DNA of 64,000 bases from contig JAHBVL010000001.1 of assembly GCA_019637585.1 (NCBI GenBank), positions 310,001 to 374,000 of the forward strand, written 5' to 3'. This document shows positions 1 to 64,000 of the stretch, piece by piece. The stretch is from Thermomicrobiales bacterium (GTDB lineage: Bacteria > Chloroflexota > Chloroflexia > Thermomicrobiales > UBA6265). Position 1 is the stretch's first letter, and every line of letters begins with the position of its first letter. The notes beneath the pieces are model-generated. The model ran no database searches. It was not told the origin of the DNA and saw nothing but the letters and a program-made list of their open reading frames with translations. Position numbers and translations under genes: made by a program.

Positions 1-72
1 GGGGCTGACGGTGAACGTCGCGTGCGTACTGTAGCGGGTGTGTCAACCATGATGGCACGAGCGGATCGCTGA
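1..72 (+). other. possible 3' tail of a gene entering from the left
   Basis: Frame 1 is open from the window edge to a TGA at 70-72, giving about 23 residues. This could be the end of a gene that starts outside the window. It is too short to identify and may be chance. Confidence 0.2.
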
Positions 73-98
73 ATGGACATGTGAAACGAACTATGCTT

Positions 99-117
99 CC
101 CGGCATCTCATGCCGGG
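99..117. repeat. perfect 8-bp hairpin
   Basis: CCCGGCAT at 99-106 and ATGCCGGG at 110-117 are perfect inverted arms around a 3-base loop. It has no T-run, so it is more likely part of the repeat cluster in this gene-free stretch than a classical terminator. Confidence 0.5.
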
Positions 118-178
118 GAGGAGTTCCTCCGCTACGCTGCGGTGAAAGCGTCTGTACGGGAGCCTCAGCAAAGTGCCA

Positions 179-282
179 GTCATCCTGAACGAAGTGAAGG
201 AACTCTCCGTCGTCTCCTGCCACGACCGTCGTCTCCCTGGAGACTGCTGCGGCAGGAGATCCTTCGCGTGGCTCAGGATGAC
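179..282. repeat. REP/MITE-like inverted repeat
   Basis: A left arm at 179-201 (starting GTCATCCTGAACGAAG) and a right arm at 260-282 (ending GGCTCAGGATGAC) are imperfect reverse complements. A second nested pair, TCTCCTGCC at 213-221 and GGCAGGAGA at 251-259, extends the stem. A third copy of the end motif, TTCAGGATGAC, follows at about 328-338. There is no coding sense in any frame, so this looks like a small palindromic repeat filling the 378-base gene-free stretch at the left edge. Confidence 0.6.
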
Positions 283-378
283 GATGCTTCTTCATGCCGC
301 GCTGGTGCCGGCCCCCGGCATGGTGGTTCAGGATGACCGTGCTCTTCCGCCGGTTCGAAGTGCCTCAAGGAGGATCGC

Positions 379-930
379 ATGCTGCGTGGTGAAACAATCC
401 GTTTGCGCCAGGTGCGGGAGCGCGATCTGGATGCGCTTTACGACATCGATACCGACATCGCCAACCGGGGGGCGTATTACCCCACCGGTACGATGAGCGA
501 ACCCGAATTCAAGAGGGCTTTCCAGGAAACCGGGTTCTGGTCGAAAGACGAAGGCATGTTGCTCATCGTCGACGGTCAGGATATGCTTCTCGGACAGGTC
601 GAGTTCTTTCGCACGCTCAACTATCTGGACGAGCTCGAACTTGGCTACCGTCTTTTTTCGCCAGCGTACGCCGGTCGGGGCATTGCCACGGAAGCGGTCA
701 CGTTGATGACCGCGTATCTCTTCGACCGGACGAAGTTCAATCGCATCCGGCTGATCATTCATCCGGAGAATGCTGCGTCGCTGCGGATTGCCGAGAAGTG
801 CGGGTACCGGCATGAGGGAACTGCCCGCGGAGCGATTTTCCATCACGGCCGGTATCACGACGTCGAGGTCTATGCGATGGTGCGCGAGGATTTCGATTCC
901 AGGAACAGGGCACCACCAGACACGCCCTAA
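379..930 (+). CDS. GNAT family N-acetyltransferase (RimJ/RimL type)
   Basis: A 183-residue protein of the acetyl-CoA-dependent GNAT fold. The N-terminus MLRGETIRLRQV and the block ELGYRLFSPAYAGRGIATEA match RimJ/RimL enzymes, with the GRGIATEA turn forming the acetyl-CoA pyrophosphate loop. A later HPENAASLRIAEKCGY segment is the usual fourth motif of this group. A strong AGGAGG lies 5 bases before the ATG. Its stop codon overlaps that of the convergent nhaA gene. The substrate is unknown; protein N-termini, amino acids or small amines are all possible for this group. Confidence 0.9.
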   Translation: MLRGETIRLRQVRERDLDALYDIDTDIANRGAYYPTGTMSEPEFKRAFQETGFWSKDEGMLLIVDGQDMLLGQVEFFRTLNYLDELELGYRLFSPAYAGRGIATEAVTLMTAYLFDRTKFNRIRLIIHPENAASLRIAEKCGYRHEGTARGAIFHHGRYHDVEVYAMVREDFDSRNRAPPDTP

Positions 931-2249
931 ATCGGTTCGATATCGACGTCCACGATATCATCGCGATTCATATCCTGGCTGCGGGCTTTGCGGGCATCCC
1001 AGCGGAGGGTGACCGCCGCCAGCAGGGCAGCCAGCAAGGTTCCCGTGAGCACGGCGACCTTCGCTTCTTCCGCATGCAGCGTTCCTTCGAACGACAACTC
1101 CGCGATGAGCAGCGATACGGTGAAGCCGATGCCGGTCAGGAACCCGACCGGCAGCAGATCGCGCATGCCGATGGCATCCGGCAGGCGAAGTGAGGTGACG
1201 CTGGTCACAACAAACGTGGTTCCGAGCACACCACAGAGTTTGCCCAGCACCAGCGCGGCAACGATAGCCGGCACCACTGGCTGGCCGGCAAGCTCACGAA
1301 GCGATTCTCCATCGACAACGTTGACGCCGGCCGAGAAGAGGGCAAAGATGGGCAACGCCACCGCGGTGGAGAAGGGACGGACGGCATGCTCCCAGGCAAG
1401 CACGCGAGTCTCCGATTCCTCGCCGATCAGTGTGGCCGGTGCGGAGAGACCAAGCAATGCTCCCGCAATCGTGGCGTGCACCCCCGATTCGTGCATCAGC
1501 GCCCAGGTGACAAACGCAACCAGCGCGAGCAGGAGGAGGTTCACCTGCCTCCTGCGGGCCAGCCAGGCAAAGACCCCGGCCCCTGCCAACGCGGCTGCCA
1601 GGGCCATCTGGTCGATCGAATCGGTATAGAAAACGGCGATGACCACGATGGCCAGCAGGTCATCGACAACAGCCAGCGTCAACAGGAAGAGTCGCAGGAC
1701 CGATGGCAACCCGCGACCGAAGATGGCCAGCACGGCCAGCGCGAATGCGATATCTGTGGCGGTGGGGACCGCCCACCCCTTGAGAATGTCACGGTCATCG
1801 AGCAGGAGCGCGATAACCACGAACGTCAACGCCGGCGCCACCATGCCGCCGACTGCCGCCAGCACTGGCACTGCCGCTTCACGTGCATCGCGGAGACTTC
1901 CCGCCACGAGCTCGTGCTTGATCTCCAGCCCGACGACGAAGAAGAAGATCGCCAGCAACCCATCCGCTGCCCAGGTCGCCAGGGAGAGGTCGAGATGAAG
2001 CGCGGCTGGTCCAATGACCGTATCAGCGAGGCGTTCGTAGGCGGAGCGCCACGGTGAATTCGCCCAGATGAGCGCGAGGAGGGTGGCAACGATCAGCAAA
2101 CCGCCGCTCGTGGTGTCCCGGGTGATCCAGCCTCGCAAACGGGCACGATAGGGTGTGGAATGGGGTGGACTGGCCAGGGGGAACTCCGTGGTCGCATATC
2201 TGTCGTGCCCGCACAGTTGCAGACAGACGCCGACCAGACTTCCCGGCAC
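927..2249 (-). CDS. nhaA: Na+/H+ antiporter NhaA
   Basis: A 440-residue inner-membrane antiporter that exchanges Na+ or Li+ for protons in pH and salt homeostasis. The sequence shows about 11-12 hydrophobic helices, the FFFVVGLEIKHEL block at about 102-114, TDIAFALAVL at 165-174, and the adjacent aspartates D196-D197 in AVVDDLLAI. These correspond to the ion-binding aspartates of NhaA. A C-terminal GFLTGIGFTVSLLIAELSF block is also typical. The only in-frame upstream start is a GTG at 2249 with a weak ribosome site, so the first 20-35 residues are less certain. It converges on the GNAT gene with a 4-base overlap. Confidence 0.95.
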   Translation of the reverse strand: MPGSLVGVCLQLCGHDRYATTEFPLASPPHSTPYRARLRGWITRDTTSGGLLIVATLLALIWANSPWRSAYERLADTVIGPAALHLDLSLATWAADGLLAIFFFVVGLEIKHELVAGSLRDAREAAVPVLAAVGGMVAPALTFVVIALLLDDRDILKGWAVPTATDIAFALAVLAIFGRGLPSVLRLFLLTLAVVDDLLAIVVIAVFYTDSIDQMALAAALAGAGVFAWLARRRQVNLLLLALVAFVTWALMHESGVHATIAGALLGLSAPATLIGEESETRVLAWEHAVRPFSTAVALPIFALFSAGVNVVDGESLRELAGQPVVPAIVAALVLGKLCGVLGTTFVVTSVTSLRLPDAIGMRDLLPVGFLTGIGFTVSLLIAELSFEGTLHAEEAKVAVLTGTLLAALLAAVTLRWDARKARSQDMNRDDIVDVDIEPI

Positions 2250-2329
2250 TCCGCTGGAAGTTTAGCGTCACCACGTGGCAGATGGGGAGGAACACGGTGA
2301 TGGCTTGTCACCCGCAGGATGCGAGGATG

Positions 2330-2539
2330 CTACGCCACCTGAACGTCGATCCGATCGAACTCCGGGGTGCCGAGGCGAGCGGTTGCGTGCATGACCTCAA
2401 TAGCCACCACGGTGTTGTTCTTGTCGAAATCGAGAACGATGCCAGGATAGACCTCTTCTGACTCGACGACTTCGGCATCCGCGAAGCGGACGTAAATGGC
2501 ATCGGTTTCCTTGTCGAGAAGTATCCTCAATCGGTTCAT
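2330..2539 (-). CDS. DUF2283 family protein
   Basis: A 69-residue protein starting MNRLRILLDKETDAIYVRF. It continues through EVYPGIVLDFDKNNTVVAIEVMHA, the layout of the small DUF2283 family (D-x-D-A-x-Y-x-R-F, then a V-x-DxD beta hairpin). The function of the family is unknown. I chose the ATG at 2539, where AGGAA lies just upstream and where family similarity begins, rather than a longer frame to 2623. It lies directly after the TfoX-like gene on the same strand and may be cotranscribed with it. Confidence 0.75.
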   Translation of the reverse strand: MNRLRILLDKETDAIYVRFADAEVVESEEVYPGIVLDFDKNNTVVAIEVMHATARLGTPEFDRIDVQVA

Positions 2540-2558
2540 AGTTCCTGACCGGCCCTTT

Positions 2559-2888
2559 CTACTTCGGAAGAAGCGACCCGGCGTATTCCACGCCGGCCCT
2601 CGACCACCGGAGCAGTTCCTCATCCTCCCCGAGAACCGCGGAGCTGACGAGCACCCAGTTGTTCATCGAGCGGCCGGAAAGGTCGAATTCGCGGCATCCT
2701 GGTTCCGCCAGTGCGCCGGCACGACGATCGGGGCCGGTGCGGACAATGAGGTCGTCGCCACTGACCCCGCAGGCCATATTGCCGTTGATCATGAAGATGA
2801 TGCTGCCAAACATGCGGCGCTCGTCGAGACCGGGTTCATCGTGAAGGATGGCGCGAAGCCGGTTGGCCAGATCGGGATCGTACGGCAT
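2559..2888 (-). CDS. TfoX/Sxy N-terminal domain protein
   Basis: A 109-residue protein with the single TfoX N-terminal domain: the block ERRMFGSIIFMINGNMACG followed by DLIVRTGPD. Standalone TfoX-N proteins are common outside Proteobacteria and are not competence regulators by default. AAAGGAG sits 9 bases upstream of the ATG at 2888, which supports this start over 2927. The gene is flanked by TauE and DUF2283 genes in the same direction. No specific function can be assigned. Confidence 0.8.
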   Translation of the reverse strand: MPYDPDLANRLRAILHDEPGLDERRMFGSIIFMINGNMACGVSGDDLIVRTGPDRRAGALAEPGCREFDLSGRSMNNWVLVSSAVLGEDEELLRWSRAGVEYAGSLLPK

Positions 2889-2941
2889 CGCCAGGGGCTC
2901 CTTTGAGATGACGGCAGTCAACGTCACGCTGATCGAGTTGG

Positions 2942-3697
2942 CTACATCAGGTGCGACAGTGCGGACAGGATACCAATCGAGCCGGTGATGATCAGGAGCA
3001 GGAGCACCAGACGCTGAAACTGGCTGACGCTGAAGTGCCGGAGCGAACGCTGACCGACGATGGTGCCAACCGTCGCGGCCGGCAGGAGGATGAGGGTCGT
3101 GCGGATGGCGTCGCGCCCGATCAGGTCGTCGCGGGCCAGCTGCGCCAGACTGGCGAAGCTGAGCATGTAGAAGATGACCGTCATGGTGCCGCGGAAGATA
3201 TGGGTCGCATAGCGGCGGGTGGAAAAGAGCAGGATGATCGGCGGACCAGCCATACCGATGGTTGTGGAGAGGATGCCGCTAAAGAGGCCGGTGATCGGAT
3301 TCGCCGGACGCGAATCAGCGCCGGGAATACGCCAACCGGCCAGCAAGGCCAGAGCCGAAAACACCACCGCTATCCCGGCCATCAGCTCGATGACAGAGGA
3401 GTCGAGATCGCGCAGCATCGCCAGACCGATGAAGGTGCCGGCCAGCGCGGTGGGCAGAATCGAGGCGACGGTTCGCCATTCGACGTCCCGGAAAACCTCT
3501 TTGAGCACCACGATCCGGGTGACCATGACCAGCAGGAGACAGAGGGTGGTGACGGTCGGAGGATCGTAGAAGAGGAGAAGGGGCGGGACGGCGACCAGCG
3601 CGAACCCAAACGCCGCCAACCCGGAAATGATCCCGGCGCCGAAGACAATGACGATGATTGCGAGAAGCTCGAGGTCCAGCCAGATGCTCCACATCAC
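2942..3697 (-). CDS. TauE/SafE family membrane permease (copy 1)
   Basis: A roughly 250-residue integral membrane protein with about eight hydrophobic segments. It carries the family signature GIISGLAAFGFALVAVPPLLL near the N-terminus and a second-half repeat GMAGPPIILLFSTRR. The family exports sulfite, sulfoacetate or other organic anions, but the substrate cannot be read from sequence. Translation starts at GTG 3697 or ATG 3694, only a few bases after the SDR stop at 3704, so the two genes are likely translationally coupled. Two paralogues lie at 15445-16926. Confidence 0.9.
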   Translation of the reverse strand: MMWSIWLDLELLAIIVIVFGAGIISGLAAFGFALVAVPPLLLFYDPPTVTTLCLLLVMVTRIVVLKEVFRDVEWRTVASILPTALAGTFIGLAMLRDLDSSVIELMAGIAVVFSALALLAGWRIPGADSRPANPITGLFSGILSTTIGMAGPPIILLFSTRRYATHIFRGTMTVIFYMLSFASLAQLARDDLIGRDAIRTTLILLPAATVGTIVGQRSLRHFSVSQFQRLVLLLLIITGSIGILSALSHLM

Positions 3698-3703
3698 CCA
3701 GGA

Positions 3704-4465
3704 TCAGGGCAAACTCAATCCACCATCAATATAGAGCGTTTGACCGGTGACGAAGTCCGCGGCCGGACTGGCAAGATAGGTCACCGCTCCAATCACATCA
3801 CTGGCATCGCAGTAGCGGCCCAACGGAATGCGCTCTTCGGCTTTGGCCAGCGCTTCCGGGGTGGAAAGCCGGGCCGCGGTTTCTCGGGTGACCGTGCTGG
3901 TCGGAGCGACCGCGTTCACCGCAATGCCGTGGGCTGCCCACTCCAAAGCCAGCACGCGCGTGAGCTGCTCCACACCCGCTTTCGACGCGCCATAGGCAGC
4001 ATATCCATCCTGACAGACGCGCGAGAGAATCGAGGAGATGGAGATGATCTTTCCCGAACCCGCTTCGATCATCTCGCGAGCAGCCCGGCACGAGCAGAAA
4101 AAGACGCCTTTCACATTGATGTCGAACATCGTGTCCCAGACCTCTTCGCTCATCTCGAGCGCCGGCTGGTTGATGTAGATACCCGCATTGTTCACCAGCA
4201 CGTCGATTCTGCCGTAGGTCGCCATCACGTCATCGAAGAGAGCATCGACGCTCATCTTGCTGGCCACGTCGACGGTGAAACCATGAGCGCGCCGTGAACC
4301 AGCTTCCCGGACTTCGTCCGCCACCGCGTCGACATCCGAGCGGGTCCGGCTGGCCAGCGCTACCGATGATCCACCTTCAGCAAAGGCGATCGCCATCTGC
4401 CGGCCGATCCCCTTGCCGGCGCCGGTGATGAGCACGACACGATCGTGGTGTTCTGAACTCGGCAT
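3704..4465 (-). CDS. SDR family NAD(P)-dependent oxidoreductase
   Basis: A 253-residue classical short-chain dehydrogenase. It shows the cofactor glycine motif TGAGKGIG, the NNAG motif, a catalytic Ser in SISSILS and the YGASK (YxxxK) pair. The C-terminus TGQTLYIDGGLSLP is typical of gluconate 5-dehydrogenase and ketoacyl-reductase-like enzymes. The start at ATG 4465 is preceded by AGAGGA, so the frame extension to 4513 is not needed. It is divergent from a GntR regulator and followed immediately by a TauE permease. This suggests a regulated catabolic unit acting on a hydroxy acid or polyol. Confidence 0.92.
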   Translation of the reverse strand: MPSSEHHDRVVLITGAGKGIGRQMAIAFAEGGSSVALASRTRSDVDAVADEVREAGSRRAHGFTVDVASKMSVDALFDDVMATYGRIDVLVNNAGIYINQPALEMSEEVWDTMFDINVKGVFFCSCRAAREMIEAGSGKIISISSILSRVCQDGYAAYGASKAGVEQLTRVLALEWAAHGIAVNAVAPTSTVTRETAARLSTPEALAKAEERIPLGRYCDASDVIGAVTYLASPAADFVTGQTLYIDGGLSLP

Positions 4466-4550
4466 CAACACGTCCTCTTTCTGCGCGCGATCAGCTCCAG
4501 CAACGCGCTCCACCCTGAGTATTCGGGCGAAAAACGTTGATCGACCGATT

Positions 4551-4573
4551 TGATATTCAGTACCATATCAGAT
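4551..4573. promoter_or_regulatory. candidate GntR operator between SDR and gntR genes
   Basis: TGATAT at 4551-4556 and ATATCA at 4565-4570 form an inverted repeat with an 8-base spacer. It lies in the intergenic region between the divergent SDR and FCD-type GntR genes, where an autoregulatory operator would be expected. ATATCAGAT (4565-4573) recurs at 9076-9084 in the transporter/hydrolase promoter region. This is inference only. Confidence 0.3.
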
Positions 4574-4690
4574 GTGCGATTGAACCACTGAGCGGATGTA
4601 CTATCGAATCGCACCACCGGGCCAGGCCATCCGGCATCGATCTGAGCCGTGCGTGAGTCTTCCAACCTGGTCCGCGACAAGGAGTACAGC

Positions 4691-5335
4691 GTGCAGCCAG
4701 TTGCAGAGTTCAAGACCAAGCGAGCGGTGGCGCTCGATCTGCTGCGTGAAGCCATCATCACGCAGGCCATCGCGCCGGGATCGCGCCTCATCCTGGACGA
4801 CCTCTCGCAGCAGTTCGGATTGAGTGCAACACCCATCCGGGAAGCGCTGCCTGCGCTGGAAGCGGAAGGACTCATCGTGCAGATGCCGCACAAAGGCGCG
4901 GTCGTCACACCGATGGACTATGAGGAAGTGATCGAGCTGTACTCGATGCGAGCCGGTCTCGAGGGAATAGTCGCGTCATATGCGGTCGCCGAGCTCAAGG
5001 ACGCCGATATCGCCGGGATGGAAGCCGCGCTCAGGCGGATGGAGCGCTATCGTGGCGACTGGGTTCAGTTTCTCGAACAGGACAAGGTCTTTCATGCCTG
5101 TCTCTATCAGGCTGCGGGGAGCCAGCGATGGCTGGACACGATCGACAATCTCTGGAGGCGATGCAGCCGCTATATGCTGGCCAGCACGGTGATGACCGGG
5201 GCCGAAGCCATGATCTCGAGCGATCATCAGGACATCATCATGGGCTGCAAGGTGCGGGATGCCGAAGGAGTCTCGACGATGATCGTCGAGCACCTCAAAC
5301 ACTCGCGGGACCGGCTGCTGCGCGAGTGGTCCTGA
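4691..5335 (+). CDS. GntR family transcriptional regulator, FCD subfamily
   Basis: A 214-residue regulator with an N-terminal winged helix-turn-helix (LDDLSQQFGLSATPIREAL, then LEAEGLIVQMPHKGAVV). An all-helical FCD effector domain follows (ELYSMRAGLEGIVASYA, later histidines in FHACLY and SSDHQDI, which usually bind a metal and a carboxylate ligand). AAGGAG at 4679-4684 points to a GTG start at 4691 rather than 4649. It is divergent from the SDR/TauE unit and next to the ABC transporter, so it probably controls this catabolic region in response to an organic acid. Confidence 0.9.
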   Translation: MQPVAEFKTKRAVALDLLREAIITQAIAPGSRLILDDLSQQFGLSATPIREALPALEAEGLIVQMPHKGAVVTPMDYEEVIELYSMRAGLEGIVASYAVAELKDADIAGMEAALRRMERYRGDWVQFLEQDKVFHACLYQAAGSQRWLDTIDNLWRRCSRYMLASTVMTGAEAMISSDHQDIIMGCKVRDAEGVSTMIVEHLKHSRDRLLREWS

Positions 5336-5341
5336 ACCGGG

Positions 5342-6241
5342 CTACCGGGTTCGCATCGTCGGGTCGAGCTGATCTCTGAGGGCGTCGCCCAGGAGATTGA
5401 ATCCCAGCACGGCAATGGAGATGGCCAGACCCGGGAAGATCGCCACCGACGGGGCGAGCTCCATGTAGCGGCGACCATCGCCCAGCATCGTTCCCCACGA
5501 CGGGTCGGGGGGCTGGGTGCCCAATCCGAGAAAGGACAGCCCTGCTTCGGCGAGAATCGCTGAGGAAAAGGCCAGTGTCGTTTGAACGATCAACGGCGCT
5601 GAGATATTCGGCAGCAGATAGCGCAGCATGATGCGAAAGGGGCGCACTCCGGTCGCCCGGGCGCTCTCCACATATTGCTCCTGCATCACGACCAGCACCG
5701 ATCCCCTGATGATGCGGGCAAAACCAGACGATTGCACGATGCCGATCGCCAGCATCGCCGTGGCCATGCTCGGCCCGAGCACACTGGAAATGGCAATGAT
5801 CAGAATGAGTCCGGGAAAGGCCAGCATCGTGTCGACGACACGCTGGAGCAGACTGTCGATGATGCCAAGGTAGTAGCCGGAAACCAGACCGATGACGCCG
5901 CCGATGCCCAGGGCAATCGTCACGGAGATCACACCAACCATCAGCGCGACGCGCGCGCCGTAGATGATGCGGCTGAGTGTGTCGCGCCCATACTGATCGG
6001 TGCCGAGCCAGTAAGGACTTCCTGGCGAGAGGAGCCGCTTCGCCGGCTGGGCGATCGGGTCGAATGGCGCCAGCCATGGGGCAAAGAGCGCGCAGAAAAT
6101 GAGGAGCGCCACGATACCGACGCCGATCGCCCCGACCGGCGTGCGGACGATTCTGAAGAGGGTGGATCGTTTCCACGCTGGAGTCGCGCCACCTCCTCCC
6201 GTGGTTGCCGCAGCTTCGGCGATTGTCAGCGAAGTTGCCAT
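5342..6241 (-). CDS. ABC transporter permease, DppC/OppC type
   Basis: A 299-residue inner-membrane permease of the dipeptide/oligopeptide/nickel class. The sequence shows the N-terminal segment with FAPWLAPFDPIAQ, then GTDQYGRDTLSRIIYGAR, which is diagnostic of DppC-type subunits. The EAA-like coupling loop ESARATGVRPFRIMLRYLLPN contacts the ATPase. The start at ATG 6241 is preceded by GAGAACGAG. It follows the DppB-type gene by 31 bases and converges on gntR. No ATP-binding subunit gene is present in the window. Confidence 0.95.
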   Translation of the reverse strand: MATSLTIAEAAATTGGGGATPAWKRSTLFRIVRTPVGAIGVGIVALLIFCALFAPWLAPFDPIAQPAKRLLSPGSPYWLGTDQYGRDTLSRIIYGARVALMVGVISVTIALGIGGVIGLVSGYYLGIIDSLLQRVVDTMLAFPGLILIIAISSVLGPSMATAMLAIGIVQSSGFARIIRGSVLVVMQEQYVESARATGVRPFRIMLRYLLPNISAPLIVQTTLAFSSAILAEAGLSFLGLGTQPPDPSWGTMLGDGRRYMELAPSVAIFPGLAISIAVLGFNLLGDALRDQLDPTMRTR

Positions 6242-6272
6242 ACTCGTTCTCTGCCGATTGCGGCCCCGGGGC

Positions 6273-7223
6273 TCACGAATACCGAATGCGTGGATTGACC
6301 ACGGCGTACAGGACATCGACGATCAGGTTGACGAAGAGGAATCCCAGCGCCACGAAGAGCACTCCACCCTGAACGACCGGATAGTCCCGCTGATAGATCG
6401 CATTGAGAATCAACCAGCCGATTCCCGGCAATCCGAAAATCTGCTCGATGACGACCGCGCCACCCAGCAACCCGCCGATCTGAAGCCCAACCACCGTGAT
6501 GATGGGAATGAGGGCATTCTTGAAGGCATGGCGCCAGATGACGACACGCTCCCGGTTGCCCTTCGCCCGGGCGGTTCTGACATAGTCCTGCCCCAGCGTT
6601 TCCAGCATGGCCGAACGCGTCATCCGCATCACGACCGCGATCAGACCGAGACTGAGCGACAACACGGGCAACAGCATCTGCTCGAGATTGCCAATCAGGT
6701 CATCGAACGGGCTCACCCAGACGAGCTGCGGTTGCCAGCCAAAGTAGAGCGACGTTACGAGCAGCAACATCGTGGCCACCCAGAAACTGGGGAATGACAG
6801 ACCGATGAGCCCGATGATCTGGACGATGGTGGCCATGAGGCCATTGGGACGCATGGCCGCCAGCGCGCCGAGCGGCACGGCAATCAGTGTCGACAGGGCG
6901 ACGGAGAGCACCGCCAGTTCCAGCGTCACTCCCAGACGTTGCACGACGAGCTCGCTCACAGGCTGGGACATGCGCAGCGAGATACCGAAGTCCCCGCGCA
7001 GCACGCCGCTCGCCCAGTTCCAGTACTGCACGTAAATCGGCGCATCCAACCCGAACATCCTGCGGAGTGTTTCCCGCTGATCCTCCGGCATCGGGTTGTC
7101 CGGATTGGTCATGAGCGACACGATGTCGCCCGGGAGAAGCCGCATCAACCCGAACACCAGAATCGAGATTCCGATGATCGTGGGTACCATCTGTACCATT
7201 CTGCGCAGCAGATAGGTGCTCAT
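6273..7223 (-). CDS. ABC transporter permease, DppB/OppB type
   Basis: A 316-residue permease with about six membrane helices. The N-terminus MSTYLLRRMVQMVPTIIGI, the block RLLPGDIVSLMTNP, the segment LRRMFGLDAPIYVQYWNW and the coupling motif DYVRTARAKGNRERVVIWRH are standard for DppB. It pairs with the downstream DppC-type gene and the upstream Tat-secreted binding protein in the order binding protein, DppB, DppC. It forms half of the membrane channel for a peptide-like or glycoside-like substrate. Confidence 0.95.
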   Translation of the reverse strand: MSTYLLRRMVQMVPTIIGISILVFGLMRLLPGDIVSLMTNPDNPMPEDQRETLRRMFGLDAPIYVQYWNWASGVLRGDFGISLRMSQPVSELVVQRLGVTLELAVLSVALSTLIAVPLGALAAMRPNGLMATIVQIIGLIGLSFPSFWVATMLLLVTSLYFGWQPQLVWVSPFDDLIGNLEQMLLPVLSLSLGLIAVVMRMTRSAMLETLGQDYVRTARAKGNRERVVIWRHAFKNALIPIITVVGLQIGGLLGGAVVIEQIFGLPGIGWLILNAIYQRDYPVVQGGVLFVALGFLFVNLIVDVLYAVVNPRIRYS

Positions 7224-7315
7224 GTCACACGGTATCGCCTATCCGGAGAACACGCGGGGCGCTGGTGCACGATCGCGCCATCGCCCCGCGTCAACTCCGT
7301 GAACGGATCGCCTAC

Positions 7316-8947
7316 TTACTCTGATGCGATCCAGGCATGCTTGAGTCCCCAATCCCGACGGGAGAATGGACTCTGGGTGTAGTCCTGGATATTGGTCCGC
7401 ACGGCTTCGATCACGCTGTCGTTGCCGATCCAGGTCATCGGAGCCAGTTCCAGCAGGATACGCTGAGCGGCGTCGTAGTACTCCTTGCGCAGGGCCGGAT
7501 CGATCGTGGTCCGCCCCTTGACCAGGAGATCGTCGAGCTCATCGCTGCCCAACGTCGTCTCAGATCCAGCCATCATGATGTCCGAGTGGAACCGGAAGAC
7601 GAAGCCGTCCGGATCGTGACGGGGTGAGAATGCATTCGGCTGCATGTCGAAGTTGAAGCCGCCCTCTTCGCTGGTTTCCGTGATGAAGACGCCTGTTTCC
7701 AACTGGCGGATATTCACATTGATCCCGACCCGGCTCAGCTGATCGGCAACCACCACAGCCAGTCCCGGGAAGAACTGGTTGAACGCGGTGACCACAAAGT
7801 CGAGCTCGGTTCCCTCTTCGATGCCGCCTTCCGCCAGCAGCGCCCGGGCCTCATCGAGATCATTCGAATAGGCTGCCGCGATCTCATCTTCCGGCAGCGC
7901 CCAGTCGCCAAATCCTGCCGGAATCGGACCGGACATGTGCAGACCGCCGGAGAAGACCTTGTCGCTGATCTCCTCGCGGTTGATGGCAATGGAGATCGCC
8001 TTCCGCACACTGGGGTGATACCAGTGGGGACGGCGCGGATTCAGCTGAAGAATGTAGAGGTAGGACCGGGGAGCGCTGTTGATCGTGAAAGCGCTGTCCC
8101 CTTCCATGCGCAGCATGCCGTCGGTGGAGAGCGCCGCGTAGTCGAGCGAACCGCCGCGCAGACCGGCAATCCGCGTTTCCTCATCCTCGAGGATCTTGAA
8201 GGTCACTTCATCGAGGTAGGGGAGCGGGTTGCCCCAGTAGTCGGGGTTGCGCTGGTAGAGGATGTAGTCCTTCGGCACATACTCGACAAGCTTGTACGGA
8301 CCGGTGCCATTGATCGATGTGGCCAGCACCTCAGGAGTCTCGAAGGCGCCCTGCTTGACGACCATCGAGCTTCGCAGAATGGCCATCGCTCCCAACAGCC
8401 CCGGGAAGGGGGAGTTGTTGTTGAACTGCACGGTATGCGAATCGATGATCTCGACCGATTCGACCTGGCTGAAATTGACCCGCCAGCCGGCCGGTCCATC
8501 CTGATCGATCACGAAATCGAAGGTGTATTTCACATCTTCGGCGGTGAAGTCGCTTCCATCGTGGAATTTGACTCCCTGGCGCAGATGAAAGATGTAGGTG
8601 AGGTCGTCCGGTGTTTCCCAGCTCTCGGCCAGAGCGGGAACGATGTTGAGGTTCGAATCGTAGCCCGTCAGGCTCTCGTAGGAATGCTCGAATGCCTGCG
8701 TGGCGGCGAATCCGCTATCGACAATCGGATCGAGGCTCACCGGATCGGACTCCGCGGCCCAGACCGACGACCCGCCGGCGGTCTGCGCGCTCGTTCGCTG
8801 CGGAGCGAGCGCCATCATGCCGCCCAGAGAGGCGGCGCCCGGGATGGTCAACCCTGCCAGCGCCGCTCTGCGGCCGAGCTCTCGCCTGGTCAGCGGTCGT
8901 GATACCGACGTTTTCCGATGGTCCATGCCGTTGTCTCTCGACGCCAT
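7316..8947 (-). CDS. ABC transporter substrate-binding protein, family 5, Tat-exported
   Basis: A 543-residue extracytoplasmic solute-binding protein (SBP_bac_5). A twin-arginine signal TRRELGRRA at about 20-28 is followed by a hydrophobic stretch and a small-residue cleavage region near SAQTAGG. The mature part has the family blocks SLDPIVDSG, LAESWETPDDLTYIFHLRQG, VKFHDGSDFTAEDVKYTFD and the later IAINREEI segment. GGAGAG sits 6 bases before ATG 8947, so the six residues from 8965 are discounted. It is the first gene of the transporter operon and defines its substrate, which cannot be read from sequence. Confidence 0.95.
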   Translation of the reverse strand: MASRDNGMDHRKTSVSRPLTRRELGRRAALAGLTIPGAASLGGMMALAPQRTSAQTAGGSSVWAAESDPVSLDPIVDSGFAATQAFEHSYESLTGYDSNLNIVPALAESWETPDDLTYIFHLRQGVKFHDGSDFTAEDVKYTFDFVIDQDGPAGWRVNFSQVESVEIIDSHTVQFNNNSPFPGLLGAMAILRSSMVVKQGAFETPEVLATSINGTGPYKLVEYVPKDYILYQRNPDYWGNPLPYLDEVTFKILEDEETRIAGLRGGSLDYAALSTDGMLRMEGDSAFTINSAPRSYLYILQLNPRRPHWYHPSVRKAISIAINREEISDKVFSGGLHMSGPIPAGFGDWALPEDEIAAAYSNDLDEARALLAEGGIEEGTELDFVVTAFNQFFPGLAVVVADQLSRVGINVNIRQLETGVFITETSEEGGFNFDMQPNAFSPRHDPDGFVFRFHSDIMMAGSETTLGSDELDDLLVKGRTTIDPALRKEYYDAAQRILLELAPMTWIGNDSVIEAVRTNIQDYTQSPFSRRDWGLKHAWIASE

Positions 8948-9161
8948 GTTCTGCTCTCCTTCCATACGAACCTGGAACGGATAGGCAACTGCCTGAATTC
9001 AACACGAGCCCCGGATCATCGTCCCAGAACTCATGCTGAACTCTCTTGACGATTGTATCGTCTGGATTTTATTCTATATCAGATTTCTGAACTGCACACG
9101 CAGTCACGGTTCGATTCGGATCACTTTCCTCAACACGAGCACCGCACAACGGGAGTTCCTG
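8948..9161. promoter_or_regulatory. divergent promoter region of transporter and hydrolase operons
   Basis: This 214-base gap separates the leftward transporter operon from the rightward hydrolase operon, so promoters for both must lie here. It is noticeably A+T-richer in the middle (9056-9090). ATATCAGAT at 9076-9084 matches the sequence beside the candidate GntR operator at 4565-4573. No reliable -35/-10 pair can be fixed by eye. Confidence 0.4.
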
Positions 9162-10277
9162 GTGATCGTCGATTCCCACGCTCACATATTCCCGTATCTG
9201 CAGCATGCTCCCGGAAATCGCCACCGTCCCTTTCTCCAGCGTGGTCTGAATGGCAATCAGCTGCCCGTACGCCGCACACGGGACAATGCCATCGTCACCG
9301 GCGTCTCCTTCTGGGATGCGCACGACTACTCCTACGGCGGGTATCGCGAGGTCGATTTCAGAGCGGGCAAATTCGGCCGCTTCGAATGGACGATCGACGG
9401 GGTCGACTACTACAAGCAGTACATGCCGCCATCGCTGATCGACAACACCTGCGAGGCAGACTATCTCGTCGCGGAAATGGACTACGCCGGTATCGATGTT
9501 GCCCTTCTGCAGAACGATCATTTCTACGGCGCGCTCAATGAGATGTTCCGCGACGCGGTGAGGCAGTTTCCGGACCGGTTCGTCGGCACGGCACACGTCG
9601 ATGAAACCACCGTCGGCACCCAGGGGGCAATCGACGATCTGCACAAAGCGGCCGAAGAGTTTGGGCTGCGCGGCATCTTCTACGACAGCCGGACCTACTG
9701 GTCGGGAACAGATGCCGACGCGATCGACAGCGAGAAGTTCCGGTCGTTCTGGCGAACGGTGGAATCGCTTGGCCTGGTTGTCTACTGGGTGCCAGGTCCG
9801 CCGATCGGGTCCGGGATCGAGGGATATCTGGGTCAGCTGCGGCGATGGTGCAACCTCCAGGAGCTGTGCCCCAACCTGCATATGGTCGTGCCGGGCGGCA
9901 TTCCACATTCACTGCTCGCCGACGCATCCGGCACGCTCCCGGACGAGATCAAGCAACTCGCCCGAAGCGGCCGGGTCGCCTTCGAGCTGCTCTATCCGAT
10001 ATCGGTCGGGCGAGCGCAGGAATACCCCTATCGCGACGCGCTGGAAGAGATTCGCGCGCTCTACGGCGAATGCGGCGGCGCGGCCCTGGTTTGGGGCTCA
10101 GATGTCCCCAACGTGCTCCGGCACTGCACCTACAGCCAATCGCTCGAATATCTCCGTCGCTACGCCGACTTCATACCGCCATCCGATATGGATCAGATTC
10201 TCGGGGGGACGCTGGCCAGGTTTTTCGGTCTGCCGTCCGATCAGCCAGTTCGCTCGTCCGCCGCGACGAAGGGATAG
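9162..10277 (+). CDS. amidohydrolase family protein (amidohydrolase 2 type)
   Basis: A 371-residue TIM-barrel metal-dependent hydrolase or decarboxylase. The N-terminal IVDSHAHIFPY supplies the HxH metal ligands (H6, H8). Later ligands are likely the His in GTAHVDE and the Asp in VWGSDVPN, the layout of the ACMSD/amidohydrolase_2 group. GGGAG lies 6 bases before a GTG at 9162, where family similarity begins, so the longer frame from 9033 is rejected. It heads a forward operon with the Ntn hydrolase, TIM-barrel, formamidase-like and SDR genes. The substrate is unknown. Confidence 0.85.
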   Translation: MIVDSHAHIFPYLQHAPGNRHRPFLQRGLNGNQLPVRRTRDNAIVTGVSFWDAHDYSYGGYREVDFRAGKFGRFEWTIDGVDYYKQYMPPSLIDNTCEADYLVAEMDYAGIDVALLQNDHFYGALNEMFRDAVRQFPDRFVGTAHVDETTVGTQGAIDDLHKAAEEFGLRGIFYDSRTYWSGTDADAIDSEKFRSFWRTVESLGLVVYWVPGPPIGSGIEGYLGQLRRWCNLQELCPNLHMVVPGGIPHSLLADASGTLPDEIKQLARSGRVAFELLYPISVGRAQEYPYRDALEEIRALYGECGGAALVWGSDVPNVLRHCTYSQSLEYLRRYADFIPPSDMDQILGGTLARFFGLPSDQPVRSSAATKG

Positions 10278-10284
10278 GGGAAAG

Positions 10285-12609
10285 ATGACCATCGACCGGT
10301 CAGCACTGATTGCGATGATGCGCACCGGCGACATCGATGCCGAACGCGCAGGCGAGCTGTCTGCGGCAATCGAGCAGGATCTCCGGAGCCGCCTGCCGAA
10401 AAGCGATCTCCGCTTGCGGGCGGCTGTCGATGGACCGGTCGAGATCGCCCGCGACAGGCTGGGTATTCCGCACATCCGGGCCACGACGAGCCCGGATCTT
10501 TATTTTGGGCTTGGATTTGCCCTGGCTCAGGATCGCCTCTGGCAAATGGACATGCTGCGACGGAGGGGACAGGGCCGGTTGTCCGAAGTCCTTGGCGAGA
10601 CCTCGCTCAGCTCCGATATCGCGCACCGCACGATCGGACTCGATCGCCAGGCTGAAGCCGATGCGAGTGCCGTAAGCGAAACGACCGCGGCCGTTGTTGC
10701 CGCGTTTGTCGCCGGCGTCAACCGATCGATCGAGACGAGTGCCGGGAATCTGCCGATCGAGTTCGATCTGCTCTCCTACGAACCAGACCCCTGGCGCATC
10801 GCCGATGTCTACGCGGCGATTCGGGGTTTTTGGTGGCAGCTGAATGGCCGTCTGTTCAGCATCATCGCTGGCGAAGCGGGACTCCGGTGGCTGCCGGAAG
10901 GTCCCCTCCGGGACGCCTTCATGACGCCGGAGTTCAACAATCAGACGATCCTTCCTTCCGATGATGCAGGACAACACGGCGGTCACACCGGCAGCGACGA
11001 TGGCAAAACGGGGAGTAACAACTGGGCAGTGGCGGGTTCCCGCACGCAGTCCGGCGCCGGCGTGCTGGGGAGTGACCCGCATCTCCCCTTTACGCTGCCA
11101 TCGACCTGGTACGAATGCCGGTTGACCGGTCCGGAGGATGATGCGGCCGGGGCAATCTTCGCCGCGGCACCCGGACTCTTTTTTGGCCGGAACCAGCACC
11201 TCGCCTGGGGCATCACCAACAACAACACATCGCTGCGCGATCTCTATATCGAGGAAACGGATCCGGAAAACCCGGAAACCTACCGGGAAGGAAGCGACTG
11301 GGTTCCCTTCACCGTGAGTACCGTGGACATCCCGGTCCGGGACCGGGCGCCGGAGTCACTCACGATTCGCGAGACCCGGCGGGGCCCGCTGGTGAATCAC
11401 CTTGTGACGCAGCTCGACCCTGCCGGCGACCCGCCCGTCTCGTTGCGCTGGGTTGGTCAGCAGCCAATCGACAACATCAGCTGCCTCATCGCGGCGAACC
11501 GGGCGCGGGACTGGCAGGAATTCCGCGCATCGCTGAAGACCTGGGTGACACCCACCTTCAACTGGGTGGTGGCCGGGACGGATGGTTCCGTTGGATACCA
11601 GTGCTCCGCATCGATTCCGGTGCGGGGACAGTCGACCCGTGGATTACGCCGGGCGAACGAGCCGCTCGATGCGTGGACCGGCTATGTGGACTACGACGCC
11701 ATGCCGCGCATCGATGCCCCGGCGTCGGGATTCGTCGATTCGGCCAACAATCGCACCGCATCTCCCGACTTTCCCATACCGATGTATGGGCAGTTCGCCT
11801 CGGGAGACCGGGCCACGCGCATTCGCCAGGTCCTCACGGATGCATCGGGGTTCGACGGTGCGGCGTGCGAGGCCTTGCAGCACGACACCTTTGCACCGTA
11901 TGCCGAGCGGCTGGTCAGCCTCGTCATCGAACAGCTGGGCGATGTCTCCGATCCTGAGATCGGTGACTTCGTCGCCTGTCTCTCCGGCTGGGACTACCAC
12001 TACGATCTCGATTCGGGCGAACCGGTGCTCTTCGAATCATTCCGGAAACGCTGGGTCGACCGAGTGTTTGCTGAACGGTTTCCGGCCCATATCACCGGCG
12101 CTGTGGCCGGCCAGGGATCGGTTGCCACGAAGGTGCTCGAGGTTCCCGAGCTCGGCTGGTTCACGGGACCGATCGAGCCGGCTCTGCGGGAGTGCGCTGT
12201 CGCGGCACTCCGGGATGTGCGGGAACGATATGGCGACGATCCCGCCGGATGGCGCTGGGGCGATGTGCATCTGGCGCATTTTCGCCATCCGTTGTCGAAC
12301 GCTTTCACGGCGGCCCATTTCGATGTCGGGCCGGCCGGCGTCTCGGGGAGCGTCTTCACCGTCCGCAATACAGGTCTGGGCGGCACATTCACCGCAACGA
12401 GCGGGGCCGAGCTGCTGTTCGTTGCCGATCTGAGCAGCGACGCCGTCCAGGTGTGCCAGAACATGGGGCAATCGGGACAACCCGGCAGCCCCCACTATCA
12501 GGATCAGTTCGCCAGCTGGATCGCGGAGACCTATCACGACATTCCATTCGGCAGCGAGCTGCCGGAAGCAGACCGGGCCGGCTACGTTCATCTGACGCCA
12601 GCGGAATAG
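10285..12609 (+). CDS. penicillin acylase family Ntn hydrolase
   Basis: A 774-residue precursor of the penicillin amidase family. These enzymes are autoprocessed into alpha and beta chains and hydrolyse an amide. The alpha region has RDRLGIPHIRA and GLGFALAQDRLWQMDMLRRRG. The predicted nucleophile is Ser244 in GKTGSNNWAVAGS, which becomes the beta-chain N-terminus. GSDPHLPFTLPSTWYE and AWGITNNNTSL follow as expected. The start is ATG 10285, 8 bases after the previous stop. Unlike classical periplasmic penicillin acylases, no signal peptide is visible (N-terminus MTIDRSALIAMMRTGD), so it probably acts in the cytoplasm on an imported amide. Confidence 0.93.
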   Translation: MTIDRSALIAMMRTGDIDAERAGELSAAIEQDLRSRLPKSDLRLRAAVDGPVEIARDRLGIPHIRATTSPDLYFGLGFALAQDRLWQMDMLRRRGQGRLSEVLGETSLSSDIAHRTIGLDRQAEADASAVSETTAAVVAAFVAGVNRSIETSAGNLPIEFDLLSYEPDPWRIADVYAAIRGFWWQLNGRLFSIIAGEAGLRWLPEGPLRDAFMTPEFNNQTILPSDDAGQHGGHTGSDDGKTGSNNWAVAGSRTQSGAGVLGSDPHLPFTLPSTWYECRLTGPEDDAAGAIFAAAPGLFFGRNQHLAWGITNNNTSLRDLYIEETDPENPETYREGSDWVPFTVSTVDIPVRDRAPESLTIRETRRGPLVNHLVTQLDPAGDPPVSLRWVGQQPIDNISCLIAANRARDWQEFRASLKTWVTPTFNWVVAGTDGSVGYQCSASIPVRGQSTRGLRRANEPLDAWTGYVDYDAMPRIDAPASGFVDSANNRTASPDFPIPMYGQFASGDRATRIRQVLTDASGFDGAACEALQHDTFAPYAERLVSLVIEQLGDVSDPEIGDFVACLSGWDYHYDLDSGEPVLFESFRKRWVDRVFAERFPAHITGAVAGQGSVATKVLEVPELGWFTGPIEPALRECAVAALRDVRERYGDDPAGWRWGDVHLAHFRHPLSNAFTAAHFDVGPAGVSGSVFTVRNTGLGGTFTATSGAELLFVADLSSDAVQVCQNMGQSGQPGSPHYQDQFASWIAETYHDIPFGSELPEADRAGYVHLTPAE

Positions 12610-12641
12610 GCGGAATCAGTCGATTCCAGAGAGGACGCATC

Positions 12642-13553
12642 GTGAAGATCGTGCTGTATGTCTATGACACCGACGTTCCGGCCATCGTCAGCCGGTGCAA
12701 AGCGCTCGATCTGACGAGCGTCTGCCTGCTGCTCGATGCTATTCCCGGCTACCAGGAGTCGGGCGTTCCATCCGCCACGGTGCTGCGTGATCTGACCAGC
12801 CAGCTCCGGGCCGAAGGCATCGAGGTCGATTCCGCGAATGGGGCAACGGGGAGGAATCCGGGCGTTCTCACCGACCCGCAGAAGAACCGGGGCATCATCG
12901 ACGCCCAGCTCAGCACCCTGGAGGCGCTCGGCAGCAACGGTATCGGCACCATCCTCTATTACCAGCATTTCCCTCACCCAGCTGATGCAGACGATGTGCC
13001 CCGCTATTGGGACGGACTCTTTTCCTTTATGGATGAGATGGCTACACAGGCGGAGGCGACGGGGGTGCGGATCGCCAATCACCCGGTCTGGCGATGCCTC
13101 CCTCCCGCACCCCGTGCCGAAGCATTGGACCGGGGCGTCACGATGGAGGACTACCCAGATTTCCGGCGCGATGACTGGGACGGCCCATACCTGATGTCGT
13201 CGCATCGCGACGCGATGCGGCTCTTCGACGCGGTTCCGAATCCCTCCAATGGCATCTGCTTCTGCACGGGGATGCACATCATGGGGGCGGATGTCCCCGC
13301 CATGGCGGAAGAGTTCAAGGAGCGCATTCACCACGCGCAGATTCGCGACGTTTCCGCGCGCTGGCCGTATGCGGAAGAGGTCTTGCCGGGCGAGGGAGAG
13401 GTCGGCATTCCGGGCGCACTCGCCGCATTGAAGGGCGTCGGGTACAGCGGCGTTCTTGGTCCAGAGCATTTTGGTGAGCCCCGCTGGGAAGGGGACGATC
13501 CGGAGCGGCTCTCGGTGGAATACATCCAGGCGCAACTTCGGGCGATTGCGTAG
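12642..13553 (+). CDS. mannonate dehydratase-like / sugar isomerase-like TIM barrel protein
   Basis: A 303-residue protein with features of the UxuA and xylose-isomerase-like superfamily. It has ICFCTGMHIMG, IHHAQIRDVS, GEGEVGIPGALAALKGVGYSG and the terminal GPEHFGEP, where Cys, His, Asp and Glu would hold a divalent metal. It is shorter than typical mannonate dehydratase (about 350-400 residues) and lacks the usual N-terminus, so the exact reaction is open. Dehydration of a sugar acid or an aldose isomerisation is plausible. A GAGGA site precedes the GTG at 12642. Confidence 0.75.
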   Translation: MKIVLYVYDTDVPAIVSRCKALDLTSVCLLLDAIPGYQESGVPSATVLRDLTSQLRAEGIEVDSANGATGRNPGVLTDPQKNRGIIDAQLSTLEALGSNGIGTILYYQHFPHPADADDVPRYWDGLFSFMDEMATQAEATGVRIANHPVWRCLPPAPRAEALDRGVTMEDYPDFRRDDWDGPYLMSSHRDAMRLFDAVPNPSNGICFCTGMHIMGADVPAMAEEFKERIHHAQIRDVSARWPYAEEVLPGEGEVGIPGALAALKGVGYSGVLGPEHFGEPRWEGDDPERLSVEYIQAQLRAIA

Positions 13554-13594
13554 CGGTAAGACGTGGACTCGCGAGACAGGCAGGGACTCATCGC

Positions 13595-14533
13595 ATGAAG
13601 CGGATAGCACTCGAACAGTTTGGTTACGATCTGCGAAAGCCAGCCGACCCGGTTCTCATCGTCGATTCTGGCGAGACATTTGTGGTCGAAACTGAGGACA
13701 CTCGCTCGGGAGCGGTTCGCACCCAGGAACAGGCGACCGCCGAGGGACTCAAGGAATTCCGCCGAAATCGGGACGCCGGCAAGTTCGGCAGTCCGTTGAC
13801 CGGTCCGATCTTCGTCAATGGCGCTGAGCCTGGCGATGTTCTGGCGGTCAGCATTCATCAGATCATCCCCGATTCGACTGGTTTCACCGGGACCTGGCCA
13901 TTCCTCCAACCCGACTGGTTCACCGAGCCCGTGACGAAATTCGTGGACATCCGGGACGGATGGGTGCATTACAACGACACGATCCGGTTTCCCGTTCGTC
14001 CGATGATTGGCTGCCTCGGCTGTACACCGCCACCTGAATCGGGAAAGTTCAGCGAACCGGGACCCTGGGGCGGGAATATGGACTGCCCCGAGGTGAAACC
14101 GGGCAATACGCTCCTCTTTCCGGTTGGCGTGCCGGGCGCTGCCTTCTACATCGGCGACGCTCACGCTGCCCAGGCCGATGGAGAGTTTTGTGGGGGCGGT
14201 ATCGAGATCCGTGCCGAAACGACATTGACGCTGACGGTTCGCAAAAACAAACCCGAGCGGATGACCTGGCCGCGGATCGAGACTCCGGACGCGATCGGGG
14301 TGATCGCATGCTCCACACACCTCGAAGATGCGCTCGATCTGGCGGTGCGCGATCTCTGCTACTGGCTTTGCGATGATTTCGGTTACGACAATCTCACCGA
14401 TGCGTTTTTCGTGGCCACGCAGGTCGCGGATGGACGCGCTTGCCAGGTTCTGCCGAACACCCCGGGCCCGCACGTGATTCGTGTGATGATGCCGCGGGAC
14501 TATCTCTTCGCCGGGAGAACCGCGTCGTTCTAG
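13595..14533 (+). CDS. acetamidase/formamidase family protein
   Basis: A 312-residue protein of the FmdA/AmdA family, which hydrolyses short amides to ammonia and a carboxylate. Recognisable blocks are PVRPMIGCLGCTPP, GPWGGNMDCPEVKPGNTLLFPV, and YIGDAHAAQADGEFCGGGIE, which carry the metal-binding and catalytic residues of the family. It follows the acylase and TIM-barrel genes in the same direction. It could remove the final amide nitrogen of the compound handled by this cluster. Confidence 0.9.
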   Translation: MKRIALEQFGYDLRKPADPVLIVDSGETFVVETEDTRSGAVRTQEQATAEGLKEFRRNRDAGKFGSPLTGPIFVNGAEPGDVLAVSIHQIIPDSTGFTGTWPFLQPDWFTEPVTKFVDIRDGWVHYNDTIRFPVRPMIGCLGCTPPPESGKFSEPGPWGGNMDCPEVKPGNTLLFPVGVPGAAFYIGDAHAAQADGEFCGGGIEIRAETTLTLTVRKNKPERMTWPRIETPDAIGVIACSTHLEDALDLAVRDLCYWLCDDFGYDNLTDAFFVATQVADGRACQVLPNTPGPHVIRVMMPRDYLFAGRTASF

Positions 14534-14565
14534 CGTCCCCGGACAATTCAGAAAGCGAGACCACC

Positions 14566-15393
14566 ATGCCAAGACTTCAGGATCGCGTGTGTGTTGTGAC
14601 TGGCGCCGGACGGGGTATCGGGCGAGGGATTGCCACGGCATTTCTCGCAGAAGGCGCTTCGGTCTGGATTTGCGACATCAACCCTTCCACCCTCGAGCAA
14701 ACGCTCAAGGATCTTGCCGCGCCGGACCGGCTGGATGGTTGCGTAACCGACGTCACCTCCCGCGCCGCATGTCAGGCCATGTTCGATCAGGCGGTCGCCA
14801 GATTCGGGCGGGTCGATGCGGTGGTGAACAACGCCGGCGGTGGCATTGCTTGCGCATTCGTCGACATCGACGACGATCTCTGGGCCCACGAGATCGCGCT
14901 GAACCTCACCGGGGTGTTTCACTGCGCGCAGATTGGCGCGCGCCTGATGCTGGCCCAGGGAGAGGGCGGTTCGATTATCAACATCGGATCGACGAACGGC
15001 ATGTATGGCCAGGCCGGCATGGCGCCCTACGGTGCGGCGAAAGCCGGTGTGATCAATATGTCCAAGTCGATGGCGCTCGAGCTGGGCGAGCATGGCATCC
15101 GGGTGAACGCGCTCTGCCCGGGCACCATCCTCAGTGGCGGCGAGTACGACGATCCGGACCACCCGACGTTGACTCTGTTGCGTTCGCATACAGCGGTGAA
15201 CCGGCTGGGGCGGGTCGAGGATATCGCCGCAGCAGCGGTCTATCTGGCCAGCAACGAATCGACCTTCATGTCGGGACACGCCATGGTCGTCGATGGCGGC
15301 GCCACGGCGCGCCAGCTGCTGATGACAGCGACCCCCGATACACAGAGCCAGACCGTTTCCCGGCATACGGTGCCGGATTCTTCCGCGTCGTAG
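14566..15393 (+). CDS. SDR family oxidoreductase
   Basis: A 275-residue short-chain dehydrogenase with TGAGRGIGRGIA (cofactor loop), VVNNAGGG, a catalytic Ser in NIGSTNG, YGAAK and the C-terminal MSGHAMVVDGGATARQL. The last 20 or so residues extend past the usual SDR end. ATG 14566 is 32 bases after the formamidase-like stop, and GAAAGCGAGA lies upstream. It is the last gene of the hydrolase operon and may oxidise a hydroxy or sugar acid product. It is a separate paralogue from the SDR at 3704-4465. Confidence 0.92.
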   Translation: MPRLQDRVCVVTGAGRGIGRGIATAFLAEGASVWICDINPSTLEQTLKDLAAPDRLDGCVTDVTSRAACQAMFDQAVARFGRVDAVVNNAGGGIACAFVDIDDDLWAHEIALNLTGVFHCAQIGARLMLAQGEGGSIINIGSTNGMYGQAGMAPYGAAKAGVINMSKSMALELGEHGIRVNALCPGTILSGGEYDDPDHPTLTLLRSHTAVNRLGRVEDIAAAAVYLASNESTFMSGHAMVVDGGATARQLLMTATPDTQSQTVSRHTVPDSSAS

Positions 15394-15410
15394 CTGCCCT
15401 GGCACGTCGC

Positions 15411-15448
15411 GTAGCTGAGCAGGTGGCGGGCGCCATCTGCTCAGCTAC
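15411..15448. terminator. 17-bp stem hairpin between convergent genes
   Basis: GTAGCTGAGCAGGTGGC (15411-15427) and GCCATCTGCTCAGCTAC (15432-15448) pair over 17 positions with one G-T wobble around the loop GGGC. It sits exactly between the convergent SDR and TauE genes and overlaps the TauE stop codon. It lacks a clear T-run on either strand but is well placed as a bidirectional transcription end. Confidence 0.6.
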
Positions 15449-16182
15449 GCCAGATCCCGGAGCGCCGCAACCGCCCCGATCACCCCGGTGATGATCAGCA
15501 GGATGAGGATGGCCCGGCGGAAGGCGACGGGTGATATGGCCCGGGTGAGGCGCTGGCCGGTCCAGGTGCCGATCAATGCCGCCGGCAGCATGGCCAGCGA
15601 AAAGCCCAGCTCCCGTCTGCCGACGAGGTCTTCCGCGATCAGTGCGATGAAGCCGGTGATGCTGATCAGATAGAAGAACGCGGTCAATGTGCCGCGAAAG
15701 ACCTGGGTCGCCACGTCGCGCGCCGACATGAGGAGCGCCACGGGAGGGCCGGCCATCCCGGTGGCGGTGTTGAGGAATCCGCTGGCGAAGCCGGCGATCG
15801 GTCCAGCGACCGGCGCATGCGCCCCCGGGATCGACCTGCCGCTGAGCAAGAGCAACGCTGAGGTGATGACGACACCGCTGGCCATCAGCTTGATGGAGGA
15901 GTCATCGAAGGTGGCCAGCACCCGCGCGCCGGCGAACGACCCGATAAAACCGAGCGGCGCCATGGCGGCGACGGTCCGCCAGCGAATACTCGCCCAGGCG
16001 TCGACGAGCACCAGCCAACGGGTGATCAGGGTGAGCACGATGACCACTGCTGTCACGGTGGCGGGTTCGAATACGAGGAGCATCGGCGGCACGATGACGA
16101 GCGAAAAACCGAACGCCGCCATTCCGGAAACCGCTGCGCCAACCGCGACCATGATGAAGGCGAAGACGTAGGCTGGATCCAT
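15445..16182 (-). CDS. TauE/SafE family membrane permease (copy 2)
   Basis: A 245-residue multi-pass membrane protein with SGMAAFGFSLVIVPPMLL in the first half and TGMAGPPVALLMSARD in the second, the inverted-repeat signature of TauE/SafE exporters. Its start lies 6 bases after the stop of copy 3, so the two are an operon pair. The two may act as separate homomeric permeases or as a heteromer. Substrates of the family include sulfite and organosulfonates; the one here is unknown. Confidence 0.9.
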   Translation of the reverse strand: MDPAYVFAFIMVAVGAAVSGMAAFGFSLVIVPPMLLVFEPATVTAVVIVLTLITRWLVLVDAWASIRWRTVAAMAPLGFIGSFAGARVLATFDDSSIKLMASGVVITSALLLLSGRSIPGAHAPVAGPIAGFASGFLNTATGMAGPPVALLMSARDVATQVFRGTLTAFFYLISITGFIALIAEDLVGRRELGFSLAMLPAALIGTWTGQRLTRAISPVAFRRAILILLIITGVIGAVAALRDLA

Positions 16183-16188
16183 CGTCGC

Positions 16189-16926
16189 TTACCTGAGATC
16201 CCATAGCGCGCCGATGATGCCTACCAGTCCGGTGCCCAGCAGAATGATCATGACCAGCCGCCAGAATTCCGCTTCCGACGCTTTCGTCAGGAGGTGTCTG
16301 CCTACACCGGTCCCCGCTAGCGCAGCGGGCAGGAGAAGGGCGACGGTGCGGAGTTCGCTCCAGCCCACGAGTCCCTGCTGGATGAGCACCATCATGGCCA
16401 GAAGATCGATGACATAGAAGTAGGCGACGATGCTCGACCGAAAGGCGTTGGGTTGATACCGGCGCGAGGCAAAGAGGAGGGCCACCGGGGGGCTGGCCAT
16501 GCCAGTCGAGATATTCAGCACGCCACTGAGGAAACCGGCGACGGGAGGGGCTCCCCGGCTCTTAGATCCCGGGATGCTCAGCCCCCGAAACGTGGCCATG
16601 GTGAAAACGAGCACCACCACGCCCGCCAGCAGTTTGATCCAGGCTTCGTCCACTGACCTGAGCAGGACAACGCCCGCTCCCAATCCGACGACCGCCCCCG
16701 GCAGCACGGTCGAAACGGTCGAAACCTCGATCATCCGCCAGGTACCCAGCAGCACGATCCAGCCGGTCACCAATGTGAGGGAAATCGCGACAGCGGTAAC
16801 GGTGGGAGCGGAATAGAAGAGCAGCAACGGCGGCACGATGGCCAGGGCGAACCCAAATCCGGCCAGCCCCGTCACGATTCCGCCGCCGAACACGATGCCC
16901 CATGCGGCAATCAACTCGACTGTCAC
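16189..16926 (-). CDS. TauE/SafE family membrane permease (copy 3)
   Basis: A 245-residue permease with GIVTGLAGFGFALAIVPPLLLFYS, then GMASPPVALLFASRR, and at least eight hydrophobic stretches. AAGGAGG precedes a GTG at 16926 by about 10 bases, so the in-frame extension up to 17052 is not used. It is the first gene of a two-gene tandem TauE operon transcribed leftward. It shares the YSAPTVTAVAISLTLVT-type segment with copy 2, consistent with local duplication and divergence. Confidence 0.9.
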   Translation of the reverse strand: MTVELIAAWGIVFGGGIVTGLAGFGFALAIVPPLLLFYSAPTVTAVAISLTLVTGWIVLLGTWRMIEVSTVSTVLPGAVVGLGAGVVLLRSVDEAWIKLLAGVVVLVFTMATFRGLSIPGSKSRGAPPVAGFLSGVLNISTGMASPPVALLFASRRYQPNAFRSSIVAYFYVIDLLAMMVLIQQGLVGWSELRTVALLLPAALAGTGVGRHLLTKASEAEFWRLVMIILLGTGLVGIIGALWDLR

Positions 16927-17082
16927 GCGTGCATACCCTCCTTTTCTATTGTCGCAGGGCGCTCCCGATCGCGGACGGCGCAGATTCACGCATCGCCGGG
17001 ACGGCCATTGGCTCGCGGCTGGAGGCAAACCGGTGACGTGTGCGATGATCAATGGAACGATCGAAAGAGGAGGATTCAGAAG

Positions 17083-18081
17083 GTGTTTAGACGACTACTG
17101 CGCTGTGTGATGCTCGGTGTGGCGACGCTCGTGCTCTCGATTGGAACCGGAGCCACGACGATTGCCCAGACGAACCCCGATTGCCTTGGGGCGGAGGATT
17201 ACCTCCACTCCATGCTCACGCTGCAGTCGGCCTACCGGTTCAGCCTTGGCGATATCTCGGAGAGTCAGGTCAACAGCTGGACGGCGGACGAGCTTCAAAC
17301 GGGGATCGAGGCCGCCACGAACCTGACCGCCGGACTCGCCACACTCACGCCACCTCCGGCGGCGGCAGAGTTTCACGAGGGGCTGAGCGCGACCTTTGGC
17401 CTCTGGCTCAGCGTTATCACCGCCATCAATGAATCGGGCATGATGGCTGCGCTTCCCTTCCTCGAAGAATTCTCGAGCGCCGGTGAGTCGATGAGCGCGT
17501 CCGCGATTGCATTCGAAGAGACCTGCCAGATCGCGTACTCGGACGATGATGGCGATGGTATTCCCGAAATCGGTCCGGGCAACCAACCAGCGCCAATCAC
17601 ATCCGCGGAGATCGATCCGAACGCACCCGTTGGCTCGTTCCAGAACCCGGTTCCGGTCGGGACACCGCAGGATGTCGGGGGCGGCTGGGAGATTACCGTC
17701 GTCGACGTCCGGCCCGACGACACCCAGGCGGTGCTCGACGAGAACCGGTTCAATGCAGAACCCATCGCTGGGCGCCAGTTCTTCGTGGCCGATGTCACGG
17801 TGCGCAACACCGGTTCGGAACCGGCCGTGTTCGACGGGAATTTCCGGCTCCGGGCAACCGGACTGGACGGCGACTACCGGGCGTTCGCTCCGGACGATCG
17901 CTGCGGCGTTGTGGCCAATGAATGGGAAGAACCGACGATCGCGCCGGGCGAGTCGGTAACCGCGGCAATCTGCTGGTCGATACCGGCCACGGAGGTCGAG
18001 GCGATCCGGCTCTACGATGTCGATGCCGTCACGGAAGCCCGTGTCTACTTCGCCCTGGCAACGCCAGACCCGAATGCCTGA
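17083..18081 (+). CDS. secreted protein with DUF4352-like C-terminal domain
   Basis: A 332-residue exported protein. Residues 1-30 form a signal peptide (hydrophobic run LGVATLVLSIGTGATTIAQ). A helical middle part includes LTPPPAAAEFHEGL, and an acidic DDDGDGIPE turn resembles a calcium-type loop. The C-terminal 140 residues have the immunoglobulin-like layout of DUF4352/Telomeric-repeat-binding-like domains: GQQFF-type RQFFVADVTVRNTG, then TIAPGESVTAAICWSIP. AGAGGAGGA lies about 9 bases before the GTG at 17083. The role is unknown; it is likely extracytoplasmic and possibly ligand-binding. Confidence 0.75.
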   Translation: MFRRLLRCVMLGVATLVLSIGTGATTIAQTNPDCLGAEDYLHSMLTLQSAYRFSLGDISESQVNSWTADELQTGIEAATNLTAGLATLTPPPAAAEFHEGLSATFGLWLSVITAINESGMMAALPFLEEFSSAGESMSASAIAFEETCQIAYSDDDGDGIPEIGPGNQPAPITSAEIDPNAPVGSFQNPVPVGTPQDVGGGWEITVVDVRPDDTQAVLDENRFNAEPIAGRQFFVADVTVRNTGSEPAVFDGNFRLRATGLDGDYRAFAPDDRCGVVANEWEEPTIAPGESVTAAICWSIPATEVEAIRLYDVDAVTEARVYFALATPDPNA

Positions 18082-18125
18082 CCGGTTTCGATCGAGCTCG
18101 AAGGACATCGTCTGAGGCGATAGGT

Positions 18126-19736
18126 ATGCCCGTTCCCGACATCGCGATTCTTGGCGCAGAAATCGAAACACTCGACCCGGACCAGCCGTCGGCGAGAGCG
18201 GTGGCATGTCGCGACGGCGTCATCCTGGCGGTTGGCGATGATGCGTCGGTGCGAAGCATCTGCGACGGCTCGACCGAGCTGATCGATGGAACCGGTATGG
18301 CGATCGTGCCGGGATTGACCGATTCCCACCTCCACCCATTCTGGGGAGCTGAAGCGACGCAGGGGGTCGATCTGTCGGATGTCTGGACCATCGCCGAGCT
18401 CAACGCCGTTCTGGCCGCGGAATGGGAACGAACCCGCGGAGAGGGTTGGATCACCGGGTGGGGGCTCCATTTCGAACCATTTCTGCCGACCGGCATCCGG
18501 GGCGACACCTTTGCCGATGCGGTTGGATCGACCCCGGTCTATCTGGGCTTTTTCGACGGTCACACCGGCGTCGCCAACCAGGCGGCGCTGGAGCGGGCCG
18601 GGGTCGACGGACCGCGCGAGTTCAGCGAAGCCGCGGCGATCGTGTGCGACGCCGATGGCCGCCCGACCGGCGAGCTGCAGGAATCGTCGGCCATGGATCT
18701 GGTGCGCGACGCCATGCCAGAACCGACCGACGCCGAACGCTATCGCTGGTATGTCGACGCGATTCGGGAGCTGAACCGGAGCGGATTGACCGGTATCCAC
18801 GGCATGGACGGCACCCCGGAGTCGTACGATCTGCTACGGCAGCTGGAAGCGGCCGGCGACCTGACGGTGCGCATGATCATGCCGCTCTGGCAGCGCCCCG
18901 AGACGACGTTCGACGAGATGCGCGCTCAGCTTCCCTTGCGTTTCGAAGCGGGACGCCGTTGGCGGGGCGGCGTCGCGAAATTCTTCATCGACGGTGTCAT
19001 CGAATCGGGCACCGCCTGGCTGGTGGAACCCGATCTGAAGGGAGAAGGGCGGCATCCGTTCTGGCCCGATCCCGAGAAGTACCGGGAAGCGGTGCGCCTC
19101 TTCGCCGGCGCCGGATTTCAATGCAGCACGCATGCGGTTGGCGACGGCGCGGTGCGATACGCCCTCGATGCCTACGAAGCGGCGGGCGCCGCCGATGGAA
19201 TCCGGCACCGGATCGAGCATATCGAGCAGCTCACCGATGTGGATCTGCCACGGTTCGCCCAGCTGGGTGTGGTGGCGTCGATGCAACCACTGCACATGCA
19301 CGCATTCGAGCCCGATTTCTCCGATGGATGGCAATCGCGGTTCGAACCGGAGCGTTTGGCCAAGACTTTCCGCACCGGCGACTTGCTGCGATCGGGGGCG
19401 ACGCTGGCGCTTGGCTCCGACTGGATGGTGGCTCCATTCGATCCGCGTCTGGGTATGGCCTGGGCACGATTGCGGCGCCGGCCCGGTCATCCGGAGCGGC
19501 CGCCGATTCTGCCGGATCAGCGATTGACCGCGTTGCAGGCGTTGCAGGGATACACCACCAGCGCGGCGCTCACCGTGTCGGAAGAGGCGATATCCGGGCG
19601 GATCGCGCCCGGTCTTCGTGCCGACCTGACCGCCTTCGCCGCCAATCCACTACGAGTCGACGGAGACACGCTGGCCGGCCTGCCGGTTCTGATGACGGTG
19701 GTCGACGGGGAGATCGTCTACCGGGCGGACGATTGA
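18126..19736 (+). CDS. YtcJ-type amidohydrolase (amidohydrolase 3)
   Basis: A 536-residue metal-dependent hydrolase of the amidohydrolase_3 group. N-terminal beta domain residues and VPGLTDSHLHPF provide the HxH site. FDGHTGVANQAAL, STHAVGDGAV, IEHIEQL and ALGSDWMVAPFDPRLG supply further His and Asp ligands. The C-terminal segment SGRIAPGLRADLTAF completes the small beta domain. The start is ATG 18126, 44 bases after the preceding gene. Family members hydrolyse N-substituted amides or formamides, but the natural substrate is uncertain. No signal peptide is seen. Confidence 0.9.
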   Translation: MPVPDIAILGAEIETLDPDQPSARAVACRDGVILAVGDDASVRSICDGSTELIDGTGMAIVPGLTDSHLHPFWGAEATQGVDLSDVWTIAELNAVLAAEWERTRGEGWITGWGLHFEPFLPTGIRGDTFADAVGSTPVYLGFFDGHTGVANQAALERAGVDGPREFSEAAAIVCDADGRPTGELQESSAMDLVRDAMPEPTDAERYRWYVDAIRELNRSGLTGIHGMDGTPESYDLLRQLEAAGDLTVRMIMPLWQRPETTFDEMRAQLPLRFEAGRRWRGGVAKFFIDGVIESGTAWLVEPDLKGEGRHPFWPDPEKYREAVRLFAGAGFQCSTHAVGDGAVRYALDAYEAAGAADGIRHRIEHIEQLTDVDLPRFAQLGVVASMQPLHMHAFEPDFSDGWQSRFEPERLAKTFRTGDLLRSGATLALGSDWMVAPFDPRLGMAWARLRRRPGHPERPPILPDQRLTALQALQGYTTSAALTVSEEAISGRIAPGLRADLTAFAANPLRVDGDTLAGLPVLMTVVDGEIVYRADD

Positions 19737-19742
19737 CCCTTC

Positions 19743-21062
19743 TTAGGCGGCCCCGGCCAGAATGGCGGACTTGGCCAGAGCGAACTCCTCATCGGTCAGC
19801 AGTCCCCTGGCATTGAGCTCCGCAACCTGCTGAAGACTCTGGCTCAACGCCGGGCTCGCTGCCGCTTCCGGCGCGGCAGCGCGCGGTGCCCGGTTCAGCA
19901 CTGCCTCAGGCACCGGATTGGCTCGCCGAATAAGCACCAGTCCGGCCAGACCAATCATCACCAGGGTGATCACCCATCCGAAATCAGTCCAGTTTTGCAG
20001 AAAGAGGATGGCGGCGACTATCGCCATCCAGATGCCGCTCGCCGCCACCCGGTTGCCGGCAACCGCGTTCTCCAACCTGCCTAGCACCGGCCAGCGGACG
20101 TAGAGCGACCGGTCCATGTCTTCCTGAGAGGCGAACGCCAGGCTGTGCCGCAGTTTGAGGTAGATCGCTCCGGAAACCAGGAGTCCGATCAGACCGGTGA
20201 TCCGCAGACCCCAGCGCAGGTAGTGCAGGAGGGTGTCGAACAGAATGCGGGCGGCTTCCTTGTCGATACCGGCGCTGAGATGTCCCAGGTAGTACCAGCG
20301 GGCCACGATGATGAAGAGGAGCACGACGATCATGGACAATGCCAGACCAAGACCAGCAACCATGAATGCCACGAGACGATGGGGAGAGAGGAGCACGTAG
20401 CCCAGCAGCGACAGCACAGCGACGATGGAGAGCAACACAGCGGCGTCATTGAGCCGCTGCGTGACGACCTGCAGCTCGGCCAGCGTGGCGGACTCGAAGA
20501 CGACAAAGGTGAGATCCTGAGACGGCAGATTGATGGGGATGCCTCGGGCGGCCAGATCGTTCAGCACCACCTGGATAATCGGCGTCAGGTCGAGAGAGAT
20601 CCGGCCGTCGGCACTGTTGTAGAGATTCGAGTTTCCCCCGGTGATGAGCGCTTCGAATCCGGCGTGGGTTGTGCGGGCAGTCGTTTCCCAGACGGCCGGA
20701 AAGCGCGGGGAATGGACGAACGATGTCACAATCGTGTCGATGGCCGCGGCGGCGGCGATCGGCACAAGAGCGCCGACCACCGCATCGCCACCCGGGAGGA
20801 GGTTGCTCGAAGTCACCTGCGCCGTGAGAATCGAGGTGACCTGATTGGCGATAGTGTCCTGAAAGGCCGGATCTTCGGCCAATGGGGCCACCGTTCGAAC
20901 GAAGGCGTCGGTATCGAGCACCTGATTGCGGGCCCAGACAGCCGGAACGGCGAGTCCCGCGCTGACCATGAAGATGACGAGGAGCGCGGTCGCCAGATGT
21001 TTGCGCCAGGGAACAGGTGAAGCGCCCGCAGGATCTGCACTGTCTGGTCTCTGGCTGCCCAT
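19743..21062 (-). CDS. multi-pass membrane protein with C-terminal SHOCT domain
   Basis: A 439-residue membrane protein. TM1 (about residues 22-42) is followed by a long outside domain, then further TM helices between about 205 and 385. The last 30 residues (VAELNARGLLTDEEFALAKSAIL) form a SHOCT domain, a short oligomerisation motif. AGGAGG lies 8 bases before ATG 21062. The function is unknown. The outside loop with NQVTSILT-type amphipathic helices resembles actinobacterial and chloroflexal proteins annotated only as membrane proteins. It converges on the YtcJ-type gene with a 6-base gap. Confidence 0.8.
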   Translation of the reverse strand: MGSQRPDSADPAGASPVPWRKHLATALLVIFMVSAGLAVPAVWARNQVLDTDAFVRTVAPLAEDPAFQDTIANQVTSILTAQVTSSNLLPGGDAVVGALVPIAAAAAIDTIVTSFVHSPRFPAVWETTARTTHAGFEALITGGNSNLYNSADGRISLDLTPIIQVVLNDLAARGIPINLPSQDLTFVVFESATLAELQVVTQRLNDAAVLLSIVAVLSLLGYVLLSPHRLVAFMVAGLGLALSMIVVLLFIIVARWYYLGHLSAGIDKEAARILFDTLLHYLRWGLRITGLIGLLVSGAIYLKLRHSLAFASQEDMDRSLYVRWPVLGRLENAVAGNRVAASGIWMAIVAAILFLQNWTDFGWVITLVMIGLAGLVLIRRANPVPEAVLNRAPRAAAPEAAASPALSQSLQQVAELNARGLLTDEEFALAKSAILAGAA

Positions 21063-21222
21063 CACTTGCGCCTCCTGTTGCGGATCATGGTCATGTTTCT
21101 GGTAAACGAACACATTCACTGACGTGGAGTGTACCAGCGAACGTTCGCGATGCTATACGCCTTTTGGAGGGAAACTCGAGAGGATTGCTCGAGCCCCCTG
21201 GAAGCGGGGAGAGGATGGTCAA

Positions 21223-22236
21223 GTGAGCGTTCGTCTGGTGGTCCTGATTACCGACTATGCGTGGCCCAGTCTGGATATCGAGCGAAGCATGCTCGAATCA
21301 GCCGGGATCGAGATGCGTGTCGCCGAACGACGTGATGAAGCCGAGCTCGCCGAGCTCGTTCCGGAAGCCGACGCGATTCTGTCGTGCTGGCGGCTCCTTC
21401 CGTCTCACGTTCTCGATCTGGCGGAACGGTGCCAGCTGATCTCCAAGTTTGGGACAGGCATCGACAACATCGCCGTCGACCGCGCGACCGAGCTTGGCAT
21501 CATCATTGCCAACGTTCCCGATTTCTGCCTGGATGAAGTCTCCGATCACGCCATGGCGCTCCTGTTGTCATGTGCGCGCCGTATCGTCCCCTTTGTGGAG
21601 GAAACCAGAGCCGGTGCGTGGAATCCGCGCAACGCCCACGCCTTGCGCCGGGTCAGGGGAAGAACGCTGACCGTTATCGGCTATGGCGCGATCGCCCGCA
21701 CGCTGATTCCCAAAGCGCGGGCTTTCGGGTTGGAGGTCATCGTCTACACGCCCAGACTCGCGCCGGGAACGATCGAGCCGGGCGTGGTGGCGACAAATGA
21801 TCTGCATGGAGCACTGGAGTCAGCCGACTACGTGAGCATCCATGCTCCGGCGACGGACGAAACGCGCCATCTCATCGACGGAGATGCACTGGCGGCGATG
21901 AAGCCAACGGCCTGGCTGATCAACACCTCACGCGGAGCGCTGGTGGACGAAACAGCGCTGGTGCAGGCATTGCGATCGCACCAGATCGCCGGAGCAGCGC
22001 TCGACGTCCTGGCTACCGAGCCACCAGCCGCGGACAACCCGCTTCTTTCCATGCCGAATGTCCTGGTCACCCCGCATGCGGCGTTTTCGTCGCAGGACGC
22101 CCTGGAAGACTTGCAACGAAAGGCTGCGAGCCGCGTTGTGGAGTGGTCGCGAGGTCTGCTGCCGGGGAACATCGTCAACCCGAGCGTGCTGGAATCGGCG
22201 GCACTGCGATTCCGGGCGGGATCACAGGGAGCATGA
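21223..22236 (+). CDS. D-2-hydroxyacid dehydrogenase (CtBP/SerA-like)
   Basis: A 337-residue NAD-dependent dehydrogenase. The catalytic domain has SKFGTGIDNIAVDRATELGI. The Rossmann domain has the cofactor loop TLTVIGYGAIARTL. The catalytic residues are expected in NTSRGALVDE (Arg), LATEPP (Glu) and VLVTPHAAFSS (His). This matches the C-terminal-binding-protein-like group of phosphoglycerate or hydroxypyruvate dehydrogenases. GGGAGAGGA precedes the GTG at 21223. It has no ACT domain, so it is unlikely to be the serine-feedback-regulated SerA. Confidence 0.9.
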   Translation: MSVRLVVLITDYAWPSLDIERSMLESAGIEMRVAERRDEAELAELVPEADAILSCWRLLPSHVLDLAERCQLISKFGTGIDNIAVDRATELGIIIANVPDFCLDEVSDHAMALLLSCARRIVPFVEETRAGAWNPRNAHALRRVRGRTLTVIGYGAIARTLIPKARAFGLEVIVYTPRLAPGTIEPGVVATNDLHGALESADYVSIHAPATDETRHLIDGDALAAMKPTAWLINTSRGALVDETALVQALRSHQIAGAALDVLATEPPAADNPLLSMPNVLVTPHAAFSSQDALEDLQRKAASRVVEWSRGLLPGNIVNPSVLESAALRFRAGSQGA

Positions 22237-22380
22237 TCGAAAACCGAGCACCGGCGCCGCCTCTTTTCCGATCAGCAATGCGATATGAGTTGCCATAAAA
22301 CACGCCTCCGCCTGGTGACTTGTGAGATACTGTCTGGCTGACTTCTGCCGCCGGGTAGAGGCAGTGTTGACAGAGGCACT

Positions 22381-23280
22381 GTGACCGACCAACTCGCCTA
22401 CACACCACTTCCCGAAGATATCGAGCTCTCCGATCTCCTGATTCAGCTGCGTCAATCCCGCACGCTTCTGGAACAGCGCGATCAGGAACGATCGGAGCTG
22501 GAGCTGGCGCTTGGCCAGTTTGCCAACCAGGTTCGGTCGCGAGTCGGGGACATGAAAGAAGAGATCCGGGCCCACCGCGCTCGCCTCGAACAGATCCGTG
22601 AGCGTCTGCAACGCCTCAAAGCCGATCCGGAGGCGGCTCCGGCCGATGTCGAACGGAGCCTGGAGGAAGAGGAAGAAGAACAGATGATGGAGGACCCCGA
22701 TCCCCAGGCGGGGTTTCAGGGGCGGCCGAATGGCGCGCCGGGCGGTCTCTACGACGGCGGCAAGGCCATTTCCAAACAGGCGATGGAAGAGATCATCCGG
22801 GTCTATCGCCTGCTGGCCAAACGCCATCACCCCGATCTGGCCACGACGGCTGAAGAGCGGGAGCGCCGGACCGAGCTGATGCTCCGAATCAATATTGCCT
22901 ACCGCGACCAGAATCTGGCTGCACTGCAATCGCTCTTGCTCGAAGTGCACAACGACCTGCCGCTGACCCAGATCGACCTGACGCGGCAGCGCATCTCCTG
23001 GACGAAGCACGAGCTGGCCCGCCTGAACAAGGAGATTCGTCTCGTCGAGCGTCGCATCAGCGCGTTGCTGATGTCGGAAACCCATACCCTCTGGCGAGCT
23101 GAGCTGGAAACGCAACATGCGCTGGACGATCTGGAGCGGCGCACCCGGGAACGGCTCCAGCGCGAGCGAGATCGGTTGACTGAGGCGTCCTCCGAATACG
23201 CCCGCGTCGCGGCCCGGCGGCAGGTCATGCTTCGGCGAGCCGCTTCCCGCGCCACCGCCGGCGCATCTCCCGGCGAGTAA
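22381..23280 (+). CDS. coiled-coil protein with an internal J-like domain
   Basis: A 299-residue soluble protein. Residues about 20-80 and 190-290 are long charged coiled coils. In between, IIRVYRLLAKRHHPDLATTAEER (around 138-160) has the helix II-HPD-helix III pattern of a J-domain, with HPD at 150-152. The acidic run LEEEEEEQMMEDPDP separates the first coil from it. J-domains stimulate Hsp70 ATPase, so a co-chaperone or scaffold role is possible. There is no zinc finger or C-terminal substrate domain as in DnaJ. The start is GTG 22381 and the ribosome site is weak. It has no clear operon partner. Confidence 0.75.
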   Translation: MTDQLAYTPLPEDIELSDLLIQLRQSRTLLEQRDQERSELELALGQFANQVRSRVGDMKEEIRAHRARLEQIRERLQRLKADPEAAPADVERSLEEEEEEQMMEDPDPQAGFQGRPNGAPGGLYDGGKAISKQAMEEIIRVYRLLAKRHHPDLATTAEERERRTELMLRINIAYRDQNLAALQSLLLEVHNDLPLTQIDLTRQRISWTKHELARLNKEIRLVERRISALLMSETHTLWRAELETQHALDDLERRTRERLQRERDRLTEASSEYARVAARRQVMLRRAASRATAGASPGE

Positions 23281-23318
23281 GTAACGCGTCACCGATACCA
23301 AGAGCCTGCACAAAAGAC

Positions 23319-23618
23319 TCAGTGGAAGGCGGCTTTGATTCCGACGATCAGGGCGCCGATGACCACAAGCACCAACCCACTGCCAACTTGTCTGATCAGC
23401 GATCCGCCAAGCATTCTACCGACAGCGAATCCGTAGCCGAAGAGAAGGATGAAAGCGGCGGCAGACGCGAGCTGCAGCGCCGTTTCATGCCCGATGAGGC
23501 CCACCACCGCCAGCAAGACGACGAGGGTCGGCACTTGCGAGCCGATGAGAACCGGCGCGACGTCGTGCAGGATCTCGCTCACCTCGTCCCAGCTGAGCGA
23601 GTGATCTCTGGCCAGCAT
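23319..23618 (-). CDS. small membrane protein, possibly an N-terminally truncated remnant
   Basis: About 99 residues from ATG 23618 (open upstream to 23687). A short soluble helix (LSWDEVSEILHDVAPVLIGSQ) is followed by hydrophobic segments VPTLVVLLAVVGLIGH, LASAAAFILLFGYGFAVG and GSGLVLVVIGALIVGI, so three membrane helices are likely. It reads like the C-terminal part of a larger membrane protein, but I cannot name the family. It is head-to-head with an incomplete LuxR gene whose ATG lies 8 bases away on the other strand. Confidence 0.55.
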   Translation of the reverse strand: MLARDHSLSWDEVSEILHDVAPVLIGSQVPTLVVLLAVVGLIGHETALQLASAAAFILLFGYGFAVGRMLGGSLIRQVGSGLVLVVIGALIVGIKAAFH

Positions 23619-23629
23619 CGCCGCGATGC
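23613..23629. repeat. palindrome at head-to-head gene junction
   Basis: AGCATCGC and GCGATGCT are perfect 8-base arms around one central C. The palindrome contains the ATG of the leftward membrane-protein frame and that of the rightward LuxR frame. It could be an operator or a rearrangement breakpoint; nothing else in the sequence decides between these. Confidence 0.45.
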
Positions 23630-25554
23630 TTTCCGACGAGGGCTGGCCGGTGGCCATCCGGCTCGGCATCGATGAGGCATTGCGCACCAGATCGGCGAAC
23701 GGAAACGCTGCCGGGCGGTATCAGGTGTCGCTGAACGAGTATGTCGCCGAAGCAATACTGGGCGCCATACCGGACCGGCTCTCCGATTTCGTGCTCCGGG
23801 CCACGGCGCACGACGCCATCGATCCAGCGCTGGCCACGGTGCTGTGGGGCGATGCCGGGGGCGCAAGTCTGCTGAGCGACTGCGTCGCCTATGGCCTGCC
23901 GCTTAATCGCGCTGACACAGATTCGCCAACCTGGAGATGGAATCCGGCTTTCGCCGCGCAGACCCGTCGCATCCTCGCCGCGCGCGATCCGCAGCTGGCG
24001 ATCGAGTCGGCTGTTCTGGCCGCCAACGGCTTGCGCTCAACAGCGCCTTCCGCCGCCGCCGGTCTGGCCCTGGAAGGCCAGGCCCCGCAGCTGGCGTTCG
24101 AGATCATCGAGGAATACTGGATTCTGTGGCTGCTGGAAGATCGGGTGACATCGCTCGATCGGCTCTGCCGGCGTTTGCCGCTTCCCTGGAGCGAACGGCC
24201 CGACACGTTGCTGATTCGAGCCTGTTGCAGCCAGCGATCCCGTCAGGAAGAGGAGGCGAGCCGCCTCCGAGCGAGAGCGCAGCAACGATCTGGGCTGCTC
24301 GGCCAGAGCGAACGAGACCGATTCGACGTCCTCCACACCTATGCGGAACTGCTGCTGGCGACCGGCGACGACGCATTGGATCGAGCCAGCAAGCGGGCCG
24401 TGGCAATTCTCGATCAGCAGAGCAATGAGCGACCGGCGCTCCACGCCTCGGTCCTTTTTCTGGCCGGTTTTGCCGAAATGCGCCTGCGACGCGACGGCAG
24501 GCTGGCCGTGTCCCTTCTCCAAGACGCGGCATCGATCTATCTGGCCAATGGCATGGAAGCGTTGGGTCACCGGGCCACTGCCTACGCTGCGTTCGTCCAC
24601 GCCTATCACGGCGAGTTCAACGACGCCGTGCGGACTGTTGCGCCGGGCACCGCCGTCGCCGCATTTGGTGGGAAAGAGATCAACGGCGCCATCTGGCTCG
24701 CCCGGGGATGGGTCGCCTACTGGCGCAACGATCTCGATGCCGCCGAATCGTCGCTGCGTCTGGCGGCCGAAGCGCTGGATGAACCACCGGCAGGACCATC
24801 GACCGCGCTCCAGTTCCTGGTGCTGACCGCCGCCGCTCGCGGCCACTCCGCTGATCTCTCCCGGGCGATCGATGACCTGAACCGGATCGCTCCAGACGGG
24901 GCATACGGGATTCCCTGGGAATCGATCAGGCGAACCGTGGCGGCGCTCATCGCCGAACGGCGTGGCGATCTTCCCGGCGCCCGGGAACTGGCCCGCACGG
25001 CATCGACTGGCGAACATGTACCGATCAATGCCGTGCTCCTGGCGGCACTCCACCGGCGGCTTGGCGACCACGCCCGCGCCCGCCGGTGTCTCGCCGACGC
25101 GGGAGTCGCGGCGATGCCCTATACCCGGGCTCATGCGGCGGTCGTCGAAGCGCTCCTCTCTCTCGACGAGGGTCGCCGCGATGAAGCGCATCTGGCGCTG
25201 GAGCGAGCGCTCGATTGCGCCGCCCCAGAAGGAGTGCGCCGGTGCTTCGCCGAGAACGCCGCCGACCTGCGGCCACTGCTCGAGGAGCACAGCATTTGGG
25301 GAACCAGTCACGAAGCGCTGGTTCTGGACCTCCTGCACGATTCCGGTTCGCCGCCTGTCGATTTCGGGTTGTCCCCGCGTGAACTGGAGATTCTCCGGTT
25401 CATGCGAACCAGGATTACAGCTGCGGAGATGGCCGAGGCGCTGTACATCTCGATCGCCACCGTCAAAACCCACCAGCGATCGATCTACCGCAAACTGGGC
25501 GTCAGAAACCGTCGCGAAGCCCTGATCGCCGCTCTCACCAGCGGATTGATCTGA
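23626..25554 (+). CDS. LuxR-family regulator of MalT type lacking the NTPase domain
   Basis: A 642-residue protein that starts at DEGWPVAIRLG, the element that normally ends the STAND ATPase core of MalT-like activators. No Walker A motif is present in this frame or upstream, where a TGA blocks it at 23602. The rest is intact: a winged-helix region (YQVSLNEYVAEAILGAIPD), a long TPR-like helical array, and a C-terminal LuxR helix-turn-helix (LSPRELEILRFMRT to ATVKTHQRSIYRKLGV). It is therefore N-terminally decapitated, and may be a remnant or a free TPR-HTH regulator. Confidence 0.8.
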   Translation: MLSDEGWPVAIRLGIDEALRTRSANGNAAGRYQVSLNEYVAEAILGAIPDRLSDFVLRATAHDAIDPALATVLWGDAGGASLLSDCVAYGLPLNRADTDSPTWRWNPAFAAQTRRILAARDPQLAIESAVLAANGLRSTAPSAAAGLALEGQAPQLAFEIIEEYWILWLLEDRVTSLDRLCRRLPLPWSERPDTLLIRACCSQRSRQEEEASRLRARAQQRSGLLGQSERDRFDVLHTYAELLLATGDDALDRASKRAVAILDQQSNERPALHASVLFLAGFAEMRLRRDGRLAVSLLQDAASIYLANGMEALGHRATAYAAFVHAYHGEFNDAVRTVAPGTAVAAFGGKEINGAIWLARGWVAYWRNDLDAAESSLRLAAEALDEPPAGPSTALQFLVLTAAARGHSADLSRAIDDLNRIAPDGAYGIPWESIRRTVAALIAERRGDLPGARELARTASTGEHVPINAVLLAALHRRLGDHARARRCLADAGVAAMPYTRAHAAVVEALLSLDEGRRDEAHLALERALDCAAPEGVRRCFAENAADLRPLLEEHSIWGTSHEALVLDLLHDSGSPPVDFGLSPRELEILRFMRTRITAAEMAEALYISIATVKTHQRSIYRKLGVRNRREALIAALTSGLI

Positions 25555-25580
25555 CAACGCCATTCTTGCCTGTGGTGAGG

Positions 25581-25599
25581 ATCATCCCCAAAGGATGAT
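25581..25599 (+). terminator. weak hairpin after the LuxR gene
   Basis: ATCATCC (25581-25587) and GGATGAT (25593-25599) form a 7-bp stem with a 5-base loop, followed by TTTCG. It lies 26 bases after the LuxR stop. The T-run is short, so this is a modest candidate. Confidence 0.35.
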
Positions 25600-25725
25600 T
25601 TCGTCGCGATGCCATAGACGGACACCCTCTTCGTTCGTACCATCACAGTCGGATGTTGATCGCCACCGCAAGGTGCGGTTGCTCGACCCACCCGGATATC
25701 GAAAACCAGGCGAGGAACGCAACAC

Positions 25726-26469
25726 ATGGCGGCCGGTCACGATCTGCTTCTGCTGAGCAATTCTTCGGTTCATGGCAGGGGGTATCTCGAACATGCCATG
25801 CCGGCGATCGAGGGCTTCCTGAATGGCCGCAAAACGATCGCATTCGCTCCCTTCGCGCTTTTCGACCGCGACGGCTACACCGGGCGCGTGCAGCATGCGC
25901 TCGCTCCCCTCGGCGTTACCGTGACCGGCCTCCATACCGTCGATGATCCGGTCGCTGCGGTTCGGGCGTCGGATGTGCTCTTTGTCGGCGGCGGCAACAG
26001 TTTTCGCTTGCTGAAGAACCTTCAGGAGCGCCAGCTTCTCGAACCGGTCCGGGCGCTCGTCGAAGCGGGACAGCTGGCATACATGGGTTCGAGCGCCGGC
26101 ACGAACATGGCCTGCCCCTCCCTGCGGACGACGAACGACATGCCGATTGTGCAGCCGGCATCGTTCGAATCGCTCGGGCTGATCCCCTTCCAGATCAATC
26201 CACACTATCTCGATCCCGACCCAGCTTCGAAGCACATGGGGGAAACGCGCGAACAGCGCATTTCCCAGTTCCATGAAGAAAACGATGTGGCGGTGCTGGG
26301 CGTGCGAGAGGGCGCCTGGCTGCGACGTCAGGGTGATCAGCTGACGCTGGGCGGCACAACCGGCGCCCGCTTGATGCGGCGCGGACAGGAGGCGGTCGAG
26401 TACGCCGGGGGAGACGATCTCTCGTTTCTCCTGTCGCTCGATCCCAGATTCGATTCGTCAATCAGCTGA
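25726..26469 (+). CDS. pepE: dipeptidase E (peptidase S51)
   Basis: A 247-residue cytoplasmic peptidase of the S51 family that cleaves dipeptides with N-terminal aspartate. The nucleophile is Ser123 in YMGSSAGTNMAC. Asp138 in TTNDMPIV and His160 in FQINPHYLDP complete the Ser-His-Asp set known from Salmonella PepE. VLFVGGGNSFRLL contributes the oxyanion region. The length matches the family. It sits alone between the LuxR and Dcu genes. The latter imports C4-dicarboxylates, so both may feed aspartate/fumarate metabolism. Confidence 0.93.
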   Translation: MAAGHDLLLLSNSSVHGRGYLEHAMPAIEGFLNGRKTIAFAPFALFDRDGYTGRVQHALAPLGVTVTGLHTVDDPVAAVRASDVLFVGGGNSFRLLKNLQERQLLEPVRALVEAGQLAYMGSSAGTNMACPSLRTTNDMPIVQPASFESLGLIPFQINPHYLDPDPASKHMGETREQRISQFHEENDVAVLGVREGAWLRRQGDQLTLGGTTGARLMRRGQEAVEYAGGDDLSFLLSLDPRFDSSIS

Positions 26470-26559
26470 GGAGACCGGCAGAAGCGTCCCAGTTCCAATT
26501 TCGGCGATTTGCGGTCGCCTTCACAGTGTGGGCAAGGGTAGGGGTACGGAGGGAGACGG

Positions 26560-27891
26560 ATGGACCCAACGATTATGGCGATCCTGCAGGGACTCGTCGT
26601 CATCGCCTGTATTTTTCTCGGGTCGCGATCGGGCGGACTGGCACTCGGGCTGTGGGGCGTGCTCGGTACGCTGGTGCTCGTTTTCGTGCTGGGAGCCGAC
26701 CCCGGCAGTCCATCGAGTGAGGCCTTCTTCATTGTCATCGCGGTCGTCACCGCCGCATCGGCCATGCAGGCCGCCGGCGGTATCGACTGGATGGTCAAAC
26801 AGGCCGCCGGAATCATCCAGAAGAATCCCAAGAATCTGGTCTACATCGCTCCGCTGACAGCTTTTGCTTTCACCGCAGCGGCGGGTACCGGCAATATCTA
26901 CTTCGCCCTGTTGCCGATCATCTACCAGCTGGCCTACGCCAATGGGATCCGTCCCGAGCGGGCGCTGGCGGTTTCCGCGGTCGCTTCGCAGCTGGCCATC
27001 ACGGCGAGCCCGGTTTCGGCGGCGATGGCCGCCTTCACCTCGTTGCTGGGTGATGAATACAGCAGCACCGATGTCCTGATCGTCACCGTGCCGGCCTCGA
27101 TCATCGCATTGCTGGTCACCAGCGCCGTCGCCAACCGGATGGGCACTGACCTGAAGGACGACCCGGTCTATCAAGAGAAGCTGGCCGCGGGGCAGATCGA
27201 TCCTCCTCAGCCGATCGATGAGCTGCTCAAGTCGAACCTGCCGTCGACCGCCGCCACCAGCGCCGCGCTTTTCCTGGTCGGCGTCGCCATCATCACGCTG
27301 ATGGGCGCCTTCAGCGATCTGCGGCCGCAAGTGATGTCCGGCGACACCGAGAAACCGCTGGCGATGGGTCCGATCATCCAGATGGTGATGTTCACGGTCG
27401 CCCTGCTGCAGATGCTCCTCTTCAAGTTGAAGTCGGACGACGTGATCAAGCAACCGATCCTCAAATCGGGATTCATCTCGGCGGTGGCCCTCTTCGGATT
27501 CTCCTGGCTGGCCAATACGTTCATCGCCAACAATCAGGAAACGGTGATCGACCCGGTCGCGTCGCTCGTCAGCGACAAGCCATGGATCTTCGCCGTGGCG
27601 CTCTTCATCGTCGGCGCGGCAACGACCAGCCAGACCAGCGCTACCCAGGCGATCGTGCCTATTGGGTTGGCCGGGCTCTCGATAGCGACCGTCATCGGCA
27701 TGTGGCCGGCGGTGCTCGGCATCTACCTCTTCCCGATCAACGGCTCCCAGGTGGCCAGTGTGACCACCGACCAAACGGGCACTACCAAGATCGGCAAGTT
27801 CGTGATCAATCACTCCTTCCTGGTGCCGATACTGATCGCCATGGTGGTCACCATTGCCATCGGTCTCGTCATATCGAATGCGGTGAACTGA
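26560..27891 (+). CDS. anaerobic C4-dicarboxylate transporter, DcuA/DcuB family
   Basis: A 443-residue inner-membrane carrier with 10-12 hydrophobic helices. The N-terminus has IACIFLGSRSGGLALGLWGVLG. It carries AAAGTGNIYFALLPIIYQLAY and ASQLAITASPVSAAMAAF, which are hallmark blocks of DcuA/B exchangers of fumarate, succinate, malate and aspartate. The C-terminal SQTSATQAIVPIGLAGLSIA and FPINGSQVASVTTDQTGTTKIG blocks also fit. A and B types cannot be separated by eye. GGAGGGAGACGG precedes the ATG. It is a stand-alone gene downstream of pepE. Confidence 0.93.
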   Translation: MDPTIMAILQGLVVIACIFLGSRSGGLALGLWGVLGTLVLVFVLGADPGSPSSEAFFIVIAVVTAASAMQAAGGIDWMVKQAAGIIQKNPKNLVYIAPLTAFAFTAAAGTGNIYFALLPIIYQLAYANGIRPERALAVSAVASQLAITASPVSAAMAAFTSLLGDEYSSTDVLIVTVPASIIALLVTSAVANRMGTDLKDDPVYQEKLAAGQIDPPQPIDELLKSNLPSTAATSAALFLVGVAIITLMGAFSDLRPQVMSGDTEKPLAMGPIIQMVMFTVALLQMLLFKLKSDDVIKQPILKSGFISAVALFGFSWLANTFIANNQETVIDPVASLVSDKPWIFAVALFIVGAATTSQTSATQAIVPIGLAGLSIATVIGMWPAVLGIYLFPINGSQVASVTTDQTGTTKIGKFVINHSFLVPILIAMVVTIAIGLVISNAVN

Positions 27892-28175
27892 TGACCGCGA
27901 GAAAGCGTCGTAGCGGTGGCGGAGTGGAGCGCCCGTTGCGCGAAAGGGCGCTGGTGACCGCGAGAGAGCGTCGTCGTAGCGGCGGCGGCTTGTCCCCGCC
28001 GGTGGCGGAGTGGAGCGCCGGAGGCGCGGAACGGAGCCACAACCGCCGTGACGAAACGCGCTTTGAGGATGAAGCGAGTGGTTGGTGAGCGCGTCATGGC
28101 CCTGCGGGCCATCCTTCGACTTCGCGCAGGACCGACCACAAGGGATCGCCGCCACGCGTTGGCTTCCACCGATTG
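27892..28175. repeat. dispersed G+C-rich repeat (copy A) in gene-free stretch
   Basis: The 300 bases between the Dcu gene and the next gene hold no convincing gene. A tandem start (TGACCGCGAGARAGCGTCGT, twice at about 27892 and 27955) precedes a block GTAGCGGCGGCGGCTTGTCC at about 27988 that continues for roughly 70 bases. This recurs nearly unchanged at 47294 and, altered, at 47520. A second block with CTTCGACTTCGCGCAGGACC and ACAAGGGATCGCCGCCACG (about 28117-28160) also recurs at 47431-47480. Confidence 0.7.
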
Positions 28176-28191
28176 AATCAGGAGTAACGAG

Positions 28192-28788
28192 ATGGTTCAC
28201 CAACTGAGTCGATGGTCGTTCGCGCTCGCGGTGGTCGTGTTGACGATCGGTGTGATTCTTCCTGGATCTCACGCCGCGGCGCAGGACGCACCCGCGCCGG
28301 CCGGGTTCAACATGGTCATTCAGAGTGGCTCATGCGCCGAGCCCACCGACGACATCCGGATCAGCCCCTCGCACGAGGGGGATGCGTTTGCCATCTATCC
28401 CTACAGCGCGCTGGCCGAGGTCGATCCCGGCGCCGACGCGGACGAAGGCGACGTCATTCTCTTCTACGGTTCCCGCTCGTTGCCCGGGTTTGGCATCGTC
28501 ACCCTCTTCGGCGATCTGACCTATTTCATCGCCATCACCGACGAATCGGGCGAAACGGTGGCGTGTGGCGACATCCGGCAGCCGGCCGAAGGCGCCTTCG
28601 TCAACGCCGGAACGATCCTGACGCTGCTCGCTCCGGTCGGCCCGAACGGCGTCAACGGCGTCGCCATCTTCGAACGGGGACAAACCGCCCTTGATGCCCA
28701 GCAACAGGAACCGCCCCGGGTGCGGGTGATTCTCCTGGTCGGCGTGGCAGGGCAGGATGTTCCGCCCGCAACTCCCGCTGCGGCCTGA
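28192..28788 (+). CDS. secreted protein of unknown function
   Basis: A 198-residue exported protein. Residues 1-31 are a signal peptide (SFALAVVVLTIGVILPGSHAAAQ). The mature part starts with MVIQSGSCAEPTDD and has two Cys (in SGSCAEP and VACGDIR) that could form a disulfide. It then shows alternating beta-strand-like blocks such as DVILFYGSRSLPGFG and a Pro/Ala-rich tail. I recognise no family. GGAG precedes ATG 28192. It is followed after 14 bases by the M20 peptidase gene, so the two may be cotranscribed. Confidence 0.7.
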   Translation: MVHQLSRWSFALAVVVLTIGVILPGSHAAAQDAPAPAGFNMVIQSGSCAEPTDDIRISPSHEGDAFAIYPYSALAEVDPGADADEGDVILFYGSRSLPGFGIVTLFGDLTYFIAITDESGETVACGDIRQPAEGAFVNAGTILTLLAPVGPNGVNGVAIFERGQTALDAQQQEPPRVRVILLVGVAGQDVPPATPAAA

Positions 28789-28802
28789 CGAAAGGACCAA
28801 AC

Positions 28803-30152
28803 ATGAGCACCGTGCTCGCTAATCTTCGAACGGCCGTCGCCGCGATGATGCCCGAGGTCAGGGAGGATCTGGCCAGTCTCGTGGCGATTCCCTCCTGCGC
28901 GTTCCCCGACTTTCCGGCCGAACCGGTACTGGAGGCGGCCAACGCCACCGTCGAGCTGTTGAAGCGATATGGCGTCGAGAATGCCCGCCTGATCGAGATT
29001 CCCGACGGTTACCCCTCCGTCTGGGGCGAAATCCCCGGACCGGAGGGCGCTCCGGTTGTGCTCATGTACAACCACTACGACGTCCAACCGGCGCCGATGG
29101 AGCAGGGGTGGGAGACAGACCCCTTCCAGCCTGTTGAAAAGAATGGCCGCCTCTACGGGCGGGGCGCTGCCGACGACAAATCGGGCATTCTCCAGAACAT
29201 CGCTTCGATCCGTGCAGTGGCCGGCTCAATGCCGGTCACCGTGAAAATCCTGATCGAGGGCGAGGAGGAAACGAAGAGCCACCTTGGTCCCTTCGTCGAG
29301 GCCAATCCGGAACTCTTCGCCTGCGATGTCTTCATCATCACCGATCTCGGCAACACGCGGGGCAACGAACCGGTGATCACCATCTCCGAACGAGGCGACG
29401 TTTCCTGCATCGTCGAGGTGAAAACGCTCGACCGCAGTGTGCACTCCGGCAAGTTCGGCGGCGCCGTGCCCGACGCACTCGTCGCGTTGATCCGGATGCT
29501 GGCCACACTGCACGACGACGCCGGCAACACCATCGTTCCGGGCGCGACCCGCTTCACGTGGGAGGGGGCCGACTTCCCGGAAGACCTCTATCGCGACGCC
29601 ACCGGGTTGCTTCCAGGCGTCGAGCTGATCGGCGAGGGCACATTGTCGACGCGGCTCTGGTCGTCGCCGTCCGTAACTGTGATTGGGCTGGATGCGCCGA
29701 CCGTGAAGGACGGGGGCAATGTGCTGCAACCGTCCGCCCGGGCTAAGCTCTCCATGCGCATCGCCCCCGGTTCCGATCAGGACGCCGAGCTCGAAGCGCT
29801 CATGTCGCATCTGCGATCGGTCGCGCCATGGGGAGCCCAGGTGACCGTGGAGAAAGTCAAAGCAGGCGCCCCATTCAAGGTTCCCACCGACGGCCCCGCG
29901 CTCCAGCTGGCGAAAGACGCCATGTCCGAAGCGTTCGGCTCGGATTGCCAGTTCATCGGTTCCGGCGCGTCGATTCCGCTCCTGAACATCCTCGAATCCG
30001 CCGTCCCCAACGCTGAGTTCATCCTCTGGGGCGCCCAGGACGTCGAGCACGCCCGCATCCACGGCACCAACGAAAGCGTCGACCTGGCGGAATTGGAGCG
30101 CTGCATTCTGGCTCAGGCGCTGTTTCTGCAGAAGCTGGGATCGGTCTCATAG
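28803..30152 (+). CDS. M20 family metallopeptidase (dipeptidase type)
   Basis: A 449-residue zinc-dependent aminoacylase/dipeptidase of the M20 family. Metal ligands are visible in MYNHYDVQP (His), YGRGAADDKSG (bridging Asp), IEGEEETKS (catalytic Glu then Glu ligand), IITDLGNTRG (Asp) and ARIHGTNES (His). The insert with LDRSVHSGKFGGAVPDAL is the dimerisation-lid segment. It has no signal peptide and is probably cytoplasmic. It fits the amide- and peptide-hydrolysing theme of the region. GAAAGGACC precedes the ATG. Confidence 0.93.
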   Translation: MSTVLANLRTAVAAMMPEVREDLASLVAIPSCAFPDFPAEPVLEAANATVELLKRYGVENARLIEIPDGYPSVWGEIPGPEGAPVVLMYNHYDVQPAPMEQGWETDPFQPVEKNGRLYGRGAADDKSGILQNIASIRAVAGSMPVTVKILIEGEEETKSHLGPFVEANPELFACDVFIITDLGNTRGNEPVITISERGDVSCIVEVKTLDRSVHSGKFGGAVPDALVALIRMLATLHDDAGNTIVPGATRFTWEGADFPEDLYRDATGLLPGVELIGEGTLSTRLWSSPSVTVIGLDAPTVKDGGNVLQPSARAKLSMRIAPGSDQDAELEALMSHLRSVAPWGAQVTVEKVKAGAPFKVPTDGPALQLAKDAMSEAFGSDCQFIGSGASIPLLNILESAVPNAEFILWGAQDVEHARIHGTNESVDLAELERCILAQALFLQKLGSVS

Positions 30153-30205
30153 GCGACATCTCTGGGCGTACCATTCGAATGCGAAATCGGATATCATGTC
30201 CCTTG

Positions 30206-30228
30206 TTTAGTCAGTATTCTTGAGTAAA
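30206..30228 (+). promoter_or_regulatory. candidate AbiEi operator overlapping the start codon
   Basis: TTTAGTCA (30206-30213) and TTGAGTAAA (30220-30228) are near-perfect inverted arms spaced by 6 bases, and the last A is the first base of the abiEi ATG. A TATCAT element at 30192-30197 is placed as a -10 box. AbiEi antitoxins are known to repress their own operon through inverted repeats, so this is a likely autoregulatory site. Confidence 0.5.
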
Positions 30229-30842
30229 TGGGGGACACTATTCGCAAATCAGTTGACTATCAGTGCCTTGTCGAAACAGCCGCCACCCAGCACGGCCATT
30301 TCACTCGTGCCCAGGCAGCGGCTTGCGGTTACGCCACCAATCTCATCGCGCATCACACACGGCAGGGCAACTTTGTCCGAATTCATCGAGGCGTCTATCG
30401 GCTGCGCGACTACCCTTCTTCACCGATAGACCCCATCGTTGCGGCGTGGCTCGCCGTTGGCAAGGAACGAGCAGTCGTTTCGCATGAAACCGCACTGCGG
30501 ATTCACGATCTGAGCGACGTCATTCCCAATGCTATCCATCTGACCGTGCCGCGTACCTCCCACAACCATCCAAAGCTCCCCAACGTGCAAGTCCATACGA
30601 CCACAAGAACGCCCGGTCCTTCAGACGTTGTCTGGCGGGAGGGTCTGCGCGTAACCTCAGTCGCCCGCACCATCGCCGATACTGCTGAGAAGGGCGTCGG
30701 CCCGGAACAGGTCGAAATGGCCATACGGCAAGCCATCGCTCAGGGATTGACCACACCGCGGCGTCTCCGTGCCGCTGTCTCCGGACGCAGCCAGCGCGTG
30801 CAGATCCTGACAGAACGAGCGATTCAAAGCACCGCTCCATGA
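30228..30842 (+). CDS. AbiEi family antitoxin / transcriptional repressor
   Basis: A 204-residue type IV antitoxin. The N-terminal winged-helix region (QHGHFTRAQAAACGYATNLI, GNFVRIHRGVYRLRDYP) is typical of the AbiEi antitoxin N-terminal domain. A C-terminal AbiEi_4-like domain (SHETALRIHDLSDVIPNAIHLTVPRT, REGLRVTSVARTIADTAEKG) follows. It neutralises the partner nucleotidyltransferase toxin and represses the operon. The stop overlaps the toxin ATG by 4 bases (ATGA). The ribosome site is poor and the leader appears short. It marks the left border of the defence-rich region. Confidence 0.9.
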   Translation: MGDTIRKSVDYQCLVETAATQHGHFTRAQAAACGYATNLIAHHTRQGNFVRIHRGVYRLRDYPSSPIDPIVAAWLAVGKERAVVSHETALRIHDLSDVIPNAIHLTVPRTSHNHPKLPNVQVHTTTRTPGPSDVVWREGLRVTSVARTIADTAEKGVGPEQVEMAIRQAIAQGLTTPRRLRAAVSGRSQRVQILTERAIQSTAP

Positions 30843-31708
30843 GGTACGCAAACGGCGCCGCGTTCAGAACCGCAATCGAACAGCGTCTGGCCAATGAGGC
30901 AGATGGCAGGCCCGCACACTTCTTCGATAGGCGTCGCAAGATGATCGTTTTCGATCGCTACCTGGCCAGATTACTTGTGGTTGCTCCCGGTCGGTGGGTT
31001 CTGAAAGGTGGAGTGGCCCTCAATTTCCGGCTTCGGGACAGCGCTCGAGCCACGCTGGATCTCGACCTTGCCAGTGATCTCGACGAAGGAGATGTGCTCG
31101 ACTTCCTCACCGATGCTGCTGAACTCGACCTGGGAGACTACTTCTCCTTCGCAGTGGAGCACGCAGATGCATTCGTTGCAGAGGAACTCGCAGGCGCCAT
31201 GCGGTTTCGAGTGAGGGCGGTGCTGGCTGGCCGGCCATTCGAAACAGTCACGATTGACGTCAATACCAGCGAGCCGTTTCCCGAGGAACCGGAGATAGTG
31301 TCAGGAATCGACTTTCTTCGATTTGCCGATATCCCTCCGATCGAGGTGCCCGCCACTCGACTCACTCAGCATCTGGCCGAGAAGTTGCATGCCTACACGC
31401 GCAGTTACGGACGCGGGCATCACAGCAGCAGGGTCAAAGACCTTGTTGACATCGCACTCATCATCGAAGCAAGCGAGCTCGAAATCGAAGACATTACGCA
31501 TCAGATCGAACAGACATTTTTGCAAAGATCAACGCACGCGGTACCCCTGACTCTTCCCGCGCCTCCCGCAACGTGGACCGTGCCATATCGGACAATGGCA
31601 GATGAGGTCGGCATCGATCCGTCAATCGATGACGCTCTCAGGCTGGCACAGGAGTTCTTTGACCCTGTTCTCAAGAACATCGACCAAAGAGCGAAACAGA
31701 GCCGCTAA
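30839..31708 (+). CDS. AbiEii/AbiGii family nucleotidyltransferase toxin
   Basis: A 289-residue toxin with the AbiEii nucleotidyltransferase fold. VLKGGVALNFRLRDSARATLDLDLA holds the GG motif and the D-x-D metal ligands. RVKDLVDIALI near residue 200 is the conserved basic/acidic second motif. Such toxins act by transferring nucleotides to tRNA or by other nucleotidylation, halting growth on phage infection. It is translationally coupled to the upstream antitoxin. No frameshift is seen, so the system looks intact. Confidence 0.92.
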   Translation: MRYANGAAFRTAIEQRLANEADGRPAHFFDRRRKMIVFDRYLARLLVVAPGRWVLKGGVALNFRLRDSARATLDLDLASDLDEGDVLDFLTDAAELDLGDYFSFAVEHADAFVAEELAGAMRFRVRAVLAGRPFETVTIDVNTSEPFPEEPEIVSGIDFLRFADIPPIEVPATRLTQHLAEKLHAYTRSYGRGHHSSRVKDLVDIALIIEASELEIEDITHQIEQTFLQRSTHAVPLTLPAPPATWTVPYRTMADEVGIDPSIDDALRLAQEFFDPVLKNIDQRAKQSR

Positions 31709-31763
31709 CCTGCTCGGGGGCAAGACAGACCTAGCAACAACTATCTGTAAAGAGCCGCACCCG

Positions 31764-32165
31764 CTACGACTCCTGCCCAGTCCAGGAATCGACCCGTACG
31801 ACGACCTTGTAGCGCTGCTGACCATCTGATCCACCGGTGAATTCAGCGCCCGTGTACTTGCGCGCCAGGTGATTGACCCATTCGAGCGTTTCGTACAGCT
31901 CGAATTCGATCACTTCGCCCCGCATTTCCAGATACCGGCTGGCGTTGGCGGGATCGAGAATCGACATGGCCACGGCTGGATTGGCCCGCAGATTTCGGTA
32001 CTTCACCGTATCAGCCAGGATGCTCAGCGCAATCGTCGAACCGTCGGAGACAAACCAGACGGGATTCACCTGCGGTCTGTCATTCTGACCAACTGTCGCC
32101 AGATGGCCCAGCGCTTTGCCAGTGAGCAGATCGTGAAAACGATCGGGAGCGGGTCCTTTGGGCAC
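31764..32165 (-). CDS. PPOX class F420- or FMN-dependent flavoprotein
   Basis: A 133-residue split-barrel flavoprotein of the pyridoxamine 5'-phosphate oxidase-like superfamily. The block GHLATVGQNDRPQVNPVWFVSDG and the following KYRNLRANPAVAMSILDP match the F420-binding Rv1155-like group. These are small oxidoreductases of mostly unknown substrate. GGAGAG precedes the GTG at 32165. A second member of the superfamily is at 54594-55016. Confidence 0.88.
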   Translation of the reverse strand: MPKGPAPDRFHDLLTGKALGHLATVGQNDRPQVNPVWFVSDGSTIALSILADTVKYRNLRANPAVAMSILDPANASRYLEMRGEVIEFELYETLEWVNHLARKYTGAEFTGGSDGQQRYKVVVRVDSWTGQES

Positions 32166-32329
32166 AGTCGATCTCTCCTTGCGTCGTCCCTGTTTCGCTG
32201 GCGCGAACGATACGATGTGTGGAATAGCGCGTCACTCACTCCACCTGGCAGTCGCTCGGAGAAACCATTGCCCGCCCGCTCCCGCTGCTCGCTGATTGCC
32301 TTTTGCCCGCCGTCAGGCACAATAGGCCC

Positions 32330-33400
32330 ATGAACGCCCTCTCTCGCCGAACATTGCTCGCCGCTGCCGGCGCCTTGACCGGCGGTCGCGTCCGAACGAC
32401 ATACGCTCAGGAGATTCCCCTTCCCAACCCCGATTGGCAGGTGGTCGATCCAGCGACGGTTGGACTCTCGCAAGAACAGCTCGCCGCCGCCGGCGACTAT
32501 GCCGCGGCGAATATGCCGGACGTCACCGGCATCGTCGTCGTGCGACAAAATGGGCTGGCGTACGAGCGCTACTTCGGCGACTCATATGGCCGGAACGACC
32601 CGATCAACATCCGCTCGATCACCAAGTCGATCACCGGGACACTGGTCGGGATGGCGATCGGCGATGGTCTTTTCGCCCTCGACACACCGATCGGCGACAT
32701 CATTCCCGATCTCATCCCGGCCGGCGCCGATCCCCTGACGCCATCGATCACCATCGAGCATCTGCTGACCATGACCGCCGGCTGGGCGTGGGATATCGGC
32801 TCGGATTGGCAAACCCTCATTGCCTCGGACAACTGGACGGAGCTGACGCTCGGTTTGCCGGTGGTCTACGAACCGGGCACGGTCTACGCCTACAACACCG
32901 GTGGATCCCACCTTCTGGGTGTGATCGCGCAGCACGCCGCTGGCGAGCCGTTGGAGGATTTCGCCGACCGGCGCTTGTGGACACCATTGGGGATTGATCG
33001 TCCGGAGTGGATGCGATCGCCGCAGGGAGATATCTCGGGCGGTTCAGGACTCGAACTCACATCACTCGATCTGGCCCGGTTCGGTCTGCTCTCCCTCCGG
33101 GATGGCCAGTGGAATGGCGAGGCGCTCGTCCAGCCCGGGTGGTTTCCCGAAGCGACCCGCTTTCACCTGCAGGGCGATTCCACTGGTTACGCGGGGTACG
33201 GTTATCAGTGGTGGGTCGTCGACTATGAGAACGGCTTCCACGCCTACTTCGGACTCGGTTTCGGCAGCAACTACCTGTACGTCGTACCGTCGCTCGATCT
33301 CGTCGTCGTTGTCCTGAAAGGCTTCACCACTCCGCCCAGCCCGATATCGATCGTCCGGCCGTTCATCGAGGGGTGGATTCTGCCGGCGGTGGTGGGGTAG
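32330..33400 (+). CDS. Tat-exported serine hydrolase, beta-lactamase/esterase family
   Basis: A 356-residue protein of the class C beta-lactamase and EstB-like esterase fold. The N-terminus LSRRTLLAAAGAL is a twin-arginine signal, with cleavage likely after TYAQ. The catalytic SxxK is S96-I-T-K99 in IRSITKSITG. The second motif is Tyr188-Asn189 in YAYNTGGSH, and a later GYGYQWW block is typical of the family. It is likely an esterase or peptidase outside the membrane rather than an antibiotic-resistance enzyme. The start is ATG 32330; the ribosome site is weak. Confidence 0.9.
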   Translation: MNALSRRTLLAAAGALTGGRVRTTYAQEIPLPNPDWQVVDPATVGLSQEQLAAAGDYAAANMPDVTGIVVVRQNGLAYERYFGDSYGRNDPINIRSITKSITGTLVGMAIGDGLFALDTPIGDIIPDLIPAGADPLTPSITIEHLLTMTAGWAWDIGSDWQTLIASDNWTELTLGLPVVYEPGTVYAYNTGGSHLLGVIAQHAAGEPLEDFADRRLWTPLGIDRPEWMRSPQGDISGGSGLELTSLDLARFGLLSLRDGQWNGEALVQPGWFPEATRFHLQGDSTGYAGYGYQWWVVDYENGFHAYFGLGFGSNYLYVVPSLDLVVVVLKGFTTPPSPISIVRPFIEGWILPAVVG

Positions 33401-33433
33401 TTGGGCATATCGGGAAGCGAACGCTCCAGGGAC

Positions 33434-33770
33434 CTACGCCATGTTCCAGAAATCCGGGTCGAATCGTTCGAAGATTGGAAAAGCATGACGCTCAGGGGCA
33501 ATCACCAAGAGCGCGCGCATTGCCCGAGTCATTGCGACGGACAGGGTTCGTTTCATCCGGAGTAGCTCCTCCTCATAATCTTCCGGTGGGGCCGACTGGG
33601 TCGAGTCCGGTAGACCGCCCCTTCTACACAACCAGCCGCTTCTTGTTCTTGGCGTCCGGTTGCGGCTCCTCCTCTAGCATCTGCACCTTCTTTAGAATCT
33701 GCTGAATCTCCCCTGGCACAGCCAGGAGCTGGCTGGTGAAGGTCGGTTTGTGGGCTATCTCGTAGGTCAT
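33434..33770 (-). pseudogene. relic of a UvrD-like helicase with internal deletion
   Basis: Two pieces on the same strand look like the two ends of one gene. The start (33624-33770, 48 codons: MTYEIAHKPTFTSQLLAVPG, then PDAKNKKRLVV and a stop) resembles the short RelE-like N-terminal part found on some UvrD-type helicases. The second piece (33434 to about 33631) carries EEELLRMKRTLSVAMTRAM, the last motif region of superfamily I helicases, and ends FERFDPDFWNMA. The ATPase core between them is missing. It is a deletion relic in the defence-rich region. Confidence 0.6.
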
Positions 33771-33788
33771 AGGTTTTTTGGGTTGTGA

Positions 33789-33989
33789 GTTTGGGCTTTA
33801 AAGAGTTCGTACGGTAAGTATTCGGGGCTTGACCGAAAGGTTGCGCGTCTTCGATATCAAATCGTGCGTTTCATGCCCAGTTCTCGGGCACTACTCAAAG
33901 CGGCGCTCATCACTCAGGTGGACGAGAGGGAACTGGCCGAGGCTATGGGCATGTTCATTGCACCGAAGAGCGCAAGGCAGCATTACACG
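33789..33989 (+). pseudogene. possible C-terminal gene fragment
   Basis: An open frame after a TGA at 33786 encodes about 66 residues ending in a stop near 33987. ALLKAALITQVDERELAEAMG and SARQHYTLA look protein-like. No good start or ribosome site is seen, apart from an ATG at 33873. I do not recognise it, and it may be the tail of a disrupted gene. Otherwise the 366 bases between the helicase relic and the next gene show nothing. Confidence 0.3.
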
Positions 33990-34135
33990 TTGGCATAAAG
34001 TAGGTCAGCGGAGCGCATGCACATGGGCGCACCATCCTGCGATAGAATTGCTAGAATCGTGGACTCTATCTGAAAAGCCTCAGCCTGAGTTCCGAGGATT
34101 CACCAGTGTTTCTAATGAGAGAGAGAGCATAACGC

Positions 34136-34921
34136 TTGGCCAATCGAGTTATGTTTGGGTTTCCCGAGTTTGAGGATATCCCGCTACAAAACTCGCCGTT
34201 GCGAGAGGTGATTTGTCAGATTCGCTTTCCGACCATTCTGGCTATTGCGGAAGAGCCCCTGTTTAGATTTCAAGATCGCATTCGCAACAGGTTTCCTGAA
34301 CTCATCGAAGAACATGAGATGCAAGTTCGTTTTTCCGGCGAGCCAGGTTCCTTGTCATCTGAAATCGATTCGAAGCGACGTGTATTCCGGTTTACAGATG
34401 CCGAGAACAAGCGACAGGTCGCACTCGCTTCAGATTGGATCGCCGTTACTACGTCAGATTATGAAAGCTGGGAAAGCTTCGGCGAGGATGTACGCGCGGT
34501 TCTCGATTCGGCGACCTTTCTCTACCGGATTCCCTATGCAAAGCGGGTTGGGTTACGATACATAAACGAGGTACCAATTGCTCAAGACTCAAGTGACAGC
34601 AAACATATGAAGGGCCTCGTCCGCCCCGAATATGTTTCCCTCCTTCAAACCGACGCGTGGGACATGCCGGAAGAGTTCCTCACGCAGTTTTTGCTGACAA
34701 ATGGAGAAACCAAGCTTGTCACTCGCTTTTCGAGTCGCCTGGAGAATGATTCACACGTCCTGAGACTGGATTTCGACTGTTACAGGGAGGGCACCTCGCT
34801 TTCATTGGGCAACATCGACAGTCAGTTAACTGAGATGCATGATGTCATCTATCGCGCATTTCGCTGGAGCATTACTGAAGAGGCGCTGAGCAGTATGCAT
34901 CCTGTAATAAAGGAGGACTGA
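34136..34921 (+). CDS. TIGR04255 family protein
   Basis: A 261-residue protein of the sporadically distributed TIGR04255 family. The diagnostic beginning is LQNSPLREVICQIRFPTI (general pattern: leucine, small residues, P-L-x-E-V/A, I-x-F/I-R-F). YAKRVGLRYINEVPI and the terminal FRWSITEEALSSMHPVI also match the family. Its biochemical role is unknown. The start is TTG 34136 after a GAGAGAG run, or ATG 34151. It is the first of three closely packed genes (3-base gap to the next) with visibly lower G+C than the surroundings, suggesting horizontal acquisition. Confidence 0.8.
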   Translation: MANRVMFGFPEFEDIPLQNSPLREVICQIRFPTILAIAEEPLFRFQDRIRNRFPELIEEHEMQVRFSGEPGSLSSEIDSKRRVFRFTDAENKRQVALASDWIAVTTSDYESWESFGEDVRAVLDSATFLYRIPYAKRVGLRYINEVPIAQDSSDSKHMKGLVRPEYVSLLQTDAWDMPEEFLTQFLLTNGETKLVTRFSSRLENDSHVLRLDFDCYREGTSLSLGNIDSQLTEMHDVIYRAFRWSITEEALSSMHPVIKED

Positions 34922-34924
34922 GAG

Positions 34925-35605
34925 ATGCCGACACTCTCTTACAATCCACATAGTGCTTTCGATAGCCTGAACGAGGAATTGACGTCAGCGGGCTTCTTCA
35001 GTCATTCGAAACGCTTCTCCTGGTCGGGTGCGCCGATCGGTCCCGTTGAATTTTGGTGTTGGGGAGACGAACTGGATACTCTGCACTGGTTCGGGCCGAC
35101 ATCAACCGGAAGGTCGCCAGAGTTCCTATTCCAGTTCGCTGACCGGACTCGCCCAAGTTCTCTTTCCCTATCGCACGTTGAATCTATCGCACCAAGAGAG
35201 TCTGGGAATATCGACTCGATCTTTGAAATCATTGACTCCGCCAGCAAGCGGCTACAAGAATTGTCAAGGCTCGACGCGAATTGGGATTCATACGGTGCAC
35301 GTGCTGTTGGCGCGGCTGCCACGAGCCTAGCGTACCGATTGCTATTCGACGTCGCAAGGCGATCAATTGATCTTCGAATCCATCACGATAAGAGTGTCCG
35401 TCCCTGGTTTGTAGCTCCTCTCGCGGATGGCGGCATACAGATCGAATGGCGAAAGGTGGGCAGCGCCATCGAGGTGGAAATCGGCAATGACGGGAGTCTC
35501 GCGTATCTAATCGAGCATCGTGATGGTTGGTACGAAGATTCGGGAGCGTTGAACGACTCTGACTGGGAAACGCTGATTGACGCAGTTTGCCGATTTCTGA
35601 GCTGA
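34925..35605 (+). CDS. hypothetical protein, middle gene of TIGR04255 cassette
   Basis: A 226-residue soluble protein without signal peptide or membrane helix. The C-terminal half has RLDANWDSYGARAVGAAA and PWFVAPLADGGIQIEWRKVG followed by IEVEIGNDGSLAYLIEH. This NWDxYGA then GGIQxEW pattern I have seen described only in uncharacterised proteins. The beta-rich end may form a small sandwich. It begins 3 bases after the TIGR04255-type gene and precedes the third gene by 18 bases. The three are likely cotranscribed, but the role is unknown. Confidence 0.75.
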   Translation: MPTLSYNPHSAFDSLNEELTSAGFFSHSKRFSWSGAPIGPVEFWCWGDELDTLHWFGPTSTGRSPEFLFQFADRTRPSSLSLSHVESIAPRESGNIDSIFEIIDSASKRLQELSRLDANWDSYGARAVGAAATSLAYRLLFDVARRSIDLRIHHDKSVRPWFVAPLADGGIQIEWRKVGSAIEVEIGNDGSLAYLIEHRDGWYEDSGALNDSDWETLIDAVCRFLS

Positions 35606-35623
35606 TCTACGGAGAGGTCAGGT

Positions 35624-35989
35624 GTGCCGGAGATACCGAATGAAGAAATTCTTTATCGGCGAATAGCCCCGCACCAACGCGAGGATGATGGCACGGTCAA
35701 TTCCAGTGCATTCAAGCGAAACAACGAATACGAGTCGCGGATATCAGTTGACAGGTCTTCACTTACATCACCGCAGGAAAGCGTCGACCGAGCAGGTCGA
35801 GCAGGTTTCTTCTTAGCGGCACTGCTCACAAGTGATGCGAGAAGATTGGACTTTGCTGTGGAGTGGGACCCCCTACCGGATAACGATTCCCACACTCTCA
35901 TTGTCGGTGAGAACGATCGCATACGAAGCAGGAAGCTAGCTTCGAAATGTAGGCTACTTCCCGGAGTCACTAGTCGCAATTGCGATTGA
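35624..35989 (+). CDS. hypothetical protein, third gene of TIGR04255 cassette
   Basis: A 121-residue soluble protein: EEILYRRIAPHQREDDGTVNSSAFK at the start, then SVDRSSLTSPQESVDRAG and PLPDNDSHTLIVGENDRI. The YRRI, SSAFK and SVDR order reads as a conserved small family without assigned function. GGAGAGG lies 6 bases before the GTG at 35624. It completes the cassette of three same-strand genes. The leftward restriction-modification relic begins 17 bases further on. Confidence 0.65.
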   Translation: MPEIPNEEILYRRIAPHQREDDGTVNSSAFKRNNEYESRISVDRSSLTSPQESVDRAGRAGFFLAALLTSDARRLDFAVEWDPLPDNDSHTLIVGENDRIRSRKLASKCRLLPGVTSRNCD

Positions 35990-36006
35990 ACTGGATTGGT
36001 TGAGCC

Positions 36007-36138
36007 TCACCCCACCACGCCAGCGCACCGGTCCCACGCCTCCAGACACAACCGCTTCGTCCGGTACTCGTCGAACGCCTTCTCGTCGTTGCGCTGGGCG
36101 ACGGGGAACTGGTCAAGAATGTAGCTCAGGCTACTTTG
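36007..36138 (-). pseudogene. C-terminal relic of a restriction-modification protein
   Basis: A leftward frame of about 44 codons reads LSYILDQFPVAQRNDEKAF and then EYRTKRLCLEAWDRCAG before a stop at 36007. This resembles the extreme C-terminus of Eco57I/type IIG-like methylase-restriction proteins. There is no start and no methylase motif in the window, so only the tail survives. It lies between the TIGR04255 cassette and the nuclease-like gene. Confidence 0.45.
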
Positions 36139-36155
36139 AAAGCCACACGGTCGAT

Positions 36156-37235
36156 CTATTCCAGTCTGTCTCTTGAGGCTTCCTCGTAGGCAGCAGCGAG
36201 AGCCGTCAAGAGTTCTTCGGAGACACCGCGCACGGTGTTACCTTGGCCAATCTTTGGAAGGGTTCCCGACTGGTCGAAGTGCTGCAATGCTCCCGGCGCT
36301 CGGCTCTCGAACACAGATCTCCAAAGGGACAAGTACGCGCCCTTATCGTTCCAGATTGTGACGAGACCTGCGTCGACTCCTGGAAGGTACGGCAGGAGCG
36401 TCATTCTTCCGACGCCTCTCCAGCTCTTCAGTCGAGCGAGCCCTGAGCTCTCGAGCTGTCTAGCCCACTCCACGAGGCGGCGCAGCTCGGCTCGTTCAGC
36501 TTCGGGTGCGGACTCGATCGCATCGACGAACTCGGAGACCTCCTGCCAGTGACCCTTGGGTTGCACGCTGGCTGTCGCTGTGTCGTTTCTGGAGTCCAAC
36601 GTGTCACTTTCCCGCTCGGGATCAACCCTGCGCGGTATGACGACCTTTGATTCATCAATGTCGTAGCTTGCCACCGTGATGAGGTCGATGATTAATTTGT
36701 CGGTAACAGCCTCGAGGTATCCTACGAGTTTCACCAACTCAGGTGGGGTGCCATCCAGCACGATGACGAGTCTGAACCGGCCGGATTCGAGGCTGCCTTC
36801 AAGCCCTGCCTCAAATGCCGATGGGTCAATCGACTCACTTTGATCGACTGTTCTGGCCGCGTCAAAAAGCGATGAGTACCCGGCACGTGCTAGGTGGGAT
36901 CCTAGAATCTGCTTCTCCAGGACCTGTACCGACTCGCCCCGAAGATATGCAGCATATGTCAGGATTTGGGCAATGACCGCCCGGCGAGCTTCACTGTTGT
37001 CGGCCAGCTTGATTTCGATAATCACCAGGCGCCCGGTTGCCTCTATCCCTACAAGATCAGCACGATAAGCGCCTATCGAGACTTCGCGACCAACTATTGC
37101 GATCTGGGGTTCTCCGGCAAGTGGGAGCATCTGAGGGGCCGCCGCAACCATGTTGTGCAGCGTCGCTTCATCCGGGAAACCAGCAGGTCTTTGCAGGCGC
37201 CAGCCAGATTCGTCCTGTTTCCAGATGTCAGTCAT
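36156..37235 (-). CDS. PD-(D/E)XK nuclease-like protein (NucS/DUF91-type core)
   Basis: A 359-residue protein. The first 110 residues have the restriction-endonuclease core: E23 in PDEATL, D60 in AYRADLVGIE, E74-I-K76 in VIIEIKLAD, and the later QILTYAAYL (QxxxY) helix. The middle includes RFRLVIVLDGTPPELVKL, and the C-terminal third (TLLPYLPGVDAGLVTIW) is of unknown type. Family members cleave or bind branched or foreign DNA. Given its place beside AbiE and RM relics, a defence role is plausible but unproven. It has no clear operon partner. Confidence 0.7.
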   Translation of the reverse strand: MTDIWKQDESGWRLQRPAGFPDEATLHNMVAAAPQMLPLAGEPQIAIVGREVSIGAYRADLVGIEATGRLVIIEIKLADNSEARRAVIAQILTYAAYLRGESVQVLEKQILGSHLARAGYSSLFDAARTVDQSESIDPSAFEAGLEGSLESGRFRLVIVLDGTPPELVKLVGYLEAVTDKLIIDLITVASYDIDESKVVIPRRVDPERESDTLDSRNDTATASVQPKGHWQEVSEFVDAIESAPEAERAELRRLVEWARQLESSGLARLKSWRGVGRMTLLPYLPGVDAGLVTIWNDKGAYLSLWRSVFESRAPGALQHFDQSGTLPKIGQGNTVRGVSEELLTALAAAYEEASRDRLE

Positions 37236-37384
37236 ATTTCAAGTGGTCTCGTTTCGAATCACGTGTGACGAGCTCACATGGTTTGAAAGGGCCCTGGCGG
37301 GTATTTTGCTTCTGATGAAGGATATAGCAGGCAACCGTCTTCTCAGCAAGCATCGTGCTCATTCCAAAAGGAGAAACACCCACC

Positions 37385-38590
37385 ATGACTCGCCCCGCTG
37401 ACCGTATCGCCGACGTCCGCACCTATCTCCCTCGCTCTGGCAAGGCGGGCGGTGACTACCACGGCCGGACGGAGGGGCATTGGATCGTCGATTCGATCAT
37501 CAGCAATCCGATGTCGGTCTACCCGGAGTACAAGGACTCGCGACTGAGCTGGGGCGTCGATGCGATTGGCGGACTGGTTGTCGAGATCGAACTGGAGAGT
37601 GGACTGACGGGTGTGGGGATCACCCACGGCGGCGAAGCGGGCGCCTACCTGATCAACAAGCACTTCCGGCGCTTCCTGATCGGGTCCGATCCGCGCGATG
37701 TCGAACGGATCTGGGATCAGCTTTTCCGCGCATCCCTCTACTATGGAAGAAAGGGGATCACCCTCTGCGCCATCAGTGCTGTCGATCTCGCGCTCTGGGA
37801 TCTCCTCGGCAAACTGCGTGATGAGCCGGTGTACATGGTGCTGGGTGGTCGGACTAAAGAACATATTCCGTGCTATGCCACCGGCATCCGGGAGAAGCGC
37901 TATCAGGAGCTCGGCTTCATCGGCGCCAAAATCCCCCTGCAGTATGGTCCTGCGGACGGCTACGACGGCCTGAAGAAGAATGTCGAACGCTTCGCGGCGG
38001 CTCGGGAAGCAGTGGGACCCAATTTCGATCTGATGATCGACTGCTACATGTCGCTCACCGTTCCGTACACGATCGAGCTGGCCGAAGCGTTACGGCCATA
38101 CCGTATTCGCTGGATCGAAGAGCCGTTGCCGCCCGACGACTACGACGGCCACGCCCGTATCAAAGCAGCGTGTCCCTGGCAGCAGTTCACCACCGGCGAG
38201 CACGAGTTCACCCGCTACGGCTTTCGCGAGCTGATCGCGAGACAATGCGTCGACATCCTGCAGCCCGATCTCAACTGGTGCGGCGGTATTACCGAAGCAC
38301 GCAAGATCGCCGCGATGGCGGCGGCGTATGACGTGCCAGTCGTTCCCCACGGCAGCGCGTTCTTCAGTACCCATTTTCAGATGGCGCACACCAACTCGCC
38401 ATTTCAGGAAGTGCTCGCCATGAGCAAGGACGGCATGGACTTCGTCTCGCTCTACGGCGCGTTGTTCAAAGGCGAACCGATTCCGAAAGACGGGAAGATG
38501 ACGCCCCCCGATCTGCCGGGGTGGGGTGTCGAGCTCGACCACGCGTTGGTGAAAGCAACACGCATCGGACTCTCCGAATCCTCACTGTGA
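37385..38590 (+). CDS. rhmD: L-rhamnonate dehydratase-like enolase superfamily protein
   Basis: A 401-residue member of the mandelate-racemase-like branch of the enolase superfamily. DSIISNPMSVYPEYKDSRLSWG is the RhmD-specific N-terminal loop. Metal ligands are expected in DLMIDCYMS (Asp), IRWIEEPLPPDD (Glu) and FTTGEHEFTRYG (Glu), with the catalytic His in VVPHGSAFFS. L-rhamnonate dehydratase removes water from L-rhamnonate to give 2-keto-3-deoxy-L-rhamnonate. AAGGAG lies about 11 bases before ATG 37385. No other rhamnose genes are nearby, so the substrate is inferred from sequence alone. Confidence 0.88.
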   Translation: MTRPADRIADVRTYLPRSGKAGGDYHGRTEGHWIVDSIISNPMSVYPEYKDSRLSWGVDAIGGLVVEIELESGLTGVGITHGGEAGAYLINKHFRRFLIGSDPRDVERIWDQLFRASLYYGRKGITLCAISAVDLALWDLLGKLRDEPVYMVLGGRTKEHIPCYATGIREKRYQELGFIGAKIPLQYGPADGYDGLKKNVERFAAAREAVGPNFDLMIDCYMSLTVPYTIELAEALRPYRIRWIEEPLPPDDYDGHARIKAACPWQQFTTGEHEFTRYGFRELIARQCVDILQPDLNWCGGITEARKIAAMAAAYDVPVVPHGSAFFSTHFQMAHTNSPFQEVLAMSKDGMDFVSLYGALFKGEPIPKDGKMTPPDLPGWGVELDHALVKATRIGLSESSL

Positions 38591-38638
38591 GTGTCGAAGT
38601 CACGATGTACGTCTGAACGGAGTACGCAAGGACCCCAG

Positions 38639-38863
38639 ATGCCACGAAAGCTTCGAGAATTGAGGGCAGAATTGCGCCGAGCAGGGTTTCGCCTTGATCG
38701 CCAGAAAGGTAGCCACCAAACATGGCTCCATCCACAAATGCCGGAGCTCCGGGTTATTCTGTCAGGGTCCGACGGCGATGACGCACTGGTGTATCAAGAG
38801 CGTCAGATTCGAGAGGCGATCAACTGTCTTCTGGAGTCTGACAAAGGTGGGACGAGATTGTGA
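38639..38863 (+). CDS. hicA: HicA toxin
   Basis: A 74-residue mRNA interferase of the HicA/YcfA family with a double-stranded-RNA-binding-like fold. LRRAGFRLDRQKGSHQTWLH contains the catalytic His (G-S-H). The end of the toxin overlaps the antitoxin start by 4 bases (GTGA). I chose ATG 38639, where family similarity starts. It is an intact toxin-antitoxin pair downstream of rhmD. Confidence 0.93.
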   Translation: MPRKLRELRAELRRAGFRLDRQKGSHQTWLHPQMPELRVILSGSDGDDALVYQERQIREAINCLLESDKGGTRL

Positions 38864-39087
38864 GCGCTTCGCATTACACGATGATCATCCAGTGGTCAGA
38901 TGAGGATGATGCCTATGTCGTTTCTCTGCCGGAGTGGCGCGACCACGTTGCCAACCCTGTCACCCATGGATTGACCTATGAGCAGGCCGCGGCGAACGCC
39001 CAGGACGTGCTCCAGCTGCTCATCGAATCGGCGCTGTCCCACGGCCAGTCTCTCCCAGAGGTGGCCTTCGTTGCGGGCAGACCATAG
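38860..39087 (+). CDS. hicB: HicB antitoxin
   Basis: A 75-residue HicB-like antitoxin: MIIQWSDEDDAYVVSLPEW followed by HGLTYEQAAANAQDVLQLLI is the partially degraded RNase H-like fold of HicB. It is short and lacks a C-terminal ribbon-helix-helix or helix-turn-helix, so it may only neutralise HicA and not bind DNA itself. The start is GTG 38860, inside the toxin stop. A hairpin with T-rich tail follows at 39240. Confidence 0.93.
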   Translation: MSASHYTMIIQWSDEDDAYVVSLPEWRDHVANPVTHGLTYEQAAANAQDVLQLLIESALSHGQSLPEVAFVAGRP

Positions 39088-39239
39088 ATCATTTTCGGCG
39101 CGATCTGTCGCGAGGAACTCCGGCACAAATCAAAGTTTCCGAGCGGGTTTCCCCAGCAAGTAGTCCATCCGAGACTGCTGGGCGCCAGCGAACCGCCACG
39201 AGTCGCTCCACGACCTGGACAAGCAAGGCAAAAAAGCAG

Positions 39240-39266
39240 CCGGGGCGTTGCTTCCCCGGTCTTTCT
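39240..39266 (+). terminator. intrinsic terminator candidate after HicAB
   Basis: CCGGGG (39240-39245) pairs with CCCCGG (39254-39259), with an 8-base loop and TCTTTCT following. It lies in the 237-base gap between hicB and the first ECF sigma gene and would separate the two transcription units. Confidence 0.5.
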
Positions 39267-39324
39267 GATGCGCCGACGGAATCGGGACCCCACGCACGAC
39301 TACTCTAGCGAGGAGTAGTGCGGA

Positions 39325-39873
39325 GTGGCGATTGCGATATATGGCGTGCCGGCAGCACCAGATTTGAGGGACCTCCAGAGCTTCAGTGCTTTTTATGACC
39401 AGGCGTTGCCTGTGGTCTACGGGTACTTCCTGCGCCGAACCGGCGGAGAGCCCGCACTGGCCGAAGATCTGACACAGGAAACCTTTCTGGCCGCCGTCAC
39501 GCAGATCGACCGGGGAACGCGGGTGGACGCACCCATGCCCTGGCTTATCGGTATCGCGCGACATCGCCTGATCGACCACTATCGAGCAACATCGCGGGCA
39601 GCCAACCGCGTTGTTTCCCTCGGAGAGTGGATCGACGACCAGCCAGACGGGCGCGACGACTTCGGACCGATTCTCGATCGGGCCATGGCAGCCGCCTCTC
39701 TCGACGCGATGCCAGCATCGCAGCGACTCGTTGTGGTTCTCCGCTATCTCGACGGACTCTCCGTGCCGGAGATCGCCAGCCAGATCGGCAAATCGGTCCA
39801 TGCCGTCGAGTCGCTCCTCGCGCGCGGCCGCGCAACGTTCAAACGTCATTATCTGGAGCACGGTCATGAGTGA
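39325..39873 (+). CDS. ECF RNA polymerase sigma factor (module 1)
   Basis: A 182-residue extracytoplasmic-function sigma factor. Region 2 is seen in YDQALPVVYGYFLRR and AEDLTQETFLAAV, where it contacts core polymerase and the -10 element. Region 4 is LRYLDGLSVPEIASQIGKSVHAVESLLARGRA, the -35-binding helix-turn-helix. AGGAG precedes the GTG at 39325. The stop overlaps the start of the PQQ-propeller membrane protein by 8 bases, the usual position of an anti-sigma gene. It is the most divergent of the three ECFs in the window. Confidence 0.95.
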   Translation: MAIAIYGVPAAPDLRDLQSFSAFYDQALPVVYGYFLRRTGGEPALAEDLTQETFLAAVTQIDRGTRVDAPMPWLIGIARHRLIDHYRATSRAANRVVSLGEWIDDQPDGRDDFGPILDRAMAAASLDAMPASQRLVVVLRYLDGLSVPEIASQIGKSVHAVESLLARGRATFKRHYLEHGHE

Positions 39874-41578
39874 GCGAGACCCCTTCGCCACGCTAGGAGA
39901 GCTAGTCGATCAGCCTGTTGTGCCGAACGCGCAATTCGCCAGCGATCTGAAGGCGCAGCTCATGAGCGAGTTGGCCGCAGGCAACCGCTTGCGGGAAAAG
40001 GAGCATGCCCTACCGATGGATACCGTTCTTCGACCACCAATAGTCTTGCTGCCGGAGCGCCCCAAGCGGACCCGGCGCATCGTCCTGCTCGAAATTGCCG
40101 CGGTTGCGGCCCTGCTGATCGGCATCGTCGCGACATATGCGAGCGGATGGTTTTCGAACGACCCGGAAGAGACGCCGGTGATTCCGGCGGCGGTCCTCCA
40201 GGAGGACTCTGACGCGACTCCGGTCGCCCCTGCTGTGGTACTGAACGACGAGCAGAACCCGGCTGCGGGCTGGGAGCTTGCGCTCCCGGCCGGCGAGAGC
40301 GTCGACTACGGCGGTATGGCAGCGGTGGACGGCACTGTCTATCGTCTGCTGGCGACGCCATCTTTTGTCGGAGTCGAAGCGGTCGATGGTCCTTCCGCAA
40401 CGGTTCTCTGGAGAGCCGAACGGCCCTGGAGCAACCATGGCATCGCCGCTGGCGATGGCGTGTTCTTCTTCTCCGGTCCGAGTGAAATCACCGCGCTGGA
40501 ACGAGAAGATGGAAGCGAGCGCTGGGTCACTGGCTGGGAAGAGGATCGCGCCGGGGTCTCCTTTATGCTGAGTGAAGGATGGCTCTACGTCTGGGATACG
40601 ACGGGAACACTGACGGCGATCGATACGGTCGACGGAGAGGTCCTCTGGGCAACAGGAACCGGAGACGACAGCTCGGCCCAGGTGGCCGGGGCCCCGGCGA
40701 TGACACCAGTTGCCGGCGACGGCTGGGTGGCGGTGGTGACCGGAGCGGGCAATCTGACGGTGTTCGACCGGAACCTGGGCGAGATCATCCAGATCGTCGC
40801 CGGATTCGATCCTGTCAACAGCCAACTCGCGGCACAGCCTCCGTTCCTTTTCGTCCTGGGCGGCGATCCTGAGCCTGTGGACGGTGCGCCCAACCTCCGC
40901 GGCGCCGGCGTGAACGCCGAAACCGGCGAGATCGTGTGGGAGATGGAGATTGGCGGTCCGCTCATTCCGCCAGTCGGCACGCACGAAGAGTATTTCGCCT
41001 TCATCGCGGACGGCGTTTGGTCTGCAACAGGTGGCAGCGGCTCGGCCAGCGGAGGGGAAGGAACAGCCTCGGTCACCGTTTCCATCGGCGGCAGCGACTC
41101 AGGACCGGCTGAAGTCCAGGGGAGCGTGTCCGAAGTCACGACCGAAGGGAGCCCGGTCTCAGAATCGGGCACGGCCATCGGTGCTTCCGCGGGTGGACAG
41201 GCCGCCGGCGGTGTCGAGTCCGACGATTCTCCGGCCTGGGGCGGCGAGCAACCCGCGGAGCTGACAGGCGGACGGTGGGTCGTTGGCGTCAACGCCGCAA
41301 CGGGGGAGATCGTGTGGCAGCGAGAGACGCAGGCCGACGGCTTTGCTGGACTGGCGACCCTGTACGGGAACGCCGGTGGGCTCGATGTGTACACCTCGGA
41401 CGGGCACGTGGTGGGAATCGCCAGGGATTCCGGCGCCATCGTCAATGATCCGGGTCCACAAGACCTCGACCGGTTGTTGCTCGATGTGATTGCGGACGGC
41501 TCGCCCCAACTTGGGTTCTTCGCCACGACGATCGATGGTTCTCTCATCTGGTTCGGTGCGCTGGATCACATGGGGTAG
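39866..41578 (+). CDS. single-pass membrane protein with PQQ-like beta-propeller (module 1; putative anti-sigma/sensor)
   Basis: A 570-residue protein. Residues 1-70 are a cytoplasmic segment with P20-N-A-Q-F-A-S-D-L-K-A-Q-L. A membrane helix spans about 71-93 (RIVLLEIAAVAALLIGIVAT). Outside, several repeats of the DG-x-V-x-W type (IDTVDGEVLWATGTG, VNAETGEIVWEMEIG, VNAATGEIVWQRETQ) form a PQQ/pyrroloquinoline-quinone-like beta-propeller. A Gly/Ser/Glu-rich low-complexity insert lies at about 390-460. No HxxxCxxC zinc anti-sigma motif is present. Overlap with the sigma gene suggests it holds the sigma factor at the membrane and senses an outside signal. Confidence 0.85.
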   Translation: MSERDPFATLGELVDQPVVPNAQFASDLKAQLMSELAAGNRLREKEHALPMDTVLRPPIVLLPERPKRTRRIVLLEIAAVAALLIGIVATYASGWFSNDPEETPVIPAAVLQEDSDATPVAPAVVLNDEQNPAAGWELALPAGESVDYGGMAAVDGTVYRLLATPSFVGVEAVDGPSATVLWRAERPWSNHGIAAGDGVFFFSGPSEITALEREDGSERWVTGWEEDRAGVSFMLSEGWLYVWDTTGTLTAIDTVDGEVLWATGTGDDSSAQVAGAPAMTPVAGDGWVAVVTGAGNLTVFDRNLGEIIQIVAGFDPVNSQLAAQPPFLFVLGGDPEPVDGAPNLRGAGVNAETGEIVWEMEIGGPLIPPVGTHEEYFAFIADGVWSATGGSGSASGGEGTASVTVSIGGSDSGPAEVQGSVSEVTTEGSPVSESGTAIGASAGGQAAGGVESDDSPAWGGEQPAELTGGRWVVGVNAATGEIVWQRETQADGFAGLATLYGNAGGLDVYTSDGHVVGIARDSGAIVNDPGPQDLDRLLLDVIADGSPQLGFFATTIDGSLIWFGALDHMG

Positions 41579-41610
41579 CGGCAACGAAGGAAAAAGGAAA
41601 CGTGGAAATG

Positions 41611-41640
41611 CGGTGCGGAGCATTGTCTCCGCACCGTTTT
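41611..41640 (+). terminator. intrinsic terminator after ECF/PQQ module 1
   Basis: CGGTGCGGAG (41611-41620) pairs perfectly with CTCCGCACCG (41627-41636) around the loop CATTGT and is followed by TTTTC. It lies 33 bases after the PQQ-propeller stop, a strong rho-independent terminator. Confidence 0.85.
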
Positions 41641-41649
41641 CTTGCGGAA

Positions 41650-42239
41650 GGAAACGCAGGCGTTTCCGCTACACCTGGTGGGGCGCTGATCTCGTGAAAC
41701 GGACGGCCCCAATGTTGTAGACGCAACGCCTGCGTTGCTGTCCTCAACCGCAGCGACGGCAGGGTTCCAGCGACGGCCGTCTCCCACGGGAGGAAACGCA
41801 GGCGTTTCCGCTACACCGGTGCGGCGATGATCTCGTGAAACGGACGACCCAATCGTGTAGGCGCAACGCCTGCGTTGCTGTCCTCGACCGTAGCGATGGC
41901 AGGGTTCCAGCGACGGCCGTCTCCCACGGGAGGAAACGCAGGCGTTTCCGCTACACCGGTGCGGCGATGATCTCGTGAAATGGACGGCCCAATCGTGTAG
42001 GCGCAACGCCTGCGTTGCTGTCCTCGACCGTAGCGATGGCAGGGTTCCAGCGACGGCCGTCTCCCACGGGAGGAAGCGCAGGCGTTTCCGCTACAGCGGA
42101 TGCGGCGATGATCTCGTGAAATGGACGGCCCCAATCGTGTAGACGCAACGCCTGCGTTGCTGTCCTCGACCGCAGCGATGGCCGGGTTCCAGCGACGGCC
42201 GTCTCCCACGGGAGGAAACGCAGGCGTTTCCGCTACACC
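41650..42239. repeat. 140-142 bp tandem repeat array with nested palindromes
   Basis: Units begin with GGAAACGCAGGCGTTTCC at 41650, 41792, 41932, 42072 (one base changed) and 42214, giving four full units plus a partial one. That 18-mer is a palindrome (8-bp arms). Each unit also holds GCAACGCCTGCGTTGC (for example 41863-41878), another palindrome. The two are reverse complements of each other at their cores (AACGCAGGCGTT and AACGCCTGCGTT), so each unit can fold into a larger stem. Reading frames through the array are artefacts of periodicity. The remaining stretch to 42337 holds nothing recognisable. Confidence 0.9.
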
Positions 42240-42337
42240 GCACTCGCTGGAAACGGCGTCGTTCACAATGCGATTTACCTGAACGGGCTTAGACGGGACT
42301 CGACTCCCATTGGATCGAACGATTCAGCACCATGCCC

Positions 42338-42769
42338 TCAATCTTGAAACTCCCAGGATTCGGCGTAAGGGAGCCGGTCCAGCGCACGATCGAACGTGGC
42401 AAGGGGAATCTGTTGCCGCTCAGCGCGGGCGACGATCAATGCATCGGCCATCGAAATTGCCGAATGTTGGCCGAAGAACTCAATGGCGCGCAGAAAGAGA
42501 CTCCGGTCGCCCCGGGCGAGTCTCAAGCCCGGCAGATTGACAAAGGTCGCAAGGTATTCCGCAGCGTCGATTCTTGACACGCGGTAAAGACGAGGTGAGG
42601 TCAGGACTGAGGCCACCTCATGGAGCACAACTTCGCTGATTGTTGCCTCAAGCTCACCGTTCCGGACTGAGTCGAGCAAAGTCGTCGACTGCCGATGCAA
42701 GCGGGCAAGATGTGGTTCAGGTTCCAGGATGAAATATCTCAGAAGGACGTTCGAATCGAGAGAGATCAT
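42338..42769 (-). CDS. VapC-type PIN domain toxin
   Basis: A 143-residue PIN-domain ribonuclease toxin. Acidic active-site residues are seen in MISLDSNVLLRY (D5), EVVLHEVASV (Glu), SMADALIVARAE (Asp) and ATFDRAL (Asp). These match the four-acid centre that binds Mg2+ and cuts tRNA or rRNA. The start overlaps the antitoxin stop by 4 bases (ATGA). It forms a VapBC pair located between the repeat array and the DUF6325-type gene. Confidence 0.92.
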   Translation of the reverse strand: MISLDSNVLLRYFILEPEPHLARLHRQSTTLLDSVRNGELEATISEVVLHEVASVLTSPRLYRVSRIDAAEYLATFVNLPGLRLARGDRSLFLRAIEFFGQHSAISMADALIVARAERQQIPLATFDRALDRLPYAESWEFQD

Positions 42770-43041
42770 TCGGCCATCAGCTCAGCAGTCTGTCTGGCGA
42801 AATCCTCAAGAATTGCTTCCTCTATCACCTCATCGAAGTCCCGATGCTCCATGCCGGGTGGCGTCGGAACGATTCCCTGAAGGTCTTCGAATGAGTATTT
42901 TCTCGGCCGAACTTCGACGCCTCCGGAGCTGTTCACCACAAACGTGACCTTGTCGCCGACATCCACGCCAAGCTGCTTGCGGATTTTCTTGGGGAGTGTG
43001 ACTTGGCCCTTGCTCGTGATCGTGCAGGTTGCAGAATGCAT
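42766..43041 (-). CDS. AbrB/MazE-type antitoxin (VapB)
   Basis: A 91-residue antitoxin with a swapped-hairpin AbrB DNA-binding N-terminus: CTITSKGQVTLPKKIRKQLGVDVGDKVTFVV. The C-terminal half, with SFEDLQGIVPTPPGMEHRDFD, would wrap the toxin. GAGGAGG lies 6 bases before ATG 43041, so the in-frame extension to 43152 is not used. It probably represses its own operon. It is partnered with the PIN toxin directly downstream. Confidence 0.92.
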   Translation of the reverse strand: MHSATCTITSKGQVTLPKKIRKQLGVDVGDKVTFVVNSSGGVEVRPRKYSFEDLQGIVPTPPGMEHRDFDEVIEEAILEDFARQTAELMAE

Positions 43042-43172
43042 CGTGACCTCCTCGCCTTGTTGACGTGCAACGAGTAAGGCAAGTTTACCATGGGCCTTAC
43101 CGGACCAGAACCAGTCGAGAAACGGGGGATGTTGAACCCTCCCGGGGATCAAATCCTCAGTCTCACCACCGA

Positions 43173-43595
43173 TCAGACTAACGAGTCGTTGAGCATCTGG
43201 TCGATGACGGCGCGGGGGATGCGCTTGTTCAGGACGACGACGCCGTCGGCTTCTCGGATGGCGATGGCAACCTTTCTGGCCCAGACATTCTCGAAGAGGA
43301 TGAGCGCGGCGGAGGTGTCTGGTTCGAGGCAGGGAACCAGGCGCAGGGCATCATCGTCGCAAAGCAATTCCTCATCGTCGAGATCGGATGTGTCGACAAA
43401 CGACGCAATCGTGTCGCCCATGTCGTCCAGCGAGATGACGAGCGCGGAGCCATCGGCGTGCTTCATCACGAACCGCATGTCGATGATCCGGACCAGGCCG
43501 GAATCGACGAGCGCGTTGATCTCTGTGGCCACGCCACTCGTGAATTCACTCCCCGGAAATCGAAAGATGACCAGCTCCACGGGTCCCAACGGCAT
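43173..43595 (-). CDS. DUF6325-type protein (copy 1)
   Basis: A 140-residue soluble protein: GPVELVIFRFPGSEFTSGVA at the N-terminus, then RIIDMRFVMKHADGS, ALILFENVWARKVAIAIREADG, and IPRAVIDQML at the C-terminus. The fold is likely a mixed alpha/beta one of the DUF1269/DUF6325 kind; the role is unknown. A paralogue with the same four blocks is at 50498-50932, at the other end of the sigma-module region. It is divergent from ECF module 2. Confidence 0.75.
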   Translation of the reverse strand: MPLGPVELVIFRFPGSEFTSGVATEINALVDSGLVRIIDMRFVMKHADGSALVISLDDMGDTIASFVDTSDLDDEELLCDDDALRLVPCLEPDTSAALILFENVWARKVAIAIREADGVVVLNKRIPRAVIDQMLNDSLV

Positions 43596-43651
43596 ACGGT
43601 CTCCTCCTGTCTGACAACACGTCCATATGGAGACACTCTACAGGGTGCGAG

Positions 43652-43660
43652 CGCTTTTGC
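43652..43660 (+). promoter_or_regulatory. candidate shared promoter element CGCTTTTGC upstream of module 2
   Basis: CGCTTTTGC at 43652-43660 lies 117 bases before the ECF module 2 start. CACTTTTGC is found at 47715-47723, 67 bases before module 3. ECF operons are often autoregulated, but two short matches are weak evidence. Confidence 0.2.
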
Positions 43661-43777
43661 GACAGGGTGCATAACATTTGCCGCCCCATCCTCGTTATCT
43701 TTCCCGGAATTACCGCCGCCTGACGTGCCATCTGCTCCCATCGAGCGCCATCACCGCTTCCTCAGCGGTATGCCGAT

Positions 43778-44380
43778 ATGACGACTGCCGAGTTCATCAG
43801 CACCCTGACCGAATCGGTGACGCGAGACGCAGCTGCCTCTGCTCCATTGGAGGGGTCTGATGATGAGCTGGTCGAGCGGGCGCGCCAGGATCCGGCAGCC
43901 TTTGCCTCACTCTATCAACGCCATGTCCGCTCGATCTATGCCTATTGTCATTCCCGGCTCGGCAACCGGGAGCTGGCCGAAGACGCCACCAGTCAGATTT
44001 TCACGAATGCGCTTTCCGGATTGGCCCGGTACCGATCGGGTTCGTTTCGCGGCTGGCTCTACGCCATCGCCCGCAATGTGGTGACCGATCAGCGGCGTCA
44101 GATGCCGTTCATCCCCGAAGAGGCGTTGCGCAATCCGGTTGCCGCCTCGGGTGCACCCGACAGCGCACTCCAGCAGACAGACAGCGATATCGATCTCCGC
44201 CTCTTGCTCGATCAGCTGACATCCGATCAGCGAGAGGTAGTCGAACTCCGTCTCGCCGGGCTCACCGGTATCGAGATCGCACAGGCACTTGGTAAACGTC
44301 ACGGCGCCGTCCGCGCCACGCAGTTCCGCGCGTATCAACGTCTCCGGGAAATCCTGGCAAACGAGGGAACCGAGTCATGA
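43778..44380 (+). CDS. ECF RNA polymerase sigma factor (module 2)
   Basis: A 200-residue ECF sigma factor. Region 2 is FASLYQRHVRSIYAYCHSRLG, then ELAEDATSQIFTNAL and WLYAIARNVVTDQRR. Region 4 is LDQLTSDQREVVELRLAGLTG with HGAVRATQFRAYQRLREIL as recognition helix. It is clearly closer to module 3 than to module 1 (shared AEDATSQ, VRA-QFRAYQRLR). Its stop overlaps the PQQ-propeller start by 4 bases. It probably transcribes genes for response to an extracytoplasmic signal. Confidence 0.95.
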   Translation: MTTAEFISTLTESVTRDAAASAPLEGSDDELVERARQDPAAFASLYQRHVRSIYAYCHSRLGNRELAEDATSQIFTNALSGLARYRSGSFRGWLYAIARNVVTDQRRQMPFIPEEALRNPVAASGAPDSALQQTDSDIDLRLLLDQLTSDQREVVELRLAGLTGIEIAQALGKRHGAVRATQFRAYQRLREILANEGTES

Positions 44381-47295
44381 ATGCACGACATCACTCCATC
44401 ACGTTCGACAACACCCTCGATTGCCTGCAATCAGGGCGGGCCGAGTCGTGTTCTGCCGAGGGGGAGTTGTCCGGTCTGGCAGCGACCGCCGCGACACTCG
44501 ATGCCCGGTACAGGAGCACCCGGGCCGAACCAGACAGCGCCTTCGTGCAGGGGTTGCAGACCCGGCTGATGGAGGGTGCTTCTACCCTACCGGCCCGGCC
44601 CGAGACATCGAGAGCAGGAAGGCCACGGCCACGGATACCGGTACTGGCGAACCTCAGTCGGGCCCAGGCCAGCGGTGGACGCTTCTTCGCCTATGTGAGT
44701 TCGGCGGTGGTGGTCGCGGCGATCGCCAGCGCCGCGTTGCTCATGCTCTGGCGCGCCGCCAATGACCCGTCGTCGACGACGATCGACGCGCCGACGATCG
44801 CCGGTCATCTGCCGGGGTTCGATACCGGCCAATCCGAGGGAGGGGCGCTGCTCTGGCAACTGGAGAATGCCGAGCAGGAGTTCATCCACTTCCGGACGGT
44901 GGCCACCTTTGGCGATGTCGTCTATCGAGTCATCGACACTCCGCTCGAATTCAACGGCATCGAGGCGATCGATGGCCGGACTGGTGACGTGCTTTGGCGT
45001 TCGAGTTTGTCGGTCTCGAGCTCAACCGAGATGAAAGCGGACAGCCGAGGTGTTTACGTTTTCGAGTTTTCCCGATTCGTCGATGATGAGGGGATGGGTC
45101 ACCTGACGGCACTCTCCGTCTTCTCGGGAGCGGAGATCTGGCAGACGGAACTTGCGATGCCGATGAACTGGTCGGTCGGCAATGACGCGATCTACGTCGT
45201 CGATCGTCATAACGTGACGACGGCAGTTAATGCCATACATGGGACAACACTGTGGACGTTCGACGCGCAGACGGGCGGATACGTTTTCGGTCCGGGTACG
45301 TCGATACCCGTGGTGGGAGCAGTGCCCTTTGCCTTCGGCGACACCGTTGTCACCTTTGCCAACGGTGGTTTGTTGATCGGTCTCGACAGGGAAACCGGAA
45401 TGGAGAAGTGGAGGAAGGATGGTTTCCACCCTTCTGCCACGCGTTTCGCCGCCGCTGGTGATGTGCTGACGACGATGACCTTCCAGGCTGGTGCGGATGC
45501 CGACGGTATCCTCGAAACCGACAGCAATGCTGTGGATTGGGAGGACGAAACGTGGCTCTTTATCGCCAGGGTATCGGCTATCGATCCTACGGACGGATCT
45601 GAGTTGTGGCATCGCGTCATCGCCTCCCAAGCGCTCGAGTTGGTCGCAACCGAAAGCGTTGTCGCATTCATCGGCAATGAGTTCATCGATTCGGCTCCCG
45701 GCAGCCCGACTCCCGACCCGAGCGAGCTTCAGGGCGTCTTGTTGGAAGCTCCTCCGCTTGGCGAAGCGCTGGACCGCGCCTCCGGATTTGATCCGGTGAG
45801 CGGCGAATTGCTCTGGACCGTCCATGCCGGGGAAACCTACTTCACCACCATGGCGACCTGGATACCGGCATCCGGCATGGGCGGCGGAATTGTCGCCCTG
45901 ACTGCCGAAGGCAGGATGCGACCGATCGGATTCTGGAGAGAAGGGGATCTTAGGGTCCCTGATGAGAAAGTGAATCGCTACCCGCAGCCTATCGCAGGGG
46001 ACTTCGGGTTCGTGGTGGTGCTGGAGAATGGGGATCTGGCTGGCGTCGCGGTGAACGAGCATCCCTCCGACCTGGCCAATGCCACACCAGTCGCGGAGAT
46101 CGCGGCGAGCGACTCATCATCATCCGTGCTCTGGACGTCGCCGGTTGAAAGCGAGGAGATATCCGATATCACGCTGATCGCGGTGAACGACGGTGCCGTG
46201 TTCCGATTCACCACGACATACGGCTCGGTCGAAAGCAATGCTATCGAAGCACTCGACGGACAGACTGCCGCGCGACTCTGGAAAGAGCCTGCGCCGTGGG
46301 CGCTCGTGCCGCCCGTCGCGGACGATGCCTACCTCTACTATGCGAGCTACTCCGGTCCCCACGAGGAGATGAAAATCGTTGCGGTCGATACGGCGACGGG
46401 TCAGGTAGCCTGGACGGTCTCGCCGAACCGCACCGTGATGGGATTGACTGCCTCGGACGGCATTCTTTACGCCGAAGTGTCGCCAAACACGCTGATGGCG
46501 ATTCGGGATGGCGAAATCCTCTGGGAGTCGGCCATCGATCCATACGTCGACCCTGTCTCCAGCAACGAGATCATGCTGAACATGCACGGCCCGGTGGTGG
46601 AAGATGGTTTGGTGCTAGGCATGGCCGCGAACGGCACGATCTCCGGGTTCGATTCTGTCAACGGAGAGCGGTTGTGGACCAGCGTGCGCTCTCCCGGGCC
46701 GGGGAGCGAGTATGCCGTTGCCGGCGACGTTCTGGTGCGGTTCCGGCCATTGCCGATCCTCACCTCGTTGAATGACCAGGGCACACCTGTGCCGGAGGCG
46801 CCTATTCGTTCCGAGATCACCGGAGCCGGCGTCGATGCTGCTGCCGAGACCCTCTGGCGGCATGAGATGGACGGCTATGCGTACCCAATCGGCGTCGTTG
46901 ACGACACGGTGTATTTCATCGAGTTCAGCATCGAATTCGCGCCGGCAACGCCCTACCCAACCGACGATCTCCGGGATGGCGCGACGGGCACCCTTTTCGC
47001 GCTCAACGCCCAGACTGGCGAGCTCAGAGTGATAGAGACCAGGACGGGAAGGGCGGCGTTCATGGCGGGAGCGGCCTGGTCACCTGAGCATGGCAGCACC
47101 CCACTCGTGATCGCTGGCTCAGTTGATGGCGTTGTGACACTCGTCGACGCCGCCAGCCAGACTGTCGTGGAAATGACTCAGGCTGGGCCGGCGGACAGCG
47201 CAATCGTCGATGTGCAGATCGGCAACGGAGTCGCTTATCTCCTGTTCGAGGATGGCTCGGTGGCCGCGATGCCGCTGGTGGACGACTCGCCGTAG
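44377..47295 (+). CDS. large single-pass membrane protein with PQQ-like beta-propellers (module 2; putative anti-sigma/sensor)
   Basis: A 972-residue protein. The cytoplasmic part (1-103) has the motif P52-D-S-A-F-V-Q-G-L-Q-T-R-L-M. A membrane helix is at about 104-125 (FFAYVSSAVVVAAIASAALLM). Outside there are two or more propellers with blades such as IEAIDGRTGDVLWRSS, VDTATGQVAWTVSPN and LNAQTGELRV. It is about twice as long as module 3, consistent with propeller duplication. No zinc-binding anti-sigma motif is present. It overlaps the ECF gene by 4 bases (ATGA). The stop codon lies inside a dispersed repeat. Confidence 0.85.
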   Translation: MNARHHSITFDNTLDCLQSGRAESCSAEGELSGLAATAATLDARYRSTRAEPDSAFVQGLQTRLMEGASTLPARPETSRAGRPRPRIPVLANLSRAQASGGRFFAYVSSAVVVAAIASAALLMLWRAANDPSSTTIDAPTIAGHLPGFDTGQSEGGALLWQLENAEQEFIHFRTVATFGDVVYRVIDTPLEFNGIEAIDGRTGDVLWRSSLSVSSSTEMKADSRGVYVFEFSRFVDDEGMGHLTALSVFSGAEIWQTELAMPMNWSVGNDAIYVVDRHNVTTAVNAIHGTTLWTFDAQTGGYVFGPGTSIPVVGAVPFAFGDTVVTFANGGLLIGLDRETGMEKWRKDGFHPSATRFAAAGDVLTTMTFQAGADADGILETDSNAVDWEDETWLFIARVSAIDPTDGSELWHRVIASQALELVATESVVAFIGNEFIDSAPGSPTPDPSELQGVLLEAPPLGEALDRASGFDPVSGELLWTVHAGETYFTTMATWIPASGMGGGIVALTAEGRMRPIGFWREGDLRVPDEKVNRYPQPIAGDFGFVVVLENGDLAGVAVNEHPSDLANATPVAEIAASDSSSSVLWTSPVESEEISDITLIAVNDGAVFRFTTTYGSVESNAIEALDGQTAARLWKEPAPWALVPPVADDAYLYYASYSGPHEEMKIVAVDTATGQVAWTVSPNRTVMGLTASDGILYAEVSPNTLMAIRDGEILWESAIDPYVDPVSSNEIMLNMHGPVVEDGLVLGMAANGTISGFDSVNGERLWTSVRSPGPGSEYAVAGDVLVRFRPLPILTSLNDQGTPVPEAPIRSEITGAGVDAAAETLWRHEMDGYAYPIGVVDDTVYFIEFSIEFAPATPYPTDDLRDGATGTLFALNAQTGELRVIETRTGRAAFMAGAAWSPEHGSTPLVIAGSVDGVVTLVDAASQTVVEMTQAGPADSAIVDVQIGNGVAYLLFEDGSVAAMPLVDDSP

Positions 47296-47700
47296 CGGCG
47301 GCGGCTTGTCCCCGCCGGTGGCGGAGTGGAGCGCCGGAGGCGTGGAACGGAGCCACAACCGCCGCATTCGCACACGGCGCCCTACCATGACATCGCGGTC
47401 AACGACGGCAATGTACGGCCCTCCGGGCCGTCCTTCGACTTCGCTCAGGACCGACCATAAGGGATCGCCGCCACGACGTTCGGCATCTCAACCCATCGCC
47501 AACGCGGCCGACCACCTCCGTAGCGGCGGCGGCTCGTTCCCGCCGGTGGCGGAGTGGAGCGCAACGAAGTGGAGCGGAACGGCGCCACAACCGCCGCACT
47601 CGCACACGGCGCCCATCCATGACATTGTGGTCAACGAAGGCAATGTACGGCCCTCCGGGCCGTCGGCGACCACAAGGGATCGCCGCTACGACGATCGTGA
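47293..47700. repeat. dispersed G+C-rich repeat, two copies (B and C)
   Basis: GTAGCGGCGGCGGCTTGTCC at 47294, continuing about 75 bases, is nearly identical to about 27988. A diverged copy (GTAGCGGCGGCGGCTCGTTC) is at 47519. Each is followed by a block with CACACGGCGCC and GTACGGCCCTCCGGGCCGTC, and then ACAAGGGATCGCCG (or ATAAGGG). The first copy contains the stop codon of the module 2 propeller gene. The nearly 500-base gap up to 47791 has no credible gene beyond these repeats. Confidence 0.75.
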
Positions 47701-47714
47701 GGATGGGGCCGTAA

Positions 47715-47723
47715 CACTTTTGC
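47715..47723 (+). promoter_or_regulatory. candidate shared promoter element CACTTTTGC upstream of module 3
   Basis: CACTTTTGC at 47715-47723 matches CGCTTTTGC before module 2 in eight of nine positions. It lies 67 bases before the sigma start, in non-repeat sequence. This is weak evidence for a common autoregulated promoter. Confidence 0.2.
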
Positions 47724-47790
47724 CCTCTGTTTCGTTCTGACTATCTGACTGCGCGGTTGCCCAAACGCAAGTGATGCGTGAAGGAGGGAC

Positions 47791-48384
47791 ATGGCGACGT
47801 CGGTGAGCGATTCACGCGAGAGCGATGTCCAGCAGGGATGTGCTTCGGCGTCCGATGACGAGACGCTCGTGGAGCGCGCCCGCCACGATCCGGCGGCATT
47901 CGCGATGCTCTACCAAGCCTACGTGCGGCCGGTTCACGCCTTTTGCTATCGCCGTCTGGGGACGCGTGAGGCGGCGGAAGATGCCACGAGTCAGGTGTTC
48001 GTCAATGCTCTCGCCCATCTTGGCGAATTCGAGTCGGGCTCTTTTCGTGCCTGGCTCTTCACCATCGCTCGTCATGTGGTCATCGACGCATTGCGGAAAC
48101 CCTTGTCCACGCTGTTGGCCAACGCAGACGGCGTCGTGGACGGCGCCCAACGACCGGAAGAAGCGGCGTTGGTGGCCGAAAGTGATCGTCGCGTGCGCCG
48201 GATGCTCGATCAGCTCACCTCCGAGCAACGCGACATCGTGTTGCTTCGTCTGGCCGGATTGAACGGAGCCGAAATCGCCCAGGTGCTGGGGCGGAGTCAT
48301 GGATCCGTGCGCGCTGCGCAGTTTCGGGCCTATCAGCGCCTTCGCACCATCGTCGCCGAAACAGGAGCACCGTCAAATGAATGA
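47791..48384 (+). CDS. ECF RNA polymerase sigma factor (module 3)
   Basis: A 197-residue ECF sigma factor closely related to module 2: FAMLYQAYVRPVHAFCYRRLG and AAEDATSQVFVNAL (region 2), WLFTIARHVVIDALR, then LDQLTSEQRDIVLLRLAGLNG and HGSVRAAQFRAYQRLR (region 4). AAGGAGGG precedes the ATG. The stop overlaps the downstream PQQ-propeller start by 8 bases. The pair of similar sigma factors points to duplication of a whole module. Confidence 0.95.
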   Translation: MATSVSDSRESDVQQGCASASDDETLVERARHDPAAFAMLYQAYVRPVHAFCYRRLGTREAAEDATSQVFVNALAHLGEFESGSFRAWLFTIARHVVIDALRKPLSTLLANADGVVDGAQRPEEAALVAESDRRVRRMLDQLTSEQRDIVLLRLAGLNGAEIAQVLGRSHGSVRAAQFRAYQRLRTIVAETGAPSNE

Positions 48385-50020
48385 CACCCAGGAGCGATTC
48401 ACCACGCTGGACATGGCACTCGACCAATTGGAGAACAGGGAAGCTTCGCGGCCGGTACCCGAGAGAGAGATCGACGAGCTGCTGGCGGCGGCGCGGGAAT
48501 TCGGGGTTGTGGCCGCGAGCGGTGGACAGGAGCCGCATGAGGATTTTGTGCGACGGCTCGAGGCACAACTGGCACCCAGCCCGCTGGCTCGTTCCGTCCT
48601 ACATTCTCAAGCCCTGCCGGAGCCTCGCCAGCCTGGCGTCCATGGTGGAGGGGAACATGCCGTTCAGTGGAGACACATGCGCGTTTTCCCCTTGGTGGCT
48701 GCTCTCTTGGTGATCGCCATGCTTCTCGGAGCCGTGGCCGCCATCACGCAGATGCGATCGCCAGACGATTTTCCAACGATGATCCCGGCACCGGTTTTCG
48801 CCGGCAGTAGTTTTCTTTGGGAGATACCTCTCACCAGCCGTTCCGGCGCACCTCAGAGCGTGACCACAGTAGAGGGTCGAGACACGATTTTCCGGTTTCG
48901 AAATGATGCGGACTTTCTCGGCATCGAAGCGATCGATGGAATAACTGGAGAGACGCTATGGAGCAGGTCGGCCTATGGCAATGAGGAATCACTCCGCACG
49001 GACAGGTACGGCGTCTACTATGTCGGATTCGGAGAAACCACGCGGGAAGGCACCGGAAGCATCGTCGTCGCGCTGTCGCCTGAAACAGGAGAGGAACTCT
49101 GGCGGGTCGAGATCGATCGCTATCCGATGGAATCGTCGATTCGAGATGGCAGACTCTACATTCGTCATAGCGAAGGATTCGTTACCGCGATCGACACGCA
49201 AGACGGCTCCGTGCTGTGGATAGCCCAACCATTAGGAAACACCACGTGTGGTGGGTTCTCCCAATCGCAGAGTGCGCACCCCTCCGTTCTAGACGACGCT
49301 GTCGTCGTTCTTGACTGCGATGGCTCGCTGGTGGGTCTCGATCCCTCAAGTGGCGCCGAGCAATGGCGTCGGTCGGGTTTCAACGCAGTCGCCACGCTCC
49401 TCACCCCAATAGACAACACGCTCATCGTGATGACTGGTTATCGATGGGAAGGCATGACCGGAAGTCCGGGCGTCGTTGCAGATGACGATCTCGAAACACT
49501 CCACGGCGCGATGTTTGCGGTCTACCGCGTGGTCGCGCTAAACGGCTCAGATGGAGAAGTGCTCTGGGAACGATATGTAGCGGCAAGACCTCAATACCCG
49601 GTGGCGACCGCCACGACCTTCGCCATCATCGGCGCAGAGATCAATGCGGCGGATCGAGACCTCGCGGCGCTTCCCGCCACGCCAACGCCCGATTGGCAGG
49701 GAACGATTGTCGCCCCGGGGGTCGAGAACCATGTGATGGGGTTCGATCTGAGAAGCGGCGAATTGCTCTGGGAAGAAACGCTGGAGGATGACGCCATCTA
49801 CCGCACATTGAGCGCCTGGAGCACCGAAACAGGGAGCGGCATCGCGGCCACGACCTCGAACTTCGACATCATTCAGGTTGGTCCCTGGGAAGGAGGGGCG
49901 ATCGTCGATCCCGGCGACCGGTTCCTCATCGTCGAGCCGCCGCTCGCAGGTGATTTCGGCTTCGTTGCTGAGGCGATCGATGGCCGGCTGGTGGGGATTG
50001 AAGTTGAGCGGAATCCGTAG
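48377..50020 (+). CDS. single-pass membrane protein with PQQ-like beta-propeller (module 3; putative anti-sigma/sensor)
   Basis: A 547-residue protein. The cytoplasmic N-terminus (1-102) has the motif P53-H-E-D-F-V-R-R-L-E-A-Q-L-A. The membrane helix is at about 103-124 (VFPLVAALLVIAMLLGAVAAI). Outside blades include IEAIDGITGETLWSRS, LSPETGEELWRVEID, IDTQDGSVLWIAQP and FDLRSGELLWEETLE. Three Cys are outside or near the membrane. It overlaps the sigma gene by 8 bases. A lack of HxxxCxxC and the shared P-x3-F-V/A-x2-L-x-A/T-Q/R-L segment suggest a different sigma-binding element. Confidence 0.85.
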   Translation: MNDTQERFTTLDMALDQLENREASRPVPEREIDELLAAAREFGVVAASGGQEPHEDFVRRLEAQLAPSPLARSVLHSQALPEPRQPGVHGGGEHAVQWRHMRVFPLVAALLVIAMLLGAVAAITQMRSPDDFPTMIPAPVFAGSSFLWEIPLTSRSGAPQSVTTVEGRDTIFRFRNDADFLGIEAIDGITGETLWSRSAYGNEESLRTDRYGVYYVGFGETTREGTGSIVVALSPETGEELWRVEIDRYPMESSIRDGRLYIRHSEGFVTAIDTQDGSVLWIAQPLGNTTCGGFSQSQSAHPSVLDDAVVVLDCDGSLVGLDPSSGAEQWRRSGFNAVATLLTPIDNTLIVMTGYRWEGMTGSPGVVADDDLETLHGAMFAVYRVVALNGSDGEVLWERYVAARPQYPVATATTFAIIGAEINAADRDLAALPATPTPDWQGTIVAPGVENHVMGFDLRSGELLWEETLEDDAIYRTLSAWSTETGSGIAATTSNFDIIQVGPWEGGAIVDPGDRFLIVEPPLAGDFGFVAEAIDGRLVGIEVERNP

Positions 50021-50105
50021 TCCGTAGAGCGTCGTAGACTCGCTATGGTCCACGACATACCATCACCGGACTGCGGACTCCGCGCTGCGGACTTCGGACT
50101 ACGGA
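50014..50105. repeat. inverted repeat and GGACT-rich tract between convergent genes
   Basis: TCCGTAGTCCG (50014-50024) and CGGACTACGGA (50095-50105) are perfect inverted arms 70 bases apart. Direct repeats of CGGACT occur between about 50067 and 50105. The left arm contains the stop codon of the module 3 propeller gene. It may act as a bidirectional end of transcription or be a mobile palindrome. Confidence 0.6.
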
Positions 50106-50114
50106 CTCCGTCGT

Positions 50115-50453
50115 CTACACCCCGAGCAGCTTCGACTTCGCGGCCTCGAACTGCTCGTCCGACAGCAACCCCTGCTCTTTCATCTGGGCGAGTTGCTGGA
50201 GCTGGGCCATGACGTCGGCGCCACCGGCCGGCGCGGCCGCGGCCGTTGCCTGCTGGGCTTGCATGGTGGCCATCTGAGCCTGCATATCGTCCAGCTGTTG
50301 CTGATTTGCGGCGGCCGCCGCTTGCTGCTGGGCGCCCGCCTGGTTGGAATATCGTTGCGCTTGCCGGTGGGTGACGGCATTGGCCGTACCGGCCACCACA
50401 GCTGTGGTGGCCATCGTGCTCACGATTCCGCGTCCTCCGCGTCGTCGCATCAT
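50115..50453 (-). CDS. SHOCT domain protein
   Basis: A 112-residue protein. A short basic N-terminus (MMRRRGGRGIV) and a weakly hydrophobic patch (STMATTAVVAGTANAV) are followed by a Gln/Ala-rich coiled region. The C-terminal SHOCT domain is LQQLAQMKEQGLLSDEQFEAAKSKLL. SHOCT domains mediate oligomerisation. The arrangement resembles the SHOCT tail of the membrane protein at 19743-21062. It is downstream of the DUF6325-type gene on the same strand with a 44-base gap, probably one operon. Confidence 0.85.
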   Translation of the reverse strand: MMRRRGGRGIVSTMATTAVVAGTANAVTHRQAQRYSNQAGAQQQAAAAANQQQLDDMQAQMATMQAQQATAAAAPAGGADVMAQLQQLAQMKEQGLLSDEQFEAAKSKLLGV

Positions 50454-50497
50454 GGTCGTTCTCCCTTCAATTCACTGCGTTTCTTGTGCCCAGCAGA

Positions 50498-50932
50498 CTA
50501 GCCCAGGAGCTCCTGGGCCGCTTCCGCCAGAACTTCATCGATAACCGCCCGGGGAATTCGCTCGTTCAGCAGGACTTCGCCATTGGCGTTGCGCACGGCT
50601 GTGGCAAAGCGAGCCGCCCACGCATTCTCGAACAGAATCATGATCGCCGAGGAGTTGGGCTCCAACGCCTCGCCGATATACTCGCCGTCCGACATCGACA
50701 GCAGCTCATCGTCGTGCTGCGAAATCGGGGCATACACGGAAATCACCGCTTCGGAAAGACTCTCCAGCTCGACAACGCCCACCACCCCATCGACATCCTT
50801 GATGACGAAGAGGAGATCGATGATCCGGACGGTGCCGTTGGCGATCAAATCTTCCAATGCCGGCGCGATCTCCCCGGTGAATTCATTGCCGGGGAACTTG
50901 ATGATCACCAGCTCGACAGGTCCATAGGCCAT
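50498..50932 (-). CDS. DUF6325-type protein (copy 2)
   Basis: A 144-residue protein with GPVELVIIKFPGNEFTGEIA, VRIIDLLFVIKDVDGVVG, AIMILFENAWAARFATAVRNANG and IPRAVIDEVLAEAAQELLG, all aligned with copy 1 at 43173-43595. GGAG lies about 9 bases before ATG 50932, so the frame extension to 51022 is rejected. It is paired with a SHOCT gene, a combination that may assemble into a larger complex. The function is unknown. Confidence 0.78.
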   Translation of the reverse strand: MAYGPVELVIIKFPGNEFTGEIAPALEDLIANGTVRIIDLLFVIKDVDGVVGVVELESLSEAVISVYAPISQHDDELLSMSDGEYIGEALEPNSSAIMILFENAWAARFATAVRNANGEVLLNERIPRAVIDEVLAEAAQELLG

Positions 50933-51045
50933 AGCGCCAATCTCCACATCTCGATGACAGCCGTCATGGAATCCGGGCGGATTCCCTCTTCCTGATCGTA
51001 CCAACCCGGCGGTCTGCTGCAATACCGCAAAAGTTGTATGGCGGA

Positions 51046-51933
51046 CTATACAACTGGCCGGAAATTGAGCGTCAGAATCGTGGTGCTGGTCTCACCGTTG
51101 TTCTGCAGGATTCGGCGGGCGCCAGGCGTGAGTTTGCGGAACGCGGCCGTGCCCCCTTCACGCACGAAAAGAGGATCGGCGGTGGGTGTCGACGCGCCCG
51201 GTTGAATGATCGACGAGTGGAACTCCCCTTCCGCCGCATGGATCGCTTCCAGACCGTCGATCGGATAGGGGCCAATCGAACCGCCGGCTGGCAGCTGCTC
51301 TCTGGTCAGCAGCGCGTGGATATCTCCATCCCCTAGCGTTTGCCATGCGTCGTACACGGCCACACTGAGGCGGGCGCTCATGTTCTCGGGCAGGGGAGGG
51401 GTGAAGGTTCCGGCTTCGACCTCGATGCTGGTGATGGAGGCGCCAAAAATCGTGACCGCGTCCTGACCAACATTGCGCAATGTGCCAAAGGCCAGCGCGT
51501 CCGGATAGATCGCCACGTCGCCAGCGGCGAGCTCCACTTCGGCGCCGGCGTCGACCGGTTCGTCCTCGGCATTCGGCCGGCGAAGCGTCCAGGGACGGTC
51601 GAGCTGTACGGCGTAGGTTCCGGAGAGGATGACTTCCGCGGCGGTTCCCTCTTTGATCGTTTCGCCGCTGCATCCGCAGTAGGGACCAGGCAGGTAGGTG
51701 AGCTCGTCACCAGGTTGCAGAATGATCCGATAGAACGCGCCTTGCGCTTTGCCTTCGGGTTGCCAGTCGCGCGGAAAGATGACGTCGAAAAGCGTTTCCG
51801 GACCAGCGGCGGGGGTCGCCTCCGGTGATTGGGCAAGGATGGATCCCGCGCCGGCAGGGAGTGTGAGGGCAAGGCCAGCGCCAGCCGAGGCCAGCAATCG
51901 CCGGCGTGAAAGCGAATACCGATCGAGTGACAT
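51046..51933 (-). CDS. Tat-exported cupin-like protein
   Basis: A 295-residue exported protein. A twin-arginine signal (LSRRRLLASAGAGLALTLPAG) at about 8-28 with a SILAQS cleavage region is followed by two beta-barrel-like halves: IILQPGDELTYLPGPYCGCSG to GDVAIYPDALAFGTLRN, and SVAVYDAWQTL to FRKLTPGARRIL. The Gly/Pro-spaced strands resemble cupins, but I do not see a full HxH metal site. AGGAGG lies 8 bases before ATG 51933. The role is unknown; it may bind a small ligand outside the cell. Confidence 0.7.
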   Translation of the reverse strand: MSLDRYSLSRRRLLASAGAGLALTLPAGAGSILAQSPEATPAAGPETLFDVIFPRDWQPEGKAQGAFYRIILQPGDELTYLPGPYCGCSGETIKEGTAAEVILSGTYAVQLDRPWTLRRPNAEDEPVDAGAEVELAAGDVAIYPDALAFGTLRNVGQDAVTIFGASITSIEVEAGTFTPPLPENMSARLSVAVYDAWQTLGDGDIHALLTREQLPAGGSIGPYPIDGLEAIHAAEGEFHSSIIQPGASTPTADPLFVREGGTAAFRKLTPGARRILQNNGETSTTILTLNFRPVV

Positions 51934-52256
51934 GCTGAACGCCTCCTGGCGAATGAGAGAGGAGCGTTCCCCTCCCACCGAATGATCGCACTGGCGTCAA
52001 CTGTGCCCTCGCCGTTTCGTTGCGCTGGCTCGGATCATTCGGTAGCGACCGCAAGATCTTTTGCGATGAGTGCCGGGGTCATCTGCGGTTCCGCGAGATC
52101 CGCCCGGCCGTCAACGGGCCGGGCTCACAATGCGAAGGTCCTTCAGACCTGAGGCACGCCCCGGTAGGGGCATCGCACCGTGAGCGGCGCCGTTTACGGC
52201 GTTGCGGACGCCTGGACAGCGTGGTCTAAGTTTGGCGCAATCTGCCGAACCAACGT
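51934..52256. other. gene-free stretch between cupin and enolase genes
   Basis: These 323 bases carry no convincing gene. They hold the hairpin described at 52102-52124 and a smaller CGCAA/TTGCG stem near 52049-52064. Both flanking genes run leftward, so the cupin promoter and the end of the enolase transcript fall here. Confidence 0.5.
52102..52124 (-). terminator. G+C-rich hairpin downstream of the enolase-like gene
   Basis: GCCCGGCC (52102-52109) and GGCCGGGC (52117-52124) form a perfect 8-bp stem with a 7-base loop, 133 bases beyond the enolase-like stop. There is no T-run, so this is a factor-dependent or structural end at best. Confidence 0.4.
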
Positions 52257-53537
52257 TTATGGCGCTCGTCGGGGCCACGGGGTCAGCGGGAGGGCGGTTT
52301 CCTTTTCGATGGCGAGGAGACGGTTCCATTTGGCCAGACGCTCGCTCCGGGTGATGGAACCGACCTTCAGCGCGTCGCCGCGCCAGCCGGTTGCCAGGTC
52401 GGCGAGCCAGTCGTCCTCGGTTTCGCCCGACCGGGCGCTGACCACAACCGCCCACTCCGCCCCTCGCGCCAGGTGGAGAGCCTGTGCCGCTTCGGTCAGG
52501 GTGCCGATCTGGTTCACCTTGAGGAGGAGTGCGTTGGCCGCACCCGCAGCAACCGCACGCTCGATGCGGGAGGGATTGGTGGTGAGAAAATCGTCGCCGA
52601 GGGTCAGCGCCCGGCCATCCAGGGCAGTACGGAGCGCGAGCCAGTTGTCCCAGTCGTCTTCGCTCAGACCATCCTCCACACTGACCAGCGGGTACCGGTC
52701 CACCCACGAACGCACCAGCGCGATCATCTCCGCCGGGGTGAGCGACTCGCCACCGATCGCATAGCGGCCACCAGCAAAAAAGTGACTGGACGCCACATCG
52801 ACGCACAACGACACGTCATCCCCCGGCCGGAAGCCGGCGACATCGATCGCTTCGACCGCCAGCTGGAATGCCTCGTCGATCGAGCTGAAATCGGGCGCCA
52901 GCCCTCCTTCATCGGCGACCAGCAACCGCATCCCATAGCGTTGACGGATCAACGCAGCTGCGGCCTGGAAAACGGCATAGGTCATCGCCATGGCTTCATC
53001 GACAGTCGACGCGCCATTGGCCACGATCAGGACATCCTGAATCTCCATCTGACCGCCGGCATGCTTGCCGCCGCTGAAGAGATTGACCGTTGGGCGGGGC
53101 AGCGCGGCGGGAGCGTCGAGCCCCGCGAGCTCCGCGAAGTGCTGATAGAGGGGTACGCCCCGTTCGGCGGCGGTCGCCCGGGCGAAGGCCAGCGACACCG
53201 CCAGCAGGGCATTCGCGCCCAGCCGCGATTTCTCCGCGGTGCCATCCAGCTCGATCATCAGCTCATCGATCGCATGTTGCGATTCGAGCTGCCGGCCCTG
53301 GATCGCGTCGAAGATCTCCGTTTCGATGGCATTGACGGCATGCCGGCAACCAAGACCGCCATAACGACCAGGGTCGCCATCCCGCCGCTCGTGCGCTTCC
53401 GCCTTACCGGTCGACGCACCCGACGGCACGGAAACCGTGGCCACTGCGCCGCTGGCCAGCCGCATCGTGGCCTGAACCGTGGGGCGACCGCGACTGTCGA
53501 GGATCTCCAACGCCGAGAGTCCGGCAACGTCAGGCAT
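52257..53537 (-). CDS. divergent enolase (phosphopyruvate hydratase-like)
   Basis: A 426-residue enolase-fold protein. The N-terminal ALEILDSRGRPTV, VPSGASTGKAEAHERRDGD and LGANALLAVSLAFA blocks are typical. Metal ligands D247 (CVDVASSHFF), E288 (SVEDGLSEDDW) and D315/316 (GDDFLTTN) and lysines K340 (KVNQIGTLTE) and K391 are present. The invariant His of SHRSGETED is Ala368 (VSARSGETED), and the usual Glu after IQ is Asp168. It is therefore a paralogue with altered catalysis or a poor enolase. It overlaps the upstream kinase gene by 8 bases. Confidence 0.88.
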   Translation of the reverse strand: MPDVAGLSALEILDSRGRPTVQATMRLASGAVATVSVPSGASTGKAEAHERRDGDPGRYGGLGCRHAVNAIETEIFDAIQGRQLESQHAIDELMIELDGTAEKSRLGANALLAVSLAFARATAAERGVPLYQHFAELAGLDAPAALPRPTVNLFSGGKHAGGQMEIQDVLIVANGASTVDEAMAMTYAVFQAAAALIRQRYGMRLLVADEGGLAPDFSSIDEAFQLAVEAIDVAGFRPGDDVSLCVDVASSHFFAGGRYAIGGESLTPAEMIALVRSWVDRYPLVSVEDGLSEDDWDNWLALRTALDGRALTLGDDFLTTNPSRIERAVAAGAANALLLKVNQIGTLTEAAQALHLARGAEWAVVVSARSGETEDDWLADLATGWRGDALKVGSITRSERLAKWNRLLAIEKETALPLTPWPRRAP

Positions 53538-54570
53538 CGTGCACCCCTGTTCCTTCGAAAGCGTTCGTGAAGCGTTCGGCGAGTCGATCGATCGTGGCGG
53601 GTGGCGACTGCATCAGCTCGACCACCACCCCGGCCTGCCGGGTCCGCTCTTCCTCACCAAGGTACTCGAGCGGCGACCGTCCCCGCACCCGCGCCAGCAG
53701 GCAGGCCAGCGTGTGACGGACGGCCCGCTCTTCCAGATTCACGGCCCAATCACTCGTTTTTACGATATTCCAGTATCTCTCCCAGTAAAGTCTCGTTGCA
53801 TCGCGAAATTCCGCCCGCGCCTCTGGCAGGTGATGCGCCTTGCTGAGCAGGTGGGTCATGGAAAACCCGAGATCGAATCCCGGATCGCCGATATGGATGA
53901 CTTCATGATCGAGCAGAATCAGGCGATCGTCGTGAACGAGAATGTTTTTTGGGCTGTAGTCGCCATGGACGATGGTGTCGGCGTGCGACCGGGTCTCCTC
54001 GATCAGGGTGGTCAGAAACCGGGTGGCTGCCGGCGCCTGGGTTGCGGTGTATCCGTAGTAGGGCTCCAGCCGGAGCGATTCGAAATAGCCTCGGTCGCTG
54101 AAGACCGGCCGCAATTCCCCCATCCGGGTAGCCGATGTCGCATGGATCGTCCCCAGGAGTGTGGCGAACTGGACCACATGGTCCTGCTCGACATGACCGG
54201 CGAGGAGCATCTGCTTCCAGTTCTGGTGCGGAGGAGGGACCGCCTGCATGGCGATCAGGTGATGGTCGAAATCCTCGAAGACCAGGGGTGTGATGGTCCC
54301 GGCCGGAGCCAGAACGTCCAGCCAGCGGAGACCATCGGCTTCCCGGTGCACCCGTTCCGGCGGCGAGAACCAGTCGACCTTGACCCGCAGTTTGGCCAGC
54401 GCCTGTTTCAGCACCCACGCTTCGCCATCCTCTCGCTCGACCAGCACGGTCCGGTTGGACACACCGCCACCCAGCACGGTGATGGCCGGCGTTTCGCTGG
54501 CGCGAATGTGCCCCGCTTCCCGCAGGTAGGCGATGAGCTGTTCGGCCTGTTCGATATCGAGGGATGTCAA
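53530..54570 (-). CDS. APH-type phosphotransferase (choline/aminoglycoside kinase fold)
   Basis: A 346-residue small-molecule kinase. The N-lobe has VLGGGVSNRTVLV and WVLKQAL (ATP-contacting Lys). The catalytic loop is TIVHGDYSPKNILVHDDR (H-G-D...N) and the metal-binding Asp is in LILLDHEVIHIGDPGFDLGF. It is unlikely to be a resistance enzyme; chromosomal members phosphorylate metabolites such as choline, methylthioribose or sugars. Its stop overlaps the start of the divergent enolase, so the kinase product may be the substrate of the latter. Confidence 0.88.
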   Translation of the reverse strand: MTSLDIEQAEQLIAYLREAGHIRASETPAITVLGGGVSNRTVLVEREDGEAWVLKQALAKLRVKVDWFSPPERVHREADGLRWLDVLAPAGTITPLVFEDFDHHLIAMQAVPPPHQNWKQMLLAGHVEQDHVVQFATLLGTIHATSATRMGELRPVFSDRGYFESLRLEPYYGYTATQAPAATRFLTTLIEETRSHADTIVHGDYSPKNILVHDDRLILLDHEVIHIGDPGFDLGFSMTHLLSKAHHLPEARAEFRDATRLYWERYWNIVKTSDWAVNLEERAVRHTLACLLARVRGRSPLEYLGEEERTRQAGVVVELMQSPPATIDRLAERFTNAFEGTGVHDA

Positions 54571-54593
54571 GGGCGAACCTCGCGTGATGGTCG

Positions 54594-55016
54594 CTAAAAC
54601 CCTCGCAACGTGAGCGGATCGACGAGCACCGGTATGTTGTACTCATCGGAAAACGACTGGTTGGTCATGCCCAGGCTCACGATGCCCTCGCCATACTTTT
54701 TCAGGTAGGGTGGCAGGTCGATGGCTCGGGGCAACGATGTGTCGATCGTCGCCCGACCGGTCATGATGACGACCTTGTCGCCGTTGTCAGCGCTGTCGAA
54801 ATGCAACGCAACCCGCGGTTGCCGTTCGATATTGCGCAGCTTGGCGGTGTTGGGCTGGCTGAAAATCAGCACCTTCTCCTCGTGCCACTGAAACCAGACC
54901 GGACTCGGTTGCGGGGTCCCTTTGCCATCGACCGTCACCAGCCAGATGATCAGGTCGTTGTCCAGGTGCTGCTGAACGCGCGCGCCGAACTCGGTCGATG
55001 TATCGATGGCGATCAT
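54594..55016 (-). CDS. PPOX class F420-dependent oxidoreductase
   Basis: A 140-residue split-barrel flavoprotein: WLVTVDGKGTPQPSPVWFQWHEEKVLIF, then NTAKLRNIERQPRVALHFDS and the end YNIPVLVDPLTLRGF. This matches the TIGR03667-like F420-binding subgroup of the PPOX superfamily. AGGAG lies about 10 bases before ATG 55016. The long upstream open frame to 55343 is the antisense of the VOC gene and is not used. Confidence 0.88.
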   Translation of the reverse strand: MIAIDTSTEFGARVQQHLDNDLIIWLVTVDGKGTPQPSPVWFQWHEEKVLIFSQPNTAKLRNIERQPRVALHFDSADNGDKVVIMTGRATIDTSLPRAIDLPPYLKKYGEGIVSLGMTNQSFSDEYNIPVLVDPLTLRGF

Positions 55017-55030
55017 TGCCGACGTACTCC

Positions 55031-55810
55031 TCACCCATTCATACGCAGGCGGTCGAACCAATCGGGTTCGGCCTGCATCAGTCCAAATGTGGCTCCCAGC
55101 GGATCGTTCAGCCAGGCCGTCGTGATGCCCAAACCGGTGATTTCGGTGGCCGGATGGATCACCGTGCCGCCAAGAGCAGCTGCCTTCTCCACCGACGCGG
55201 CGATGTCGGGCGTCCGGAAGTAGGCAAGCCAGGCGCTGGGCGATGGCCGGACACCGGCATCGAAGAGACCGGCCGCCGGCACGCCATGCAGCCGGGCCAG
55301 GGCATAACCGCCAGTTGCCACAGCCTCCGGTACAAAGGTCCAACCCAGCAGACTGCTGTAGAACTCCGCCGAACCCGGCACATCGGTGGTCACCAGCTCG
55401 TTCCAGATCACCGTCTCGCCGGAACCACCACTTCCGGTCGTTCCGCCCTCGCCGGTGTGCTGGAAGATCGTCACCATCGCTCCCGGCGGGTCGAAGAGGA
55501 TGGCGAGCAATCCAATGCCGGGGATCGTCATCGGGTCGAACGGCACGACGCCGCCCAGCGCTTTCGCCCGGGTCAGGGTATCGGCGATGTCGTCGACCAT
55601 GAGATAGCCGCTCCAGTTGGCGGGCGCATTCATCTCCGGGGTCATCGGGAAAAAGCCGCCGAAGGGATTCCCCTGGTCGGTGAGCGGGCGGTATCCATTG
55701 GGATCCGGCTCACCCATTTCCCAGCCGAAGAGCGCGGTATAGAACGCAACAGTTCGCTCCAGATCGTTGGTGTTCATATCGTGCCAGCCGAAGTGTCCGA
55801 TGGTGAACAC
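55031..55810 (-). CDS. VOC family protein with two glyoxalase-like domains
   Basis: A 259-residue protein of two vicinal-oxygen-chelate domains. Domain 1 includes HFGWHDMNTNDLERTVAFYTALFGWEM and domain 2 includes VIWNELVTTDVPGSAEFYSSLLGW. Each ends with the LNDPLGATFGLMQ or FDPPGAMVTIFQ segment typical of the fold. Metal ligands are incomplete, which is common for antibiotic-binding or unknown members. AGGAGG precedes a GTG at 55810; ATG 55825 is an alternative start. The function is unknown. Confidence 0.9.
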   Translation of the reverse strand: MFTIGHFGWHDMNTNDLERTVAFYTALFGWEMGEPDPNGYRPLTDQGNPFGGFFPMTPEMNAPANWSGYLMVDDIADTLTRAKALGGVVPFDPMTIPGIGLLAILFDPPGAMVTIFQHTGEGGTTGSGGSGETVIWNELVTTDVPGSAEFYSSLLGWTFVPEAVATGGYALARLHGVPAAGLFDAGVRPSPSAWLAYFRTPDIAASVEKAAALGGTVIHPATEITGLGITTAWLNDPLGATFGLMQAEPDWFDRLRMNG

Positions 55811-55857
55811 GGTCGCCTCCTCCATACCAAACAGAGCGATCGATCGCCGGTCACAGC

Positions 55858-57135
55858 TTACCCCGAGTGAGACGGGGTTGTGGCTTCGCGTCGTTCCGTT
55901 TCGCCATCTGCCCGGGCCGCGGCGACCGTCGCCAGATAGACGCTGACGGCAGCTCCAACCGAGAGCAGCGCCAGCGCAATCAGGAGTGGACGATCGCCAT
56001 GCGTTGCCGATGCGATCAGGCTGCCCCCGAATGGGCCAGCCGCACGGGAGAAGGTGACGATCAGCGCCAGCACGCCACTGATCGACCCAAATGCCGCAAC
56101 CCCATAGAGCTCGGCCACCAGCGATGCCCGGGCCGGGGTGATGGCCCCGAACCCGATGCCAAAGAGAAGGACGAAGCACCAGATACCGGTATGCGACGAC
56201 GTTGCCGCCAGCACGATCAAACCAGCGGCCTGCGTCAGGAAAATCGTGCCGGGCACAGCCCAGGGGGGCAGCCAGTCGCCGAGCGGCGTGAAGATCAGGC
56301 GTCCCGGCAGCGCCAGCAGACCGATGGCGGCAGCGGCGGACGCAGCAAAGCGAGCCGATTCGCCCCTGTCGATCAAGAGCGGGATGAGCAGAACCGTCGT
56401 CGCCACATTGGCGAACATCACCAGCCCGAACGCCAGGGAGAGCCAGCGGAACGACCGGCTGCGCAGCGCATCCCGGAGCGTCATCGCGCTGCGGCGCATT
56501 CCCGATGCGACAGCCGCCTTCGACCCACAGTCGCCGTCGGGACAGGCGCCGATGGCGGCGGGATCGCGACGCAGGACACCCGCATGGATGGGAATGGTGA
56601 TGATCGCCAGCAGCACAGCCAGTATCACCAGCGCATCCCGCCACCCCTGCCGGTGGACGAGCCAGGCCGATAATGGAATGAAGATGACGCTGGCGAACCC
56701 TCCCCCAAAGGTGAGGAGGGTCAACGCGCGCGAACGATAGGTCCAAAACCAGGTGGTGACGGCAGCGAACGCCGGTTCGTAGAAGGTGGCGGCCATGCAG
56801 ACGCCCAACCCGAGCCAGATCGCCACGAAGACCGGATAACTCTCGACGCGGGACCAGGCGACGATGAGGAGCGCGGATGCTGCCGACCCAATGGTCATCA
56901 GCCAGCGCGGACCGTGTCGATCGAGCCACCGGCCGAATGGCACGGCGGCGATTCCGGATGCGATCAATGCCAGCGAAAACGCTGCGGTGAGCTGATTGCG
57001 CGACCAGCCGAGCTCGGCGCTGGTTGGTTCGATGAACACGGAAAAGGCGTAGTAGAGAATGCCCCACGAAACCGGCTCTGTGATCGACAGAGCGGCCACG
57101 ATCCACCATCCATAAAAGAGGCGAGATCTGCTCAT
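55858..57135 (-). CDS. MFS transporter (oxalate/monocarboxylate-like)
   Basis: A 425-residue transporter with 12 hydrophobic helices. FYGWWIVAALSITEPVSWGILYYAFSVF is the N-terminal helix typical of the OFA/monocarboxylate-like branch. PFGRWLDRHGPRWLM is the conserved loop 2-3 motif, and a second DWLPPW loop follows. GAAAGG precedes ATG 57135, so the first 19 residues of the longer frame are not used. The substrate is unknown. It is followed by the VOC and PPOX genes on the same strand with modest gaps. Confidence 0.9.
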   Translation of the reverse strand: MSRSRLFYGWWIVAALSITEPVSWGILYYAFSVFIEPTSAELGWSRNQLTAAFSLALIASGIAAVPFGRWLDRHGPRWLMTIGSAASALLIVAWSRVESYPVFVAIWLGLGVCMAATFYEPAFAAVTTWFWTYRSRALTLLTFGGGFASVIFIPLSAWLVHRQGWRDALVILAVLLAIITIPIHAGVLRRDPAAIGACPDGDCGSKAAVASGMRRSAMTLRDALRSRSFRWLSLAFGLVMFANVATTVLLIPLLIDRGESARFAASAAAAIGLLALPGRLIFTPLGDWLPPWAVPGTIFLTQAAGLIVLAATSSHTGIWCFVLLFGIGFGAITPARASLVAELYGVAAFGSISGVLALIVTFSRAAGPFGGSLIASATHGDRPLLIALALLSVGAAVSVYLATVAAARADGETERREATTPSHSG

Positions 57136-57268
57136 GGCGCCTTTCCGGAGAACGCGAATGCGCGGATGACGTCCCAGCGACCAGCGACGCATGCAATCTT
57201 CGGTGCAATCGTCGCACCGTACAATCTCTCATTGAGCGGACTGCTGGACGAGACACGAGGAGGCTCCC

Positions 57269-57931
57269 ATGACCGAACCGACTGGCACCGAATCCAACGG
57301 CGCCACCGCCGAAACGAGATCGGGTCTCCCCAGCTGGCTCCTCCCCGCGATTCTCGGCGCCCTGCTGGTGGCCATGACGGTGTTCACCGTTTACCTCTGG
57401 CGAGAGAACGACACCCCGTCGAACGATTCCGCCGATGCCGGCTTCGCCCGCGATATGACCGATCACCACGCGCAGGCTGTCGAAATGGCCCTGATCGCCT
57501 GGCAGCGGTCGGACGATCCCGAAATCCAGCAAATCGCCTACGACATCGCCACGTCCCAGCAGGCGCAGATCGGCATGATGCAGGGATGGCTGACCGAATG
57601 GGGTCTCTCGCTCGCCCGCGACGGCGTTCCCATGGCCTGGGCGGGCGATATGGACCACGACATGGAGGGCGCGAGCAGTATTGACGACATGCCCGGCATG
57701 GCCACGCGCGAAGAGATCGACGCGTTGCGGACACTCGAACCCGAGGAGATGGACCGGGAGTTCCTTCGTTTGATGATCGCCCATCATCAGGGAGGCGTGC
57801 TCATGGCCGATGCCGGGGTCGAGCATGTCGAAAAGGATGTGCTGCACAATCTCGCTTCGTCCATCGCCAGCGCCCAGCAGCTGGAAATCACCACCATGCA
57901 GACGATGCTCGACGCTCGCGAAACCAGTTGA
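57269..57931 (+). CDS. DUF305 domain protein, membrane-anchored
   Basis: A 220-residue protein. An N-terminal membrane helix (LPSWLLPAILGALLVAMTVFTVYLW, about 20-45) anchors an outside DUF305 domain. Two His-rich four-helix motifs are visible: FARDMTDHHAQAVEMALIA and FLRLMIAHHQGGVLMADAGVEHV. A Met/His/Asp-rich linker (WAGDMDHDMEG) lies between. The family is a ferritin-like bundle often linked to copper or other metal tolerance. GAGGAGGCTCCC precedes the ATG. It lies 3 bases upstream of rpiB. Confidence 0.92.
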   Translation: MTEPTGTESNGATAETRSGLPSWLLPAILGALLVAMTVFTVYLWRENDTPSNDSADAGFARDMTDHHAQAVEMALIAWQRSDDPEIQQIAYDIATSQQAQIGMMQGWLTEWGLSLARDGVPMAWAGDMDHDMEGASSIDDMPGMATREEIDALRTLEPEEMDREFLRLMIAHHQGGVLMADAGVEHVEKDVLHNLASSIASAQQLEITTMQTMLDARETS

Positions 57932-57934
57932 TCG

Positions 57935-58387
57935 ATGCGCATTGCCCTGGCTGCCGACCACGCCGGATATCTGCTGAAAGCGCCAGTGGCGGATGCGTTG
58001 CGGGCGTGGGGATACGAGGTTGCCGATCACGGCACGCACAGTGGCGACGTCGTCGATTTTCCGGATGTGGTGTTGCCGGTTTGCCGGGCAGTCCTGAACC
58101 GGGAAGCGGAGCGGGGGATTCTGCTCTGCGGCACCGGAATCGGCGCCTGCATGGCCGCCAACAAGGTCGCCGGCATCCGGGCGGCGCTCTGCCACGACCT
58201 CCACTCGGCCCATCAGGCGGTCGAGCATGACGACGCCAATGTCATGTGCCTGGGAGCCAAGATCGTTGGAGAATGGCTGGCGCTCGATCTGATCCGCGCT
58301 TTTCTCGATGCCCGGTTTGGCGGTGAAGAGCACTTTCAGCGACGCATCGACAAGATGGCCGCGATCGAATCGGGACGGCTCAGATGA
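57935..58387 (+). CDS. rpiB: ribose-5-phosphate isomerase B
   Basis: A 150-residue sugar-phosphate isomerase of the RpiB/LacAB family that interconverts ribose 5-phosphate and ribulose 5-phosphate. AADHAGYLLKAPV at the start and GILLCGTGIGACMAANKVAGIRAALC (with the catalytic Cys in LLCGTG) are diagnostic. HDDANVMCLGAKIVG completes the active-site region. It starts 3 bases after the DUF305 stop and its end overlaps the lipase start by 4 bases, so the three probably share a transcript although they have no obvious common role. Confidence 0.95.
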   Translation: MRIALAADHAGYLLKAPVADALRAWGYEVADHGTHSGDVVDFPDVVLPVCRAVLNREAERGILLCGTGIGACMAANKVAGIRAALCHDLHSAHQAVEHDDANVMCLGAKIVGEWLALDLIRAFLDARFGGEEHFQRRIDKMAAIESGRLR

Positions 58388-59580
58388 AGCGCCGGGCGAT
58401 GGTAGCCGCGTGGCTCCTGCTACTGACGGTTGTCACGAACGGCATCGCCGGTCCGGCAGCAGTTGCTCAGCCGGAGGCGTCACCCACGGCGACTGCGCCG
58501 GGAGCACTGGTTCGGTGGGAGCCGATCCCGTCGATCGGCGGTCACCCGGCCTGGCGCATCCTCTACACCTCGACCGGGTTGGATGGCGCCATCGTGCCCA
58601 TCTCAGGCGTGATCGCGATCCCGGCCGCCACGGCGCCGCAGGAGGGTTTTCCGCTGCTTGCCATTGCGCATCCAACCGCCGGGCTGGGCCGGCAATGCGC
58701 TCCTTCGCTCCTCCTTCAGAACAACGCCTCGCTGATGTCCCAGCTCTATCAGGAGATACTGACCCCCTATCTCGACGCTGGATTCGCGCTGATCATGTCC
58801 GATTATCAGGGTCTGGGGATGCAGGGCGATCCCTCCTATCTGATCGGCGCAATCGAGGGCCGCAATCTGCTCGATTCGGTCCGCGCCGCCCGGGCGCTTC
58901 CGGATGTTTCGCTCTCAGACAGCACCCAGCTTATCGGACACTCCCAGGGAGGTCATGCCGCGGCGTTTGCCCTGCAGCTGGCGCCGGACTACGCGCCCGA
59001 GCTGACCTTCGATGGTGCTGTTCTGGCTGCGCCGGCGCTCGATCCACGCGGCATTTTCACGTCGCTGATCGACGGAGATGTAGCATCGGAGAATACGTCG
59101 CTGATTCTCTTCGTCATGGCGGCATGGTCGGCCACCTATGCGGACGCGTCGCTCGATCAGGTCACGACACCGCTGGGTCAGGAGGTCATCGAAACGGAGA
59201 TCGCCGGCGCCTGCCTGATCGAAGCTGGACTCGCGGCGGCGAATCACGCTCCGTCCGATCTTTTCCTGCCGGACGCGCCGGAGGCGTGGTCCGATCTGGC
59301 CGCCGAGAACACCCCGGCTGCCGGCACCTGGCCGATGCCGGTGCTGATCGTTCATGGGGTGGATGACGAGGTGATCGATCCGGCCATGACGGCCTCCTTC
59401 GTCGACGGTCTCTGCGCTAGCGGCAGCACGGTGGCGTTCATCGAGTACCCGGGCGCCGACCACTTCGGCATCCTCTCGGCGGCCGGCGACACCATGCGCG
59501 ACTGGCTCCTCGACCGGGTGGCAGGCGAGCCGGCGCCATCCGATTGCGCGCAAGCGACCGTCCGCGGGACGGCGCCATAA
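58384..59580 (+). CDS. secreted lipase, LIP family alpha/beta hydrolase
   Basis: A 398-residue exported serine hydrolase. A signal peptide spans residues 1-28 (MVAAWLLLLTVVTNGIAGPAAVAQ). The nucleophile elbow is LIGHSQGGHAAAF. Asp and His of the triad are likely in VLIVHGVDDEVIDP and YPGADHFGI. The layout, with ATAPQEGFPLLAIAHPTAG and QGLGMQGDPSYLIG, matches secretory lipases of the LIP/DUF676-like group. Two or more Cys may form disulfides outside. It overlaps rpiB by 4 bases. Confidence 0.92.
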   Translation: MKRRAMVAAWLLLLTVVTNGIAGPAAVAQPEASPTATAPGALVRWEPIPSIGGHPAWRILYTSTGLDGAIVPISGVIAIPAATAPQEGFPLLAIAHPTAGLGRQCAPSLLLQNNASLMSQLYQEILTPYLDAGFALIMSDYQGLGMQGDPSYLIGAIEGRNLLDSVRAARALPDVSLSDSTQLIGHSQGGHAAAFALQLAPDYAPELTFDGAVLAAPALDPRGIFTSLIDGDVASENTSLILFVMAAWSATYADASLDQVTTPLGQEVIETEIAGACLIEAGLAAANHAPSDLFLPDAPEAWSDLAAENTPAAGTWPMPVLIVHGVDDEVIDPAMTASFVDGLCASGSTVAFIEYPGADHFGILSAAGDTMRDWLLDRVAGEPAPSDCAQATVRGTAP

Positions 59581-59698
59581 ATGGCGAAGCTACGGATCGT
59601 ATGCTGGGTCCAATCTGTCGATCTCGTTCCTGATATGCTGTCGTCAGTTGACACAGAACCCTGATTCTGATCGCGCCGACTGGAGAACCTGAACACCG

Positions 59699-60895
59699 AT
59701 GTCCCTGACCGGACGTCTCAGCTTCGGATTGCACCGCAATGCCGCCCTGCTCTTCTGGGCGATGTTCTTCTCATCGGCGGCGTATGGTACGTCCGAACGA
59801 TTCAAGACCCTGTACATCGAATCGCTCGGCGCCACACCCGCGCTGGTCGGTTTGCTGCTCGGTGTTGGCGAGGCGATCCGGCTGATTTTCCTGATTGCCT
59901 CCGGGCCATTGAGCGACCGGCTTTCGCCGCGTTTGCTGATCGGCACCCGCTGGCTCACCGCATTCAATGCTCTCTTCTTTCTCTTCGCCACGCACTGGGG
60001 GATGCTGATTCCGGCATTCATCGCGCAGGCAGGCGCCAACCTGGCCTGGCCCTCCGTTTCCCGGGTTATCGACGAGTCGGGGGATGCGGCATCCCGTGGC
60101 CGGCGCTTTCTCCTCATCTACACCATCGGTCCTGGCGCCGCGCTGCTGGGCGCACCGTTGCTGGGGGCGGTGCTGGTCGAGGAGTTCGGACTGCGTTCGG
60201 TGTTCGTGGTTCTCCTGGTCGTTCTCATCATCTCCTGCTACTTCTTTTCATCGGTCCAACCGGCTCCCCTGGTCAAGCACGCCACCAGTGCGGGCTATCG
60301 CGAAGTGCTCCGCTACCGGCCGACGAGCGCGCTTTGCCTGCTCTCCCTTGCCTCGATGTTCGTTGCCTATCTGGGATTGACGCTCATCCCCAACTTTCTG
60401 CACAACGAGCGGGATATCTCCTTCGGGTTGATCGGGGCGTTTGGCTCGCTGGTGGCGATCGGCAATATCGGGGCGGGCATGGCGCTGACCAAGGGAACCT
60501 GGACCAGCCGCTCGCTGAATGGCTCTCTTCTGACGATGCTCTTCTATCCGGTCGCCTTCATCCTGATGCTCGACAGCCGCCATGTCGCGCTGGTAGGTCT
60601 GGCCTATCTCTTCATCGGCATCGCCACCGTGTCGCAGCAGGCCTTCTATGGCCCGCTTGGCGAGGTGACGCCCGCTCACCTGCGGACCCGGAGCTTCGCC
60701 ACGTTCGAGGTGTCCAACGGACTGGCGTTGACCCTGGCGGGGTTTGCGGCGGGCATCCTCTACGCCGTCGCGCCGTCCGTTCCTCTCTGGGTTGCGCTGG
60801 TTGGCTACACCGGCGTTATCGCCGCCACCGTCTGGCTTCGCCGCCAGCTGCCTCTCTGGAGCGCCCGAGCAATGGCGGAAGCTGCAACAGTCTGA
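59699..60895 (+). CDS. MFS transporter
   Basis: A 398-residue permease with 12 hydrophobic helices. The first has LLFWAMFFSSAAYG, and loop 2-3 has SGPLSDRLSPRLLIG. The central loop and GPLGEVTPAHLRTRSFATFEV in the second half are usual for drug or metabolite exporters. The substrate is unknown. It starts 118 bases after the lipase. No regulator is nearby. Confidence 0.88.
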   Translation: MSLTGRLSFGLHRNAALLFWAMFFSSAAYGTSERFKTLYIESLGATPALVGLLLGVGEAIRLIFLIASGPLSDRLSPRLLIGTRWLTAFNALFFLFATHWGMLIPAFIAQAGANLAWPSVSRVIDESGDAASRGRRFLLIYTIGPGAALLGAPLLGAVLVEEFGLRSVFVVLLVVLIISCYFFSSVQPAPLVKHATSAGYREVLRYRPTSALCLLSLASMFVAYLGLTLIPNFLHNERDISFGLIGAFGSLVAIGNIGAGMALTKGTWTSRSLNGSLLTMLFYPVAFILMLDSRHVALVGLAYLFIGIATVSQQAFYGPLGEVTPAHLRTRSFATFEVSNGLALTLAGFAAGILYAVAPSVPLWVALVGYTGVIAATVWLRRQLPLWSARAMAEAATV

Positions 60896-61007
60896 GGCGT
60901 TTCCCTTCCCATTTTGCTCTTGGCCGGCCGGTTCAATGCTAGGATGGCTGGCACGTTCCGTGCTTAACCCCGATCCAGTGTTGGCTGACGAGAAAGGCAA
61001 GAAAACC

Positions 61008-61337
61008 GTGGACAGTCTCAAGGAAAAATTCGAGGAACTGAAGGGCAAGGTCGATGTCGACGACATTCGGTCCAAGTTCGACGAATGGGTGAGCAAGGCC
61101 ACCGATGAAGCGGGCAATCTCACCGAGGAGGCCAAGTCGCAGCTGGGCGAACTACAGGACAAGCTGCAGACGCAGGTCGACGACCTGAAAGCCAAAGTCG
61201 ATTCGTCGACCGACGACGCCAAAGCCGAGGCCGAAGCGAAACTCGGAAAAGCGCAGGCTGATCTGGACAAGGTCAAGGCGAAACTCGACGAAAAGGTAGC
61301 CGGCGTCAAATCCGACGCGGCCGACAGCAAGAGCTGA
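61008..61337 (+). CDS. amphipathic helical repeat protein (apolipoprotein-like)
   Basis: A 109-residue protein with no membrane segment. Nearly all of it is Lys/Glu/Asp/Ala-rich helical sequence in 11-residue-type periodicity: LKEKFEELKGKVDVDDIRSK, LTEEAKSQLGELQDKLQTQV, AKAEAEAKLGKAQADLDKVK. Such proteins bind membranes or act as LEA-like stress protectants. The start is GTG 61008 (GAGAAAGG upstream) or a TTG at 60981. An intrinsic terminator follows at 61360. Confidence 0.75.
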   Translation: MDSLKEKFEELKGKVDVDDIRSKFDEWVSKATDEAGNLTEEAKSQLGELQDKLQTQVDDLKAKVDSSTDDAKAEAEAKLGKAQADLDKVKAKLDEKVAGVKSDAADSKS

Positions 61338-61359
61338 TCTCGAGTCCGAAACCGTGCCG

Positions 61360-61392
61360 CGCGTTCCCTGGTCGCCAGGGAGCGCGTTTTTT
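61360..61392 (+). terminator. strong intrinsic terminator
   Basis: CGCGTTCCCTGG (61360-61371) pairs with CCAGGGAGCGCG (61375-61386), a 12-bp stem with one G-T pair and a 3-base loop, followed by TTTTTT. It ends the amphipathic-helix gene transcript. Confidence 0.9.
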
Positions 61393-61432
61393 GTCTGTTT
61401 CGTCACGGTGAACTGGCTGGTATGCTCACGCC

Positions 61433-64000
61433 ATGGTCACCGAATCCATCAATCCTCAGCAGCTGGCAGCTGTCCGGCATGGCGACGGTCCGGTCCGGAT
61501 CATGGCCGGTGCGGGCACCGGCAAGACATCCACCCTCAAAAACCGGATCGTCCATCTGCTCGAACAGGGAGATGCAACACCATCGCAGATCCTGGCCCTG
61601 ACCTTCACCAACAAAGCCGCGGGAGAGCTGCAGGAGCGGATCTGCGCCGCGGTGGCGGCCCGATTCCCGGCCGGCGAACGAGTGGACGTGGACACCTACC
61701 ACGCGTTCGGCGGCCGCATCGTCAACGAGTTCGGATCGATGCTTGGCTATCCGGCCGATCCGGTCGTGCTCTCCAAAGCGGAGAGCTGGCTCATCCTCTG
61801 GAAGGGACTCGACGAGATCGGGTTCGAGCATATCGAGCTCAACAATCTGCGGGGTGGGTTGGGAGAGAGTCCGCTCAACAGGATTCTCTCGCTCGGCAGC
61901 CGCTTGAGCGACGAGATGCTCACGCTGGACGATCTCGATTCCTGGCTCCTCACGGCGGACAACGACAAGACCGCCAACGACCTGCGCGACTACGCCCGGG
62001 CGCTGCGCTACTACCAGCAGCGCAAACGGGAATTCGGGGCCATCGATTTCGGCGACCAGATCCTCATGGCTTGCGAGCTGCTGGCCCGGGAGGATGTGGC
62101 GGAGGTGATCGGGAACCGGTACCGGTTCGTGATGGTCGATGAGTATCAGGACACCAACTACGCCCAGAGTGTGATGGTTCGGCGGATCACCGGTGGGCGG
62201 CACGCCAATGTCTGCGTTGTCGGCGATCCGAACCAGGCAATCTACGCGTTTCGGGGCGCTGCTCCCGACAATCTCGATCGGTTCGTGGCCACCGACTTCC
62301 CTGGCGCCGCCACCCTGCCCCTGAGCGACAACTACCGCTCGACCCAGGAGATTCTCGATCTGGCAAACAGCATTTGGCAGGGAGAGGAGGACGCTGCCTT
62401 CCGGGGCAACCTCCGGTCGGCCACCAATGCCCGGGGACCGCGGCCCCTGCTGGTGGAAGCCGAGCACCTGAACGATGAGCTGGCGTTCATCGCCCGGACG
62501 ATGCTCGATCTGCACAAAGCAGGACGAGCCTGGAACGAGATCGCGGTCATCGCCCGTAAGGGAAACGCAAAACGGCAGGTTTTCGAAACCCTGCGCCGAT
62601 GGGGTATCCCGGCCGAGATCGTGGGCGGGCAGTCGCTCTACGAAACGCCGGAAGTGCGCGAGATCATCTCCTGGCTGCGGGCCATCGGCGATCCGGGTCA
62701 CGATGTTGCCTTTGCCTGGCTCCTCCTGTCCGAACGCTGTGGCATGGACGAGCAGATGCTCTACGAGATATCCCAGCAGCGGCGGGGCGGCGAATCGCTG
62801 CAGGAAGCGGCTCGTCGCATGGTGGGGGAGGAGACAGCGCCGGCGGAGCTGACCAGCCTCGTTTTCACCCTCTCCCATCTCGTGCAGCGGAGCTACGCCG
62901 GGCTGGAACCCCTGATCGCCGCGATCACCGGTCTGCGGGAAGGAGCAACAGACGCTCTCGAAGCAGAGAATATCGACCGCTTCACGGATGTCGTCTACGA
63001 ATTCGCCAGCAGCCGTCTCGGTTCGCCCGATCTGCAGAATCTGCTGGCGTTCATCGACCTGATGCTCGAAGCGGGACCGGAAGAAGAAGCAGCCACCGAA
63101 TTCGATCCGGGCGAGTCGCGGGGTGTGACGGTCATCACTGCGCATGCGGCCAAGGGATTGCAGTGGCCGGTTGTTTTTGTGCCCTGTGCGAACAGACATG
63201 ACTTCTACAACCGGGGCACAAAGCGCCCGATCGTGCTGCCGCTGGAGTTGTCGCACGCCGAACCGGGGAAACCGGAGCGTTACACCTACTCCCGGGACAA
63301 AAAGGGAAACACCGCCTACAGCAAAGCAATCGAAGCATGGCGAGCGGAGCAGGCCCGAAACGAAGAGTATCGAACCCTCTACGTCGCCCTGACCCGCGCA
63401 GAGTCTGAGTTGTTCGTGTCGTGGGCAAACATGCACCCGGCCCGCCTGGATCCCACCAAAATCCATCCCGCTCTGGAAAACGTGGGCGACCTCGTCCAGC
63501 ACCAGACCGCCCCACCGGCGGCGTCTGTTCGAGCACCGGTGACCCTTGGATCGATCGCGCCGCAGCTTTTGGAGCGACTGGCTCCCTCCCTCTGGCAATC
63601 ATCCAGCCAACGGGAGGAGCTCGCCGCGGTGGCCCGGGAGTTCGATTTGGGCGAGGCGGAGCTGTTCGCCGCTTGGGATCAGTTCGTCGCGGCTCGCGAT
63701 CTGATGGTTCAGCAGCTGGCCGAGTTCGATCTGGCGCCGGAACCGGCCGGGGAGCGACCTGAACAGGATGGGTTGTTTTTCATCTCGTTCAGTCAACTGG
63801 AGAGCTGGAGCCGCTGCCCTCACCTCTACTATCTGCGCTATGTTCGCCGGCTGCCGGGAGAACCAAAGCGCTGGGCCACGCAGTTCGGCTCCGATCTGCA
63901 TGCCGCCATCGCCGCTGAAGCCGAGCGCCGGCTGATTGGGCTGCCCACCACCGCTGACGAGCTGCGGGCGGCGGTCGTTCCTTCGTCTTCGGCCAAACCC
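61433..64000 (+). CDS. UvrD-like helicase fused to PD-(D/E)XK nuclease domain (partial, right edge)
   Basis: The frame is open from ATG 61433 to the window end (856 codons, stop outside). The SF1A helicase motifs are: Q motif INPQQLAAV, Walker [10 protein letters not shown] (K31), motif [12 protein letters not shown], motif [16 protein letters not shown], and [20 protein letters not shown] with [12 protein letters not shown] near the C-terminal helicase half. From about residue 780, [20 protein letters not shown] begins a Cas4/AddB-type nuclease domain, only partly in the window. It is likely an ATP-dependent DNA repair enzyme. Confidence 0.93.

What the first reader, a model, noticed from the sequence alone, without database searches (positions are those of the whole stretch)
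34136..35989. Three-gene TIGR04255-led cassette in a defence-rich region
A TIGR04255-type gene, a gene with NWDSYGA and GGIQIEW motifs, and a small YRRI/SSAFK gene are packed with gaps of 3 and 18 bases. Base composition is visibly lower in G+C than the flanks. They sit between toxin-antitoxin genes and relics of a helicase and a restriction system. None has a known biochemical role. Sporadic, compact and island-located genes of this kind are good candidates for an uncharacterised anti-phage or conflict system.
Basis: partly seen in the sequence, partly recalled or inferred. Interest (0 to 1): 0.68.

Follow-up and report, generated by a model that had tools for sequence, protein, structure and literature searches.

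The report
Three-gene module with ADP-ribosyltransferase-like protein
Three small neighbouring genes turn out to be a recurring bacterial module whose last protein is predicted to be a tiny ADP-ribosyltransferase-like enzyme guarded by its neighbour, which makes it a testable candidate toxin-antidote or anti-phage system.

Summary
In detail: three packed genes, low G+C. Gene A is TIGR04255 (142 bits, cut-off 30). Genes B and C match PADLOC's unvalidated candidate PDC-M32, so that pair was already flagged; I saw no source for the A+B+C unit.

The unit recurs. A scan with B's motif alone gave 46 loci in several phyla: C is adjacent in 37 of 46, TIGR04255 directly upstream in 16 of 46. In Planctomycetota, 25 of 25 C places have B upstream, 16 also A.

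C has a predicted compact ADP-ribosyltransferase (ART) fold (best match Tpt1/KptA, Z 8.5, 94 residues). Besides the start Met, its only invariant residues in 26 diverse sequences (R12, S41, H90) lie on the strands where ARTs carry their triad. Sequence profiles give no support.

C lacks B in only 2 of 48 places in two phyla, both truncated; broken C beside intact B was seen 8 times. B looks like antidote, C like toxin.

Elsewhere A leads operons with other tails, so it may be a shared controller, by analogy with CmdTAC. Defence-island enrichment was weak. Nothing is shown biochemically.

The parts
34136..34921 (+). gene A, TIGR04255 family, 261 aa; proposed sensor or controller
   Evidence: NCBIfam TIGR04255 E 2.9e-41; AF2 model pLDDT 78.3, pTM 0.78; guanido-kinase-like topology, Z 8.4 over 169 residues
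34925..35605 (+). gene B, 226 aa; variable N-terminal region plus C-terminal domain with WDSYGA and DGGIQIEW; proposed antidote
   Evidence: PADLOC PDC-M32A E 3.2e-9, profile 261-367 of 375 only; alignments
35234..35602 (+). conserved domain of gene B, helix-helix-4 strands-helix
   Evidence: AF2 model of B domain plus C, mean pLDDT 91.1
35624..35989 (+). gene C, 121 aa; predicted minimal ART fold; invariant R12, S41, H90; proposed toxin or effector
   Evidence: PADLOC PDC-M32B E 2.4e-6; VIA-align rows 1-11; invariant columns

Best explanation
A tripartite toxin-antidote module. C is a small ART-fold enzyme that would use NAD+ to modify a cellular or phage nucleic acid or protein, or to break down NAD+. 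B, encoded just before C, binds and restrains C. A, the head gene, senses infection or stress and controls B, so that C is released when A is engaged. Shown: the three genes recur as one unit; C almost never occurs without B while B occurs without working C; A is exchanged for other head genes or fused domains. Inferred from predicted structure: the ART fold of C and its R-S-H site. Inferred by analogy with CmdTAC only: that A is the sensor or stabiliser, and that the outcome is abortive defence.
For: Recurrence: 46 loci found with B's motif alone; C adjacent in 37 of 46 (one, L045, a frameshifted relic), A directly upstream in 16 of 46 at E 1e-3 (one, L068, a 75-aa fragment). Independent phylum: 25 distinct C places in 22 of 294 Planctomycetota genomes; B upstream in 24 of 25 by HMM and in the last (L231) by eye; A upstream in 16 of 25. 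Own phylum: 23 C places in 23 of 400 genomes; B directly upstream in 21 of 23 (12 of these divergent and judged by eye); the two orphans L146 and L147 lack the N-terminal strand with the Arg. Converse: intact B beside a broken C in L031, L035, L040/L148, L055, L223, L226, L232, L236; a 77-aa B domain alone in four near-identical viral contigs. Fold of C: the top 11 of the VIA rows cover C and are Tpt1/KptA (10 rows, best Z 8.5, 94 aligned, 3.0 A) and AvrPphF ORF2 (Z 7.4); DarT, SdeA and pierisin ART domains follow lower. Invariant R12, S41, H90 in 26 of 26 aligned C proteins fall on predicted strands 1, 2 and 5. Precedent: CmdTAC, an ART toxin-antitoxin-chaperone defence system (PMC11618068, abstract and passages).
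Against: Profile comparison of C with Tpt1/KptA, DUF952 and RES families gave no signal, probability 0.1 each. Foldseek found no PDB match to the B-C model at E 0.001; VIA only re-ranks Foldseek's candidates, and Z near 8 is close to what models without clear relatives reach (note). The His in place of the usual Glu may mean another chemistry or none. A shows no SecB or other chaperone match in Pfam. B N-terminal extensions are longer where A is present in one set but not in the Planctomycetota set. Defence-gene enrichment is weak.
Confidence: 0.42

Rival explanations
1. C is a Tpt1-like RNA or DNA end-processing enzyme that repairs ends, with B as partner and A as recruiter. The cassette heals damage caused by nucleases rather than poisoning cells.
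For: The closest folds to C are Tpt1/KptA 2'-phosphotransferases; KptA serves RNA repair in phage conflicts (PMC9503650, passages).
Against: C lacks the N-terminal lobe of Tpt1 (121 aa against roughly 180-aa chains); a repair enzyme need not be accompanied by B in 46 of 48 places nor decay beside an intact B.
Confidence: 0.18
2. C is a catalytically inactive ART fold that binds NAD+ or ADP-ribose, and A-B-C is a sensing or regulatory complex without a toxin.
For: Non-canonical R-S-H site; no sequence kinship with active ARTs.
Against: Three residues at the triad positions are invariant across phyla; C is the component that decays while B stays, as expected of a harmful partner.
Confidence: 0.2
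3. An ordinary non-conflict operon that spreads horizontally, for instance a metabolic or stress regulator.
For: Some copies sit beside housekeeping genes, e.g. a gyrase A-like gene upstream in L056 (by eye); PADLOC enrichment is weak.
Against: Sporadic presence (C in 23 of 400 and 22 of 294 genomes), PADLOC PDC-M32 match, lone B in viral contigs, low G+C.
Confidence: 0.15

Closest known systems
PADLOC candidate system PDC-M32 (PDC-M32A + PDC-M32B)
   Same: Gene B matches the C-terminal third of PDC-M32A, gene C matches PDC-M32B, same order
   Different: PDC-M32A carries about 260 N-terminal residues that B lacks; here a separate TIGR04255 gene stands in front. No function has been assigned in the one paper I found that names it (PMC12429752, passages)
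CmdTAC toxin-antitoxin-chaperone system
   Same: Three-gene unit with an ART-fold toxin (here predicted) and two partners
   Different: A has no sequence match to SecB in Pfam; gene order differs (recalled for CmdTAC); kinship of C with CmdT was not tested
Tpt1/KptA RNA 2'-phosphotransferase
   Same: Best fold match of C
   Different: No N-terminal lobe, different site residues, no profile similarity
TIGR04255 (sporadTIGR04255)
   Same: Gene A is a member
   Different: NCBIfam gives the family no function; the held library has no paper naming it

Membership tests
TIGR04255 | score above NCBIfam cut-off of 30 bits | tested here: met
   142 bits
PDC-M32 | adjacent PDC-M32A and PDC-M32B proteins | tested here: inconclusive
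   Both match (E 3.2e-9 and 2.4e-6) but A only over profile 261-367 of 375; PADLOC's own cut-offs were not applied
ADP-ribosyltransferase superfamily | ART fold | tested here: inconclusive
   Predicted model only: Z 8.5, 94 residues, 3.0 A, top 11 rows ART; no Foldseek hit at E 0.001
ADP-ribosyltransferase superfamily | sequence-profile kinship with known ART families | tested here: not met
   hhalign against KptA, DUF952, RES: probability 0.1; three families only
ADP-ribosyltransferase superfamily | catalytic triad (R-S-E or H-Y-E type, recalled) | tested here: inconclusive
   R12, S41, H90 invariant; third position is His
ADP-ribosyltransferase superfamily | NAD+ use | not testable with these tools
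   needs biochemistry
toxin-antitoxin module | toxin not found without antitoxin | tested here: met
   B beside C in 46 of 48 places, the two exceptions truncated; part judged by eye
toxin-antitoxin module | toxicity of C relieved by B | not testable with these tools
   needs expression
toxin-antitoxin-chaperone (TAC) | SecB-like chaperone gene | tested here: not met
   No SecB match for A-type proteins in Pfam at E 1; structural kinship not excluded
toxin-antitoxin-chaperone (TAC) | antitoxin extension tied to the chaperone | tested here: inconclusive
   0 of 24 B with A against 12 of 20 without have under 50 residues before the Trp; not reproduced, 13 against 7

The most novel reading that the evidence does not exclude
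TIGR04255 proteins are a second, SecB-unrelated kind of infection sensor or antitoxin guardian that heads a family of tripartite modules with exchangeable toxin parts: an ART (this cassette), an apparent HEPN-type protein, and a 'QDCDI/SQSCDL' protein. C founds a new class of minimal ART toxins with an R-S-H site.
Probability: 0.3. Interest if true: 0.82.

Novelty: new variant of a known kind. Interest (0 to 1): 0.62.

Why it matters
It gives three families without assigned function a joint, testable mechanism: a predicted enzyme with three named residues, an antidote, and a head gene that is reused with other tails. If true, TIGR04255 would be a general handle for finding further conflict systems, and the ART repertoire of bacterial immunity would gain a very small member.

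Tried and rejected
Considered and rejected: A has a solved relative. The only PDB sequence hit, 9hnh (E 5.5e-4), is named in a paper on designed solenoid proteins (search listing) and aligns only by a short repeat. B or C have solved relatives by sequence: only chance hits. A as an active guanido kinase: the fold list is headed by arginine kinases and McsB (Z 8.4) and Foldseek by AdoMetDC prozyme (E 3.9e-5), but the family-conserved residues do not suggest a kinase site to me; left open. Fold of B: only scattered weak rows (Mediator subunit, CapZ); no claim. SecB did not appear among the 50 rows shown for A; that excludes nothing.

Tests that went against me or gave little: hhalign of C against ART families; B-extension association not reproduced; weak PADLOC contrast, where the tool shows only the 25 most frequent families (of 42 and 56), 135 of 182 neighbour proteins (from 37 loci) and 133 of 185 control proteins (from 36 control stretches, all contig C5 of the same genomes) were scanned, and near-identical cyanobacterial and Hymenobacter loci were dropped first. 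In some searches I also dropped duplicates and fused PDC-M32A-like proteins, and regrouped L056 and L059 by hand after seeing overlapping genes; no correction for relatedness. HEPN naming of A-operon tails is by eye: Pfam gave no hit. Viral scans with A, C and an A homologue found no relative; phage records held no match to B or to the A homologue. The BFVD search returned short phage proteins without function (best E 4.5e-4, TMt 0.76), but the table does not say whether they match B or C. Promoter and terminator scans were at chance level.

Full report
WHAT IS THERE. Three + strand ORFs, A 34136-34921 (261 aa), B 34925-35605 (226 aa), C 35624-35989 (121 aa), with gaps of 3 and 18 bases. Their G+C is 0.516; windows of equal length across the 64 kb average 0.620, SD 0.026. 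A matches TIGR04255 (E 2.9e-41). B and C match no Pfam or NCBIfam family above cut-off, but match PADLOC profiles PDC-M32A (E 3.2e-9, only profile positions 261-367 of 375) and PDC-M32B (E 2.4e-6). The window lies in an unnamed 3.94 Mb assembly with one TIGR04255 gene. One genome of the same order appears to be the one titled Thermomicrobiaceae (L006 and L057 show the same gene coordinates and lengths), so the phylum is taken to be Chloroflexota.

DOES THE CASSETTE RECUR? Yes. In the class, B-type PDC-M32A matches were found in 3 of 158 genomes and TIGR04255 in 16 of 158. A profile of B found 15 places in 14 of 400 phylum genomes. Among them A+B+C stand together in the window, L028, L030, L036 and L037; L036 has a divergent B and C, judged by eye, and L037 a 452-aa A over the TIGR04255 cut-off (67.6 bits). 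A second, motif-only scan of the collection of 84,980 species genomes with B gave 46 loci, with titles including Chloroflexi, Cyanobacteria, Planctomycetota, Acidobacteria, Gemmatimonadetes, Hymenobacter, Flavobacteriales, Betaproteobacteria and Actinomycetes. With profile HMMs built in the box from hand-picked members (E 1e-3), C lies beside B in 37 of 46 and A directly before B in 16 of 46. TIGR04255's own model is over its cut-off in 21 of the 41 of these genomes searched, not always at this locus. Other A-B-C members score over the TIGR04255 cut-off too: L030, L048, L076, L149, L155; L078 does not, 18 bits.

ASYMMETRY OF B AND C. A profile of C (26 rows) found 23 places in 23 of 400 genomes of the window's phylum. 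B or a B-like gene lies directly upstream in 21 of 23, in 12 of them divergent and recognised by eye from the P..DG...W pattern. The two exceptions match only model positions 44-123 and 31-123 and lack the strand with the Arg. In Planctomycetota 22 of 294 genomes gave 28 rows, 25 distinct places; B is upstream in 24 by HMM and in L231 by eye, A in 16 of 25. Fused long B forms occur (L216, L218, L236). The reverse is not true: B is intact where C carries a stop, a frameshift or a truncation in L031, L035, L040/L148, L055, L223, L226, L232 and L236, no C was seen after B in L032 and L042, and a 77-aa B domain stands alone in four near-identical viral contigs. This is the pattern of an antidote and a toxin.

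STRUCTURE. A was modelled from 16 sequences (pLDDT 78.3, pTM 0.78). Its fold list is led by guanido kinases (Z 8.4, 169 residues, 3.8 A) and, in Foldseek, AdoMetDC prozyme (E 3.9e-5). I read this as a duplicated alpha/beta sandwich, not as kinase activity. B's domain and C were modelled as one chain (39 sequences, pLDDT 91.1, pTM 0.66). All of the first 11 VIA rows cover the C part: ten Tpt1/KptA entries (best 8tg3, Z 8.5, 94 aligned, 3.0 A) and AvrPphF ORF2 (1s21, Z 7.4); CC0527 (Z 5.8), DarT (4.2), SdeA (4.1) and pierisin (3.5) follow. That AvrPphF ORF2 and CC0527 have ART-like folds, and that one entry labelled only APE0204 is a KptA, is recalled. Besides the start Met, the only invariant columns in 26 diverse C proteins are R12, S41 and H90; in the model they lie on strands 139-144, 169-174 and 220-224 (C residue = model residue minus 130), the 1st, 2nd and 5th strands of C, where ARTs carry their three site residues (recalled). 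In a wider set of 44 C proteins R12, S41 and H90 are kept in 88, 93 and 95%. Limits: no Foldseek hit at E 0.001, no profile kinship, middling Z.

GENE A IS A SHARED HEAD. In the 17 TIGR04255 places of the class (read) the following genes differ: B and C in the window, L014 and L021 (L021 is the same place as L036); an apparent HEPN-type small protein (by eye) in L011, L012, L016, L020, L023; a protein with SQSCDL or QDCDI-like motif in L009, L010, L013, L017, L019, L024; undecided in L015, L018, L022. On plasmids A again heads short operons: eight of the 15 records matched by the window's A were read, plus the two records matched by an A homologue; in Rhizobium etli, A. baumannii, Klebsiella, Vibrio and Chroococcidiopsis it is followed closely by two genes, in three of these one annotated as helix-turn-helix. 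In turn B-C can have other heads: a roughly 250-aa family in L033 and L034, a 97- to 101-aa gene in L044 and L217, or a fused N-terminal domain (L025, L039, L040). So the design looks modular: exchangeable head, antidote, effector.

MECHANISM. The best model is a tripartite toxin-antidote unit with an ART-like effector. The nearest worked example is CmdTAC, where a SecB-like chaperone is titrated by phage capsid protein, the antitoxin is degraded and an ART is freed (PMC11618068: abstract and passages read). In classic TAC modules an extension of the antitoxin makes it chaperone-dependent (PMC6377645: abstract read). I tested for such an extension: 0 of 24 B proteins with A against 12 of 20 without a recognised A have fewer than 50 residues before the conserved Trp, but the Planctomycetota set (13 against 7) did not repeat it, and several loci without A have other head genes. 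Undecided.

DEFENCE CONTEXT. PADLOC at E 1e-12 on 135 neighbour proteins matched 42 families, among those shown type IIG restriction, HEC-01A, PDC-S58, ApeA, SoFic, DrmB and DrmD; 133 control proteins from the same genomes matched 56 families, those shown being mostly RtcR-type regulators and PD-T4-6 kinases, with one type II methyltransferase and one CARF protein. The kinds differ, the amount does not clearly. Single neighbourhoods are suggestive: an HsdS-like gene beside L039 (by eye), and for A-type operons argonaute, VapC, Cas6 and methylase on a Thermus plasmid and type I restriction genes on two others.

NOVELTY. PDC-M32 is named in one held paper, which reports it in a Sinorhizobium prophage without function (PMC12429752, passages; found); another describes the guilt-by-embedding origin of such candidates (PMC12988326, passages). 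No held paper names TIGR04255. Preprints and supplements were not searched. What is new here, as far as those searches go, is the three-gene unit, the ART reading of C, the one-way dependence of C on B, and A as a reused head gene.

Noticed in passing
30228-31708 (+): AbiEi/AbiEii type IV toxin-antitoxin pair (PADLOC E 9e-63 and 3e-79)
   Followed up: partly
36156-37235 (-): Gene with NucS-like and PADLOC PDC-S11 similarity (E 1e-13) next to the cassette
   Followed up: no
38591-39087 (+): HicA-HicB toxin-antitoxin pair
   Followed up: no
L002-L005, about 5983-6216: 77-aa stand-alone B domain in near-identical viral contigs; could be a phage-borne antidote
   Followed up: partly
L090 4174-7753 (Rhizobium plasmid): TIGR04255 operon directly after multiubiquitin/ThiF/DUF6527 genes and near 7-cyano-7-deazaguanine synthase and dgt
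   Followed up: no
L088 (Thermus brockianus plasmid pTB1): TIGR04255 gene among argonaute, VapC, DNA methylase and Cas6 genes
   Followed up: no
L011, L012, L016, L020, L023: TIGR04255 followed by a 150-190 aa gene and an apparent HEPN-type gene; Pfam does not recognise those tested
   Followed up: partly
L026 5935-7240 (Acetobacter plasmid): Protein with two B domains followed by a gene annotated SspB, a ClpXP adaptor
   Followed up: no
L047 7617-8075: A second C-like gene about 1.3 kb downstream of the first B-C pair
   Followed up: no
33434-33631 (-) and about 36010-36170 (-): Apparent relics of a UvrD-type helicase and of a type II methyltransferase, by eye
   Followed up: no

Follow-up and report, generated by a model that had tools for sequence, protein, structure and literature searches.

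Overlapping ECF sigma factor and membrane propeller genes in a Thermomicrobiales genome: candidate anti-sigma factors with exchangeable outside sensors

Described sigma factor regulators and propeller proteins

In C. thermocellum, many paralogous SigI/RsgI pairs are found in one genome, in which a cytoplasmic inhibitor domain is connected through one transmembrane (TM) helix to divergent outside sensors (PMC12203970). The sigma factor genes and partner genes in this study share with SigI/RsgI the many paralogous pairs, the N-terminal cytoplasmic part, the one TM and the varied outside domains, and SigI/RsgI is the closest known arrangement. SigI, however, is not an ECF sigma factor of the clade described here, the autocleaved periplasmic domain of RsgI was not seen in the partners, and the outside domains here are instead propellers, cupredoxins, cupins, a sortase and others. 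In a Pfam scan of 58 partner N-termini, no match to the RsgI domain reached even E 1.

BldN of Streptomyces has a membrane-bound inhibitor, RsbN, which has three helices and defined the class III anti-sigma factors (PMC8103513, PMC7406223). BldN was the best PDB match of the sigma factors (115 bits, against 88 for the next), that of sigma 3 being 6dxo chain A, and the likeness extends to a membrane-bound partner. Three helices are predicted in the partner of module 3 (P0006), at modest confidence, and in a relative (L083). The sigma factors nevertheless score below the cut-off of 206 for the BldN family TIGR02952, at 108 and 112 for sigmas 2 and 3 and 64 for sigma 1, and the N-terminal module of the partners gave no match to RsbN chains in the PDB at E ≤ 10 with two profiles.

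Class I anti-sigma factors (RseA, RsiW and zinc types), genes for which are reported near 72% of Chloroflexi ECFs and whose groups are reported to retain their sensor domains (PMC7406223), resemble the partners in gene position, in a single TM with the N-terminus inside, and in co-variation with the sigma factor. The partners differ in having no Pfam match in this part, in outside domains that vary within a sigma clade, and in lacking the zinc motif HxxxCxxC of class I ZAS, which was present in 0/81 partner N-termini.

AfsK and PknD are serine/threonine kinases with outside propellers. They have in common with the partners the outside propeller, one TM and a cytoplasmic signalling part (PknD: PMC3322341), and P0006 gave a weak match to the AfsK model, but their output is a kinase whereas the output proposed here is a sigma factor. 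Among solved structures, the module 3 propeller is closest in fold to BamB, followed by tetrathionate hydrolase; BamB is an outer-membrane-assembly lipoprotein, whereas here the propeller shares a chain with a TM and a cytoplasmic module linked to the sigma factor. A literature search turned up no relevant work on anti-sigma factors that carry propellers. The likeliest analogy is that the modules work like SigI/RsgI and BldN/RsbN, with membership of either family not being claimed.

Three modules in the window and their relatives

The window is the whole 64-kb stretch of DNA analysed, from an assembly of 3.94 Mb that is 96.6% complete. The first-pass annotation described three ECF sigma genes that overlap propeller-protein genes by 8, 4 and 8 bp (modules 1, 2 and 3, respectively), and all three pairs are present. 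Sigma 1 (39325–39873, plus strand; GTG start, 182 aa) is of a divergent lineage, while sigma 2 (43778–44380, plus strand; 200 aa) and sigma 3 (47791–48384, plus strand; 197 aa) are BldN-like. Sigma70_r2 and Sigma70_r4 exceeded the Pfam cut-offs in all three proteins (~180–200 aa), and these are the only Sigma70 regions present, as in ECF sigma factors. Sequence identity is 56% between sigmas 2 and 3 and 29% between sigmas 1 and 3.

The module 1 partner (39866–41578, plus strand; 570 aa) carries one PQQ_2/BamB-like propeller, the module 2 partner (44377–47295, plus strand; 972 aa) two in tandem, and the module 3 partner (48377–50020, plus strand; 547 aa) a BamB-like propeller at residues ~146–541, with Pfam PQQ_2 E-values of 1.3e-14, 3.8e-34 and 3.5e-24, respectively. 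Each partner has a single strong hydrophobic segment, at residues 72–90 (40079–40135), 107–125 (44695–44751) and 106–124, respectively, which together with the PQQ_2 repeats outside bears out the earlier description of single-pass proteins with an extracytoplasmic propeller. Positive charge places the N-terminus inside, as lysine plus arginine residues are more numerous before the TM than after it in 71 of the 81 partners analysed, and a single TM near residue 100 is found in nearly all partners of the order.

The N-terminal module of the module 2 partner lies at ~44401–44589 (profile E 1.0e-10). For the module 3 partner, AlphaFold predicted N-terminal helices at residues 5–20, 29–47 and 55–65 (within 48389–48571), a TM helix at residues 97–124 (48665–48748) and a propeller from residue ~146, with a mean pLDDT of 71 and modest confidence for the three N-terminal helices; three helices were also predicted by AlphaFold in the N-terminal module of L083. 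The module 1 partner has a short cytoplasmic N-terminus with a 'PNAQFASDLKAQL' motif and is without most of the N-terminal module, retaining a helix-3-like stretch that is well conserved in the orthologue from genome G053. This short N-terminus counts against the explanation preferred below.

Scores for the PQQ-dependent dehydrogenase family were far under the cut-off of 480 bits (P0004, 32; P0006, 37), so these proteins are not members and "PQQ" here denotes a repeat type and not a cofactor. Judged by these comparisons, the propellers are BamB-like, without sign of a PQQ-dependent enzyme, and are probably cofactor-free. The proposal that cell-wall state is the input was not borne out, as nothing links the propellers to the cell wall.

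Six overlapping sigma/propeller pairs are encoded in the genome, comprising the three of the window and L001, L004 and L007 (overlaps of 4, 11 and 4 bp, respectively), and G053, which belongs to another genus, has a comparable three-module array that includes a sigma 1 orthologue (70% identical) and an orthologous module 1 partner. The three further pairs and the G053 array argue that the arrangement is not due to chance. In total, the genome has at least 12 pairs in which a sigma factor is followed by the build of N-terminal module, TM and outside domain; the six non-PQQ pairs have NHL propellers (L048 and L049), cupredoxin domains (L043 and L047) or outside parts without a Pfam match (L040 and L042). 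Ten PQQ-type genes are present in the genome, and the four that do not adjoin a sigma gene gave no match to the N-terminal module profile.

A profile of the six sigma factors was searched against 61 genomes from the order (Thermomicrobiales, judging from named loci), with the clade delimited at more than about 140 bits, and the DNA behind 88 clade sigma genes was read. An overlapping downstream partner was found behind 83 of the 88, with overlaps of 1–26 bp (4 bp in 37, 8 bp in 22, 14 bp in 10, 11 bp in seven and other lengths in seven), lengths that rest on partner start codons picked by script as those nearest to the sigma stop. The other five are accounted for by contig ends, probable frameshifts or gaps. 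Many of the relatives are fragmented metagenome assemblies. The named loci in the family belong to assemblies of Sphaerobacter, Thermomicrobiales and other Chloroflexota. As had been proposed, the partner gene occupies the position of an anti-sigma gene, immediately next to the sigma gene across the family, and the check for co-conservation found the pairs kept across genera. The view of the unit as a sigma factor plus a PQQ propeller stood only in part: the pairs are real, but the propeller is one sensor type among several. Outside domains in the order include PQQ/BamB propellers, NHL and other propellers, cupredoxins, cupins and a sortase, and the propeller type of the window occurs in ~15 of the 81 partners analysed, the PQQ label being scored on outside parts only. 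The defining unit is therefore the sigma factor, the N-terminal module, the TM and a variable outside domain.

Locus L083, a 775-codon open frame, was considered as a natural sigma/anti-sigma fusion and rejected, as it probably reflects a frameshift in the sequence or the assembly. The sigma factor and N-terminal module share a frame, with the TM and repeat domain in two other frames. The locus served solely as a single chain for structure prediction, and a fold comparison of this chain matched the sigma domains alone, with low TM-scores over the full chain, and is uninformative about the interface.

The shared N-terminal module, sensor exchange and a promoter-like motif

The N-terminal module comprises ~60 residues of the pattern LDxxWDxLxxG...DPxLAxxVRxLHxL...PxPDPAFxxRLxxxLM. 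No Pfam model matched it in the scan of 58 partner N-termini, and a PDB search with the module returned no credible match. When its profile alone was run over 120 genomes of the class, 61 matches were found in 23 genomes, 60 of them immediately downstream of an ECF sigma gene and the remaining one at a contig start; for matches outside the training rows, a sigma gene preceded 14 of 15. Across 201 genomes of the phylum the module was present in 12 other genomes, with a sigma gene directly before the match in 11/11 of the loci fetched. The module occurs behind sigma genes irrespective of the outside domain, and this near-exclusive placement is the strongest evidence that its role concerns the sigma factor.

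Similarity between sigma factors was correlated with similarity between the N-terminal parts of their partners (Spearman rho 0.41; 0/1000 shuffles), against a rho of 0.10 for the outside parts, but the two differ less when plain identity is used (PCC 0.54 against 0.40), and part of the correlation could come from shared inheritance alone. Mapping the PQQ-propeller label on a tree built from the sigma factors of 81 pairs requires 11 changes, no fewer than four of which are forced by well-supported (starred) branches. The propeller locus L007, for example, groups with the cupredoxin locus L047, and L004 (propeller) with L043 (cupredoxin). These changes of label indicate that outside domains have been exchanged. 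Duplication of the unit as a whole, suggested in the first-pass annotation, fits modules 2 and 3, whose sigma factors fall in one starred clade and whose propellers are related; family-wide, sensors have been swapped between sigma lineages. Sigma 1 sits on a very long branch, and module 1 is, by its position on the tree, a divergent lineage and no close copy of modules 2 and 3.

ECF promoters carry AAC and CGT elements. The motif TAACA-N16-CGTT was found at 43672–43696 (plus strand), 82 bp before sigma 2, and at 47712–47736 (plus strand), 55 bp before sigma 3; these are the only two matches in the 64-kb window, where 0.05 would be expected. Genome-wide there are three matches, compared with nine for the reversed control pattern, and with this strict motif no target gene was found in the genome other than the sigma factors' own operons. 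The third match falls within pst transport genes and was put down to chance. In L054, L055, L057 and both L086 modules the sigma gene is likewise preceded by the motif; together with sigmas 2 and 3, these sigma factors make up a complete starred clade of seven members. The partners of L054, L055 and L057 are without this propeller type, according to the label of their outside parts, which argues that the motif follows the sigma factor and not the sensor. A different motif, GTTAC-N15-GCGT, was found in another sigma subclade. As a pattern in the DNA, TAACA-N16-CGTT fits an ECF promoter and autoregulation of sigmas 2 and 3.

Proposed mechanism, alternatives and meaning

Gene overlap, co-conservation, topology, the shared module, sensor swapping and the motif can all be read from the sequences, and on this basis each module probably consists of an ECF sigma factor and a dedicated membrane anti-sigma factor, which has an exchangeable outside sensor and releases the sigma factor upon an outside signal. 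We infer binding, inhibition, release, autoregulation and a ligand as follows. The N-terminal module of the partner, mostly of three predicted helices and without a zinc site, would bind the sigma factor and keep it at the membrane, with one TM helix connecting the module to the outside sensor, which in the window is a BamB-like propeller. Release of the sigma factor would then be set off from outside the cell, by a ligand, a protein or a fault there, through a change of shape or intramembrane proteolysis; the genome does encode proteins of the site-2-protease family, but as all control genomes encode them as well, they permit regulated proteolysis and do not show it. Once free, sigmas 2 and 3 would transcribe their own operons from TAACA-N16-CGTT, and probably few other genes. 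The family would change its input by exchanging the outside domain behind a conserved core of sigma factor and N-terminal module.

Overlap, co-conservation and topology would look alike if the partner were instead a positive co-factor or membrane anchor, with the sigma factor active only when the propeller protein relays a signal, and the N-terminal module is without a match to known anti-sigma domains. Membrane partners encoded beside ECF sigma genes are, however, usually inhibitors, and BldN, the nearest sigma factor with a structure, has a membrane-bound inhibitor (PMC8103513), which makes a positive role unlikely. It is less likely still that the propeller proteins are effectors, serving in BamB-like envelope assembly or adhesion as operon-mates without a part in sigma control. 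The closest structures do belong to an assembly factor, BamB, and other PQQ_2 genes in the genome are without a sigma gene, but these free-standing PQQ genes have no match to the N-terminal module, and the part common to the partners is this cytoplasmic module, whatever the outside domain, and not the outside domain itself.

A different question is whether the anti-sigma mechanism proposed here is new. There is a real, if lesser, chance that the modules fall within an ECF group that has been classified before, whose anti-sigma factor is a divergent member of class I or class III and is poorly annotated in mostly uncultured bacteria, as would agree with the class I anti-sigma genes reported near 72% of Chloroflexi ECFs (PMC7406223), and this sigma clade may already carry an ECF group number. 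Set against this are the zinc motif count of 0/81, the lack of a Pfam domain, and the swapping of sensors within one sigma clade, where class I groups are reported to keep theirs (PMC7406223). That the partners form an undescribed class of ECF anti-sigma factors in Chloroflexota, with a small zinc-free module, a core that is kept and a sensor that is exchanged, providing at least a dozen one-step envelope sensors per genome, is a proposal to which we give a little under even chances.

A unit of sigma factor and N-terminal module with many outside sensors is widespread in this little-studied bacterial group, a mostly uncultured lineage, and the type of sensor need not track the lineage of the sigma factor, unlike what is reported as the rule among class I anti-sigma groups (PMC7406223). 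For two of the systems, those of sigmas 2 and 3, the motif provides a promoter that can be tested, and the N-terminal module would allow many "hypothetical" membrane proteins of Chloroflexota to be annotated as candidate anti-sigma factors. If the proposal is true, ECF sigma factors would here have a plug-in sensor system of natural origin, in which one conserved sigma-linked module is combined with many outside domains, paralleling what RsgI does for SigI in an unrelated family.

Repeats and genes around the modules

Between module 1, the first ECF sigma/partner gene pair of the window, and a PIN/MazE-type toxin-antitoxin pair (window 42338-43152) lies an array of four copies of a 174-nt repeat, with 140-nt spacing and inverted repeats (window 41645-42240). 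A second intergenic duplication, with units of 94 nt and 45 nt about 230 nt apart (window 47290-47697), immediately precedes the sigma 3 promoter motif. Modules 2 and 3 are bracketed by two DUF6325 genes, both on the opposite strand (window 43173-43595 and 50498-51022, both (-)), the second of which adjoins a SHOCT-domain gene (window 50115-50453).

Sigma/partner loci in relatives

Candidate sigma/anti-sigma pairs occur in tandem arrays in genomes G058 and G059 (loci L112 and L115-L118), with a different promoter-like motif, GTTAC-N15-GCGT, preceding several of the sigma genes. In genome G002, where L083 and L134 are one and the same locus, a single open frame spans the sigma factor and the N-terminal module (L083:173-2505 (+)), while other frames hold the TM segment and Kelch-like repeats, an arrangement that probably stems from a sequence frameshift.

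Partners with other candidate sensor domains

Within the same sigma clade, one partner (L078:893-1468 (-), G007) carries a glyoxalase/dioxygenase-type domain after the N-terminal module and lacks the TM segment, and may be a soluble, cytoplasmic form of the sensor. In the anti-sigma candidate L120:1741-4143 (-) of G038, the N-terminal module and TM segment are followed by a sortase domain, possibly an enzyme-like outside domain.
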